Assembly: GCF_026914265.1 (NCBI RefSeq)
Contig: NC_069134.1
Coordinates: 67,015,594 to 67,079,593 of the forward strand
Length of the DNA: 64,000 nt
DNA from: Mya arenaria
Taxonomy: Eukaryota > Mollusca > Bivalvia > Myida > Myidae
Direction of reading: 5' to 3'
Shown in pieces: positions 1-64,000 of the stretch; positions within the stretch are counted from its first letter, which is position 1; every line of letters starts with the position of its first letter. Under the pieces are notes generated by a model. The model was not told where the DNA came from. It ran no database searches and saw nothing but the letters and a program-made list of their open reading frames with translations. Made by a program: the position numbers and the translations under genes.

Positions 1-345
1 TAGCTATATGGGAGCGCGTTTTGTGTACGAAATGTCGCGAATTTGCGCGTACTTTGACGCTGTTGAAACCAGTCAAAAACTATCATCCCGCACACCCCAA
101 TGGGTGCATCTTGAAGGGTTTAGCGTCCCCTACATGGAAAAATTGGTCCCAGCCTGATCACGTGTAGGGATGCTGAGATATCTTCGAGATTGCCAACCCC
201 ATTTTACGGCATTTTGTGCTGCATTTTAGTGTATAAAATAACGTTATAGGCGAATGGAAACGGTCACGTAATAACGACAGCGATGCACCGACGTGCGCGT
301 GACGTAGGGTATGGTGAGACGTAAATTTCAATACCAGAACCAAGC
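1..345. other. Left flank, no gene assigned
   Basis: This stretch lies outside the inverted-repeat element that begins near 350. It is less AT-rich than the element interior. A minus-strand open frame of 86 codons (158-418) runs through it into the terminal repeats, but it matches nothing I recognise and has no clear splice context. I see no gene, RNA or repeat that I can support here. Confidence 0.4.
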
Positions 346-349
346 TCCT

Positions 350-2567
350 CTCACTCCAAAAGCCACCTGGGGCCAAAAGCCACCCGGGGCCAAAAGCCAC
401 CTGGGGGCTAAAAGCCACCCGGGGCTAAAAGCCACCTGGGGAAAAGAGCCACTTAAACCATGATATACGTGTGACTTAGTCGTGCTAACCCTTACTGGAG
501 TCCTTAACCTCGACCTTAACCCTAGAGGTGGGGTGTACATTGTCATACATGACGAGCGCTATACCAGGGGAGGCAACTGCGTACTCCGATTTTGTTTAAC
601 ACCTAGTAGAGTCGCTTATCTTAGATCATATAGCTTATGAACTCGGTTAAATGTATAAACGCAGTATAAACTTAAATATGTTTATAACAAAGTGTACTTA
701 ACCCATGAGTGTACGTTCACTGTTATTTCCAAAAAAACGTTCTCACAGACAACTATTTTCCAATTCGTTTAGATAAACAAAAGTTTAGGTTTATAATTAT
801 ATTTTATTTAGAAAAAAAAAACAATATCAAAGGCATTCCTTGATTTTACAACGTCATCGTGTCACAAAGGGCATACAAAGATGCGTCATTTTTAAAACTG
901 TTACCATGTATACAGTGGCAGTGAATATATGAGTCGAAATAAGGTGATCTATGACCGCGTTCTAGTTTACACCCACATAAATGAACTACTTTAAAAAGTA
1001 TTTGAAATGAAAACGCTTTTCTATATCCTGTCCTTTGTGACTTGGAATGTAGGACCACCCATCGGTGAGCAGTTAGATATAGATCTTTTGTCGGTGTTTA
1101 ACCTAGCCGAGCAGAATGATGACGTTCGATATCTGCTGTGTGCAATTGACATACTATCGAGAAGGCTTTGGGTGTAACCGCTAAAAAGGAAGACTGCAAA
1201 AGAGGTTTTAAGCGCTATGAAGAAACAATTTTAAGGGGCAACGAGGGCGATGATGCGATACTTTTTTTCATACGAAGTCATACAATAGCAAAGGGTTTAA
1301 GAATATGAGATTAATTATTTTGAGTATTAGTCATACTTTGTAAAATGTGTATTGAACCAGTTTCTATTCATACTACTTTCTGCGGTTACGTTTACCTTGG
1401 TTTTCAACACTAAACAGTGTTAAGTTTCTTTACTCATTGATAAAACAGATTCGGTTGAAAGGTATTGAACGAGTTATTATAAATTAATGTTTATGTTAAA
1501 ATATAAGCGATTGTTTCCCGTTTAACGAAGGAAAATGCAATGTATAATAATGGAATCTAAACAGCCGTTTTAAACTAACCTAAGGGTATCATTTCCGGGT
1601 TTATGTATAATAAAGGAACATAATTATACGACTGTTTAAAACGTATCTTAGGCTAAAGTTAATACTAATTTTACATTAATCAGACGTCTCATTTCGAATC
1701 GAGTATTTGGTATTTCAGAATGATATTCGCGTGATAAGCTTTCATGAGTCAACGATACTTATGATTTTGTTTTCGCGCGTATACTCATTTGTATTCAATT
1801 ATTCTTATTTAATAATTTCGTAATGATATTCTCGGTTTCCTTTTTTGAATGTTATAACACGGTGGAATGACGAAACTTGCGTATGCCACTAAAGTGAATA
1901 TCAGAGTACAATCATGTTGAGGCTTAAAGAAGAGGCGATAATTTCATTTTTATTCTAATGTAAACTTTAAAACTGCGACTCTTTTAAAGTTATGATTACT
2001 CATAAATTTCAAGAGACATTCCTTGATTTCGCGATATTAATCGTGTCACAAAGGGCATACAAAGATGAATTAGTTTTAAAACAGTCACGATATCTGATGT
2101 TATGTTGCCTCCTCATCCCTCCTCATTGCCTCCTCGTCCCTCCTCGTCCCTCCACATTGCCTCCTCATACCTCCTCATACCTCCTCATTGCCTCCTCATT
2201 GCCTCCTCATTGTTTCATCACTACCTCCTCATTTCCTCCTCATACCTCCTCATTTCCTCCTAATCCCTCCTCATTGCCTCCTCATCCCTCCTCATTTCCT
2301 CCTCATACCTCCTCATTGCCTCCTCATTGCCTCCTCATTGTTTCATCACTGACTCCTCATACCTCCTCAATGCCCCCTCACCCCTCCTCATTGCCTCCTC
2401 ATACCTCCTCATTTCCTCCTCATTTCCTCCTCATACCTCCTCATTGCCTTATCATCCCTCCTCATTGCCTCCTCATTGTTTCATCATAACAATAAGACGG
2501 ACTTTTGAGGGATAGAAAACGTCCGCAAAAATGGAACGAAATGCGCAAGAAAATAGCATATTTCAAT
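350..2567 (+). repeat. Left terminal inverted repeat
   Basis: This is the left arm of the 8-kb element. From the outside inward it holds about five 17-18-bp AAAAGCCACCTGGGG-type units (353-440), a unique stretch, and a CCTCCTCAT minisatellite (2100-2490). It ends near CAATGTC at 2562-2568, where similarity to the right arm stops. A 70-codon frame at 846-1058 recurs in the right arm with one amino-acid difference, which measures how similar the arms are and is not evidence of a gene. Confidence 0.85.
2100..2490 (+). repeat. CCTCCTCAT-type minisatellite inside the left arm
   Basis: Units of 10-11 bp vary as ATTGCCTCCTC, ATACCTCCTC, ATTTCCTCCTC and ATCCCTCCTC. The array has no stop codon in two plus frames, which yields Ser/Pro/His-rich frames that are artefacts of the repeat. 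The mirror array is at 6135-6545. Confidence 0.9.
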
Positions 2568-4821
2568 GTCTCAAATTTTAAACGTTAAAATATAAGTTTA
2601 ATACGAATTTAGTTCATGTTGTTATTATATCTCATATAAAATAAGCGCGTTCACTATAGAAGATAGTGCTTTTCAACATCTACCTTTTTATCGTAGTACA
2701 TTCTTTGAGTGAATTTTACGCATAGATTATTGTTTATTATTATTTTCACGTACACAGTAATGAAACGTGTTTCAAAATACCGCAAATATGCGTCGTTGAC
2801 AAAAGCCAACCTCATTTATTATTTTTAATGGTTGTGGGAAGCGTCTACCCTTAACAAAAGCTCGCTTTATATGACGCGGTTATATTTAAGATAATTAAAC
2901 TCATTTATCGCGTATTTATTGCTATCAAATGACAAACTAGCCTTGTCAAAAAGGTCTCACAAAGGTGAACTAGTTGAAATACTGCGCTGTGAATTATCAT
3001 TGTGCTGACCCGATGATAAAAGTACACATTACGCTCTAATCATCTCCTTACCCATTTCTGACGACATGAGGATTGGAAGGTTATATCAACTTAGCAAAGT
3101 AGGTTATGTATTGAGTTAAATCTGCTTTAAAACAGCACTATTTACACATCAACTCCAATTCCTTAAATGAACTGCCTTTCGGCAATTGCGGTTATCATCT
3201 CAGATTGAAATAACTGTTGTTTTATAAATGGTAGTGTTTTTTTGAGTGTCTGTCGGCGTGTACATGATGTTTATTGCAATAACTTAAATTGGTATGTTAA
3301 TTAAACATGATTTGTATAAAATAATTATATTCAAAACATCAATATTGTGATGTCATTTGATAACATGATTTCGGTTACAGTCGGGTCGTTCTATTCACGG
3401 ACTGGGTAAGACAGGATTACTGAAAGGTTTTCTTAAATGAAATGAAGAATTTTTGTTAACAATTCCTGAACGCAGTAATCAACTATTGGTGTAAATAAAA
3501 TTAATGAATTGCGAGATTGATGTCATTATCGGTAATATGAACGCAATTGGGCTGCTTACAGCACGAATAGAGTCCGTCCAAACATTGTATTGACTCAGTT
3601 TCAATAGTATTCATTCACACTACTTTTTAAACTAATGTAAGGGTAGACCATGTATTTGTTGCGAGTTTATGTATAATTATGGAATACAACTGTTTAAAAC
3701 GTATCTAAGGGTAAAGCTAATACTAATAACGTATTTACCAAATCAGACATCTCATTTCGAATCGAGTGTCGTATTTCAGAATGTCATTCATGTGGAAAAA
3801 AAATCCTGACTCGACGATAATTATGTTTTCATTTTCGCGCGCATATTCATTAGTATTCTATTACATTTATTGAACAGTTTCGTTTTGGTATTCTTTGTTT
3901 GTTTTCTGAGGGTATTAACATGATGGAATGGCACAACTTGCCGACGTCATTAAAGTGAATTTAAAATCGTACCAGAAGTGGTTGTCTATTTTATAGCAAA
4001 ATAAATTTGTTTAAATGCGATAACGCGCTTTGTTTAGATGAACACCCGATATCATACGGTTTTCATAAAGCGCTGTCATTTTTAAAAATCAATCATGTTT
4101 AATACGTGAGATACTATAGGGCCGCGCTTTCAGGTATAGACTGTATTTGATAAGGGATTTATTCAACTCGTTAGTACTCGGTTCGAATCCATAATCTTTG
4201 ACGATTTTTTAAACAATTCCTCAGTTGACTTTTTTAAATTCTTTTAGTTCAATTCGATTCACACTTTGTTCGGTTATGCGTTTGCTAGCGTTGTTTTTTG
4301 GCAATCCATCCTCATTGTATATGCTAAATAAAAAAACAACAAAGGCAAACACCGTATTTTGTTCACTATTTATTCTTTTCTTTTAACTGTTTATATCAAA
4401 TGCATTTGTCTATAAACATCAGTTTGCTAGCATAAAAGCAACTCTGCACAGGTGAGACTTAGAAAATATAGCTTTATTCTCAATATTATAAGTCGAAGAA
4501 TACCGCGCAAGTACAAGTATTATACTAATAGCTGCTAACATAACATGCTATATCATTGGCGGCAAAATGTACATGCTATTTCATGTGTATTTGTTATAAT
4601 GCGATATATGCAACGTAAACCAAATATATGCAACATGATCAAAACGTTTACGCAGCATTCACATTTGGTAAAAGAACACACAGTCGTTTCAGATTGAAGT
4701 CACAACTTTAATCGAGTATAAATATATAATTATAGTCCTCTTGGCGCTTTTGCGAGAGAAAGTACTCGCAAATGTTCAAAGGGCAGCATAACATGAGTCG
4801 TATCAAAGTCACTCTGGACTT
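2568..4821. other. Core of the long-TIR element without a gene
   Basis: Apart from the dispersed repeat at 3150-3590, this AT-rich stretch has only short frames. No conserved domain, RNA gene or splice-bounded coding segment was found. Confidence 0.4.
3150..3590 (+). repeat. Dispersed palindromic-type repeat, copy 1
   Basis: This copy lies in the core of the inverted-repeat element and matches 59945-60525. Shared blocks include CCTTAAATGAACTGCCTTTC, ACTGAAAGGTTTTCTTAAAT and TTGATGTCATTATCGG in the same order. This copy lacks the perfect fold-back arm of the 60-kb copy and is more diverged. It is probably an older non-autonomous DNA element carried by the larger element. Confidence 0.7.
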
Positions 4822-5322
4822 TTATTCTTGTTCCATGTCTTCGTCGTTCTCTAACTGAGGAATATCGTAAGTATCCAAGACTTTATCAAAGAGGAATTTC
4901 CGCTTCAGAATGGCGTACTTTAAAGCTTCCTCCGGTTCATAGTTTTCTTCCGCTACGAGCTTATTCGCTGTATTTTTCACAGCTTTATACACCGGATCTT
5001 TTTTCATAACGGTGAACCAGCCTAGTTTGCTAGCAAAAACGTTCATCATAGCTTTTCGAAAAGTGTTTTTCATGTCTTCAAAGACATGTTCATTAGCTTC
5101 ACGCTCACTCATATTTGCATCCTCCTCCATTAGCCCATTTACATCAGCCTCGTATTGTGACTGACACTTATCAAACGCTTCCTCAACAATGTCTTGCCAG
5201 GGATCAATATCGACAGAGTCCTCAGAGGTAACAGATACGTCATCGTCTTCGTCGTCGCTGCTATCGGAAACGGTTTCGGGGACAGGTCCAAAAATATCCT
5301 CTTGAACACTAGTATCCGACAT
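4822..5322 (-). CDS. Acidic ORF of the long-TIR element, function unknown
   Basis: This 166-codon frame starts MSDTSVQEDIFGPVPETV. Residues 18-42 are strongly acidic (DSSDDEDDD). After them comes an alpha-helical, charged region with WQDIVEEAFDKCQSQYE near residue 42 and LKRKFLFDKVLDTYDI near residue 138. Just beyond its 5' end (5340-5432) is a short C2H2-like segment with a C-x2-C and H-x4-H pattern. I have an impression of similar uncharacterised proteins in other molluscs and cnidarians, but I cannot assign a family. As part of a probable virus-like or transposon relic it is described only as a fossil. Confidence 0.4.
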   Translation of the reverse strand: MSDTSVQEDIFGPVPETVSDSSDDEDDDVSVTSEDSVDIDPWQDIVEEAFDKCQSQYEADVNGLMEEDANMSEREANEHVFEDMKNTFRKAMMNVFASKLGWFTVMKKDPVYKAVKNTANKLVAEENYEPEEALKYAILKRKFLFDKVLDTYDIPQLENDEDMEQE

Positions 5323-5469
5323 CGCGCCTCCTTAGAGTCCACGTCGGAATGAGCAGACTTTTTGTGTCGTAACATATTATCTTGCCTTCCAAAATACTTT
5401 AAACAAATATCGCACTGGTGCATTGTCCTCAACGTCTCGAACGATACTGAGGAGGAGTCAGGACAGCAT

Positions 5470-5886
5470 TCAGCTTAATATTTCTCCAATGGTCGTGATG
5501 GACTCGAGCTTGCTGGAGTTCTGCCTGGGCTTTCCTTCCTTAGAGGACGCCTCTTTTCTAGATCGTTTGTTCTTCTTACGAAGGCTTTCCGACTTGGCCC
5601 CGGGACTTTTGCGATTTCGTCTTTTACTGGTTTCCGCCATTTGCTGTAACTCCAGATCTATCAATGTCCGGGTAGGCTTTGACTGACGTTCTAGCATACT
5701 CTTGGCGATAGCCGTCGTCTGCTCAGCTGGTAAAACTATTCTTATTACCATTTTGGAATAAGGCACCTGATTTGTTTTGCGAACACCCTTTTTAAACTTC
5801 CTGTTCGCCGTCTTGTTAGTTTTATCGAACAAATCCATTTTTAAATACACGTATTTACCTCTCGACATCCGCCAGTATTGTGTCAC
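5470..5886 (-). CDS. Basic ORF of the long-TIR element, function unknown
   Basis: This 138-codon frame begins with a hydrophobic and basic segment (SRGKYVYLKMDLFDKT), followed by a very Lys/Arg/Ser-rich second half around residues 85-125 (KRRNRKSPGAKSESLRKKNK). The composition suggests a nucleic-acid-binding or nuclear protein. It lies upstream of the acidic ORF on the same strand, so the two could share a transcript. No catalytic motif is visible. It is treated as a component of the fossil element. Confidence 0.35.
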   Translation of the reverse strand: MTQYWRMSRGKYVYLKMDLFDKTNKTANRKFKKGVRKTNQVPYSKMVIRIVLPAEQTTAIAKSMLERQSKPTRTLIDLELQQMAETSKRRNRKSPGAKSESLRKKNKRSRKEASSKEGKPRQNSSKLESITTIGEILS

Positions 5887-6047
5887 GAGATTTTAGTTTC
5901 CAGTCTAAGTTTCAAATGATCAAAAAAAGTTATCTTTAAACGTTTTATCGCAGCATACGCATTTATTAGAATAATACGCGCTAGTATGCCATGTTCTTAA
6001 ATGATGCAAAAGATTTCTCCAAAAGAGGAACACGTAGGCGCATTAGG

Positions 6048-8335
6048 GACATTGAAATATGCTATTTTCTTGCGCATTTCGTTCCATCTTTGCGGACGTT
6101 TTCTATCCCTCAAAAGTTCGTCTTATTGTTATGATGAAACAATGAGGAGGCAATGAGGAGGGATGATGAAGCAATGAGGAGGTATGAGGAGGAAATGAGG
6201 AGGTTTGAGGAGGCAATGAGGAGGGGTGAGGAGGCATTGAGGAGGTATGAGGAGTCAGTGATGAAACAATGAGGAGGCAATAAGGAGGCAATGAGGAGGT
6301 ATGAGGAGGAAATGAGGAGGGATGAGGAGGCAATGAGGAGGGATGAGAAGGCAATAAGGAGGTATAAGGAGGAAATGAGGAGGGATGAGGAGGAAATGAG
6401 GAGGGATGAGGAGGCAATGAGGAGGAAATGAGGAGGTATGAGGAGGAAATGAGGAGGTAGTGATGAAACAATGAGGAGGCAATAAGGAGGTATGAGGAGG
6501 CAATGAGGAGGTATGAGGAGGCAATGAGGAGGGATGAGGAGGCAACATAACATCAGATATCGTGACTGTTTTAAAACTAATTCATCTTTGTATGCCCTTT
6601 GTGACACGATTAATATCGCGAAATCAAGGAATGTCTCTTGAAATTTATGAGTAATCATAACTTTAAAAGAGTCGCAGTTTTAAAGTTTACATTAGAATAA
6701 AAATGAAATTATCGCCTCTTCTTTAAGCCTCAACATGATTGTACTCTGATATTCACTTTAGTGGCATACGCAAGTTTCGTCATTCCACCGTGTTATAACA
6801 TTCAAAAAAGGAAACCGAGAATATCATTACGAAATTATTAAATAAGAATAATTGAATACAAATGAGTATACGCGCGAAAACGAAATCATAAGTATCGTTG
6901 ACTCATGAAAGCTTATCACGCGAATATCATTCTGAAATACCAAATACTCGATTCGAAATGAGACGTCTGATTAATGTAAAATTAGTATTAACTTTAGTCT
7001 AAGATACGTTTTAAATAGTCGTATAATTATGTTCCTTTATTATACATAAACCCGGAAATAATACCCTTAGGTTAGTTTAAAACGGCTGTTTAGATTCCAT
7101 TATTATACATTGCATTTTCCTTCGTTAAACGGGAAACAATCGCTTATATTTTAACATAAACATTAATTTATAATAACTCGTTCAATACCTTTCAACCGAA
7201 TCTGTTTTATCAATGAGTAAAGAAACTTAACACTGTTTAGTGTTGAAAACCAAGGTAAACGTAACCGCAGAAAGTAGTATGAATAGATAACATGAAAACT
7301 GGGTCAATACACATTTTACAAAGTATGACTAATACTCAAAATACTATTTCATATTCTTAAACCCTTTGCTATTGTATGACTTCGTATGAAAAAAAGTATC
7401 GCATCATCGCCCTCGTTGCCCCTTAAAATTGTTTCTTCATAGCGCTTAAAACCTCTTTTGCAGTCTTCCTTTTTAGTGGTTACACCCAAAGCCTTCTCGA
7501 TAGTATGTCAATTGCACACAGCAGATATCGAACGTCATCATTCTGCTCGGCTAGGTTAAACACCGACAAAAGATCTATATCTAACTGCTCACCGATGGGT
7601 GGTCCTACATTCCAAGTCACAAAGGACAGGATATAGAAAAGCGTTTTCATTTCAAATACTTTTTAAAGTAGTTCATTTATGTGGGTGTAAACTAGAACGC
7701 GGTCATAGATCACCTTATTTCGACTCATATATTCACTGCCACTGTATACATGGTAACAGTTTTAAAAATGACGCATCTTTGTATGCCCTTTTTGACACGA
7801 TGACATTGTAATATCAAGGAATGCCTTTGATATTGTTTTTTTTTTCTAAATAAATTATAATTATAAACCTAAACTTTTGTTTATCTAAACGAATTGGAAA
7901 ATAGTTGTCTGTGAGAACGTTTTTTTTTGGAAATAACAGTGAACGTACACTCATGGGTTAAGTACACTTAGTTATAAACATATTTAAGTTTATACTGCGT
8001 TAATACATTTAACCGAGTTCATAAGCTATATGATCTAAGATAAGCGACTCTACTAGGTGTTAAGCAAAATCGGAGTACGCAGTTGCCTCCCCTGGTATAG
8101 CGCTCGTCATGTATGACAATGTACACCCCACCTCTAGGGTTAAGGTCGAGGTTAAGGACTCCAGTAAGGGTTAGCACGACTAAGTCACACGTATATCATG
8201 GTTTAAGTGGCTCTTTTCCCCAGGTGGCTTTTAGCCCCGGGTGGCTTTTAGCCCCCAGGTGGCTTTTGGCCCCGGGTGGCTTTTGGCCCCAGGTGGCTTT
8301 TGGCCCCAAGTGGCTTTCGGCCCCAGGTGGCTTTC
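6048..8335 (-). repeat. Right terminal inverted repeat
   Basis: This is the reverse-complement partner of 350-2567. Its outer stack has about seven of the AAAAGCCACCTGGGG-type units (8210-8335) against about five in the left arm. Its ATGAGGAGG minisatellite (6135-6545) is somewhat longer than the left copy. Elsewhere the arms differ only by scattered single bases, so unit-number change is the main difference between them. Confidence 0.85.
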
Positions 8336-8587
8336 CCCCCATTCCTACACTACTGCAAGGGAAGAAAAAAATTATGACATTTATAAGATCCGAATATTGA
8401 TTTTTTTACATTATGTTTGGCTTTTTTGTAATTTATTATAATACTGAAGGACAAATCTAACCAAAAAGATCCAAACCTGTTATAATGGGGAATTACAAAA
8501 CTTATTAAAAAAAAAGAGGCTTAAAATCTAGGTTTAGGCTGATGTTACTGAATACTGTTTGTAACATTGCGACAGGTAAAAATTTGG

Positions 8588-8622
8588 TGCGACAGGTAAA
8601 CTTTCAGTGTTTACCTGTCGCA
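8588..8622. repeat. Perfect 14-bp hairpin
   Basis: TGCGACAGGTAAAC at 8588-8601 pairs perfectly with 8609-8622 across a 7-base loop. A third direct copy of GCGACAGGTAAA lies just upstream at 8569-8580. The origin is unknown. Confidence 0.85.
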
Positions 8623-8658
8623 ATGTCCTGTGAAGAAGGAAAAGTTTTCGCGTTGTCT

Positions 8659-8813
8659 GTCTACTTGGGTTGCTTTACTGCATTTCAGGGTCTGATCTTA
8701 GTCTACTTGGGTTGCTTTACTGCATTTCAGGGTCTGATCTTAGTCTACTTGGGTTGCTTTACTGCATTTCAGGGTCTGATCTTAGTCTACTTGGGTTGCT
8801 TTACTGCATTTCA
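8659..8813 (+). repeat. 42-bp tandem repeat, 3.7 perfect copies
   Basis: Units at 8659-8700, 8701-8742 and 8743-8784 are identical, followed by 29 bases of a fourth. Because 42 is a multiple of three, the frame stays open and reads a 14-residue repeat (VYLGCFTAFQGLIL). This is probably a recent slippage or assembly-level duplication and not a gene. Confidence 0.95.
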
Positions 8814-8859
8814 ACACAATTTCAAAATAAACGACTGATCTCTGTCATGTTTTAATGCC

Positions 8860-10150
8860 ACCAAACCCAGTTCTATATTGGTAGAAGGATCAACATGTCA
8901 TTATAGAAAAAAGGGACGTAAACGCTACCGACTAATTTCCTTTTTCTGGTTAATGCTAGTTGATAATTACAGAGAGTTCCAACATAATTCTCCTTTACCG
9001 TGTACCAGTACCCTCCGGTGTTAAAAGGAATAGATAACGTTTGGTTTGGTGACAATATTTAACACAATCTGATAAAAAAGTTTTACCTTTTAAACATTTA
9101 TGATGTTTCAATTTGATTATTCTCCTGAGTGTGTAAAGTATGAATATACTTCAGCATATTAGTATACAGCGGGTCATTTTCGTAATCCCAGTTCACTGTT
9201 TGTTTTGATGTAGACACATTATTTTGTACTTTTTTATTAAAGTAGTTTGTCGTTGTTTGCTTGTTTTGAGTCAGAATTAGAAGGCACTTAGGTTCTTTTT
9301 TTGAGATAGCAGCATCACCATGTTGGAACATCGTTAACATCAACAGTTGTTTCTCTTGAGTTAAATTTACATGAAGTTGAACAAATTTGTTTTTTCTTTA
9401 ACATTTTATGTTGCTTTCTGCGTTTTTGATATGCAGATTTGGACTTGTTGTTATGAAGTCCCATAATTAAAGGAAAATGTACTGCAATCACTTCATTTCT
9501 TAAATCTGTGAATAAAAATATTAAATGTTATAAAACTTCAAAATAGTTTTACAGATAAAACTTTAAAGGTACTCGCTCATGTTTTTGGCCAATAAATTGT
9601 TTTTCGGTATTGCATCTGAAAACACTTATTTTATCATTGATTTACTCTATGATATTGAAGTTGCGGATGAAAAACAGTTATAGCATAAAAAAGTATTTAG
9701 GTTTTAGTGGGGTGTGCACCCACGCCGGTAAAGTCAAGAAAAAATTAGAAAACCGAAGCCTAAACCACAAGGCCACCAGGACTTTAACAAAAAAAGGTGG
9801 ATATTTTGACCTTTTAACAATACATTGACAACATTGTTATCAATGTATTGTAAAAAGGTCAAAATCATGTGATAATGTCAATCAATCGATCATGCAACAA
9901 CAAAGCCAGAATTAAATGACAATTAGTGTTGTAAACGCTAATGAAAACTGTGGTCTTCAAAGACGATATTTGAGCAAATATCAACATTTGCTGAAGGGTT
10001 CAAGCTTTTGGTATTAAAGTTTCAACACTCCTTATGATTTGTCACACTTTTAATATTTCGTACTTTACAAATAAGTGCATTTTACAAACCATGCGCGAGT
10101 CCCTTTAATATTTTTTATTAAATAATTAAGGTTGAATTCTTCCAAATAAC
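8860..10150. other. AT-rich region, no supported gene
   Basis: Short minus frames are present (for example 9098-9343, 81 codons), but none has a recognisable domain or convincing splice pattern. A possible tRNA-derived SINE remnant is at 9709-9790 (minus), with a TGGCCTTGTGGTTTAGG A-box-like stretch. It is followed by a long hairpin at 9803-9865 whose arms read ATTTTGACCTTTT and its complement. Confidence 0.4.
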
Positions 10151-10161
10151 AGTCAAGTTAA

Positions 10162-10500
10162 AGCTACAATCTCACAGATTTACCGTTTTTCCAACTTTTT
10201 TATTTTTGAATTAGCTAATTTTAGCGTAAATATCTGCAAGCCAGTGTGGAATTTGGCTGCTAAAGATCAGATTCCAAAGTTCCTGTTTTTGTTTCAAAAT
10301 TGATGTTTAAGTTTTATGCATTTTTCTAAAACCGTTAGTAACGAAACATTAAATTTGGAATGGAAATATAAAATTTGCTATCAGATCTTTTTTCAGCAGT
10401 CTTTCATCACTGGTTTGGAGATTATTACGCAAAAAATTGCTCCTTCCAAGACAAAAAAAAAGTTGTCAAAACATTCAATCTTTGCAAGACTGTGATTGTG
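10162..10500. repeat. Diverged copy of a TTAA-flanked MITE
   Basis: TTAA at 10158-10161 is followed by AGCTACAATCTCACAGAT, matching the terminal repeat of the cleaner copies at 54433-54770 and 34906-36206. Internal AAACCGTTAGTAACG and TTCCAAGACAAAA blocks are shared. The right end is decayed. Confidence 0.6.
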
Positions 10501-10738
10501 GGAAAATACTTTTAAGATTGACATGCGACCTTCAATCTATTTAAACAATAAAAAAACAGTTAGTAGTACAGTGAACCTGTCTCTTGTTATCCGTTTGCAA
10601 AATAACCCGAGATGAACATTTTGATATTTTTTTCATTGGCAACTCCATTACTACGCGACGGCGGATCTAAGAAGCTGCATGATCGTTCATTTGAGTGCTT
10701 CAAGGCTGTATTAGTGTATTAGCTTTCTTATGTATTTT

Positions 10739-10993
10739 CTTCACAAAAAATGTTATTTAGGGTATGCTAAAAAAATATCTATCATGTGTGTCCGTTCCGG
10801 ATAGAAAAATAAGACCCTCGGGCACGCTGCGTAGCCGGTAACTTGACAAGCCTCGTTACCTGGCAACGCAGGTGCCCTCGGGTCGGATTTTTCTATCCGG
10901 AACGGGAACACATGACAGATATTATTAATCCGGAACGGACACACATGACAGATATTTTTTCTAGCATACAATAAATTATATTTTTTTGTGAAG
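10739..10993. repeat. 255-bp palindromic MITE
   Basis: The element folds back almost completely. CTTCACAAAAAA at the left end is complementary to TTTTTTTGTGAAG at the right. Inner blocks TCCGTTCCGGATAGAAAAAT and CCCTCGGG are mirrored around a centre near 10840. There are no internal genes. The TCCGGAACGG motif occurs one extra time in the right arm, which suggests a small duplication. Confidence 0.8.
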
Positions 10994-11399
10994 AAATTAC
11001 ATAAAAAGCGCATTTTTTGTACGTATCACCAAAAAGCGCGTGCGATGATGTTTACTGACGTCATGACGCACAGTAATTTGTATTCACCGCATACGTCAAT
11101 AAGTTCCTTCGATATCACGTCTGTTAAGGGTTATTTTGTCTTGTTTTTAAGGAATATTTTTGTAAAGTTAATCGAACTCATCTATTAAAATCTCATAATT
11201 ATGATTACATAAAGTGTTTTATAAAATAAATTGAAATTATTACGTCACAGCGCGTGACTCATCTGGGGGGATGCCAGATGGAGTTTTCCAGCACGGCTAA
11301 ATTCACCGGAAATGCCTATCCGGTGTGCTAGAAATAAAGATATTCAGTAACAATTTATCAAAATTGCCCGGATTTATACTTTTACGCGTTACGCCATGA

Positions 11400-11770
11400 T
11401 CTTATTCATTTGTGGTTTTGTCCACCTTGTCAAAATGGCATTGGAGGTTTTCAGGCACGGATTCAGCTCTGGGCTTTAGGGCTGAAGCCCCCCCCCCCCA
11501 GCTGGGCTCGAAGATACGCTTAGGGTCGGGCTGGTCTTTTTTTCTTTAATCGTTAGGGAATGCATGGCTGATCAGTTTATGTTGAAAATATCAGCTCGTA
11601 CATTAAGCGACAGGGCTCCTTGACAGACAGTGAAAGGCCTCATGTCCTGAAAAAGTCTGGGTTCCTCCACCACAGTTTGAGTTCCAAAAGACACAATGTG
11701 GCCACAGAGATGTTAAAATCGACATTGCCAAGGTAGTGGCATTGTCGGCAAAGAAGAACAATAGGAGAAT
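11400..11770. other. Open-frame segment interrupted by the 1300-bp transposon, left part
   Basis: Before the insertion an open plus frame reads VPPPQFEFQKTQCGHRDVK and continues to the transposon edge. The segment after the insertion (13071-13240) also remains open on both strands. The minus strand is open too (11603-11824 and 13049-13249 lie in the same phase). I recognise no domain. A C-run (11491-11500) lies upstream. Confidence 0.25.
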
Positions 11771-13070
11771 CCCAGTAAACATTTGATGTTGGGTCAACGT
11801 TGTGCCAACGTTGGACCCCAACATCGGATTAACGTTGGATTATGGTTGGATTTGAAAGTTTTTTTAGATGTCATACCCGAACGTTGGATCAACGTCGGGG
11901 TACAACCATAATCCAACCATTTCCCAACGTAAATCCAACCATATTCCAACCAATACCCGACGTAATCCAACCATTACCCGACCTCAATCCAAGCATAACT
12001 AGTACTACTTTTTGCTAACCCAATCGATTTACTAAGAATGTTAAGAGTATCTGAATATGATCAATATATGACATAACTAGACGTAACATATACAATAAAA
12101 TAGTCTTTATTTAAGCTTTATTGAACAATACAATGGACATTTAATATCATGCACCTGGGTACAAATTTTCATTAAAATATAATACAGCAATTATGATATA
12201 CAACAATTTACAACAAAAAAACTAGAGCTTTAACTGAATAACAATTAGACCATTAATACAAAATTTGAACAAAACCATGACATTCTCTGTTTTTCATAAT
12301 TGAGGCATTACATAAGTAAAACAACACTTTAACTAGTAAAAACCCTGATCATTTATACTAAAAACATCATTTTAATTATTTGCACATAACAAAATATAAG
12401 GCCATAGCTTTGCAGTTACTCGGACCAGCCAACAGGAAACCCTAAGAGCACAATTTCACATGCTCGTATACGTTTACCTGGAAACTGTTTTGACTCTTAG
12501 CTCATACACTTTTGGAGACACGCGCGACACGGGATTGAACACACCATATGCTTCATTTCAGTGGGTAAGATCTGCCTTTTATGCTCCAACTGTTACTTTC
12601 AGCTCTTGTTTGTGCATACATGATCTCCATCTCCAATGAACAGGAAAGCCATCTATAAGTATTTTTAAAAAAGAATAACATACATATACAAAAACAAATT
12701 TAATAAAAATTATAATTTCACTGTCAGACTTGTCACTTAGAATTTCTGAAGTTGATAGTACTTTAAGTAAATTAAATATTTAAATGTTTATTATTCAATG
12801 TGATGCATGTGCATTTATAGGGATAACTATAACTCAATCAAAACATCTCCCTTTCGAAATACATTGTAAAATTATGACATGTTATCAACACAGTCCAATC
12901 TGAAATACCTTCTTTAATATCTATATTATAACATTTTAAATGGCTCATAATGTACAAATTACAATGAATGAGATATAATTCAAGATACATTTGTTGGATT
13001 ATGGTCGCCGACATCGTGATGTAAATCCAACGTTGATACAACGTTACTCTAACATCTGGTGTTTGCTGGG
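11771..13070. mobile_element. 1300-bp non-autonomous DNA transposon with AT duplication
   Basis: The termini are CCCAGTAAACATTTGATGTT on the left and the complement of CCCAGCAAACACCAGATGTT on the right, flanked by AT at 11769-11770 and 13071-13072. The terminal 200 bp carry many copies of CAACGTTGG and CCAACCAT, a subterminal repeat pattern. The interior is AT-rich without a transposase. A 2-bp AT duplication is known for the ISL2EU superfamily, but the termini differ from the ISL2EU element at 55.7 kb, so the superfamily is unsettled. Confidence 0.75.
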
Positions 13071-13249
13071 ATGGCTCTAAAATGTTCAAAAACTTCTATT
13101 GGACAGCCGTGTTTTAACGAAAACATACAAAAAAGTGAAGGGCTATTAGCCCATTTATTCGGTCTTCGCAAAGTTTTATTAGCTGCCAGTGTTGCAGACT
13201 GTAGTGTCATGACAATGTCCTGTTGTTTATCTAAATAATAAACTTGCAC

Positions 13250-14010
13250 CTAATATTAATATAATCTGTTAGTAAACTTTGTTTAGTTCTTATCAGTGTA
13301 TTTAATCCTTATCAGTATGAACTTCGAACGTTTTACCATTGTTATTTTTTATGTTTAATAGTCATATATCCTGTATTAAAGATGGTATGTATTTGAGTAT
13401 GACCTTGTTATTTGCTGTCTCCCAAGGATTTATGTATACTGATATGTAAAGAAGTAGGAAATCACATAGCTCTGAGGCCAAAGAGTGTTCTGTAATGACT
13501 ATGGGGAATTCGTTTATTCTAATAATCATAAAGTACCATTTCATCCAAAAATGTCAAAATTTTCTTTAAACGAGAGGGGACAACCCTCCTGTGCCCACCA
13601 CCAAGTAACCCCCACCGCCACAACAATGACTTGTCTGGACCGGCCCTGGGTTTTGTCCATTGGATGTTTTGTCCTACATTCTGCAATTTTAGCGTCTGGA
13701 TGTCTATTATTTCATTTATTCGGCGATCAAAATTATTTAACCAACCATTTTTTTCCTTTTGTTGGCAAACAACACTGAGTACATTAAAAAGTACATTTTG
13801 TAGACAAATGAGTGTACTTTTTTAGTATCAGTCTGAGAGTTGAATCTTAACAATAAACCAATATATATATTGAGAGAGAATTGTTAGATTGCTCAGTGTA
13901 TGGTAGCAATATATTCCACCGAGTGAGCACCAAAACGTCTATTTCATAAGTTACATGACTATGAGTGAAATATTTACTTTTGTTCTCTTAGAGGTGAAAT
14001 AATTATATTG
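13250..14010. other. No gene seen
   Basis: This is AT-rich sequence with only short frames on both strands and no repeat family that I can match elsewhere in the window. Confidence 0.4.
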
Positions 14011-14014
14011 AGTG

Positions 14015-14242
14015 TCAATAAAAAAATAGCAGCGGTTGCAGGCATGTTTTGTTTTGGGACGCGGTGGTTGGTTCACCATTGGAATTAGCATTTGACAGAA
14101 TATCTGAGATCTCCATTGACTGGTTAGTGTTCAATCTACTGTAATTATTCAGGCTGTTAATATTCTCATGCCCTGAAATTTGGACTATTTGTTTGGGAGG
14201 TACACCTTCGTTGTTGAGTTTCTGAACCATTCGAAATATCAA
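14015..14242 (-). pseudogene. Crypton-like tyrosine recombinase, C-terminal fragment
   Basis: The frame reads MVQKLNNEGVPPKQIVQISG and then GHENINSLNNYSRLN, followed by ISDILSN. The GH-x(7)-NYS layout is that of a tyrosine recombinase C-terminus, with a His/Gly box followed by the nucleophilic Tyr, as found in Crypton-derived animal proteins. Only the last 75 codons are present. No upstream catalytic Arg box was found within 500 bp, so this is either a terminal exon of a larger gene or a transposon remnant. A stop follows a hydrophobic tail (LQPLLFFY). Confidence 0.55.
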
Positions 14243-14633
14243 ATTTATATTTTCACTTTTGTTATTTCACTGATAAAACTCCATATTTCACCGAGAAGCA
14301 TGAAGGAAATAGCAATCTAAAATTGAAACAAACATTTATTCTTTCAACTTTTTTTATTTTACTTCATTTGCATTAATAATGAACTGATATTTTGAAGCAT
14401 CCCACGAGGTTTCCGATGGCCTTCTATCATTGGTTCTAATTCCCAGAGCAGTGCGCGTAAGTTTATTTTTCACAGGGATCTGGGCAGATATCAAAGAACA
14501 GTGAAAGTATTTTCGATAAACTTCCTGTCTGTTTTATTAGGTGAGTTTATCAGAATATAACTCACTATTATTTTTCAATAAGCCAAAGAAAGAATTAAAT
14601 AAAGTTTCACTTCGATCTACACGCTTAGCAAAA

Positions 14634-17600
14634 TCACGAACAGTTTGACAGTCCTTCACTTGGAACGATCTCTGGGAGTTTATTGTCCAGGAACATCTGA
14701 AAACACACACACGCCAATTACACAATGAATGATTTGAATACATCTAAGGGACATTGACAAAAAAAAGAGTCACTACGTAAATTTAGCACATTATTGATAT
14801 AGTTGACAGATAACTAACCTCCTGTACGCCTTATTGAGATAGATAGCTAGCCTCCTATACGCCTTATTGAGAAAGATCACGGATATCTAGCCTCCTGTAC
14901 GCCTTATTGAGATAGTTGACAGGTAACTAACCTCCTGTACCCCTTATTGAGATAGATGACGGATAGCTAGCCTCCTGTACGCCTTATTGAGACAGTTAAC
15001 AGATACCTAACCTACTGTACGCCTTATTGAAAAAAGATGACGGATAGCTAGCCCTCCTGTACGTCTTATTGGGATATATGGCAGATAAATAACCTCCTGT
15101 ACGTCTTATTGAGAAAGATGACGGATACCTAACCTCCTGTACGCCTTATTGAGATAGATGACGGATAGCTAGCCTCCTATACGCCTTATTGAGAAAGATC
15201 ACGGATATCTAGCCTCCTGTACGCCTTATTGAGATAGTTGACAGGTAACTAACCTCCTGTACTCCTTATTGAGATAGATGACGGATAGCTAGCCTCCTGT
15301 ACGCCTTATTGAGATAGTTAACAGAAACCTAACCTACTGTATGCCTTATTGAGAAAGATGACGGGTAGCTAGCCCTCCTGTACGTCTTATTGGGATATAT
15401 GACAGATAAATAACCTCCTGTACGTCTTATTGAGAAAGATGACGGATACCAAGCCTCCTGTACGCCTTATTGAGATGGTTGACATATAACTAACCTCCTG
15501 TACGCCTTATTGAGATAGATGACGGATAGCTAGCCTCCTGTACGCCTTATAGAGATAGATGACGGACAGCTAGCCTCCTGTACACCTTATTGAGATAGAT
15601 GACGGATAGCTAGCCTCCTATACGCCTTATTGAGAAAGATGACGGATAGCTAGCCTCCTGTACGCCTTATTGAGATAGATGACGGACAGCTAGCCTCCTG
15701 TACACCTTATTGAGATAGATGACGGATAGCTAGCCTCCTGTACGCCTTATTGAGATAGATGACGGATAGCTAGCCTCCTGTATGCCTTATTGAGAAAGAT
15801 GACGGACAGCTAGTCTCCTGTACGCATTATTGAGATATATACCATTTTGAGATAGATGACGGACAGCTAGCCTCCTGTACGCCTTATTGAGATAGATGAC
15901 GGACAGCTAGCCTCCTATACGCCTTTTTGAGATAGATGACGGACAGCTAGCCTCCTGTACGCCTTTTTGAGATAGATGACGGACAGCTAGCCTCCTGTAC
16001 GCCTTATTGAGATAGATGACGGATAGCTAGCCTCCTGTACGCCTTATTGAGATAGATGACGGACAGCTAGCCTCCTGTACGCCTTATTGAGATAGTTGAC
16101 GGATAGCTAGCCTCCTGTACGCCTTATTGAGATAAATGACGGATAGCTAGCCTCCTGTACGCCTCATTGATATAGTTGACAGATAGCTCTCCTTCTGTAC
16201 GCCTGGAATAGTCTGTGAACACATGAGCGTCTGATAGTCATCCAGTAACTGGGCGGCCTGAGCGGCAGTGCGTGCCGATTCCGGTGTCCCCTCCACGGGT
16301 AGGTTGTACTTGTACTTCAGCAAACAGACACAAACCCCTGCATGTATACATACCATAGTTTAAGCTAGTTATCTAGCTGCTGTACGGCTGGTCTTCTTTA
16401 CGCGCCATTTCGGCTTTCACCCTTTCGTCTGGGCCAGTATTTATAAAACATTTCTTCACTTAAGTCGATTTCCTAAAATTAAGTTTTTTTTAAATATAAA
16501 AGTTTGTATTGTACATACAATTAATTAAAATAAAATATTAAAGATATTATAAGATTATTATATCATATGGCCAGTCAGATACTACAGGAATATGATTTTA
16601 AATACGTATAAATGTCTTTGTATGTAGATCGGACGTATCATGGCTTCCTTCATGAGAGCGGACAGATAAGTGACTGTCGTCCGCCGGTGTTTGACTTGGT
16701 CCGTGCAGAATGTATAAGCGCCCGTAGAATAGGGGCTGAATTTACCAAGAATGACAAACATCCAATGACGACAATATCTGCGTTATATGCATTTCATGTG
16801 ATTGTCAACGTGAGCATCAAGTTTCCAAAATAGATATAACATACGAAATGTTATTGTACATACAACTATTGCAGTAATCAACGTTAAATCACAACACCAT
16901 CAACTTCGGTATCAGGCCATTAATGTAGCAAACAATATCACTACTCTGTTGTTTTTATAAAGAATACCCTACGATGTAAATATGAAGCGGTTTACCCTGG
17001 CGACTGTAAATAGTACGGACACAATGAGGCGCTCCTACTCGAGTACCTCGGGTGCGTAACGCCATTCTAACAATCTAGCCTGCAGCGGCAAAGTCCTCTT
17101 CAGAAAGGCCCTGGATGACTCGGTCGAACTACGCTAGCCTTATGATGAGAAAAAGGCACAGGGAGAGTCTTTAAGAATTAAATTTGGCGTGTCCAAGTCA
17201 ACCCCATTCGGAACTCCTCGGCCATTTTTTTCAAAAACAACCTCGGATGTATGCCGGTACATCAGTTGAAGTAGTTCGTATTTGTTTGAATTATATCGTT
17301 TATTAAATTTAGTGTTTTAGAGTTGTATTTATTGATCAAAGTTTAAATTGATTACCAGTAAGTGTCTTATTGCAAACATAAGTAAGATTCCCAAGAGTTA
17401 AGACATAAAGTTTAACTGCTAAATAAAATTACTACGCGATCTACTTGCAGCGGACTTAAACGTACCTCTTTTTGAGTCCAAATACATCCGAGGTTGTTTT
17501 TGAAAAAAATGGCCGAGGAGTTCCGAATGAGTCAACCCTCGCTCTGGCCAACTCGTGTTTCCCAGGTTTTCCGTGACTTAGATGACCGAGCAGTAATTTG

Positions 17601-18659
17601 CTATGACACAGTGTTAACTTCTCCCTTTATAAATGGGGGCGGTAGGGGGGACTCATTCGTTTCGAGAACGAAGTCATAACCGCTTCCGTAAAATGATACA
17701 TAATCTGGTAGTCTGTGGTAAGCCGATCTTTACGCTTCACCTGCTCTCGGAGTGACTCACCTCCGCCTCTGTCTCCTCTCGTTTACCATCGCGGCTAACC
17801 GGGCCGCAATTCCGAATGGAACGAAATGCACGGGTCGCCGTCATTAAGTGTGTATTCAAACATGCATATCATTTAGACCACTTAATGCAATAAATGCTTA
17901 AATAAATTAATGCAAGCAGTGCCGAGCACATATCTTCCCAGATGCTCCATGTGCATTGAACATTTCATCTAATTTCATTTTCACTTCTTGAAACTTATAT
18001 CGCCATTCTATGATAATGATCATTTAAACCTTATTCTATAGTTTTCCCTCTAGATGTGCAACCTTGGCTTTAAACGCTTGCAGTTCTCCGGTGGCCGCTG
18101 ACACCTCAAGGACGGACGGTTGGTCGAGCCACCCCATCCGGTCTAACACAGACTCCAATATACAGGTGGATACCGGGAGGTCAGGAGTAACGGCGGGGTG
18201 GGAGAAGGGCGAAGGGAAGGGCTACCTGGTTAGCCAGGGCCACTTCCGTTCGCCGTGACCCGCTGTTTCTAGACGTAGCACATCCCTGGTGCATTAAACA
18301 GTGTAAGCCTTATGAATCCTTATGATCTGTACTTGAAAGACAAACTTGTGATTCGGATATTGAAGAATCGATAAAAAGATGTTTCAATCCGAAACTGAAC
18401 ATCGCAATCTCATCTATGTATAATCAACAGCCCTTCCGATTAGGAAAAGAAAATTATACCACGATATAAAAAATATGTTATATAAAGACCTGTTCATGGC
18501 ATGGTCAGTTTCCTCTCGAAGTAACGGCCCGCTGTCCATGTAACTCCCTGTTTCCATCCAATCGTTGGCGCCATACAGGGGGCTTGGGCGCTCCGTCTTC
18601 CGGCCACTGTCTGACAGCCAGTCGTTAGGGTCATAAGGCGGCTTCTCATCACGCATTTG
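14634..18659 (-). CDS. Candidate seven-exon host gene, unidentified
   Basis: Seven minus-strand segments with AG/GT borders chain in consistent phase: 18490-18659, 18226-18268, 18063-18152, 17047-17133, 16606-16735, 16201-16337 and 14634-14696. The first contains MRDEKPPYDPNDWLSDSGRK and could hold the start (ATG at 18656). Later pieces read GWLDQPSVLEVSAATGELQ, LPLQARLLEWRYAPE and LKYKYNLPVEGTPESAR. The last ends in MFLDNKLPEIVPSEGL, SNCS and a stop. The product would be about 240 residues, hydrophilic, with no membrane segment or catalytic motif that I recognise. Coding-like GC content sets these pieces apart from the introns. Some borders were picked by eye among alternatives, and the fifth exon is open in more than one frame. 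Individual exons are therefore uncertain, and the second intron would be unusually short at about 70 bases. Confidence 0.4.
14810..16200. repeat. 40-bp minisatellite, about 34 copies
   Basis: The unit is GAGATAGATGACGGATAGCT followed by AGCCTCCTGTACGCCTTATT, with substitutions (GATAGTTGACAGATAACT) forming a partial higher-order pattern on the left. The array lies in the last intron of the candidate gene, and its right end coincides with the proposed splice donor at 16200. No stable reading frame runs through it. Confidence 0.95.
17205..17529. repeat. Short-TIR element, 325 bp
   Basis: 48-bp arms at 17205-17252 and 17482-17529 are near-perfect reverse complements (CATTCGGAACTCCTCGGCCA at the outer left end). 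The centre is AT-rich with no ORF. It is a non-autonomous DNA element lying in an intron of the candidate gene at 14634-18659. Confidence 0.8.
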
Positions 18660-18729
18660 CTGATGCTAGCCAAACCATGCTTAACAGCGAGAGCCGCGGT
18701 CTTGGAGCGGACGACGCTAGCCAAACTTA

Positions 18730-20445
18730 CACTTTATCACTTCACAGAAAGGTCTATGAAATTATTTAGGTCCTATCTGACCAACAGGATGCAATTTGTG
18801 AGGGAACAACATTAATTCTTCTTCTCATTAATTCTGAGATAATGGAAACTATATCGGGTGTCCCTCAAGGATCAATACTCGGACCCTTACTTCTATTCTA
18901 TTATACATCAATGATATGCCTTTAATTTCTTCCAATTCATGTATTGACTTATATGCAGATGATTCCAAGTATATTGAGCATTTAATCAGATCTACAAAAA
19001 AAGTCTTAATCAGTGTGAACTGTTGGTGTAAGACAAAAAATATGTCAATCCATCAAAAACCAAATGTATGATTCTATGTACTAATTATAAGGCAAAACAT
19101 GCATTGCAACTTGAACTATCAATAGATGGATTGTCAGTAGAAAACGTAAAATGTCAAAAGGTCCTCGGGGTGCTGTTGATCAGACATTGTCATGGCATAC
19201 ACATGTTAATACTGTAGTGAATAAGCTTAATTCAAAATTGGCACTTCTAAGATTAGATATTATCTAACAGATGAGATGAAACTCTTGTATTATAATGCTT
19301 ATATCATGTCAAACATTGAGTACTGTTGTAGTGTCTGGGGACTTACACATTCCTCAGATACCACAAAAATCATTAATATTCAGAAAAGAGCGATTAAGCT
19401 AATAATGAAGTCGTTCATTGTACGATGTATTATGAAAAAAACTGACTTAATTTCACATCGCAAGCCGACCGTACATCGCAAGTACGTACTTGTGAAATGA
19501 ATGTGTTTTTCTCTTTCAATAATGTGTCTAGACTTCATACAGATATCATAAAATATTTCATGACATGCATAATTTTCCTAAGATCTATTGAGTATTGTGT
19601 ATACAGAAATTTATAATTATTCTTTACCACACATCAGGCATTATATAACAGTGTCAATCAATATATAACTTATTGTTATACTAATCGCTCACAGCAATCG
19701 AAATGTATATGATACTTATAAAATAGTTAAAACCCTTGCCACACGGATAAGCTTGTTCATTGAAAGAACACCGACAGAAATCGCTTCGTCGAGCGTCGGA
19801 AACCAAAATGATTAACAAATAATGGAGAAGTCTGAAAAGTCTGTCTTTTTGTATTCATAATTTTTATGTATTAGATAAATATAAGTGCGCTTTCTAAGAA
19901 TACGCACGATTTTTATATAGTTGCTTTGGTATGTTTTCAATATTCCTTAACTATTTGTATAATTGTGTGGTATATTATACAATTAGGTGATACTGATAGT
20001 AGTTTATTTGTGATGAATGTCATATATTAATTTAATTCATCTGAGTATATGATATGATATTATATGATACTGTTCACTAAATCATTCAATGCCAACTTTA
20101 ATACCTTAGACATGGACCGCGTTGGAAATAAGGTTTTGCACTTGTGCAAATCTTTACGGATTATCCTGTGCAATGTCATTTATTATGTTAAACTTTATTT
20201 GGTAAAACTTTATTTGGTCATAAATTAGATAGCTTTATCATTAACACCAGAAGTAATTCTTGTTTTAGTAGATCTAGTATTATGTATTTCATGTTAAACT
20301 TTCTGTGATATAACTTATTAGGACTCTAAATATCATGCAAATATAATATGTGATATATCTTATATGGATGTAAAATGTACTGTTATTGACATAATGCACG
20401 AATAAAACTTCTACTACTAATACTACTACTAATAATAATAAAAAT
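18730..20445 (+). mobile_element. Decayed CR1/Jockey-like LINE, reverse-transcriptase part
   Basis: Fragments of a non-LTR reverse transcriptase appear in order. They are SYLTNRMQFV near 18775, SGVPQGSILGPLL at 18854, YINDMPLISS near 18904, the catalytic LYADDS at 18948-18965 and a thumb segment, LLYYNAYIMSNIEYCCSVWG, at 19285. They fall in different frames with stops, so several frameshifts are present. The endonuclease end is missing (5' truncation is usual for LINEs). The AT-rich 3' part may run to a TAC/TAA trinucleotide tail near 20405-20445, close to the last exon of the METTL27-like gene. Confidence 0.75.
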
Positions 20446-20527
20446 GACACAATATCACATTCAACATTCAAGTGTTTCCTGCCAGCGTACATCAATGTCC
20501 GATGGGCTGTCAACCGTGTTGCTTTTC

Positions 20528-23500
20528 TTATTCTTTGTTAGACAAAGCGCCTATGATGCTGGAATCCTTTTCGGAAGATTCCGGTACAGGAATGCGGTCG
20601 ACAGTGTTCATTTTCACCTTCATCTTAAAGAGTACTCCGTCACGGTTGAATGAATAGTTGCTGACTTCGCGACTTTCCAGCAGTTCCCATCTGTTTTCAT
20701 GCTCCATTTTCTCGATGAAAGGTTCCAAACGTTCCGTGTATTCGCCAACATACTTCAGGTACTCCTTTCGCATCACGATCAGCACCATACCCCCTGAAAC
20801 AAAAAAGTTTATAAGTTGCACAATACCTTATATTACATGTTTAGTATATAAAAGATAATAAGAAGTGCCTATAATCAGCTGGGTCGCCATTCATAACATT
20901 TTTTAAGTCATTTCCTAACTAAAGTTAAAAATAAATAAGAAAAGTATCTTAGTTATGATATAATCGCTTCATAATATCTGAAATACTTTATGTTCATTCT
21001 TTTATGTTAAAAAAACACACATTTTCTTTTAAATTGACTACGGAAAAAATTAGGAAATTTACTTAAGATAAGAAATTGCTTAAGATGTTTTATAAATACT
21101 GAACCGGAACCATGTTTCTTGTCAATAGAATAAATATCCAAGAGGGCTCTGTCAGAACAAATAGATATACATGTACAAGCAAATTCGTTGATTTGATATC
21201 TCCCACCAAATAAGGAAAAGCATATAGCATGGAAATCACATATTGGTGAAATATTCCAACCGAAACATGCAAGACGGCTGCAGAGTGATGGCCTCTTGTT
21301 AACATCAGATATGATTTGGTTTGCAACTGGCTGATCTGATAGAATGTTGTATAAAGTGCAGCAATTAGAGTTGACATAGTAACCCAGTTTTTTACCCCAA
21401 TTTCAGACTGATAAAATGTGTTCTCAAGGAAGGCATTCTGGTTAAGTTTCTTGAAAATTGGACCTGCAATATTGCAAGAATATAGCCTCTAGAGTGTTCT
21501 TAATGTTTTTCTACGATCCGACATTGTGACCTGATTTTCTACCCTTTGGCGTAGTTTAAATAATGCAAAAATTTCATCGAAGACAATATTCTGATTAAGT
21601 TTCATGACGATTGGAGTGGATATATTGCCTTCTCTTAGATCTGACCTAATGACCTACTTTTTGACCCACGTTCAGAATCTAACAAGATAACATCAAAAGG
21701 AACATTCTGACCACAGTTTAAAAACAGTCTGGCCAATCAATACTAATATTTGGTTCTGGACATGAAATTTTTCCACATATTTGACCTAATGACCTAGTGT
21801 CTGACCTCATGTGACAGAGTTTCAAACTAGTAAATAATTATATCAAGAAAATTATTCTGATTAAGTTTCATAAATATTGGACCAGATATATTCCTCTAAT
21901 ATGTTCCTTATATTTTCCCAAGATTTGACCTAGTGACCTTGTTTTTAACCTCTTTCAATCCACTTTTAAAATGCGGTGAGATTTTATCAAGGGTTACAGT
22001 CGGTCAAATTTAACATAATCTGACCAAGCATTACCACGCTACGGTTCTAAACAAACATAAGATTTATCAATGTGACCCATGCTTTTATTAGGAGTTAATC
22101 AAGGGGAAACATTCATTTTCTAAGGATTTACCTAGATTTGTATCCCATATGACACATTTTTAGAAACGGTCGAGGTTTTATCAAGGGGAACATTCTGACC
22201 AAGTTTAAACATTATCAGACCAATTATTACCAAGATATGGTTCCGAAAAAAATGAACAAACGGACTAACAACATTAATACAATATTCCCCGCCCGAAAAC
22301 TTTGGTTCGCGACGAATAATAAAACTTTTCTTTGAATGATCTTTGTATTCGTGAATAACGGGTAGAACTACCGAGAATGATAAACTTTGCAATGGATAAG
22401 ACATTTTAGTCTTAACCGAGGCAATTATGACGGGGCCAAGCAAGCTCTCTTTGATCTGCACTGGCTGCCAATAAAGGCTAGAATCAACTTCAAGATATTG
22501 ACAGTTATGTTCAACTGTGGCACTGGTAGGGCTCCTGCTTATTTGACTGAGTTATTGTCTGAGAGTGTAAGTCGTAGACAAGGATTAAGATCAGCTAGTG
22601 ACCCTGGTATCAAGTATGATGTACCATTTAACAAGAGAACAAGGTTTAACGATAGAAGTTTTTGCACAATCGGACCAAAACTATGGAATAGTCTGCCATT
22701 GTATATCAAGCAGTCAGTGTCTATAGATGTGTTCAAGAAAAACCTCAAAACTCACTATTTTACACAGTTTTATGACTTGTTTTAAAACCGACTCCGATAA
22801 GAAATGTCTGATATTATATTTGATTTTTTAGAGTCTTAGAGTTTGTTTATTTTCCATTTTTTATCGGTTGCTTTGACCAATTATGTTTTTACTTCATGTA
22901 CATATATTACTACTTTAGTCAATTACAATCTAACGAATGTTGCAAGTTTTAATATATTATTGTTTAACTGCTTTATATTGTCTTATATCAAAATATGTTC
23001 AAATATTATGATATATGTGTAGAGTATGCATGTATTGTACAACGCCATTGAATATTATGTATAAAAATAGGCGTTTAATCAAATAAACACGTTTAACGTT
23101 TTAACGTTTAACGTTTAGTTTGCCTGGTGTTTTTAATGCATGCAAATGCGCTTATTAAACAAATAGCAGAGGACACCTCAATTTTCAACAGAAGAGAGGT
23201 TCCAAACCACGCGCGTAGGTGTAGCCCTTGCGGGAAATAGAAACACTAGAACTTGTACACGTAGTTGTAGGTGCAGCACTTGTGGGTAATGGTTCACTGC
23301 AAAGTGTACGCGTACTTGTAGGAGAAGCCCTTGTGAGTAAAAGGTACACTGTAACTTGTACGTGTACTTGTTAGTGAAGCCCTTGAAAAACATTCTAACT
23401 TGTACGTGTTCTTGTTAGTGTAGCCCTTGAAAAACACTGTAACTTATACGTGTACTTGTAAGTGTAGCCCTTGAAAAAAACACTGTAACTTGTACGTGTA

Positions 23501-26500
23501 CTTGTTAGTGTAGCCCTTGAAAAAAAACACTGTAACTTGTACGTGTACTTGTTAGTGTAGCCCTTGAAAAAAACACTGTAACTTGTACGTGTACTTGTTA
23601 GTGTAGCCCTTGAAAAAAACACTGTAACTTGTACGTGTACTTGTTAGTGTAGCCCTTGAAAAAAAACACTGTAACTTGTACGTGTACTTGTTTGTGTAGC
23701 CATTGAAAAACACTATAACTTGTACGTGTACTTGTTAGTGTAGCCATTGAATAAAACACTGTAACTTGTACGTGTACTTGTTTGTGTAGCCATTAAAAAA
23801 CACTGTAACTGGTACGTGTACTTGTTCGTGCAGCCCTTGAAACACACTGTAACTTGTACGTGTACTTGTTAGTGTAGCCCTTGAAAAACACTGTAACTTG
23901 TACGTGCACTTGTAAGTGTAGCCCTTGAAAAACACTGTAACTTGTTCGTGCACTTGTAAGTGTAGCCCTTGAAAAACACTGTAACTTGTACGTGCACTTG
24001 TAAGTGTAGCCCTTGAAAAACACTGTAACTTGTACGTGCACTTGTAAGTGTAGCCCTTGAAAAACACTGTAACTTGTACGTGTACTTGTAAGTGTAGCCC
24101 TTGAAAAACACTGTAACTTGTACGAGTACTTGTAAGTGTAGCCCTTGAAAAACACTGTAACTTGTACGTGCACTTGTAAGTGTAGCCCTTGAAAAAAACT
24201 GCAACTTGTACGTGCCCTTGTAAGTGTAGCCCTTGAAAAACACTGTAACTTGTACGTGTACTTGTAAGTGTAGCCCTTGAAAAACACTGTAACTTGTACG
24301 TGTATTTGTAAGTGTAGCCCTTGAAAAACACTGTACCTTGTACGTGTACTTGTAAGTGTAGCCCTTGAAAAACATTCTAACTTGTACGTGTACTTGTAAG
24401 TGTAGCCCTTGAAAAACACTGTAACTTGCACGTGCACTTGTAAGTGTAGTCCTTGAAAAACACTGTAACTTGAACGTGTACTTGTAAGTGTAGTCCTTGA
24501 AAAACACTGTAACTTGTACGTGTACTTGTAAGTGTAGCCCTTGAAAAACACTGTAACTTGTACGTGCACTTGTAAGTGTAGCCCTTGAAAAACACTGTAA
24601 CTTGTACGTGCACTTGTAAGTGTAGCCCTTGAAAAACACTGTAACTTGTACGTGTACTTGTAAGTGTAGCCCTTGAAAAACACTGTAACTTGTACGTGTA
24701 CTTGTAAGTGTAGCCCTTGAAAAACACTGTAACGTGTTCGTGTACTTGTAAGTGTAGCCCTTGAAAAACACTGTAACTTGTACGTGTACTTGTAAGTGTA
24801 GCCCTTGAAAAAAAACACTGTACCTTGTACGTGTACTTGTAAGTGTAGCCCTTGAAAAACACTGTAACTTGTACGTGTACTTGTAGGTGTAGCCCTTGAA
24901 AAACACTGTAACTTGTACGTGTACTTGTAAGTGTAGCCCTTGCGAATAAAAGGTACAATTTCCTTCATAATATGTTTGCGAAGTTCTTCTTGTGGTACCT
25001 GTATATGTTAACTGACAATTATCTGAACAGTGTATGTATTATAGACGATGCAGACTGTCTGTTCTGTTTTGTTCACTCGCATTCAATGATTTCCTCGTGG
25101 TCATGGCATTACAATAAACACGACCCAATATGTCATTCAACCATTCAACCGACCAATAAAGGGATGTTTCTCTAACTTAAGTACAATCCAATAACTTTCC
25201 TTGACCACCTCTGACATATAACCTACGGCAAGTGACCAGGTGGGAAGCGCCTTCCATTCGCGTCTTGTTTATTTATAGGACGTTGACACATCCCTCGATA
25301 ATTGCCCACTCCTGCCACTGTGTTCAACGAAATTTAATGAATATATTGTGAATCCAATTCCAGATGCATTTGTTTGCCAAATGACTATTAACAGTGTGTG
25401 TATACCACGTGATAAATTACGTAATATATGCTACGTTTTGCTTAAAATAAAGATAACTTTTCTTTAACTACTCTATTTTAAATGAAACAAAGTGGAAATA
25501 AAATGGTGAAGAAATAGTGAAGTTATATTTAAAGCTTAAAGTCTTCATTCGAAGCAAAATACTACCTTCCGATGTAGCATTTATGACGCAATTAATCACG
25601 TGGTATACACACACTGAGTAAGTCCCTTCATTGGTTTGATAGTTCAGTATGTTTGTATTAGGGTGGCTCTGTGTCATTTCAGTTAGCACATGCCTTGATG
25701 ACGCTGTACTAGGCCATCGTACAACCCCATACGTACACGTACACTTAGCATTTCTCTGTTTACACTTTTTCCAACCGGTGTAACGTTGTAAAATGACCCC
25801 CATAAAATAATATTTTATATAGAATAATGACCCCTTTCTATAAAATACTGACACCCCTTATAAAATAATGACCCAACGATTTTATCTATAAAATATTGAC
25901 CCCCACATAACCTATCACTAACATACTCTATATCAATTCTAGTCGCTGTCGTGTTTCTATTGCTTATATTTGTTGTTGCTGTTGTTACTGCTGCTGCTGC
26001 TGCTGCTGCTGTGTCTACAGCTGACACAACAGCAGTATAACTTAGAGGCCCCTCTAAGATAGAAAATTACCGTCAGTTTTTCACAAACAGCAATTACATT
26101 AAGATTTTGTAACGTTGGAACTTGTGTTACGTCAAATGACGTTATGGCTACTTCAATGATGCACGCGATGCAAATATTTACTTCTAAATTGAATCATTTT
26201 TCGTCGACCAAATCGTATTGTGCATTTTTTAAAAACATTTAACGGCCATAATATTGACATTTTCTGAAATTTCCGATTGACAACACTGACTTAAATCATT
26301 CTGTTTCCCTTGTCAAGAGCATCCGAATGTTGTTTTTGAAATTAATGCAGCGAAAGAAATAAGCCATTTTTCCTTTTTCATTCATTGTACGAACAATTGA
26401 TAAACAAAAACGGAATATAAAAGATCTGAATCGTACAAAATAGCATAACAACGCATCTTAAACAAGAGCTGTCACAGTATGTGACGAATGCCCCCGAATG

Positions 26501-29500
26501 TGACATTGACCTACGAACAAGGTCAGTACATGAAAAGTTGATCTTGCCTTTACGTGTCAAATACATATGGCAAGTTATTTTAAATTGCCTCTGAACATAA
26601 AAAATACCACCCATACTTGACAACCTACACTGTTATGTCCTTATATTCAGAATTCCCTTGTGAATAAACACTTAGTGTATCTTTCACCTAAGAGGTAGGG
26701 ACATGGGTCTTGCACTCGACACGTTGTCTTCGTATGTGGAACACATGTAGCAAGTGATTTTAAAATCTGTCCATACAAGGGAAAGTAACAGCCCTGACAC
26801 GACAACCTATACTCTATGTCCTTATATGCAGCACTCCATTGTGAATAAACACTATGTGTGACCTTGACCTTTGAGGTAGGGACACGGGTCTTGCACGCGA
26901 CACGTCGTCTTGGTATGTGGAACACATGTGTCAAGTTTTTTTTTTTAAATCTGTCCATACAAGGGAAAGTTACAGCCCGGACACGACAACCTATACTCTA
27001 TGTCCTTATATGCAGCACTCCATTGTGAATAAACACTATGTGTGACCTTGACCTTTGAGGCAGGGACACGGGGCTTGCACACGACACGTCGTCTTGGTAT
27101 GTGGAACACATGTGGCAAGTTATTTTAAAATCTGTCCATATAAGAGAAAGTTACAGCCCGGACACGACAACCTATACTCTATGTCCTTATATGCCGCACT
27201 CCATTGTTAATAAACACTAAGTGTGACCTTGACCTTTGAGGTAGGGACACGGGTCTTGCAGGCGACACGTCGTCTTGGTATGTGGAACACATGTGACAAG
27301 TTATTTTAAAATCTGTCCATACAAGGGAAAGTTACCGCCCGGACACGACAACCTATACTCTATGTCCTTATATGCAGCACTTCATTGTGAATAAACTCTA
27401 AGTGTGACCTTGACCATTGAGGTAGGGACACGGGTTTTGCACGCGACACGTCGTCTTGGTATGTGGAACACATGTGGCAAGTTATTTTAAAATCTGTCCA
27501 TACAAGGGAAAGTTACAGCCCGGACACGACAACCTATACTCTATGTCCTTATATGCAGCACTCCATTGTAAATAAACACTAAGTGTGACCTTGACCTTTG
27601 AGGTAGGGACACGGGTCTTGCACGCGACACGTCGTCTTGGTATGTGGAACACATGTGGCAAGTTATTTTAAAATATGTCCATACAAGAGAAAGTTACAGC
27701 CCGGACACGACAACCTATACTCTATGTCCTTATATGCAGCACTCCATTGTGAATAAACACTTAGGGTGACCTTGACCTTTGAGGTAGGGACACGGGTCTT
27801 GCACGCGACACGTCGTCTTGGTATGTGGAACACATGTGGCAAGTTATTTTAAAATATGTCCATACAAGGGAAAGTTACAGCCCGGACACGACAACCTGTA
27901 CTCTATGTCCTTATATGCAGCACTCCATTGTGAATAAACACTAAGTGTGACCTTGACCTTTGAGGTAGGGACACGGGTCTTGCACGCAACACGTCGTCTT
28001 GGTATGTGGTACACATGTGGCAAGTTATTTTAAAATCTGTCCATACAAGAGAAAGTTACAGCCCGGACACGACAACCTATACTCTATGTCCTTATATGCA
28101 GCACTCCATTGTGAATAAACACTAAGTGTGCCCTTGACCTTTGAAGTAGGGACACAAGTCTTGCACGCCACACGTCGTCTTGGTATGTCGAACACATGTG
28201 GCACGTTATTTTAAAATCTGTCCATACAAGGGAAAGTTACAGAGCCGGACGGACGGACGGACGGACGGACGGTGCGATTTTAATATGCCCACCTTCGGGG
28301 GCATAAAAACAGCTATACCGCAAATGACAAGAAGATGTTGTTCGAATTTATGAGCCATAACTCCCGAATAGGTGGAGCAAATCCATTTTATCTTTCTGCA
28401 CAACTAGGCATCGGTAGTAGTAATCCCTGATAGTTTTAATCAATTCCGTCCAATAATGAATGAAGAGTTGCGGTCACAAAAATAATGTTGCACGTACGCA
28501 CGCACGGACGGGTGCCATTACCATATTCTCCTCCGATGCCTTTCGGTGGGGTTAATTATGTTGTAAGTGTACCTTAGATGGATTAGGGTTAGGGTTTAGG
28601 TTAGGGGGTCGTTATTCTATAGGGAGTCACAATTATATGTGAGGGTCATTTACAACGTGTGGGGGAGTCATAATATTATGACCCGGGAGTCACTATTCTA
28701 TATAAAATAATGACCGGAGATCGGAAATCGATTTCTCAATATGTCGTTGCCTGTTAACTATCTATATATTTCTTATATTTTGTAATGAAAAAAAATATCT
28801 ATGAAAAATGCATGGTGTATAACTATGGTCCTGTCCATGCATTCTAAGACATGTGCCACACATATGCCACATAAGCAAGCACATTCGTTGTTAAATATTG
28901 AGTACATCTCATGACATTCTGTTTTAACCATTAATACATAATTATTTTATGTTCTAGTTTTTGAAACCACAAATAGCTTTCATGACAAAGCTACTTATTC
29001 AGGCATGGAAGTTATGGCCTATGAAATGCGTATCTTGTAGCACTTTGTAAGCAATAACTGGCGATATCAATCGGGACAAGTTTCAAGCTAGGATGGGTTG
29101 ATTGTGCAAGGCCAATTAAATGTGTGTTTCTTTACGATAACATCAGTGCAAGGTAAGGTATATTTATGCAGATACAGTTGGTTTGCAAAGCTATGTGCAA
29201 TAACAATACCTGGTTTCACAATGCGGCACATTTCTTGAAGCCCGCTACACGGAATGTGGCCTTCACCCATCCCCCCAGAAACAACTGCACAGTCATACAC
29301 ACCTAAAATAGACAGAGATTCGTAAAAAACTAAAAACGCTCATTAAATATATAGCCAGCGCGTAGAGTGGTTCCGTAATGGGCGAGTGAATAAACGCACG
29401 TGCTTAACATATCGCCGTTGAAAGCAAATCACCGCCATCTTGATTTTATATTTTTTTCTTTGACAACGGAATAGTCTTGATCTATTAGGGAGCAGGCTGT

Positions 29501-32500
29501 GTGGAAATTGCTGTTCACGTCAGCATAGAACAACTAACGACGTCTTCTGGAGATTGCCGCATAGTGGCGGACAGCGACCAATCATTAATCATGTGATAGT
29601 TAATGTTTTGCCTTAAACAGACAATCTAAAACACATATAGTGTATGCCTTATGTACATGCGTAAATGGAAACGTCTAGATATTTATACAGATTAATTTAA
29701 ACAAAAACATTCGGCCACTTGTGTACACATGATGATACAGAAACATTCGGCCACTTGTTTTAATTGTAGCAAGATATATGTTTAAACTTCAAACAATGGT
29801 TACATTGGGCTTATTTGAAGTTGCACCTTAACATTGTATTTGACAGTGGTCAAGTATTTATCATACTGTCTTGATATTCCACTAGTCTGGTGTACGCTCG
29901 TTGATAAGATTACAGCCTTTGTCACAAGGTCTTATGTCTCCACTTGAAACAGAAACACCCAGTCATGTATATACACGCATGAAATAGAAACGCCCAGTCA
30001 TGTATGTACACGCATGGAATAGAAACACCCAGTCATGTATGAACACGTATGAAATAGAAACGCCTGTCACGTATATACACGCATGAAATAGAAACGCCCA
30101 GTCACGTTTGTACACGCATGGAATTGAAACACCCAGTCATGTATGTACACGCATGGGATAGAAAGACCCAGTCATGTATGTACACGCATGGAATAGAAAC
30201 ACCCAGTCACGTATGTACTCGCATGAAATAGAAACGCCCTGTCAAGTTTGTACACGCATGGAATAGAAACACCCAGTCATGTTTGTACACGCATGAAATA
30301 GAAACACCCAGTCACGTATGTACACGCATGAAATAGAAACACCCAGTCATGTATGTACACGCATGAAATAGAAACGCCCAGTCATGTCTGAACACGCATG
30401 AAATAGAAACGCCCAGTCATGTATGTACACGCATGAAATAGAAACGCCCAGTCATGTATGTACACGCATGAAATAGAAACGCATGTCATGTATATACACG
30501 CATGAAATAGAAACGCCCAGTCATGTATGTACACACATGGAATAGAAACGCCCAGTCATGTATGTACCCGCATGAAATAGAAACGCCCAGTCATGTATGT
30601 ACACGCATGAAATAGAAACGCAAGTCACGTATATACACGCATGAAATAGAAACGCCCAGTCATGTATGTACCCGCATGAAATAGAAACACCCAGTCATGT
30701 ATGTACACGCATGGAATAAAAACGCCCAGTCATGTTTGAACACGCATGAAATAGAAACGCCCAGTCATGTATGTACACGCATGAAATAGAAACGCCCAGT
30801 CATGTATGAACACGCCCAGTCATGTATGTACACGCATGAAATAGAAACGCCCAGTCATGTATGTACACGCATGGAATAGAAACGCCCAGTCATGTATGTA
30901 CACGCATGAAATAGAAACGCCCAGTCATTTATGTACACGCATGGAATAGAAACACCAAGTCATGTATGAAAACGCATGAAATAGAAACGCCTGTCACGTA
31001 TGTCTACACTTGAAATGGAAACACCCAGTCATGTATGAACACACATGAAATAGAAACGCCAAGTCACGTTTGTACACGCATGGAATAGAAACGCCCAGTC
31101 ATGTATGTACACGCATGAAATAGAAACGCCCAGTCACGTATGTACACGCATGAAATAGAAACGCCCAGTCACGTATGTACACGCATGGAATAGAAACGCC
31201 CAGTCACGTATGTACACGCATGAAATAGAAACGCCCAGTCATGTATGTACACGCATGAAACAGAAACACCCAGTCGCGTATGAACACGCATGAAATAGAA
31301 ACGCTTGTCACGTATGTACACGCATGAAATAGAAACGCCCAGTCACGTATGTACACGCATGGAATAGAAACGCCTGTCACTTATATACACGCATGGAATA
31401 GAAACGCCTGTCACGTATATACACGCATGAAATAGAAACGCCTGTCACGTATATACACGCATGAAATAGAAACGCCTGTCACCTATGTACACGCATGAAA
31501 TAGAAACACCCAGTCGCGTATGAACACGCATGAAATAGAAACGCCTGCCACGTATGAAATAGAAACACCCAGTCACGTATGAACACGAATGAAATAGAAA
31601 CGCCCTGTCAAGTATGTACACGCATGGAATAGAAACGCACAGTCACGTATGTACACGCATGGAATAGAAACACCCAGTCATATATGAACACGCATGACAT
31701 AGAAACGCCTGTCACGTATGTACATGCATGGAATAGAAACGCCCAGTCACGTATGTACACGCTTTAAATAGAAACGTTCAGTCACGTATGTACACGCAGG
31801 AAATAGAAACACCCAGTCACGTATCTGCTTTCCTCAACTACAGGATAATGCAAGTTTAATGTTGTTTTCAAAGGTGTGTTACCATGGCAATCATAGTTGT
31901 GTACATTAGGAAGACTAAATAAATTAAAATGACCAGCCAAAGACAGAAGTATTGGCGAAGCGGTTCAGGAGGAAAATCGTTGGGGAAATTGTTGACTGCG
32001 TGCTAAATGGATGACGGAAATTATCTGTCAAAATAGCTGACCTTTTAATAGAATTTCGGGTTTTTTCGCTTATTGAGATGAATTTATATCGAACCCTTCT
32101 ACTGATCAAAACATAAATAAAGCACAAGTTATTTCGTACTAGAACGTACAGCTATGCTTCTGACACAATGAAATAATTGTATAGCGTACGTGATTGAACG
32201 TTGTCATTAATAGACATTCTGTATGGCAACTCTGTACTTTGGCATTTAATATTTATACCAGTCACGTATAAGATGTCGCAACGCACTCGGTTGACCTTGA
32301 CACTAAACTTAGCAGTTGAATGAACTAGTACAGTGGACCAGTATGTGTATGTATGTATCATAAAACAACGGCGGCAACGTGATCTCACTTCTTTGTCATT
32401 TGACTGAGTAACACGTACTCTTGTATACAAGAAGCAGAAATTCTAATTCATCGATTAAAATTAAATACCAACCATCAATAAATTGTGCAATCTAGACTTG

Positions 32501-33790
32501 CTATTGGCACTCAACTAGAGAACTACCAATCTTGTGACGATCATCTGTTCTCAATTAGGAATGTGACGGAGCCTAGTTTGTATACGTACCGTCTTCGATG
32601 GGGAGGATATTGTCGGAACAAAATTCCTGGTACAGCTTTTTATATATGCCCCTTTGTTGGCATTGTTTCAACATTCCCGTCGACGGATCGAGGCCATCTA
32701 TCTGCTCAAACCCGTAGTGGGCAAGCTGAAAAAGTAGTTGATGTTGTGGTTTTAAAAGTGTGATATTGTTTATATATATATATCATTAATGCTGTGACAT
32801 CCGTATACATACCAAAAGGCACAAATGTATTCGGTTCATATGTGTGTTTTTATTTCATAGCCGGTATGCATAGTTTGGTCAACGACTATATAACCCAACG
32901 TATATCTCCGTTGATACTGACTACCTCGTACCCATGAATAATTAATGAGGTGAACATCGGACGTTTCATTTGACGCACGAGACACACCTCCGGTAACAGA
33001 GGGTAGGGCTGTCCTTGTCGCTAGCCTACTTTCCTCACAGTATGTTCTGTAGATAAATCGGGGAAAATAAAGCGTGGGTTCCGTGGGTGACAACTATAAT
33101 TCTGGTAGACATATAAGATCATATATATGAAAAAAATATACTGATATTACCTCTACCCCGACTCTGCCCGTCCCACAGGCGATGTCGATGATGCGAATCT
33201 TGTCTCGACCGTCCAGAAAGCTGTTTGCCATCTCGTCGGCAATGATGACTGGTCCGTTGTAAACACCAGGTTCTAAGTCCTACAAACATGTCAAAATATT
33301 TTTTGTAACTATGCTTATAATTACAAACAAAACAAGAATAGTAAGTTAAATGTATTTTACCTTACTCTGTACAATACGGAGATAATATTTTTTGGCTTTG
33401 TTCTAGCTAGAGACATGAAACGTAAGACTTTGTAATAACCTTCTGTGGTGCGAGGCATTTCCTATGTTTAAGCCTAATGTACGACTTCAGTTCAAGGTCA
33501 ATGTCAATGACTTTTCTTATATCAGGTCAGATGGAGGATCATGAAACATTCGTATATGAACAAGAGCAAAACCTCTGTCGGTATACATTAATGTATTAAC
33601 ATGCTTTATGAGCCATACCTCACAAAACATACAAACCTGATCATATTTCTGTGTGTCCGCCCACTTGCTGTAGTAGTCAGTGACCTCATCCGGAGTCATC
33701 CCCTTCCAGTGGGCGTGAAAGTTAGCCAAGTACCCCGCCATGTGTTCCCGCGTCTTCTTCTCCACTCCCTCGTACAGTTCTTCACCAGAC
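20528..33790 (-). CDS. METTL27 (WBSCR27)-like methyltransferase, five exons
   Basis: This is a predicted class I S-adenosylmethionine-dependent methyltransferase; the substrate of METTL27 is not established. Exons are 33637-33790, 33151-33279, 32590-32725, 29210-29302 and 20528-20793. All have AG/GT borders and agreeing phase (0, 0, 1, 1), giving 258 codons without a break, against about 245 residues for human METTL27. Residues 36-51 carry the family's YYSKWADTQKYDQ opening. Residues 81-91 are the SAM-binding motif I, IIDIACGTGRV. Next come GLDPSTGML (motif II region), YDCAVVSGGMGEGHIPC at 142-158 and the KPGGMVLIV strand. The C-terminus (SSEKDSSIIGALSNKE) is unconserved. The start codon is not certain: the first listed exon begins at an acceptor, so a short upstream exon is likely. 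Introns 3 and 4 (3.3 and 8.4 kb) hold minisatellites and LINE debris. Confidence 0.9.
21400..22260 (+). repeat. Diverged tandem dispersed repeat in intron 4
   Basis: Degenerate units of roughly 150 bp recur, recognisable by GACCTAGTGACCT, TGATTAAGTTTCAT and AACATTCTGACCAAGTTTAA. The block is non-coding and old judging by unit divergence. It is followed directly by the LINE fragment at 22400. Confidence 0.55.
22400..23117 (+). mobile_element. LINE 3' end (CR1/Jockey-like RT C-terminus and 3' UTR)
   Basis: Frame 22387-22785 reads LFDLHWLPIKARINFKILTV, APAYLTELL, FCTIGPKLWNSLP and FKKNLKTHYF. This is the hallmark C-terminal region of CR1/Rex-type LINE ORF2, and it is intact up to its stop at 22783. 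A 3' UTR of about 330 bp follows, ending in a short TTTAACG-type microsatellite tail (23090-23117), the usual end of these elements. It is strongly 5'-truncated and lies in intron 4 of the METTL27-like gene, opposite to the gene's strand. Confidence 0.8.
23175..24955. repeat. 44-bp minisatellite, about 39 copies
   Basis: The unit is TGTAGCCCTTGAAAAACACT followed by GTAACTTGTACGTGTACTTG and TAAG. The right half is very homogeneous, while the left edge (23175-23400) is degenerate, as expected for an array growing at one end. No stop codon occurs on the minus strand across about 1.1 kb, so open frames of up to 391 codons appear with a 44-residue period (KGYTYKYTYKLQC). Located in an intron, it is taken as non-coding. 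Confidence 0.95.
25770..25910. repeat. TAAAATAATGACCCC-rich repeat, left member of an inverted pair
   Basis: Several degenerate TATAAAATAATGACCCC units occur here, and similar sequence in reverse orientation lies at 28590-28725. The pair flanks the 26.4-28.3 kb repeat block, so the two may be arms of one older element about 2.9 kb long. Confidence 0.5.
25987..26013 (+). repeat. CTG trinucleotide microsatellite
   Basis: About eight to nine uninterrupted GCT/CTG triplets lie in intron 4 of the METTL27-like gene. Confidence 0.9.
26463..28312 (+). repeat. Dispersed repeat family A with about nine 181-bp tandem units
   Basis: The element opens with ACAAGAGCTGTCACAGTATG and GAATGCCCCCGAA and closes with a GGAC microsatellite and CACCTTCGGGGGCATAAA, so its ends are short inverted repeats. 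Between them units of 181-183 bp (CCTATACTCTATGTCCTTAT, GACACGTCGTCTTGGTATGT) repeat about nine times with few differences. A truncated relative is at 47845-48190. It has no coding capacity. Confidence 0.85.
28590..28725. repeat. GGGGTCATTATTCTATA-rich repeat, right member of an inverted pair
   Basis: This is complementary in type to 25770-25910, including a shared CGTTGTAAATGACCC-like block. The unassigned stretch from here to 29209 shows only AT-rich intron sequence. Confidence 0.45.
29945..31830. repeat. 35-bp minisatellite, about 53 copies
   Basis: The unit is GTCATGTATGTACACGCATG followed by AAATAGAAACGCCCA, with C/T, A/G and length variants (some units lack CCA). It lies in intron 3 of the METTL27-like gene, between exons that are 3.3 kb apart. 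No continuous reading frame and no spacer-like unique sequence occur. Confidence 0.95.
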
Positions 33791-33799
33791 CTAAAGCTA

Positions 33800-34900
33800 C
33801 AAGGTAAAATGTTTTATTCCTATTCCATACTATATCCTACTGTTAGTGTGTGTGTGTGTGTGGGGGGGGGGGGTATGGTACAGCGCGTCGGGAACACCTC
33901 GTCCTGGTTCCATTGATTACAATTAACCGCGTATGTTTATAGGCGGTTTACCGTTACAATGTCAGAGTTCTTGTCAATGACTTCTTTCACTAATGCACCG
34001 GCATACATACGAGGCTGTTTGCGATGGTAAATAGCCGCGGTGTTCGGAATGAGTTTCGTCATCTACTTATGATTTCCTATCGTTTAAACCACCTTGAACA
34101 ACTGCACACGTTATAAGGCAAGAGTAGCATTTTAAAAATAATAGCGAAAGGCTGTCTGCTCAGCCGTGTATAAATGATTGCTTAAGTTCCTCATTATTTT
34201 TCGGGGGTTCAGTGTTAACAGATAACATCATTGTCATACGACAGCGTTGAGAATTGTGCATATAAATGTTTTAAGCTATTAAAAGCAAAATATTCCACGT
34301 TTTTTAAAGTGATTGATTTAGAAACAAAAAAATGCCATATCATCAATAAATAATCTTAGGGCGGCTCCAGGGATCACGTTTGGACGTGCAACCCTCCCCA
34401 GTTACATGAATTAATAGGCCCCAAATATGATATGGTGTATATAGGCCCCTTACATGTTTGCTAATTCAAGGTTAAACTGTTGCACCCTGGTGCTATATCA
34501 ATATCATATATGTGTGAAACTCACTCTAGTTACCAATCGCAATCTTGACATGTACTCTCAGATTGCATCCAAACATCTATACGTCTCTGATCTAACGGGT
34601 GTTCTTAGAATTCACAAACTGCATAAGATAACACATACAAAATCAGTGTGTTAAGGAAAAAAACTTACAAATCAGAAGATCAAACTATCACAGAATCCAA
34701 TCCAACAACTAAACCGCTACCATATAATAGTTCACAACAACACCAGGTGGTATCTTCTACATGTGTAAAATATCAGCACGCATGGAGGATCAGGCCGCCT
34801 GTATATGTCTGCTAACCCGCAAATGTTGACATCTAATGCATCCTCTGTTTTATGCTTCAATGCATGATATAAAATACGCAGTTTTACAAGTTAAACTGAC
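33800..34900. other. Region upstream of the METTL27-like gene
   Basis: This should contain the promoter and first exon of the minus-strand gene, but I could not single out a start exon. A donor-like ACTTAC (minus GTAAGT) is at 34667-34672. A GT microsatellite plus G-run lies at 33846-33873. Confidence 0.3.
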
Positions 34901-34905
34901 TTTAA

Positions 34906-36206
34906 AGCTGCATTATCACAGATTGAACGTTTTGACAACTTGTTTATGTTTTGTCTTGGGACGAGCCAATTTTTGCGAAAATCCATGGAAACCAGTTATA
35001 TAAGACTGCTGACAAAAAATAGATCGCAAATTTTTATATTTAAGTTTAACAAGAGCTGTCGTAAGACAGCGCGCTCGACTATGCCGCTTTGACTTAGAAG
35101 TTCCAAGGGAAATATTTGTATTTATGGCTAAAATGGAGTTATGTTCCTTGTTGTACGATGGTCGTCAACAATTCTGCGAAGTATTCAGTACATTGAATGA
35201 AGGGTATAGAAGATTTTTTTTATTAAAATCCCATCTTGCCCTAAAACTTTAACCTGCCCTAAAACTAAAACCTAAGTCAATCAGGGGCCAAAACTTGTCT
35301 TTAGGATAATATGGAGTTATGTAACCTCATTGTGTGATGGTCCTGAACAATTGTGTGAAGTATTAAGTCAATTGAATGAAGGGTATAGAAGTTATCAATA
35401 AATATCCCAACCTGCCCTTAACCTTTAACCTAAGTTCCATAGTCAAACAGGGGCCATAATTTGCATAAAATATAATATGGAGTTATCTAACCTCATTATG
35501 TGATGGCCCTAAACAACTGTGTAAAGTATTAAGTCAATTGAATGAAGGATATTGGACTTATAAGTGAAAATCCTAACTTGCCCTAAAACTTTAACCTGCC
35601 CTAAAACTTTAACCTAAGTCAATCAGGGGCCATAACTTGTATTAAGGATAATATGGAGTTATGTAACCTCATTGTGTAATGGTCCTGAACAACTGTGTGA
35701 AGTATTAAGTTAATTGAACGAATGGTATAGAAGTTATTAATAAATATCCCAACCTGCCCTAAAACTTTAACCCAAGTTCCATAGTCAATCAGGGGCCATA
35801 ATTTGTATAAAGGATAATATGGAGTTATGTAACCTCATTATGTGATGGCCCTGAATAATTGTGTGAAGTATTAAGTCAATTGAATGAAGGGTATTTGACT
35901 TATAAGTGAAAATCCAAACTTGCACTAAAACTTTAACCGGACGCCGACGCTGGGGCGAGTAGTATAGCCCTCCTAATTCTTCGAATAGTCGAGCTAAAAA
36001 TGGTGTTGTATGCCTTTTTCTTAAACCCTTAGTAACGGTTTAAGCCATAAAACATTAATTTTCGAACGGAAATATGAAAATCTACGATCTGATTTTTTGT
36101 CAGCAAACATAAATCATTGATTTGCAGATATTTACGCAAAAAGTTGATCTTTCCAAGACAAAATATAAAAAAGTTGTAAAAATGGTATATCTGTGATAGT
36201 GCAGCT
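34906..36206. repeat. TTAA-flanked MITE, copy 2, split by another repeat
   Basis: TTAA at 34902-34905 and 36207-36210 flank termini AGCTGCATTATCACAGAT and its complement. The body matches 54433-54770 (GTCTTGGGACGAGCCA, CTTAAACCCTTAGTAACG, TTTCCAAGACAAAAT), but a foreign block of about 950 bp (35047-35999) sits in the middle. Confidence 0.85.
35047..35999 (+). repeat. Dispersed repeat family B, inserted in the MITE
   Basis: It starts AACAAGAGCTGTCGTAAGAC with GCTCGACTAT and ends TTCTTCGAATAGTCGAGC, so short inverted ends are present. Inside, about five units of roughly 175 bp repeat (CAATCAGGGGCCATAA, GATAATATGGAGTTATGTAA). Relatives lie at 46730-46992 and 51990-53205. Confidence 0.8.
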
Positions 36207-36210
36207 TTAA

Positions 36211-37815
36211 CACATGAAATGTTTGTCTAAATCATCACCAAAAATGTGATGCATGATTAATGGTACGTTCAACAGTGTGAATTTGAAAGTTTATATGCGT
36301 AGACACAAGACCAGTCTACGTAATCCAAATATAGCATGTAACCCGTCTACGTAATCCAAATATAACATGTAAAAGTTTCAAGATGGGAATGCATGTCTCT
36401 AAAAAAAAGGCAAGGGGTAAAAAGAAAAACAAGAGCACCAATATGACCCTATATCGCTCATCTGAGTATTTTTTTAAAAAGAAAACGGCGCTCTAAACAT
36501 TTATATAATTAAAGGGTAAAACTCTCGGGTGGCTGTAGCGATTTAGCTAGTTATCGGACTTGTTCAAGATATTAGACACATTCTGACAAGTCTTTGTGAT
36601 GATTAGACAAAGCCTACTGAAGTCTAGTCAGTGACGGGAAAATACCTATATATGTTATTTCTAATAATTAAAGGGCGATAAATCTTGACTGACTGTAGCA
36701 ATATGGCTGGTTATACAACTTGTCCAAGATACTATGCTCTTACACATTTTGACTTTTGGTCATGATTGGACACACTATAACTGTGAATACGTGTTATTTC
36801 GTACAAGTTCGCTAAATTTGAAGTTTATATCTACAATGACTGTAAAACAATAACATAATTATAAAAAAAGGAAAAAATGGTCACCCAAGGAACATTTCTA
36901 AAACCATTATTTAGGAATCGAGCCAATAGTTTCTGAAGTATATGTTTACCTTATAGTCAAAATTAGTCCCGACCCTGGCGGCCATGTTATTTTATGAATC
37001 ACAATGGTGTTAAGGAATTTGATATATGGTCACCTATTGAACATTTATGTAAAATTATTTTAAAATTGGGTTAATGGTTTTTCTATATAGACTTAGAGTG
37101 AGACAACATCCAGAGACAATGTCGGCCAGCCTAAGCGTGTTAAGAAAGTTTAAGTCACCATGAATGCCCTATGAGCGGGCGCATAATATCCGGCCAGTGT
37201 TATCCGACATCCAGTATATGTAGTCTAAAATAATAGACGTGTTATACGGGATCCTTCCAATCCCTAACGTCTAAACGGGAATGTGCAAAAAACGGGGGTG
37301 TTTTAAAAATATTGAAATTGTTTTAAGTGAAGTATTTTATGGTTGAAACTGATCATAAAGAGTTAAATTCATATTTTACCATGTAAGTGAAATGTTATTT
37401 TGCACTAAACAAGCATTTAATGCATTAAAACAAGTTGTTTACCTTTCCAATAAAACGAAAGTTGACTGACACAGAAAACAATTATGCGAAGGGGAACAAC
37501 TCCATACAATCGTAATAACTCGGCCTCCTCCGACAAAGCTTCGAGATAGACCTCGTTATACAATCGTAACAACTCGGCCATGGCCGAAATGTTCCGAGCG
37601 ATTTTAAACTGTGCCTTGAACCCTTGCAGGTGCCCTTCATGTATATATCGTTATGTTTTGACAGAATGAAATGAAAAAAAGCCGTCAAACTCATAATTAT
37701 AAGTTGGATATTTATTTTTTTTGTGTACGGAACTAATATAAAATAACATTATCTGGTAATATTTCTTGTTTTTATGATATTTTATAGACTCTATATGCTT
37801 TAACCCGGAATCCTG
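36211..37815. other. Intergenic, repeat fragments only
   Basis: This contains a 5' fragment of a family-C-like repeat (AACAAGAGCACCAATATGAC at 36430), a duplicated CGTAATCCAAATATA motif (36318-36372) and a TCGGCCATGGCCGA palindrome near 37575. No gene is supported. Confidence 0.4.
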
Positions 37816-38451
37816 ATCGGCATCGGCGTAGCTCCAATAGGCACGGTAGGCCCGGGCCTACACATCGTTTCCAAAAATGAAAAATACAAAAAGTCCAAAT
37901 CTGCTATAAAAACTGAAAGGTAAGGGGGTGACAGCTTATGCCTACTTTACATTCAAGTTAACACTCAAGGTTAACTAAGCATTTTTTTGCAAACAAGTTT
38001 AGTGCCTTTTTTTAAGACAGTCGAGCCGTTTAACAAATCGATTCGATAATATTTCTACAACAACCGGCAAGCGCGTGATTTCAATGAGCGTCTGTTTAAC
38101 TCGGTTTTGTTTACAATATAAGTTTCGAAGCGGCAGCATATTTTGAATATCATTCAACATGTTTCCCCTGGAGATTCCGATGGTTCGTGGAATAATGAAT
38201 TCAAACTCAGACTTTTATCACAGAAGTGGGAGTTGGTCAGTGATTTCAAATTTCCATCGAGGTACGTGTGGCTGACAGATCTTTAATCGGAAAAGTTTCG
38301 AAAATTTCGGACAAAAATAAATTATTATTGTCTTAGTTTATCATAGAACAAATGGTAGGAAAGAATTACATTATACACAATGTAACCTTAATATTTGATA
38401 TTTTGCATTTTTCTGCTGTATGGATATATCATGTTCGTAGTTACTTCTTAG

Positions 38452-38942
38452 TTTAAAAGGACGATACTGTACACCAAATTGGCTCCAAAAAAGTTTTTTC
38501 TCTGTAACGAATCTCAGGACAATTATTTAATAAAATGTTTTACTCTTTGATATCATAATTGTAAAGAAAATACCAAAATGTAAAAAAAATAGATTCGGAG
38601 ACAGGGTTCGAAACGGTGTCGCCAAAACTGCAGTCCAGCGTTGTATCTACTGTGTTACAAAGGCTTACCCTTAATTCATGAAATATTTAAGCTATACCTA
38701 ACTTGGTAATATCACGTGAAAATATCGACTAGCCAATACGCATAAGAATGAACTGTAATAGGTATACATACCTAGTAGTTTTTTTAATGAAAAAAATACG
38801 AAAATAAACTGCTAAAATAAATTAATTGTTAACTACATGTACGTGGTACTTCAGTAAGTTAGTTTCAATGCATTGTACACATCGATACCAAGTTTATGTC
38901 AGTTTTTGACAATTTTCTCATCAAAAGGTGTATAAAACTTAA
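38452..38942. repeat. TTAA-type element with tRNA-like module, copy 1
   Basis: It matches 61480-61979 throughout (TCTGTAACGAATCT, TTTGATATCAT, GCATAAGAATGAA), with termini near AGGACGATACTGTACACC and GGTGTATAAAACTT. A tRNA-like segment lies at about 38594-38674 on the minus strand. The copy is inside intron 1 of the hAT transposase. Confidence 0.75.
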
Positions 38943-39290
38943 ATAAACTTATGCCAATTTATGTAAACACGGTACGACGACCCACCAAAGTGTGGAATGT
39001 ACCTATTTGGAAGAAGAAGAAGAATAACGCTACAGTACACTATTTTACAGTTCATAAATAATCAATCCCTCCGTTCCTTTTATCACAATGGCCTATTCAC
39101 CTTTTCATCCGTCACGAAAAATGTATAAATATATACTGCTCAGTACTATGTTTTACTGTTACTTTGCCCTTCCGTTCGTCCGTCAGATCGTCAGATCGTC
39201 CGTTCGTTCACCCATCTATTCATCTATGCATCCGCATACATGCCCGTCAATACAATATTTAACGATTTACTGTCATTTTTTTCTATATTA

Positions 39291-39811
39291 TATGGCATAC
39301 TACTGCCGTAAGTTAGCTTGACTGTGTTTGCGAATTGTTTCGTGTTAACCATTTAATTTTCGCGTTAATTATCTAGCTATCTAGTTAATATTCGGGATCC
39401 TTTTTTGGTAAGATAGATATCTTATCTAGTTAAATAACCAGTTATTATGTTACTTATTAATTGGTATTCTCAAATCATAACTAGATAACCAGTTACTGCT
39501 TAAAGCCAAAAATGCATTAATAGAGAAGTGGTAATACGAATCTTATCATTACCAGTTATTTTGTCACTTATTAAGTGAAATTCACAAACCATAAGTAGCT
39601 AACCTGTTAATGGTGTTCAACTAAAACAAGTAACAGGTGGGAGTTCTGGGCACTTTCAAGCCAGGTTTTAGTTTAGTGATATTTATGTTACCGAAAATGT
39701 TTCGCGAATATTAACTAGATATCTAGATAATTATCGCGAAAATTAAGTGGTTAACACGAAAAATATTGCGAACGTTCACAGGTTATCCTACGGCAGTTAT
39801 ATGCTACCATA
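39291..39811. repeat. Large fold-back element, 521 bp
   Basis: TATGGCATACTACTGCCGTA at the left pairs with TACGGCAGTTATATGCTACC at the right. Inside, about 85 more bases are mirrored (TTCGTGTTAACCA, TTAATTTTCGCG, AATTATCTAG). It is non-coding and lies in the same hAT intron, ending 55 bp before exon 2. Confidence 0.8.
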
Positions 39812-42800
39812 GTATTCTGCTATGCATGTTATGTTGTATAATTATAATGCTTCATGTCATTTTAGAAATATTGGCGGTAAGGAGAGAAAGTTTAATGCTA
39901 GCTGGTTGTCCGAGCACACATGGTTACGCTACTCCCTGAAGAAGGACGCTGTGTTCTGTGCTTGTTGCCTGGTGTTTTCGAAAGGTGAGAAGGAAAAGAC
40001 GTTTATCAGGACCCCTGTTAACGACTGGAAGAACTTTTCGAAACTTGTCAAAACGCATGCATCGTCTGCAAATCACAGAGGTTGTTCAGTTCTTGCTGAA
40101 AATTGTGTTGATGTATCCACTGGTTAAACTCTCTCCATTAATCAGCAATTGTCATCGTCTATTAAATGCACAGCGGAGCGAAACAGGCATGTGGTGTATG
40201 AACTTATTGAAACCTTGGTTCTCCTAGGAAAGCAGAACATTGCTGTAAGAGGACATACTGAGGACAGGAGTAATTTTATGGCAATTTTGCAGTCCAAAGC
40301 AAGGAATGACGAAATTCTGGCAGATCATCTGTCAAATGCTCAATCAAATTCAAAGTACACTTCGCCGGACATTCAAAACGAACTGTTGGGTATCTGTGCC
40401 GATCAAGTTGTCAGTACAATCATATATGACTGTAAACTGTCCGGTTTCTTCTCTATTATGACTGATGAGGCAACTGAGTGTTCAACAAAGGAACAACTTT
40501 CTGTTTGCTTTCGTTTTTGTTTCAAATGTAGAAGAGAAGCATGTCGTTCGCGAACAGTTTTTAGGGTTTGTCACTTGCAAGTCTATAAAGGGAGTATATT
40601 TGGCACAAGGCATACTCGAATATCTGCAAGGCACTGGCTTAGATATTTTGAAGATTCGGGGCCAGTGTTATGATGGCGCAGGAAACATGGCGGGCAAGTA
40701 CAATGGTGTTCAGGCGCTCATCCGTGAAATATTTCCACTCGCTCACTACACCCATTGTAAGTCACATTGCCTAAACCTGTCATTGGTCCACAGCTCCAAA
40801 CTTCCATGCGTCAGGACCATGATGTCTACAGTGCAGGATATCGCCTTTGCGTTTGACTACTCTGCGAAACGCCTCACACAATTTGTAGATGAACTGTCAG
40901 AAGACGTTGTTACAAAGCAAGCGATGGAAGGCCGACAGAAGTTGAAGACCTTGTGTGAAACAAGGTGGATGAGCAGGGCAGATGCGCTTCGTACATTCAA
41001 GAATGCCTACCGCGTTGTCGTCCATGCGCTCGAAACTCTGCAGGAAAATGGTGACGTCAAAGCCAGCGATCACCTCAACGCTATTCTGCAGATCCAGTTT
41101 ATTGTTACTCTTGTGGCAACAGAGCACATCTTGAGCAATCTAGTAGGACTTACAGCAGTTCTTCAATCGGTAATAGTTTGTGCTTATTACTACGTGCGAC
41201 TTAAGTTAATATTTAAAACAAAAGATAACGTATTTAAATGGAAAAAAACACAACAAATACATAAATAAATAATAACTTCATGAATTTCAGAATTATTCTC
41301 AGAACAAAACGTGTTGATCCTTGAGATTTATGTATGATAATTTATAATTAAAAGTAAATCTTCAGGTAAAAAGTATCTGTCTGTTTTCCTTTCCTTTACA
41401 TACAAGATGAAACAGTGAATTTATGCATACACATAATATATACCTATCTCTCATTTACATCTAGGTGGACATGGATCTCTTTGAGGCAATCGAGCAAACG
41501 AAGGTGGTCATAAGGGATGCCCTTTATCAGGAAGCTGTGACCTTAGCTGACGAGTTCCAGGTATATGTGTGCACATATTACCTGTATTTGCATGTTGATT
41601 TCATGTGGTTGCCGATAAATATATGTATTGATCTACTGGTGCATACAGCAAAGCGTCTTAATGCAATAATTTACAGTTCAACGGAACACAATGATAAAAA
41701 CGTATTTGTAACAGTTCGAAATGCATCGTGTTTTTTCCAGATTGCAGACTGATAATTTAAAAAAAAATGTGCTAGCTGCTTTTATATTTCGATTTAAATA
41801 TAATAAGATCCAGATATACTTGGTAAACTTCTATTAGGTATTTTGCATTCTTCTACCGAATGGTTTAATCGATTCGGCAATTAACGATATCGATCGAATG
41901 TTTTATTTTTGTTTTACCTAGATTGACCCAGCAGTGCCACGACAAGCAGCCAGACAGAGGAACAGGGCGAACTATGATGTACAGGACCCGAGTCGGTATT
42001 GGAAGGTCTCCGTCTTCTACGTTTTTGTTGACCACCTGCTTCAAGAAATGGATACTCGTATCCTGAAGAATGAAGAGCGCTTCCAGGCTCAATGGTTAAT
42101 TCCGACCAAATTTGAAGGTCTCCTGCCGGCCAATGTGGACAGGATCTACGAGGCCTATGAACCAGACCTGCCCAAGACTCGGCAAGAGTTCAGCGAGGAA
42201 GTAAGGAGGTGGAATCTGCGATGGCAGCTGAATGATGCAAAGCCTTCGACACTGCTGGCGACACTCAACAAGACATCGGAGGCAGCTTATCCCTGCATAT
42301 CCATTATACTACAGATACTGCTGACCATGCCTGCCACATTCGCCTCATGTGAGCGCTCCTTCAGTTCCATGAGGCGTATCAAGACATACCTTCGTTCAAC
42401 AATGACCGGCGAGAGGCTATCCTCACTTGGCGTCCTACATATTCATCGCGATGTTGAGATAGACATTAATAAAATCATCAACGCCTTTGCTTCAGTTAAA
42501 TGCAGGAACTTGGATTTCATTTAAAGACACTCGATATATCATCGTAAACAAAACCAACTAGACACGCTTGTTTAACCATTAAATACATATTTTCTATTTT
42601 GAAGCTTTTTGATTATGGTAACATGTAATATCAAAGCTTTGTATTTCAGTTCTCTTACTGAACATTATACGTAAGACAAAAATTAATTTTAGTCAAGTGC
42701 ATTATGAAGCTATTTTTGATGACTAAAAAGGCTCCAGATATACGCCAAATCCAACCATATTGGATCTATAGTTTAAAAATATCTCGGGGGAGGTACCCCG

Positions 42801-42859
42801 AACCCTCGTGTAAGTGGGCCTATACTTCGTAATAGGCCCAGCTACGCCCCTGATCGGAA

Positions 42860-43430
42860 CAACTACCCACTTTTGATACTAAACAATTTGTACGTGAAGG
42901 ATTTGCCATATCAAAAATCTAAAAAAAATCCGCCAACGTACAATTATTTGGACTACCAGTATATGTAGTTTGGGCTGAGCTATGAATAATAAAATTTTAT
43001 TGCGAAAAAGCGATGCCGTACTGTATTGTGGTTAGGTTATTCTCAACTATAAAACTACGTAGCAAATGTTAACTCAACTTTTGCCATAGTTACTGTTCTT
43101 GGCCTGATGTTAGAAAGTGTTATTAATCATGTTCTTTATTGATTGAAATTGTAAATAAACTGATCTCGATCGGAAAAACACTTTTATAATGGGTGTTCCA
43201 TATTTAGGTACTGTACCAATTTAGATACGGCCCCTTGTGCGTACATATTGGCCTTATTAGAATATAACCATATAGACGTATAGCTAAACGTAGAAAGTCC
43301 ATTTACGTTGTATTTCGGAACCCGTAACATCTTTATTTAAAAAAATGCATTCTAGGTAAAATAACAAAATGTCACCGTGATTTTTTGTCAATACTGTAGA
43401 AAAACAATATTCGTCATCGTATCCCCTATA
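42860..43430. other. No gene seen
   Basis: AT-rich sequence between the hAT element and the 69-bp array, with no frame or repeat that I can support. Confidence 0.4.
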
Positions 43431-43439
43431 GTGTCGTAT

Positions 43440-46020
43440 AGAAGGACAACCATTACAAGTTACAACAACCGGTAGAAGAAGGTCAATATAGGCTCAGCTC
43501 AAACCTATAGTGTCTCCTAAGGTAACAATCAGCAGGTCGAGGTTTTTTATATTCAGCTCAGGCCTTATATGTCCAAGTGTTTTCTCTTAAGTCGATAACC
43601 ATTAGACTGAGGTCACTATAATTATGTTCAGCGCAAGCCTTAAATGTCCCTCAAAAAGTCTCTTAAAGCGACAACCAGTAGGCGGAGGTCACTATATGTT
43701 CAGCTCAGGCTTTGTTCCCCATGTTTGTGTCTCCTTAGGTGACAACCAGTAGGCGGAGGTCATTTAATATACAATTCAAGACTATAATATCCCTAAAATG
43801 TAGGTCCGTAAAATGAAGACAACCAGTAGACTGAGTACATTATGTGTGTGTTCAGTTCAAGACTATAACGTCCGTATGATGTATTTTATAAGGCAACAAC
43901 CAGTAGGCGGAGGTCACTATTTATATATCTAAGGCGATAACCAGTAAACGGAGGTCATTATGAGTTCCGTTCAAGACTAGAACGTCCGTATAAGGGTCCG
44001 CCAAGGCGATAACCAGAAGTCGGATGTCATTATGTGTTCAGTTCAAGACTATATAACGTCCGTATTAGGGTCTTTCAAGGCAACAACCAGTAAACGGAGG
44101 TAACATTATGTTCAGCTGAATTCTAGTATGTCCCTGTGTCTTTTATGGCGACAACCAGTAGACGGAGGTTATTATGTGTTCAACTCAAGACAAGAACGTT
44201 TGTATAAGGATCTTCCAATTTGACGACCAGTAGACGGAGGACAATAAATATACAGTTCAAGACTAGATTGTCCCTTTAATGTATTGTAGAAGGCGACAGC
44301 CAGTAGACAGTAACTATATGTTCAGCCGGTGTCTAGTATGTCCCTATTATGTGCCTATTTTGGCGACAACCGTTTTACGGAGGTCATTAAATATACAGTT
44401 GAAGTCTAGAATGTCCATATTATGTATTGTTTAAGGCGATAACTAGTAAACGGAGGCCGTTAGATATGCAGTTTTAGACTATAATATCCATGTAATATAT
44501 TGTATAAGGCGACAACCAGAAGGCGAAGATCACTTTTTGTTCGGCCAAGGGATAGTATGTCATTATTATGTGTCTATTGGGGTGGCAACCAGTAGACGGA
44601 GGTCAATGTTCAGCTGAGGTCTCGTATGTCCTTATTATGAGCCTATTAGGACGACAACCAGTAGGCGAAGGTCACTGTTCAGCTGAGGTCTCGTATGTCC
44701 ATATTATGAGCCTATTAAGACGACAACCAGTAGGCGGATGACATTGTTCAGCTGAGGTCTCGTATGTCCATATTATGAGCCTATTAGGAAGACAACCAGT
44801 AAGCGGAGGTCATTGTTCAGCTGAGGTCTCGTATGTCCATATTATGAGCCTATTAAGACGACAACCAGTAGGCGGATGACATTGTTCAGCTGAGGTCTCG
44901 TATGTCCATATTATGAGCCTATTAGGAAGACAACCAGCAGGCGGTCATTGTTCAGCTGAGGTCTCGTATGTCCATATTATGTGCCTATTAGGACGACAAC
45001 CAGAAGGCGGAGGTCATTGTCCTCTATACCTATAAGAAAGACAACCAGCAGGCGGTCATTGTTCAGCTGAGGTCACGTATGTCCTTATTATGTGCCTATT
45101 AGGGCGACAACCAGTAGGCGGAGGTCATTGTTCAGCTGAGGTCTCGTATGTCCATATTATGTGCCTATTAGGACGACAACCAGTAGGCGGTCATTGTTCA
45201 GCTGAGGTCTCGTATGTCCATATAATGAGCCTATTGGGATGACAACCAGTAGGCGGAGGTCATTGTTCAGCTGAGGGCTCTAATGTCCATATTATGAGCC
45301 TATTAGGAAGACAACCAGTAAGCGGAGGTCAATGTTCAGCTGAGGTCTCGTATGTCCATATTATGAGCCCATTAGGACGACAACCAGTAGGCGGAGGTCA
45401 GTGTTCAGCTGAGGTCTCGTATATCTATATAATGAGCCTATTAGAAAGACAACCAGAAGGCGGAGGTCATTGTTCAGCTGAGGTCTCGTATGCCCATATA
45501 ATGAGGCTGTTAGGAAGACAACCAGCAGGCGGAGGTCATTGTTTAGCTGAGGTCTCGTATGTCCATATTATGAGCCTATTAGGACAAAAACCAGTAGGCG
45601 GAGGTCATTGTGAAATTAGTTAAAGACTATAGCTTCCGTATTAGAGTCTTCCCATGCGACATTATATTTACAGTTTAAGCCTGGAATGTCTCTTTAATGT
45701 ATTGTGCAAGGCGACAACCAATTGGCGGATGTCACAATATGTTCAGCTGAGGTCTGGTATGTCATTATAAAAGTATGTCTCCTGCAGGTGGATGTCACTT
45801 TATGATCAGCTCACGTCTAGTATTTCCCTTTAATGTACATATGCCTATTAGGGGGACACAGTAGACGGATGTTATTATTTGTTCAGTTCGAGACTAGATC
45901 GTCCGCATTAATTTCTTCTCAGGAGAGAGCTGAGGTCATTACATATACAAAGACTAGAATGTCTCTATTATGCTTTCAATAAGGCGACAAGCAGTAGGCA
46001 GGTCTAGATAGGCTCATCTT
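43440..46020 (+). repeat. 69-bp minisatellite, about 37 copies
   Basis: The consensus is GACAACCAGTAGGCGGAGGT, CATTGTTCAGCTGAGGTCTC, GTATGTCCATATTATGAGCC, TATTAGGAC. The centre and right (44560-45620) are homogeneous, while the outer parts are strongly diverged. As 69 is a multiple of three, one plus frame (45294-45623) stays open and reads a 23-residue repeat (RQPVGGGQCSAEVSYVHI). No start context, splice site or domain supports coding. Confidence 0.95.
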
Positions 46021-46324
46021 TGACTCGATAGTTAAGAGGTTTTCCGAGGACATTTGTTCTTACAATGTGGTAATTGAGTGTGGTGTCAGTAAATGTATGG
46101 CATTATTCTATTAACGTTTTGTCCGTCTGTCCATCAGCAACTGTAGTATTACCATCACTTCATACCCCTTAAAAGGGCCTTATCATTTTTGTTTAAAATG
46201 GTGCTGTTCATGGGTCCGTACTTATACGTTTTTAATGTGGTGAAATGGTGTACACCTTGAGTTTTACTCTCCGTTAAAAAGGGAAATTACGACATTAATC
46301 ATGAAATGGATTCACTTTGGTATG

Positions 46325-49300
46325 TCCTTTCGATAGCTCTGAAACTCCTTATGAATGATGACCTCAATCTCCTCCTTAGTGCACCTCACACCTGTTGGAC
46401 ATAAAATATGTAGATTACATAAGAATTTAGACTTTCAGAACATAACAGTTATAATTAATAATATTCAATAACAATCATATCTTTACTTTATAACTTTTGC
46501 ATTTTCATTTCCTACAAAATCTTATAGAAAAAAATTAACCAAATAAAACTTTCTTAGTATCACACTATTTTTAAAGACCAAGGAATACACAGACCAAAAC
46601 AGTTATTTCCACATACTAATTTCAGTGTATGGATTAAAAAGTTTTGGCGAAACATGCATGGATCACTGTTAGATTAGATTTCAATGCAATACATGATGTG
46701 CCGAGATATTTACATAAATTGAATTGGAAAATATTTGAGGTGGTACGCAAACTTTAACATAAATTCTAAGTAGAAAAAGGGGCATAATTTTGTCAAAATG
46801 CTTGATGGGGTTACCCCCTCATGTGTACAGGTTGGGGGCATGATGGTGAACAAGTGTGCAAAGTTTCAAAGCCATATGTCAATGGACTTTGAAAATATTT
46901 GAGGTGGTACGCAAACTTTAACATAAGTGGTTACGCCGACGCTTGGGTGACTAGGATAGCTCTCCTTATTCTTCGAATAGTGACGAGCTAAAAATAGGAT
47001 ACTAATAAGACACATATATTTGCCTTAGAAGGATCAGATAGCATTTATCCTAATAATTTTAGAACTAAAAACTCTTACATAAAGGATAACAAAAGCCAAA
47101 TCTACACATAAATGTTATCAAATTCAGTAAGCCAAGTCAACAAATGTACCTGTTCATCATCATCAATAGGACCAAATCCACTATGTTGTATGGCTCTCTT
47201 GGCTCTCTGTGACAACCCAGTGAAGATAGTGTAAAGATTGCTTGCCTGTTTGCCTTGCATATAATCAGTAGGTTGGCCTGAAATGAATAATATGAGATTA
47301 CTCTATTGTAAATATCTCTTTCATTGGATAGTGTAAACTAGACCTATTAATGAATAGGAGTATTATCCCTGCCACACTGAATTAAAAGTCATAAGTGTCA
47401 TATACTATTTTTGGAAGCATTGTGTGCCCTGCACTGTTGTCTGGCCTTTTTCCTATAAAATATGTGCAAAGTTTCATTGCTGTTTCTTTAAGGCTATTAT
47501 GATATTAAATATTTCGCAACCGGGAAAGACAATGTGATATGTACTAGATTCAAATAATTCACTATGTTAAGCAGGAGTATAATATAGATTCTGTACACAT
47601 GTATCAGGTGTTACATTGGACTTATTATTATTCAATAAACAGCCAAATGGGCAGAGTGTATAATAAACATGTATGTATAAATATGGTATGTACAGTAAAA
47701 TCAAACGATCTTGGTTCAACATTCATCTGCTTGAGTTGAAATGTAAAACTATAAACAAGAGGGCCATGATGGCCCTAAATCGCTCACCTGATTGAAAGAG
47801 TTTAACCTTTGTTATTAATATAGCTTGTTTCTCAAAGAATATTGAACAAGAGCTGTCAAAGTATGTGACAAATGCCCCCAATGTGACATTGATCTATGAA
47901 CAAGTACATAAAAAGTTGATCTTGCCTTTATGTGTCAAATACATATTGCAAGTTATATTAAATTGCCTCTGAGCATAGAAAAAAAACAATCATACTAAAT
48001 GACAGCCAACACTCTTTATGTCCTCATATTCAGCATTCCATTGTGAATAAACACTAAGTGTATCTTTCACCTTAGAGGTAGGGACATGGGTCTTGCACAC
48101 GACACGTTGTCTTGGTATGTCGAAAACATATGGCAAGTCATTTTAAAATCTGTCCATATAAGAGTAAGTCACAGCGCGGACACGACAGCCTATATTTTCC
48201 TTCAGGTTGCCATGGCAACCAGAGTTCTGCATGGAATTATTTTTTATTGAATAAGCACCAACCAAGGATCATTCCAATGAACTTTTATCAAAATTGTCCA
48301 AGCGGTTTAGGAGAAGAAGATGATTGTAACCAATTGTTGACACTTTTCCTTTAGGTTGCCATGTCAACCAGAGTTCTACATGGAATTAATTTCTTTGAAC
48401 AATTTTGAAAAAGCACCAACCAATGATCATTCCTATGAAGTTTCATCAAAATTGTCAAAGCGGTTTAGGAGAAGAAGATGATCATAACCAATTGTTGACA
48501 TTTTCCTTTAGGTTGCCATGGCAACCGGGCCAAACAAAATTATGTGAACAAATTTAAGAGAGGTCCATGCAAGGACACTTCAAACCAAATTTGCTGAAGA
48601 TCTATCAAGGGGTTCATGCGAAGAAAATGTTAAGTTTTTTTTACTAATTTTAGCTCTGGTGGCCCTTAAAAGGGGCCAAACAAAATTATTTGAAAAGACC
48701 TGACAGAGGCCCATGCTAGGATGCTTCAGACTTGAAGATCCATCAAGCAGTTAATAAGATCAAGTTGTTTTAAAGGTTATTCTATTTTTTGCTCTGGTGA
48801 CCCCTAAAAGGGGCCAAACAAAACCATTTGAACAAAGTTGAGAGAGGACCATGTAAGAATGCTACATATCAAGTATGGAGTCATTCTGACCTTTACTTTC
48901 AGAGGAAAAGATGTTTAAGTGACAAGACAATGTAAAAACAAATGACCCCTGAGCAAGGCCAATTTGACCCCGGGACAATAATTTGAATACCTTTGGTATG
49001 GTCCACTAGGTAACACTATATACCAAATATGAAAGCTCTAGGTCTTATATTTTGGAGAAGAGGATTTTTAAAGTTTTATTTCATAAGACTATATAAAAAT
49101 ATTGAAAACCTAAGCCTTGCGTATGAACACGGGGCGTGGCCAATTTTGACCCCAGAGCTAAAGTTTGAACAATCTTAATAGTGGTCCGATAAACAATGCT
49201 TCATACCAAATATATAAGGCCTTCGCCTTTTGGTTTCGGAGAAGAAGATTTTATAAGTTTTCATCATATACATATATAAGGAAACCCATGACCGCCCGGG

Positions 49301-51440
49301 TGGGGCCATTTTTTGACCCCAGGGCCAAAGATTGAACAACATTAATACAAGTCAACTAGATGATATATCATGCCAAATATCTAAGCTCTTGTCACTACTT
49401 GATTTTACGTGTGTATATATATATATTTGTTATTAATTGTTGTATGTGGCCCATATTGAAAATTGGTATGTGTACTAAATATGTTATCCAGTTTAAATTA
49501 AGACGTTACTTGTCTTTGTGAGTTCGGAGAAGATTTTTTAAGTTTTCACTATAACACATATAGAGAAAACCCATCAGCCCCGGGGTGTGGCCAATTTTGA
49601 CCCCAGGGCCATAATTTGAACAAACTTTGTAGAGGTCCACTAGACGATGAATCATGCCAAATATCTAAGCTCTAAGCCACGTAAGTTCAGAGGAGATGAT
49701 TTTTGAAGTTTTCACTATAAACATATAGAGAAAACCCATGACCCCCGAAGGGGGTGGGTCTAATTTTGACCCAAAGGCCATAATTTGAACAATCTTTGTA
49801 GAGGTCCACTAGACGATGAATCATGCCAAATATCTAAGCTCTAGTCCAAATAAGTTCAGAGGAGAAGATTTTTGAAGTTTTAACTATAAACATATAGAGA
49901 ATACCCTAACCCCCCTGGGCGGGGCCAATTTTGACCCCAAGGCCATAATTTGAACAATCTTTGTAGAGGTCCACTAGACGATGAATCAAGCCAAATATCT
50001 AAGCTCTAAGCAACGTAAGTTCAGAGGAGATTTTTGATTTTTTTTAATATAAACATATAGAGAAAACCCATGACCGCCCAAGGGCGGGGCCAATTTTGAC
50101 CACAGGGCCATAATTTGAACAATCTTTGTAGAGGTCCACTAGACGATGAATCATGCCATATACCTAAGCTCTAGTCCAAGTAAGTTTGACCCCAAGGCCA
50201 TAATTTGAACAATCTTTGTAGAGGTCCACTGGACGATGAATCATGCCAAATATCTAAGCTCTAGTCCAAGTAAGTTCAAAGGAGAAGATTTTTGAAGTTT
50301 TCACTACAAACATATAGAGAAAATCCATGACCCCCGGGGCGGGGCCAATTTTGACCCCAAGGCCATAATTTGAACAATCTTTGTAAAGGTCCACTAGACG
50401 ATGAATCATGCCAAATATCTAAGCTCTAGGCCAAGTTAATTCAGGGGAGAAGATTTTTTAAGTTTTCACTATAAACATATAGAGAAAACCCATGACCCCC
50501 CGGGGCGGGGCCAATTTTGACCCAAGGGCCATAATTTGAACAGTAGAGGACCATTTGGTGATCCTACCTACCATATATCAACGGCCTAAGCCTTGTGGTT
50601 TGGGAGAAGAAGATTTTTAAAGTTTTTCCTTTCCATTGCCATGGCAATCAGAGTTCTGCATGGAATTCAATTCTTTGAACAATTTTCAAAGGGGACCACC
50701 CAAGGAACATTCCTGTGAAGTTTGGATGAAATTGGCTAAGCGGTTTATGAGGAGATGTCGTTTAAAGTAAAAGTTTACGGACGGACGACGGACGGACGCC
50801 GGACAAATTGTGATCACAAAAGCTCACCTTGTCACTATGTGACAGGTGAGCTAAAAAATTACATTACCTTGACTTCCTTAGACATCAAGAACTGCACTAG
50901 GGTTTCATTCTTTTCTTTCATGTTTTGCAACCTGCAAGGTAGATATTAAATTGCATTAACCAACCAAAAACAAATACAGTTTGAGGCAAACCATGTTATT
51001 CACTGTTTATCATCCAAATATTATTATCATTTTTTATAAAAAATATTTTTATTGCCATGGCACCTTACATTTTGTGCCTGAATCAAGACCATTTCTACAA
51101 ACTTAAGATTAAAGAACCTTCCAGAAGTAATAATACACTTGTTTTAGGGTTTACAAAACACAAAATGAACATTTTACTTACAATTTGTGTTAACAGCATC
51201 CAAAGAATTGGCCTCATAAAAATATAATTTCATTATCTCTATAGAGCCATCTTCGTTAACTTCCAGAATATGTTTGGAGTTCTTGCACAATCCGGATTTT
51301 TTTACGTGAAACTTAATATAATTCATCAATAAAGGCTTATCTTTTTTTACCTTTCTTTGAAAGCACATCCTTTGGTGTTTTTTGTCTTGAATTCCCTTTC
51401 TCTGGTGTTTCTCCATGATGCTCTCTTGATCTTAAAAGTA
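46325..51440 (-). CDS. Candidate exons of an unidentified minus-strand gene
   Basis: Four splice-bounded open segments are visible. About 51182-51440 contains KNSKHILEVNEDGSIEIM with a GTAAGT donor. 50870-50935 reads LQNMKEKNETLVQFLMSKE with a GTAATG donor. 47156-47283 reads QPTDYMQGKQASNLYTIFTG and GFGPIDDDEQ with a GTACAT donor. 46326-46404 contains CTKEEIEVIIHKEFQSY and ends DIPK with a stop. Their composition is protein-like and the last would be the C-terminus. The phases of my chosen borders do not all agree, so an exon is missed, a border is wrong, or not all belong to one gene. I cannot name the protein. Confidence 0.3.
46730..46992 (+). repeat. Family B fragment, 3' part
   Basis: It shares the CTCCTTATTCTTCGAATAGT and GAGCTAAAAA end with 35999 and 53205. 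The AGGTGGTACGCAAACTTTAA phrase is present twice. Confidence 0.6.
47758..50855 (+). repeat. Dispersed repeat family C with nested family A copy
   Basis: It opens AACAAGAGGGCCATGATGGC with TCGCTCACCTG and closes with a GGAC-type tail, AGCTCACCTTGTCACTATGT and CAGGTGAGCTAAAA, so the ends are short inverted repeats. About eight units of roughly 165 bp fill the middle (CCATAATTTGAACAATCTTT, GTCCACTAGACGATGAATCA, GGGGCGGGGCCAATTTTGAC). A truncated family A copy (47845-48190) sits near the left end. It is non-coding. Confidence 0.8.
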
Positions 51441-51499
51441 TCAAAGGTCAAAAGCATACGGGTCTAAACTCTGACACAAGAAATTGATGGTATATCATA

Positions 51500-51880
51500 A
51501 TAAAAGTATTTTTGTACTTGGCACATTTAGATGTGTTCTCACCCATAGGATTAATGTACACCAAACAATTTGCATTTGACCATAACTCTTGGGGCCCAAA
51601 ACATAATCTCTTAAAAGGTCTCTGGAAAAATCTTCATATATATATATATAAACTAAGTTTGGTCGCAAAATGTCGACCCTTACTTAAGTTATTTAATACT
51701 CACCATTTTTCTATAAATAGTAACTTTGACCTTGACCTTGATCCTAGGGGCCTCAAACGCAATCCCATCAAAGGTCTCCATAAACTCTTCCTATATACCA
51801 AGTTTGGTGACTAGATGCCAAACCTAGCTAAAATTATTCGATACATAAGGTGACTTTGACGCTGCCCTCCCACTAGCCTG
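51500..51880 (+). repeat. GACCTTGACCTTGATC-type dispersed repeat
   Basis: Two or three diverged units of about 100-170 bp are recognised by AAGGTCTCCATAAACTCTTC and ACCTTGACCTTGATCCTAGG. Similar phrases recur at 53885-54130 and 61260-61470. No gene is seen. Confidence 0.45.
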
Positions 51881-51989
51881 CCCGAACAATGACACAAGTC
51901 ATTTTAATAAATAGTTTTCCCTTTGTCAAAACCTGGTTAAGAATATGAAAATGTGCAACAGAAATAAAAAAAAGATCAACCAAGGGCCA

Positions 51990-53205
51990 TAATTTGTAAT
52001 CAAGGTTAAAATGTAGTCAGGTAACCTTGTTAGAAGTTTTTTTTATTAAAATCCCAACTTGCCCTACTTGAACCTGCCCTAAAACTTTAACCTAAGTTCC
52101 TTAAGGGGCCATAACTTGTATTAAAGATAATATGGAGTTATGTAACCTTATTGTGTAATAGTCCCGAACAACTGTTGAAGTATTAACAAGCATTTTCAGT
52201 GAAAAGATATCCCCCCGCCAATGATGGCTTGTTTGTGCTTGATGGCTTGTTTGTGCTTGAAGGTTAAAAAAAATCTCAAAAAGAATAAGATAAGCACATT
52301 GGTTTTACTGAGAAACGGCTGCAAACAATCATTTTTAATAAATCAAGGGGAATAACTCTAAGGAAAATTGACCAATCCAAAAGAAAAATAGACAGGCATC
52401 ATCACAGTATGTTGGTTCTTATTTATTCGAAGTGTCATGAAATTCTACCAGCTATTTGCATAGAAAAGGCTGCAACATGGATCTTTTAATAAATCAAGGG
52501 CAAATAACTCATATAGAAATTACACAATCCAAAATATAAATAAACAGGCATCATCGCAGTATGTTGGTTCATATTTATTTCAAGATTCAAGAATTTCTAC
52601 CAACTAGTTACTGCGAAATGGCTGTAAATGAGTTTTTCAAAAAATCAAGGGCAATAATTCCAAGTACAATTGACCAATCCAAAAAAAAATGAACAGGCAT
52701 CATCCCAGTATAGTAATTCATATTTATTTTAAGTTTCATGAAATTCTGCCAGCTAGTGACTGAGAAATGGCTGTGAATGTGCATTTTTCAAAAAATCAAG
52801 GGCAATAACTCCAAGGACAATTGACCAATCAAAAAAAATTTTTGGACGGACGGAAGGATGGACGGACAACGCCATTTCAATATCTCCCTCCCTATTTCAT
52901 AGGCGGGGGATAATTAAGTCAATTGAATGAAGGATAAAGAAGTTATTAATAAATATCCCAACCTGCCCTAAAACTTTAACCTAAGTTCCATAGTCAATCA
53001 GGGGCCATAATATGTATAAATGATAATATGGAGTTATCTAACCTCATTATGTGATGGCCTTGAACAATTTTGTAAAGTATTAAATGAATTGAATGATGGG
53101 TATTGAAGTTTTAAGTGAAAATCCCAACTTGCCCTTATACTTTAACCAGACGCCGACGTGAGTAGTAAAGTCCTCCTTATTCTTCGAATAGTCGAGCTAA
53201 ACTTG
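51990..53205 (+). repeat. Family B copy, split by a TTAA-flanked element
   Basis: The left part runs to 52186 and the right part resumes at 52914 with TTAAGTCAATTGAATGAAGG. The end TTCTTCGAATAGTCGAGC is identical to the copy at 35999. The interruption is the element at 52187-52913. Confidence 0.75.
52187..52913. repeat. TTAA-flanked non-autonomous element with about 140-bp internal units
   Basis: TTAA at 52183-52186 and 52914-52917 flanks it. Near the ends ATATCCCCCCGCC is mirrored by GGCGGGGGATA. Inside, about four units repeat (AATCAAGGGCAATAACTC, AACAGGCATCATC, GAAATTCTACCAGCTA). A GGAC-type microsatellite (52848-52866) lies near the 3' end. Confidence 0.75.
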
Positions 53206-53366
53206 GACAGGATAAACACTTCATGTTTGTCATCTTGAATACTGCTTAAATCTTATCAGACCAACCTAGCTCAAGGAATCCACCAATAAAGTGATGTACA
53301 TAGCACTTTCTCACATTAATTACTTTATTTTCAAAAAGGAATATTAAACTATACATTTGTAGTTAC

Positions 53367-53606
53367 CTGATCAAGTCTGCCGAAGGTCACTTCATTTTCA
53401 TTTTTTTCCCAACAGAAACGGCTTCAACAATGAATATGTCAGTTTGTCCAGGTTGCCAAGGGAATCAACTTTTAGAAATGGCTCCAGTGAGGTACCCTCC
53501 CTCAAGCCAATATCTTCATCTACACCAATCAGATTGAGTATAAAAATTTGCACTGTCCACTCCAGCATCCAACTTCCTGTTGTCACAGCAACCACATAGC
53601 GTAACA
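53367..53606 (-). pseudogene. PLAT/LH2-domain exon, decayed
   Basis: The segment is bounded by TTTCAG and GTAACT splice sites and is exactly 240 bases. PLAT (lipoxygenase homology) signatures appear in order but in different frames: RYVVAVTTGSW, then AGVDSANFYTQ, then NLIGVDEDIGL, then GQTDIFIVEAVSVG near the end, then ENEVTFGRLDQ. Several small indels and stops break the frame. The order matches the first two thirds of one PLAT repeat as in LOXHD1-like proteins, which are chains of PLAT domains. It is either a dying exon or an error-rich assembly segment. Confidence 0.5.
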
Positions 53607-54432
53607 CTGAAAGTCATGGTTTAAATTTCAGAATCAAAATTATCACAGGCTGATAACAACTATACGCTAAATGGCGACATGTGAAAGAAACTTTGACACA
53701 GATATTTCTCTTCAATGCAATTGCATTACAGACTAACATGGAGTTGAAAAATACATGTGACCTGTGGCACTACGCCTCAGCATGTTTTTTTGAAAATCCA
53801 ATAATGAATGGTAAAGTTACAGCCCTGATATGGATTAGTCTAAACCAGTCCCATCAACAGTACTCATTTTGACATTTAAGTTGTAAGTGTGACTTTAATC
53901 TTTAATGAACAGACCTTGGTCTTTTGTGTAACACACAACCTCATCATGGTGTACCTTCATGGCAAGTTGTTTGAAAATCCTATAATGCATGGTCAAGATA
54001 CAGCCCAGACAAGGATCATTTCAACCTTTGACCTCTAATCATGACCTTGACCTTTGACATACAGACCTGCTTCTTGTGCGCGAAACACACCACCTCACCA
54101 TGGTGGACCTTCATGGCAAGTTTTTAGAAAATCCTATAATGCACAGTCAAGAAACAGCTGCGACAAATTCAGTCTGCATTTACCTATGGACACACATGCA
54201 TGCACGCAAAAACACGGAACCCCCATTGTGATAACTATGTCTCACTCACCGCAAACAGGCTTGTCAACAAATGCCTGTTTACTAACACTTAAGATTTGTT
54301 TGAGCATTTATACTGTATAAACGCAGTAGAGGACACAAGCTAACTCCAAAAAATCAAATGAATTCTTTCTTGATACAAAGCAATTAACATTAATACCAGT
54401 ACTTAATACCCAACATTATGTGGGAAGTTTAA

Positions 54433-54770
54433 AGCTGCACTCTCACAGATTGAACATTTTGACAACTTTTTTTTATTTTTTGTCTTGGAATGAGCCACTT
54501 TTTTGCGAAAATGCATGGAAACCAATTATGCAAGACTCCTGACAAAAAAATAGATCGCAGATTTTCATATTAAGTTCAAAAATTGATGTTTTGTGCATTT
54601 TTCTTAAACCGTTAGTAACGCTTTAAGCCATGAAACAGAAATATTAAAGTCTGATTTGATCTTCAACATTCTTTTATCATTGGTATGCAGATATTTATGC
54701 AAAGATTTGCTCTTTCCAAGACAATAAAATAAAAAAGTTGTAAAAACGGTATATCTGTGAGAGTGCAGCT
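54433..54770. repeat. TTAA-flanked MITE, cleanest copy, 338 bp
   Basis: TTAA at 54429-54432 and 54771-54774 flanks it. The terminal repeat AGCTGCACTCTCACAGAT is perfect at both ends. There is no ORF. A TTAA target with AG-type short inverted ends resembles piggyBac or Kolobok-type insertions, and no transposase is present to decide. Confidence 0.9.
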
Positions 54771-54819
54771 TTAAGTACAAGGAATATTTATATAGACCTG
54801 GCAGGCTAGGGGTGCCTTT

Positions 54820-54900
54820 ACGTACTGCTGGTAGTCCTCTACAGATTGAACCATCAACTTTGTCAAGGGCAAGCCAGTGGTCGACGAAGTACACCGTCTG
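54820..54900 (-). CDS. PLAT/LH2-domain exon, C-terminal part
   Basis: The open segment reads TVYFVDHWLALDKVDGSICR and then GLPA before a GTACGT or GTAAAG donor. The F-x3-WLA-x4-DG-x(2)-R-x-LP pattern is the closing strand of PLAT domains such as those of LOXHD1 and polycystin-1. Being upstream on the minus strand of the domain start at 53606, it would end one PLAT repeat just before the next begins, as in tandem-PLAT proteins. The acceptor side (about 54897-54900) is uncertain. It is immediately followed, on the minus strand, by a TTAA MITE. Confidence 0.4.
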
Positions 54901-55791
54901 TTCCCCCAGTTTTATGTTTTGAAAAAAAAAAAACTACTTTAAGTATTTTTGAGGTATTCTTAAAGATGCAAATTTAAATATCACATTATTGTATCATTTT
55001 TGTCTACTTTTTAAAGCAATCTTGTTCATGAAAACAAGAGGACCATGGTGGCCCTAAATTGCTCACCTGAGTAAAAGTGTATAACCTTTGTAATCAATAT
55101 AGCTTGATATTTGTTCTCAAACTGTACATAATATTATGATCCAAATTTCAGAACTGAAGCTTCAAAAATAAGAAAGGTCAACAAATTACAATAAAGGTAT
55201 TCCAAGCACAGCATTGATATTTGTTTTCTAAACTGTCTCAAATATTTTTTCTGCACCTTAAAAAAATGAGAGTAGGTCAAAAAGTCACAGTAAAGGTCAT
55301 CCGAGGACAATATTGATATTTGTTTTCAAAACTCTACACAACAGCCTACAGAACCAATGTCTCAATTTCCATCCAACACAACATGGCTTCCCATCTGTAA
55401 AGAAAGTTAAAGTCTTGTTTATATAAGGTGTATTAATTTTACTTAAACCATATAAAAGATAAGGTTGTAAATTACAATGGTCTACATGTTGTTCAATGGA
55501 AAACAATGATTATGAAATTCATCATTGGATAAAACTAAAAATAGACAATGCACTCTTCAACAGAAAGGGAGACCATATAGCAGGATTTGCTGGCTGCTTC
55601 AAAAGTAAACCTTACATAACTATCAATATTTTAACAAAATGTATTTATAGTGAACTTGTTACCCACAAGGTGGAACCAATTTGACACCAGGGGCATAATT
55701 TGTACAAAATTGACCTTACGCCATGGCTCGATAGGCCACGCCCCCAATAATCAGGGGAAGTTACTCTGCTTATGTCCGACACTGACCAAAG

Positions 55792-58559
55792 ATGGTGGAT
55801 AAACAAAGGCGTTTCGGTCTCCGGGATATTCCTGACAATATTAGCTTAGAATATGTAAAAGAACAAATATCGCTGAAGAAAAAACAGAAAGCTTCTGCTT
55901 TTTTATCCGGCAGCTACATTAGAGAAATACAAGTATTTGCGGGGAGTGAGAATTCGGTCATGATTCGAGGTGAAGTCCTTGCCATGTAGTCAATCTGGAA
56001 TTTGACACTTTGAAAAAAAGCAATACTAGACGCCCACTGCAAGTGTCAGCCAGGGTATGTATATTTTTTTTCATTAATCGTAAGTCTAATAAACAACTTA
56101 AAGACTAATAGAATATTCTCTTTTGAAACAAAGGACGCTGTACACTATGTGAAGATTAATATTAATTCTGTAAGTTTTATATCTGTTATTTACAGATACA
56201 ATTGTGTTATTACTTTAAAATTAACATGTTAACATTTCAGGAACAATGGAACATGTTCACATGTACTTGCTGTGATTTTGGCCTTAGAACAGATGAAGGT
56301 TCAGGGTTACAAAGAAATTCCATCAATGCTGACATGTACCAGCCTGCCGCAGCAGTGGGACAAACCGCGTGGGGAAAAAAATAACACAGAGCCTGTTTCC
56401 CAAATGGTCATGTCCCGACCAACAAATGTGAACAGAAAGCGACGCCCTGTCATGGCCCAATATGTAGACAACAGGTACAATAACAATTTGACAATGTTAT
56501 CGAAATTTAAACAGACTTTTTTTGAAAGATTTTATTTGCATTTAGAATATTTCAAATTCATACAATACAATAACATGTATAAGAACAAAATTGCATTCTT
56601 TACATTTAGGAAAATCACAGCTGAGAAGGATGATATCTCTGCTTTGAAGAAGTTGAAGTCAAGTTCGATATCATATCTCATAGAGGAAAACACACAAAAT
56701 ACGCCTAAAATCGACACATTATTTGGCCGCGTCCCTGTGGGTTCAGTCTTATCCTACCACGTAAGTATATGCACAAGATTGTTGGGGTGTACAACATTAT
56801 ATTTCACTGTTTTATCAAAAGATTCATAAAATTTGTTGCAAAACATGAAACAAACCATATTTGATCAATTGAACTAAAAGGCTTAAATCGAAGCGATGAC
56901 TTAATATTTTGTACGACTTGATTCTGGCTATCACTCACTCAACATGGACTCTATGTCGAGCTATTTTCTCAGTCAATCGAATGTCAGCTGAGCTCATCTG
57001 TGCACCACTTCGAGCAAAAGGGGGAATATTTAACTTTAAACCTAGTTTCTCTATTTGTTCTTGTATCCTGAACCCTTTATCAACCATGACGCCATCCCCC
57101 TCCAGAACTTTCCCCTCAGCTTTCAGGTTTTCTAAAGTAGCAAGAAAACCACTTTTTTCAGTTAAATCAGAATTAGAATTTGAGCCTTACGAAATAGAAA
57201 TTGAAATAGCATTGAAGCGAAAACTACTCCACCTCTTGGTTCAATGCCAACAAGCCCTTTGACAGTGTTACATGATTTGTAGTCAGAATAGCATTGGCTT
57301 TGTCTAGTCAGTGAACTAGGCCGTTGAATTTTATTTCTGTTCCATCAATAATAACTAACATATTTGGAAATTCTTTTCTATATCCTTCAGGCATCATTTT
57401 TAATATAATGTCACAATGAGGCCATATCTTAGCCGATGAACATCGTAAAAACATATACTAAATCCAGTTTTTAAACAATGCACTCGCGTCTTGTTGAGAA
57501 ATTAAATACAAATTCCCAATGTGTACAAAATCAAAGTTTTGTCTAGCGAAGTTTTGTCATGACCAGAAGCAGCTGATCTTCCATTGCAATATTCTTCTGG
57601 CAGCCAATATTTTTCATCATATGAAAGGGCAACTCTTGCACTCTTGGTGGTACTAAGAAATCAAGAATGATGAGAATTGTTGGCATGGGTCTTTCTCTGC
57701 TGCAACTTTTCATTTTCTAGAATCAATTTGGCCAAGTGTTGTTTCAGGCTCTCATTCTAAATGTAAGATGTAAATGTATGTAAAGGTAAGGTCAATGTTA
57801 TGTATTACAGGGGCCACTCCTTGAGCCACTAAACACACCCAGAGAGCAATGTTCCAGATGCGGGGAAATAAATTATCCGAAAGAACTGAAAGACAGTGAA
57901 GTCATTTTTGGAAAAACCTAAATACAGGATGCATTGCAGGGCAAGCAAATAAACTGGACAGATGTTGCCGTCTCACTTGATGATGCAGTTCTGATTGAAA
58001 ACACAACCCGAACGCAGAGTGATTCAAGAATCAATACGATGGCACAAAGAAAGGCATTAATGAATAACTGCTTCAAATTTTGGTGCAATAATGCAAAAGA
58101 CTGTCAATGAGTCATTCATGAAAAACACTTTCAATCGACCAAACCTGCAAACCAAGCCTACTTTCTATGGCCATGTTAATGAGAAAAATGCCCCCAAAAA
58201 TGTACATTAACAAAACAAATTCTCACTTGCACGATGTTGGCCTTATTGTTAACCCAGTCTTCCCATTTCTTGGTGCCAGCCCAGATGGCATCATTTGCAA
58301 AGATGGTGAAAGTGAAATTTTGGAGGTTAAGTGTCCATATTCAGCTAGAGACATGACAATTTCTGCAGCAGTCAGAGATTTGAAGGGCTTTTTCCTGATT
58401 GACGAGGGAGATACAATCCGGCTTAAACAAAATCATCAGCATTACTTTCAAGTGCAAGGTCAGCTCATGATTTCAGGGGCTGCTTTTTGTGACTTTGTTG
58501 TATATACCAGGCAAGACCTGTACGTAGAAAGAGTGGTCCCTGATAAAGATGTAAATTAA
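55792..58559 (+). pseudogene. SWIM zinc-finger / YqaJ-family nuclease gene of the transposon
   Basis: Exons are 55792-56054, 56241-56474, 56610-56760 and 57811-58559, with AG/GT borders in matching phase. The first intron splits a SWIM zinc finger (AHCKCQPG before it, GTCSHVLAVILALEQM after it). Exon 3 ends in DTLFGRVPVGSVLSYH. Exon 4 holds a CSRCGE knuckle, ITASNFGAIMQKT and the YqaJ/lambda-exonuclease core: GASPDGIICK (Asp), EILEVKCPYS (Glu-x-Lys) and HYFQVQGQLMISG (Gln). This fold is a 5'-3' exonuclease/recombinase type; its job in transposition is not established. Defects are stops before the SWIM half (55987, 56011), a stop in exon 4 (57917) and two frameshifts around 58050 and 58180. 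The nuclease core from 58167 to 58559 is uninterrupted. Confidence 0.85.
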
Positions 58560-59249
58560 TGATGATGATGCTGAAAAAGCTCCTGCTTTTTTATATTAAA
58601 CATTTCAAGCCATATCTATCTTTGCCAAACAAAGAAAATATAAAAACACAGCAGATGATTAAACATACCAGGATAGCCGTTGTAGGTTGGCTATCAACAA
58701 AGTGCTGAAGAAAAATATAGATACAAACTAAGTTGAAACAAGTGCAGACCAAAATTGTTCGCAGAAAAAATTAATTCCTACCAGTATCATGAACTGTCAA
58801 TGTTTATAACAGTTACCTCAGTCATTGGCTTGAGTCGAAAAAAGGGTGACCAGTATAATAAATGAGTTTTGTTTAGAATATTCAGGCTAGCTGTCATTGT
58901 ACAATTTATTAAATTAAAGGAAATGCATACTTCCTTGTTCCGGTTACGAACGACAACTGCATAAAAACGAATGTTGTGCCCTAATATAGTTGAAAAGGTT
59001 ACAGAACAGTAAAAAACTTATAGAATAAAATACCTTTGAATACCCGTAAACATGCTTAGCTGTCCCGTGATTTTTCAATTTTTCCAAATTCAGCTGATCA
59101 TTGGGACGCCCACATAATCGAAGCCATCTAATCCACTTTTCCAGGTTCCTGCCCAGTTTTGGAAATGGATAGAACTTTATATTGTTCTCAAGTCTTTTGA
59201 TGTATCTGCTGTCTGTGTTGCAGGTACCATAACTGCATCTTTTCACCAT
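56824..59249 (-). pseudogene. THAP-domain DDE_Tnp_4 transposase of the transposon
   Basis: Exon 1 (59034-59249) starts MVKRCSYGTCNTDSRYIKR, with FYPFPK and KWIRWLRLCGRPNDQLN. It is a THAP-type zinc-finger start, though the closing C-x2-H pair is not evident. After an intron, exon 2 (56824-57756) begins with a coiled coil (LKQHLAKLILENEKLQQ). It then gives a helical stretch (DFVHIGNLYLISQQDASALF), LVIIDGTEIKF (first Asp), YSDYKSCNTVKGLVGIEPRG, GDGVMVDKGFRIQEQIEKLG (second Asp), LNIPPFARSGAQ and KIARHRVHVE (Glu). The DDE residues survive, but at least six stops or frameshifts spread over exon 2 make it non-functional. Exon 2 lies entirely inside the third intron of the opposite-strand nuclease gene. 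Confidence 0.85.
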
Positions 59250-59944
59250 TTTTGCAGCGGAAAAAACATTGACGACTATTGACGGATATAACTTGTTTGT
59301 CGGAAAAATGGCAGATAGTAACAAAGCCGAAGAGGGCTTATCAGCGCGGCTATCTGATTGGTCAATTGACCCGTCAATGAAATTCCTTGCGTAAGGTCAA
59401 TTGGAAGACAACTACTACAATGTTACATCATACCAAATCTCTAAGCTCTAGGCCTCATGGCTTTTGTCAAGAAAAGTTTTGTAGTTTTTCCTTGTCATGG
59501 CAACCAGAGATCTCCATGGTATTCATTTATTTGAACAATTTTGAAAGAGCACCAACCCCAAACATTCCTGTAAAGTTTCATTAAGATTGTCCAAGTGGTT
59601 TAGGAGATGACATTTATAAGAAATTGTTGATGCTGGATGACAGATGCTGGACGGCAGACGCCGGACATAGACTGATTACAATAGCTCACCTTGAGGACTT
59701 TGTGCTCAGGTGGGCTAAAAAGGGCAATAACTCTGTTACTAGCTGAAATAGTTTTGGTTCAGACAAGAAAAAGTAACAAAGGGCGACTACTGTGTAATAA
59801 GCAAAAAAAAGTCATGATTCTTGTACAATGAACTCTCTACTTGTGATTCACCATTCAATTTTTTTTATAATATGCATCCAGATAATATCAAGTTGCACAG
59901 GGGGCAGAAAAAAATTTATTTTTGTTTATTAAGCCTATATGTAT

Positions 59945-60525
59945 ATATATATTTACACCTCAACTTCCGTTCCTTAAATGAACTGCCTTTCGGCAATTGC
60001 GTTCATCAATCGATGAACGCAACATCTTCGGATATGTTCGGATCGTAATTCATTGCATAACAATGTACATGAAAGCTATTGATCTTGTTATTGGTTGTAT
60101 TGTGTCTGCAGGTCCAGTAAAATATAGATCAACATTTTTAAAAGTGTAAGTTTATTATATTTTAAATACATTGGTACCAGAATTGTTTTAATTTTACGTT
60201 TTAAAGTGATTTCAAGTGGTTGATCTTTTCCCGTGTTATTGTGACGTCATTTGAAAAAAATGTTTCCGGTTATAGTCGGGTCGGTTACAGAATGGGTAAG
60301 ACCGGATTACTGAAAGGTTTTCTTAAATGAAATGAAGTATTTTTTTTAACTATTGGTGTAAATATAAGGAATGAATTGCGGGGTTGATGTCATTATCGGG
60401 GATATGAACGCAATTGGGTTGGTCAAAGTACGCGTGGAGTCCTTTGGACTCCACACACATTGACCAACCCAATTGCGTTCATACCTCGATAATGACATCA
60501 ACCCCGCAATTCATTCCTTAAATAT
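59945..60525 (+). repeat. Dispersed palindromic repeat, copy 2, with perfect fold-back end
   Basis: It matches 3150-3590 along its length. Its 3' part is a long hairpin (60366-60519) with arms of about 70 bases (AAGGAATGAATTGCGGGGTT outermost) around the small palindrome TGGAGTCC-TTT-GGACTCCA. The fold-back part may be an inverted duplication of the element end. Confidence 0.8.
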
Positions 60526-60834
60526 ATAGAATTGATTGAACTTCTTATTACAATGGTAAAGCACAAACAGAGAAATAATTTTGAAATCTTCAGACATCTT
60601 CCAGGCCAGTGACAGCAATTGGAAACAGCTTCATATTTCTGGTTATCTTTTAACACAACTGAATGCTTGCACCTTCAGTATTAGGCATTTCACATGCTGT
60701 GGCTGGACACAATAGCAACACCTACTATATCATATATGAAAGTGTGGGACGTTTTCTGCTATTGCTACTGACCACACAGAGTTTTGGAAACTTTCATCAC
60801 TATACATCAATTCTAACTATACATCTAATTCTAA

Positions 60835-61250
60835 CAGTCTCCGTGGTCTAGTGGTTAAGCATCCGCCTACGGAGCGGGAGGTCGTGGGTTCAATCCCTGG
60901 CCGCGTCATACCAAAAGACGTTAAAAATTGGTACAAGTAGCTCCCTTGCCTGGCGCTCGGCATTTAAAGGGTAGTGCTTGGAAAAGTGGTGTACTCAGTA
61001 CTGGTTTAACCCAGGAAAGTTGTACCCCGTGTATCGGTGCTTTACACCGAGCACGAAAAAAAACCAAGGGGTCTCTTCGAAAAAGAACTAGGGTATCGCA
61101 CCCGGACTTCCTTGTATCCCACCACTGTCTCTTCAGTGTGCTGTCCCTTCAGCAAAAGCAAAGGACCCCGTTGGAAATAAGTGCTTGCACTTTCAAGGGT
61201 TATCCTTGACCGCAAGGTCTAAAGAAATACATACATACATACAAACTAAA
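60835..61250 (+). mobile_element. tRNA-derived SINE
   Basis: The head (60838-60910) is tRNA-like: GTGGTCTAGTGGTTAAGC as A box and GTGGGTTCAATCCCTGGC as B box. Its anticodon loop could read ACG, so a tRNA-Arg origin is plausible. A body of about 300 bp follows (CTTGCCTGGCGCTCGGCATT, TTACACCGAGCAC), possibly one of the conserved SINE central domains. The 3' end is GACCGCAAGGTCTAAAGAAA and a CATA microsatellite tail (61228-61248). It looks full-length. It is transcribed by RNA polymerase III if active, and has no coding capacity. Confidence 0.85.
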
Positions 61251-61479
61251 GCTATCGGGAGGAACCCATTTTTCAATTTTAGTCAGAGTGACCCTGACCG
61301 CGAACCCTCCCCACTTCCTCAAAAGCAATCCAAAGTTAGCTTTTGACATGAGCTACCTAAACACCAACTTTCGTTTCTATTCATCAATTCTAACTTAAGC
61401 ATCAACCATTTTTCTACTTTTGGTAGCAGTGACCTTGACATTGACCACAGCCCCCTCAAAAGCTTTCTCAGATAAACTC

Positions 61480-61979
61480 TTAAAGGGACTATACACCAGA
61501 TTGGCACCAAAAAAATGTTTTTTTCTGTAACGAATCTCTGGACAATTAATTAATAAAAGGTTTTATTCTTTGATATCATGATTGTACAAAAATACCAAAA
61601 GGTTAAAAAAAAATGAGTTGGAGACCGTGTTCAAACCAGTGTCGACAAAATTGCAGTCCAGTGTCGTATCCACCGTGCTACAAAGGTTTACTCTGAACAT
61701 TCAGAAATATTTCAATATACCTAACTTTGTAATATCACATGATAACATTGACTAACCAATCACGCATAAGAATGAATCTACTAGGTATTCTACCTAGTAA
61801 TCTTTTTTAATGAAAAAATATGAAAAAACGGTAAAAATAAATAAATTGTAAACTATGTGGTACTTTAGTTACTTAGTTTCAATGCATTGTACACATCGAT
61901 ACCAAGTTTATGTCAGTTTTCGACACTTTTCTTTTCTTTTTTTTCCGCTATTTCATCATACGGTGTATAGCCCCTTTAA
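61480..61979. repeat. TTAA-type element with tRNA-like module, copy 2
   Basis: The flanking TTAA is followed by AGGGACTATACACC, and at the other end GGTGTATAGCCCCT precedes TTAA, giving 14-bp inverted repeats with one mismatch. It matches 38452-38942. A tRNA-like segment on the minus strand lies at about 61617-61688. Confidence 0.85.
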
Positions 61980-62850
61980 CAAAAACTACCAACAACTTTC
62001 ATTTCTATCCATCAATACTAGCTAAAGTAATGGGGTGTAAACCAAGGTTTAATGAATGCCCATCCGTCAAATAACATCCCCATTCTAATAACCTGGCCCC
62101 AATTTCTTGAAACTTCTTAAGTCCCTTATAACAGGATTAAGCTAATCTCACTATTTCTGTTGTTCTATAAAAAGTGTTATATTTACTTTTTAAGGAATTT
62201 CGAGAAATTTTGTAGGAAATATCTGTATGATTATCAGAATAAACCATTTTTTTACATTTACCATGTTCTTTTAAGCCGTTTAATCATATTAACCATTGTC
62301 TTGCAGGAAAAATTTTAACATCAACATGATGGTCTTGTAAGCAAGCTTTTTATATAAGCCATTATGTCTTGGGAGCCGCTTTTTTATAACAACTTGAAAA
62401 AAATAGCGATTACAATTTTTTTAATCAATAACTACAAGGCCATAAACTTCCATGTACGAAAGCACCAAAATATTGCTAATACTGGTATATTTTTCATTTG
62501 TACATAAATCATACATTTTTTGTTTTTACAATCAAGAGTTAAACATAATAATGAATAAAAATTCAAAAAAGATTGATTTGGCATTCTACTACACTTTGAC
62601 CCTTTAATGGTTTTTGAAGATTTTGAAAATATTTAGTCCAATATGCCATATCTTAAACTGCATTAATTGCAGAATTGATATGAAAAACAGCAATACTGAA
62701 TGAGAGGACAGGAGTGTTCTTAAAGTTGAGCAAATAGATAAGGAGATACTTGCCCTATAGATGTGGAATTTGACTGTAAGTACAGCAGATTCCTGAAGTC
62801 AAATGGTGAGTCAAATGCCCTTCTCAATGTTGACTGTGGCTGTGAGCAAA
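61980..62850. other. No gene seen
   Basis: AT-rich sequence with short frames only. The last 100 bases before the array (62745-62850) are less AT-rich and may be exonic on the minus strand, but no domain or clear splice chain supports that. Confidence 0.35.
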
Positions 62851-62854
62851 CCTG

Positions 62855-63645
62855 GTATGTCCCAAGCAGACCTGGTAAGTCCCAAGCAGACCCAGGAAGT
62901 CCAAAGCAGACCCAGGAAGTCCAAAGCAGACCCAGGAAGTCCTAAGAAGACCTGGAAAGTCCCAAGCAGACCTGGTAGTCCCAAACAGACCCAGGAAGTC
63001 CCAAGCAGACCCAGGAAGTCCCAAGCAGACCCAGGAAGTCCCAAGCAGACCCAGGAAGTCCCAAGCAGACCCAGGAAGTCCCAAGCAGACCCAGGAAGTC
63101 CCAAGCAGACCTGGTAGTCCCAAGCAGACCCAGGAAGTCCCAAGCAGACCTGGTAGTCCCAAGCAGACCTGGTAGTCCCAAGCAGACCCAGGAAGTCCCA
63201 AGCAGACCCAGGAAGTCCCAAGCAGACCCAGAAAGTCCCAAGCAGACCCAGGAAGTCCCAAGCAGATCTGGTAGTCCAAAGCAGACCCAGGAAGTCCCAA
63301 GCAGACCTGGTAGTCCCAAGCAGACCCAGGAAGTCCCAAGCAGACCCAGGAAGTCCCAAGCAGACCCAGGAAGTCCCAAGCAGACCCAGGAAGTCCCAAG
63401 CAGACCCAGGAAGTCCCAAGCAGACCTGGTAGTCCCAAGCAGACCCAGGAAGTCCCAAGCAGACCTGGTAGTCCCAAGCAGACCTGGTAGTCCCAAGCAG
63501 ACCCAGGAAGTCCCAAGCAGACCTAGGAAGTCCCAAGCAGACCCAGAAAGTCCCAAGCAGACCCAGGAAGTCCCAAGCAGACCAAGGAAGTCCCAAGCAG
63601 ACCTTGTAAGTCCCAAGCAGACCTGGTAGTCCTAAGCAGGAAGAC
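62855..63645. repeat. 19/20-bp minisatellite, about 40 copies
   Basis: Two unit types alternate irregularly: CCCAAGCAGACCCAGGAAGT (20 bp) and CCCAAGCAGACCTGGTAGT (19 bp). No stop occurs on the minus strand in any frame for hundreds of bases (frames of 224-297 codons, GLPGSAWD repeats). The mixture of 19- and 20-base units moves any frame constantly, which argues against selection on a protein. Confidence 0.95.
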
Positions 63646-64000
63646 CCAGGCATAGTTCCAGCATGCGCCCTTGAATGGGGGCCTTCAGCACCATCCTGCA
63701 ACATAAAGAAAACAGGTTAAGTTAGGGTCTGTATTGAAAACAATATTCTAATACTGCTTATTAGATAGTGATGCATATACTACTGTTTGCATATACACTA
63801 AGCAAAGCATACTTGTCAATCAGTTAAATAAATCATGATCATACTGCCATTTTGCATCTAAGATATGGTCAAATTGCGCTGCCATTACAGCAGCTTTGAA
63901 CAGCATTTAAATAGCTTTCAAAAAGAATTGTTACTTAAAGATACCATTTAATTGTTAGGTTGAAGTAAAAAACTAGAAGCGCCGCAATGCGACGAAACCA
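63646..64000. other. Right edge, no supported gene
   Basis: A minus-strand acceptor-like TTTATGTTGCAG precedes an open segment (DGAEGPHSRAHAGTMPG, 63655-63705) that runs into the minisatellite. This is too short to call. The last 30 bases (AACTAGAAGCGCCGCAATGC) may start another dispersed repeat cut by the window. Confidence 0.3.

Follow-up and report, generated by a model that had tools for sequence, protein, structure and literature searches.

Mutually nested terminal exons in ISL2EU-type transposons of Mya arenaria

The window, a 64,000-nucleotide stretch of the Mya arenaria genome (contig NC_069134.1), contains a dead, decayed copy of a cut-and-paste DNA transposon of the ISL2EU type, as judged by its ends, its target site and its domains. 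Its two genes lie on opposite strands and are interlocked: the last exon of the transposase gene (HTH and DDE, minus strand) lies within the last intron of the nuclease gene, and the last exon of the nuclease gene (YqaJ, plus strand) lies within the last intron of the transposase gene. This interlock is real and older than the window copy, and the same order recurs in relatives from the same genome that share only 35-47% YqaJ identity. These interlocked elements are probably ISL2EU families, apparently of a single origin, whose two convergent four-exon genes have come to cross each other. ISL2EU elements are known to carry two genes; the mutual nesting of their terminal exons is a variant of that kind.

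A decayed ISL2EU-type element and its two genes

The features of the element, in window coordinates, are as follows.

55709..55710, no strand: left copy of the target-site duplication, AT (AAT, element, ATT)
55711..55721, plus strand: left terminal inverted repeat, TGACCTTACGC
55792..56054, plus strand: nuclease exon 1, N-terminus and first SWIM half (C-x-C); a stop near 55987 breaks the frame
56241..56474, plus strand: nuclease exon 2, second SWIM half (C-x-H)
56610..56760, plus strand: nuclease exon 3
56761..57810, plus strand: nuclease intron 3, which holds the antisense transposase DDE exon
56824..57756, minus strand: transposase exon 4, HTH and DDE domain (ends approximate)
57811..58559, plus strand: nuclease exon 4, YqaJ domain; stop near 57920, frameshift near 58110-58122
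58677..58704, minus strand: remnant of transposase exon 2, second THAP part
59034..59249, minus strand: transposase exon 1, first THAP part
59389..59399, minus strand: right terminal inverted repeat
59400..59401, no strand: right copy of the target-site duplication, AT

The initial annotation had described 11-bp inverted ends with AT on both sides, and this was borne out by the repeat itself (TGACCTTACGC), by the AAT...ATT flanks and by empty sites. The target-site duplication is a true 2 bp, AT, in an AATT target. When the flanks of the element were joined minus one AT, 37 of the 40 scored matches crossed the junction, as empty sites, 16 of them being exactly 128 bp, the full length of the query; the remaining three were both flanks of the window copy itself plus the left flank of L020. 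Most ends read in the family have AAT...ATT flanks, the exceptions being L017 (AAC) and the truncated L012.

Both genes of the window copy are disrupted. The plus-strand nuclease gene nevertheless has the four exons first proposed for it, with GT/AG flanking all exon edges and a YqaJ Pfam match (E=6.1e-10 in the window, 1.6e-13 in L027). Its assignment as a SWIM/YqaJ protein holds for the YqaJ part; the SWIM match is weak in spliced L009 (E=0.022, below the cut-off) and reaches the cut-off in the relative L043. After predicted splicing, the L009 nuclease comprises 466 codons with a single internal stop (after residue 332).

The minus-strand THAP/DDE gene was likewise confirmed, by Pfam matches to THAP (1.7e-8 in the spliced sister copy L009; E=0.0023 in the window, below the cut-off) and to DDE_Tnp_4 (8.1e-11 and 1.1e-8 in the window, 1.8e-45 in L028), and HTH_Tnp_4 was matched in L010 (2.9e-10). 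The gene had been taken to consist of two exons, but in this family it has, as predicted from the sequence, four. In the window copy, a deletion at about 58674-58677 has removed most of exon 2 and the whole of exon 3, and exon 4 is damaged by frameshifts, by stops and by deletions at two places (near 57681 and at 57748-57758). What had been taken for the acceptor, at 57756/57757, is the junction left by a deletion, and the true DDE acceptor has been lost; in longer copies the acceptor of the DDE exon lies further on, for example in TTTTTCAG. The proposed transposase intron at 57757-59033 is correct in placing the YqaJ exon between THAP and DDE, but it spans exons 2 and 3, which were lost or reduced there. 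The L009 transposase is predicted to run for 250 aa after splicing, up to its first stop.

The DDE exon does lie wholly within nuclease intron 3, as had been claimed. Read along the nuclease strand, the order of blocks is the SWIM exons (forward), the DDE exon (reverse), the YqaJ exon (forward) and the THAP exons (reverse). The two last introns have only about 60-115 bp in common, and this shared stretch carries one 3′ splice site per strand, back to back.

Interlocked and side-by-side relatives in the same genome

Among 20 loci examined for the order of their blocks, 7 were interlocked, 10 were side by side and 3 were not decidable. All four blocks are present in L027, L028, L029, L038 and L039, while L041 and L042 have three of the four, with no THAP match. 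Transposition of interlocked copies is evident: L027 and L028 are 96.4% identical across the element and have unrelated flanks, both AAT...ATT. The identification of an ISL2EU-type element that has a YqaJ nuclease and whose key exons nest in each other is supported and extends to relatives in the same genome. The expectation that other copies keep this order held within the window family, where 18 mapped loci gave no other order as far as each extends, but side-by-side copies do occur in other ISL2EU families of this genome.

The side-by-side ISL2EU-like loci of this genome (L030-L037, L043 and L046) encode the same two enzymes as the window element in convergent genes, and in L030 the end repeats are consistent with AAT...ATT flanks, like those of the window family. 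They differ in that their YqaJ and DDE blocks stand tail to tail, the matched ends overlapping slightly in L043. In total, 89 YqaJ-DDE pairs were found, 76 of them plain convergent neighbours and 13 crossed. The suggestion that the interlock forces co-inheritance could not be upheld, since side-by-side pairs, which make up these 76 of 89, are also inherited together, with three groups of them recurring in both the DDE and the YqaJ trees.

The interlocked families fall on one side of a branch in both gene trees (95/97 in the DDE tree, 98/96 in the YqaJ tree), which fits a single origin. Most likely the interlock has a single origin, from the usual form with convergent genes side by side. The opposite direction, in which the interlocked form is ancestral and the side-by-side form derived, appears unlikely, although the DDE tree also places the side-by-side group on one side of a branch (54/72), and a single branch separates the two groups in the YqaJ tree. 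Against it, L050, a contig of different source that came from a bacterial genome bin, also has YqaJ and DDE side by side, and when the bacterial sequences serve as outgroup, the stronger support for a single clade goes to the interlocked group. Furthermore, eight of the ten side-by-side nucleases were aligned, and in all eight the frame stays open where introns 2 and 3 would fall, with no intron at the intron 3 position. In L036, which lies outside the alignment, an intron appears to separate SWIM from YqaJ, so that an intron in this place is probably not exclusive to the interlocked group. The DDE tree comprises families from this genome with three distant bacterial sequences as its only root and, given this root and the side-by-side branch, the direction of change is not firm. 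The comparison of architectures covers one genome, that of Mya arenaria, plus L050.

Splice sites and reading frames across diverged families

Between the window family and the L027 family, whose YqaJ domains are 43% identical, the splice sites N1-N3, T1, T2 and T4 fall at the identical residue, and all six intron phases agree (2, 2 and 0 in the nuclease; 0, 2 and 1 in the transposase). Differences between the families concentrate at codon position 3 in 5/5 exons tested, the counts by codon position being 52/24/102 in the DDE exon, 105/69/149 in the YqaJ exon, 41/23/57 in nuclease exon 1, 27/15/39 in nuclease exon 2 and 20/11/44 in the THAP exon. Between L027 and L028, with few changes to count, there was no purifying selection since their split (dN/dS 0.60, 0.70, 0.86 and 1.99, and one undefined). 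All interlocked copies that were read in detail (window, L009, L010, L027 and L028) carry lesions. Some affect splice sites: L028 lacks the N3 donor, L010 the AG at N3a and L015 the AG at T4a, and in L029, L039, L041 and L042 several splice sites are weak or unreadable, with 2-3 of those read lacking GT.

These data bear on whether the blocks might be four separate small genes on alternating strands, with the DDE and YqaJ exons expressed alone and no spliced interlock. Splicing in vivo is something that we infer from sequence, and, taken alone, the YqaJ and DDE exons do stay open over long distances (267 aa in both L027 and L028, 225 aa in L028). However, this reading is improbable: the intron sites lie at equal residues and phases in two families with 43% YqaJ identity, and the frame is kept across the joined exons; SWIM-like and YqaJ parts form a single uninterrupted reading frame in L043 and L031, and in the ISL2EU description of Han et al. 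(2015, PMC4482050) THAP and DDE belong to one transposase. We rejected a nested or composite insertion, with the interlock an accident of the window copy, as extremely improbable: although transposons nest often and this copy is degraded, it has one pair of ends, one AT duplication and clean empty sites, no other order appears in the 18 mapped loci as far as each extends, and diverged families share that order, two of their copies with ends of their own.

Proposed working of the interlock

By comparison with the protein families involved, the THAP/HTH/DDE protein would bind the ends, move the element into AATT and duplicate AT, and the SWIM/YqaJ nuclease would be an accessory DNA-processing protein. 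Each pre-mRNA would be transcribed through, and spliced around, the catalytic exon of the other gene. A head-to-tail tandem dimer followed by the loss of complementary pieces is one possible route to this arrangement, which may have persisted once made as its reversal would take several changes at once. The two mature mRNAs have no coding-exon overlap, so any pairing would involve an exon and an unspliced intron, or the 3′ ends.

Each transcript must cross the antisense of the other gene's catalytic exon, making this a candidate means of coupling both outputs. That the mutual nesting is a maintained control device, linking transposase and nuclease output through convergent transcription or dsRNA, is a speculative possibility that we consider rather doubtful; if true, a whole transposon clade would carry a built-in self-limiter. 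Polyadenylation signals in the overlapping introns gave no clear pattern (on the sense strand, none in nuclease intron 3 of L010 and two in L027).

Comparison with known systems

ISL2EU elements, of the PHIS superfamily, are reported to have terminal inverted repeats of 6-259 bp, usually starting with GG, and two ORFs; strands, introns and mutual nesting are not part of the description used here (PMC4482050). The window element resembles ISL2EU as described there in its AT duplication within A-AT-T, its THAP, HTH and DDE transposase, its YqaJ second gene, its short inverted ends and, among the longer copies, a length of about 4.4-5.6 kb. The repeats of the window element (11 bp) and L027 (14 bp) fit the length range, but both start with TG rather than the usual GG.

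PIF/Harbinger elements have a related DDE_Tnp_4 transposase, but they make a 3-bp TWA duplication and have a Myb/SANT partner gene (as given in PMC4482050), whereas the window element has an AT duplication and a SWIM/YqaJ partner, and Pfam gave no Myb hit in the stretches scanned. It differs from Spy, which has no target-site duplication and only a transposase, by its AT duplication and second gene. Host antisense pairs of the Pou5f1/Tcf19 type also combine opposite-strand spliced genes with overlapping introns, but these host genes, as outlined in PMC8493703, share exons in splice variants, whereas here the pair belongs to a transposon and each terminal exon lies in the last intron of the other gene. 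A transposon with mutually nested exons was not found described in the open-access literature (titles and starts of abstracts).

Our data indicate that the terminal exons of a mobile element's two genes can exchange their order, with splicing absorbing the change, and that interlocked elements stayed mobile long enough for their nucleases to diverge to 35-47% identity. This is a countable architectural change within a transposon group, apparently of one origin, and the unchanged form, abundant in the same genome, is a natural control with which mutual regulation can be tested directly against mere tolerance of interlocked antisense genes. Gene finders may miss or merge interlocked genes of this kind.

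Wider searches and derivatives

No relatives were found in viral contigs. The phage search returned one distant transposase, and distant IS5-type transposases turned up in 43 plasmid records, of which three were used as the tree outgroup; the search of bacterial and archaeal genomes yielded five YqaJ relatives, L050 being the one read for order.

Among the best 40 of 8741 candidates, at least about 30 L027-family derivatives have both ends but lack the two catalytic exons. A KP-like repressor role for them was considered and rejected, since about 110 of 150 scored protein matches (counted by hand) start at THAP residue 18 or later and lack the first Cys pair, making the derivatives poor THAP coders. 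Many of them retain parts of nuclease exons 1-2 and of transposase exons 1-3.

The window element is a real but decayed insertion

Inverted repeats of 11 bp (TGACCTTACGC) mark the two ends of the element at 55711-59399, which has AAT on one side and ATT on the other. An empty-site query, made by joining the two flanks and removing one AT, was searched against the Mya arenaria genome (1.216 Gb, 18 contigs). Of the 40 scored matches, 37 spanned the junction, 16 of them over exactly 128 bp, the full query, indicating genuine insertion of the element into a dispersed repeat, accompanied by duplication of AT. Two of the other three matches were the flanks of the element in the window itself, and the third was the left flank of L020, a copy of the same family. 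L020 has its left flank in common with the window and matches it at 97-99% identity in the aligned pieces; the two loci most likely go back to one insertion that was duplicated.

The window copy is dead and shortened, and both of its genes are broken by stops and frameshifts. Three segments are missing. One, of about 100 bp at element position 1971, is present in the copies L010, L011 and L014; L009 shows no such gap relative to the window and has seemingly lost sequence of its own at this point. The second (about 85-100 bp, near 2038-2048) and the third (about 490-530 bp, at 2964) are both defined by comparison with L009 and L010. The loss at 2964 took with it the whole of transposase exon 3 and most of exon 2. 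The loss near 2038-2048 removed the acceptor of the DDE exon, and the boundary of this exon placed at 57756/57757 in the initial annotation is actually the scar of that deletion.

At least 100 pieces of the element were found among the own-genome matches listed. None of the 18 fetched loci of the window family had another order or strand as far as each extends, several of them consisting of one to three pieces only, and L009 and L010 are the only ones in which every part is represented and no exon block is missing. Internally deleted derivatives number more than ten, on many contigs, and consist of element parts 1-540 and 3464-3689; the one at L022 is about 1.4 kb long.

Interlocked gene models and their domains

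The exons of L009, in locus positions, are as follows.

582-868, 1054-1287, 1417-1567 and 2713 on: nuclease exons
4720-4505, 4121-3955, 3713-3598 and 2600 down, minus strand: transposase exons

When spliced, the L009 nuclease gives a 466-codon frame interrupted by a single stop, after residue 332, and its end diverges from the other copies, probably because of a frameshift, while the transposase reads for 250 aa to its first stop, in the DDE exon. The same eight exons occur in L027, from a related family in the same genome, where nuclease exon 2 carries a frameshift and the DDE exon is interrupted by stops. The intron phases are equal in the window family and L027 (nuclease 2, 2, 0; transposase 0, 2, 1). 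The splice-site scan covered nine sites in 13 sequences, and weak or unreadable sites, many of them in decayed copies and distant families, were excluded from support. The N3 donor of the nuclease is gone in L028, the AG is missing at the acceptors N3a (nuclease) in L010 and T4a (transposase) in L015, and some sites of L029 and L039 are without GT. A small deletion is present in transposase exon 3 of L010 and L011. The distance between the opposed acceptors is 62 bp in L027 and L028, compared with 100-114 bp in L009, L010, L014, L016 and L017.

Pfam detected YqaJ on the plus strand of the window (E=6.1e-10). On the minus strand it detected DDE_Tnp_4 in two pieces (8.1e-11 and 1.1e-8) and THAP at 0.0023, below the threshold. 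Better scores than in the window were obtained for THAP in L009 (1.7e-8) and HTH_Tnp_4 in L010 (2.9e-10), and related copies gave DDE_Tnp_4 at 1.8e-45 (L028) and YqaJ at 1.6e-13 (L027). The SWIM finger was below the cut-off in spliced L009 (0.022) and met it in the relative L043. Residues D26, D110 and E157 of the DDE alignment are invariant across relatives, and D151, E164 and K166 of the YqaJ alignment are recognisable in them; we take both sets to be the catalytic residues.

Two arrangements of the gene pair in one genome

Protein searches of the genome returned, as best candidates only, 146 YqaJ and 150 DDE matches, which merged into 137 and 149 places. Among these best candidates, 89 YqaJ places had a DDE match no more than 4 kb away, in all cases on the opposite strand, and 48 YqaJ and 60 DDE places were partnerless in these lists. 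The DDE match was downstream of YqaJ in 76 of the 89 pairs, side by side and convergent (mostly one abundant family), and upstream, in the crossed order, in 13 (ten of the window family including the window, plus L027, L028 and L029); these figures count copies, not independent events. Reading of 20 loci identified seven as interlocked (L027, L028, L029, L038, L039, L041 and L042) and ten as side by side (L030-L037, L043 and L046), three being too reduced (L040, with YqaJ and THAP only, L044 and L045). At 99.9% identity across almost all of the fetched sequence, L038 and L039 were counted as one. L027 and L028 share 96.4% identity that is confined to the element, with unrelated flanks, and thus the interlocked form has transposed.

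About 30 shorter L027-family derivatives (for example, C10:33314759-33317762) retain both ends together with portions of the outer exons of the two genes; both catalytic exons are missing, and the THAP exon is usually without its first residues. The abundant side-by-side, ISL2EU-like family of L030 (G000 C13:9135000-9143500), whose end repeats span 6,481 bp, has dozens of places that agree in score and in the length of their frames (394 and 357 aa), suggestive of a recent burst.

Selection and shared descent

Third codon positions carry a disproportionate share of the differences that separate the window family from L027/L028. This holds in all five exons tested, of the eight, and the excess follows the assigned frame of each exon, with strands alternating. 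No such concentration was seen between L027 and L028, as expected of copies decaying after insertion.

The interlocked elements form one side of a branch both in the DDE tree (support 95/97; 25 rows: 12 interlocked, 10 side by side and 3 bacterial, with L038 omitted as too short) and in the YqaJ tree (support 98/96; 21 rows: 11 interlocked and 10 side by side, with L019 and L021 omitted as too short). Among the interlocked elements, some of the finer branches are unresolved or conflict between the trees. Both trees recover L031 with L043, L032 with L037, and the quartet L030/L033/L035/L046, which indicates that the two genes of side-by-side elements also travel together. Hence the interlock, proposed initially as forcing co-inheritance, is not needed to explain it.

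The nuclease alignment included eight of the ten side-by-side nucleases (L036 and L034 were left out). An open reading frame crosses the positions of introns 2 and 3 in all eight and, by span, that of intron 1 in seven. In three of those seven (L030, L033 and L035) and in L046, the nuclease starts near the SWIM finger, where an intron may lie. The SWIM match of L036 lies outside the YqaJ frame, and an intron probably separates the two. The L032 YqaJ protein has a C-terminal PHD-like zinc finger below the cut-off (PF23011, 0.00044), and the aligned L037 nuclease shows a comparable Cys-rich tail.

Proposed mechanism and origin

ISL2EU elements with a transposase and YqaJ gene pair are already known. 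On the basis of family knowledge and Han et al. 2015 (PMC4482050), the THAP/HTH/DDE transposase moves the element by a cut-and-paste reaction into A|AT|T, and the YqaJ protein has a putative role as an accessory nuclease. Mutual nesting in a transposon is not described in the accessible parts of PMC4482050, PMC9179366, PMC12730594, PMC10225492 and PMC8493703, and our search of open-access literature found no such transposon, although Repbase entries may show such exon maps; we therefore rate the interlocked architecture as a new variation on the known ISL2EU type. Each pre-mRNA would be transcribed through the other gene's catalytic exon and then spliced around it. The mature coding parts of the two genes do not overlap.

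A single inversion cannot yield the crossed order with both strands kept. We infer that this order could have arisen from a head-to-tail tandem dimer by loss of complementary parts, namely the first YqaJ, the middle THAP and SWIM, and the second DDE. YqaJ and DDE matches recur at a 6,482-bp period on C2 (47.867 and 47.874 Mb) and C7 (41.380 and 41.387 Mb), a period that nearly equals the 6,481 bp spanned by the L030 end repeats. Judged by match positions, tandem pairs of this side-by-side family seem to exist, and they are a possible model for the intermediate leading to the interlocked element. The apparent head-to-tail pairs are at C2:47867289 and 47873771, and at C7:41380337 and 41386819.

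Side-by-side YqaJ and DDE genes with long open frames were also found on L050 (JAAXGN010000095.1), a 3.6-kb contig in a Poribacteria bin, which may be sponge host DNA binned with the bacterium.
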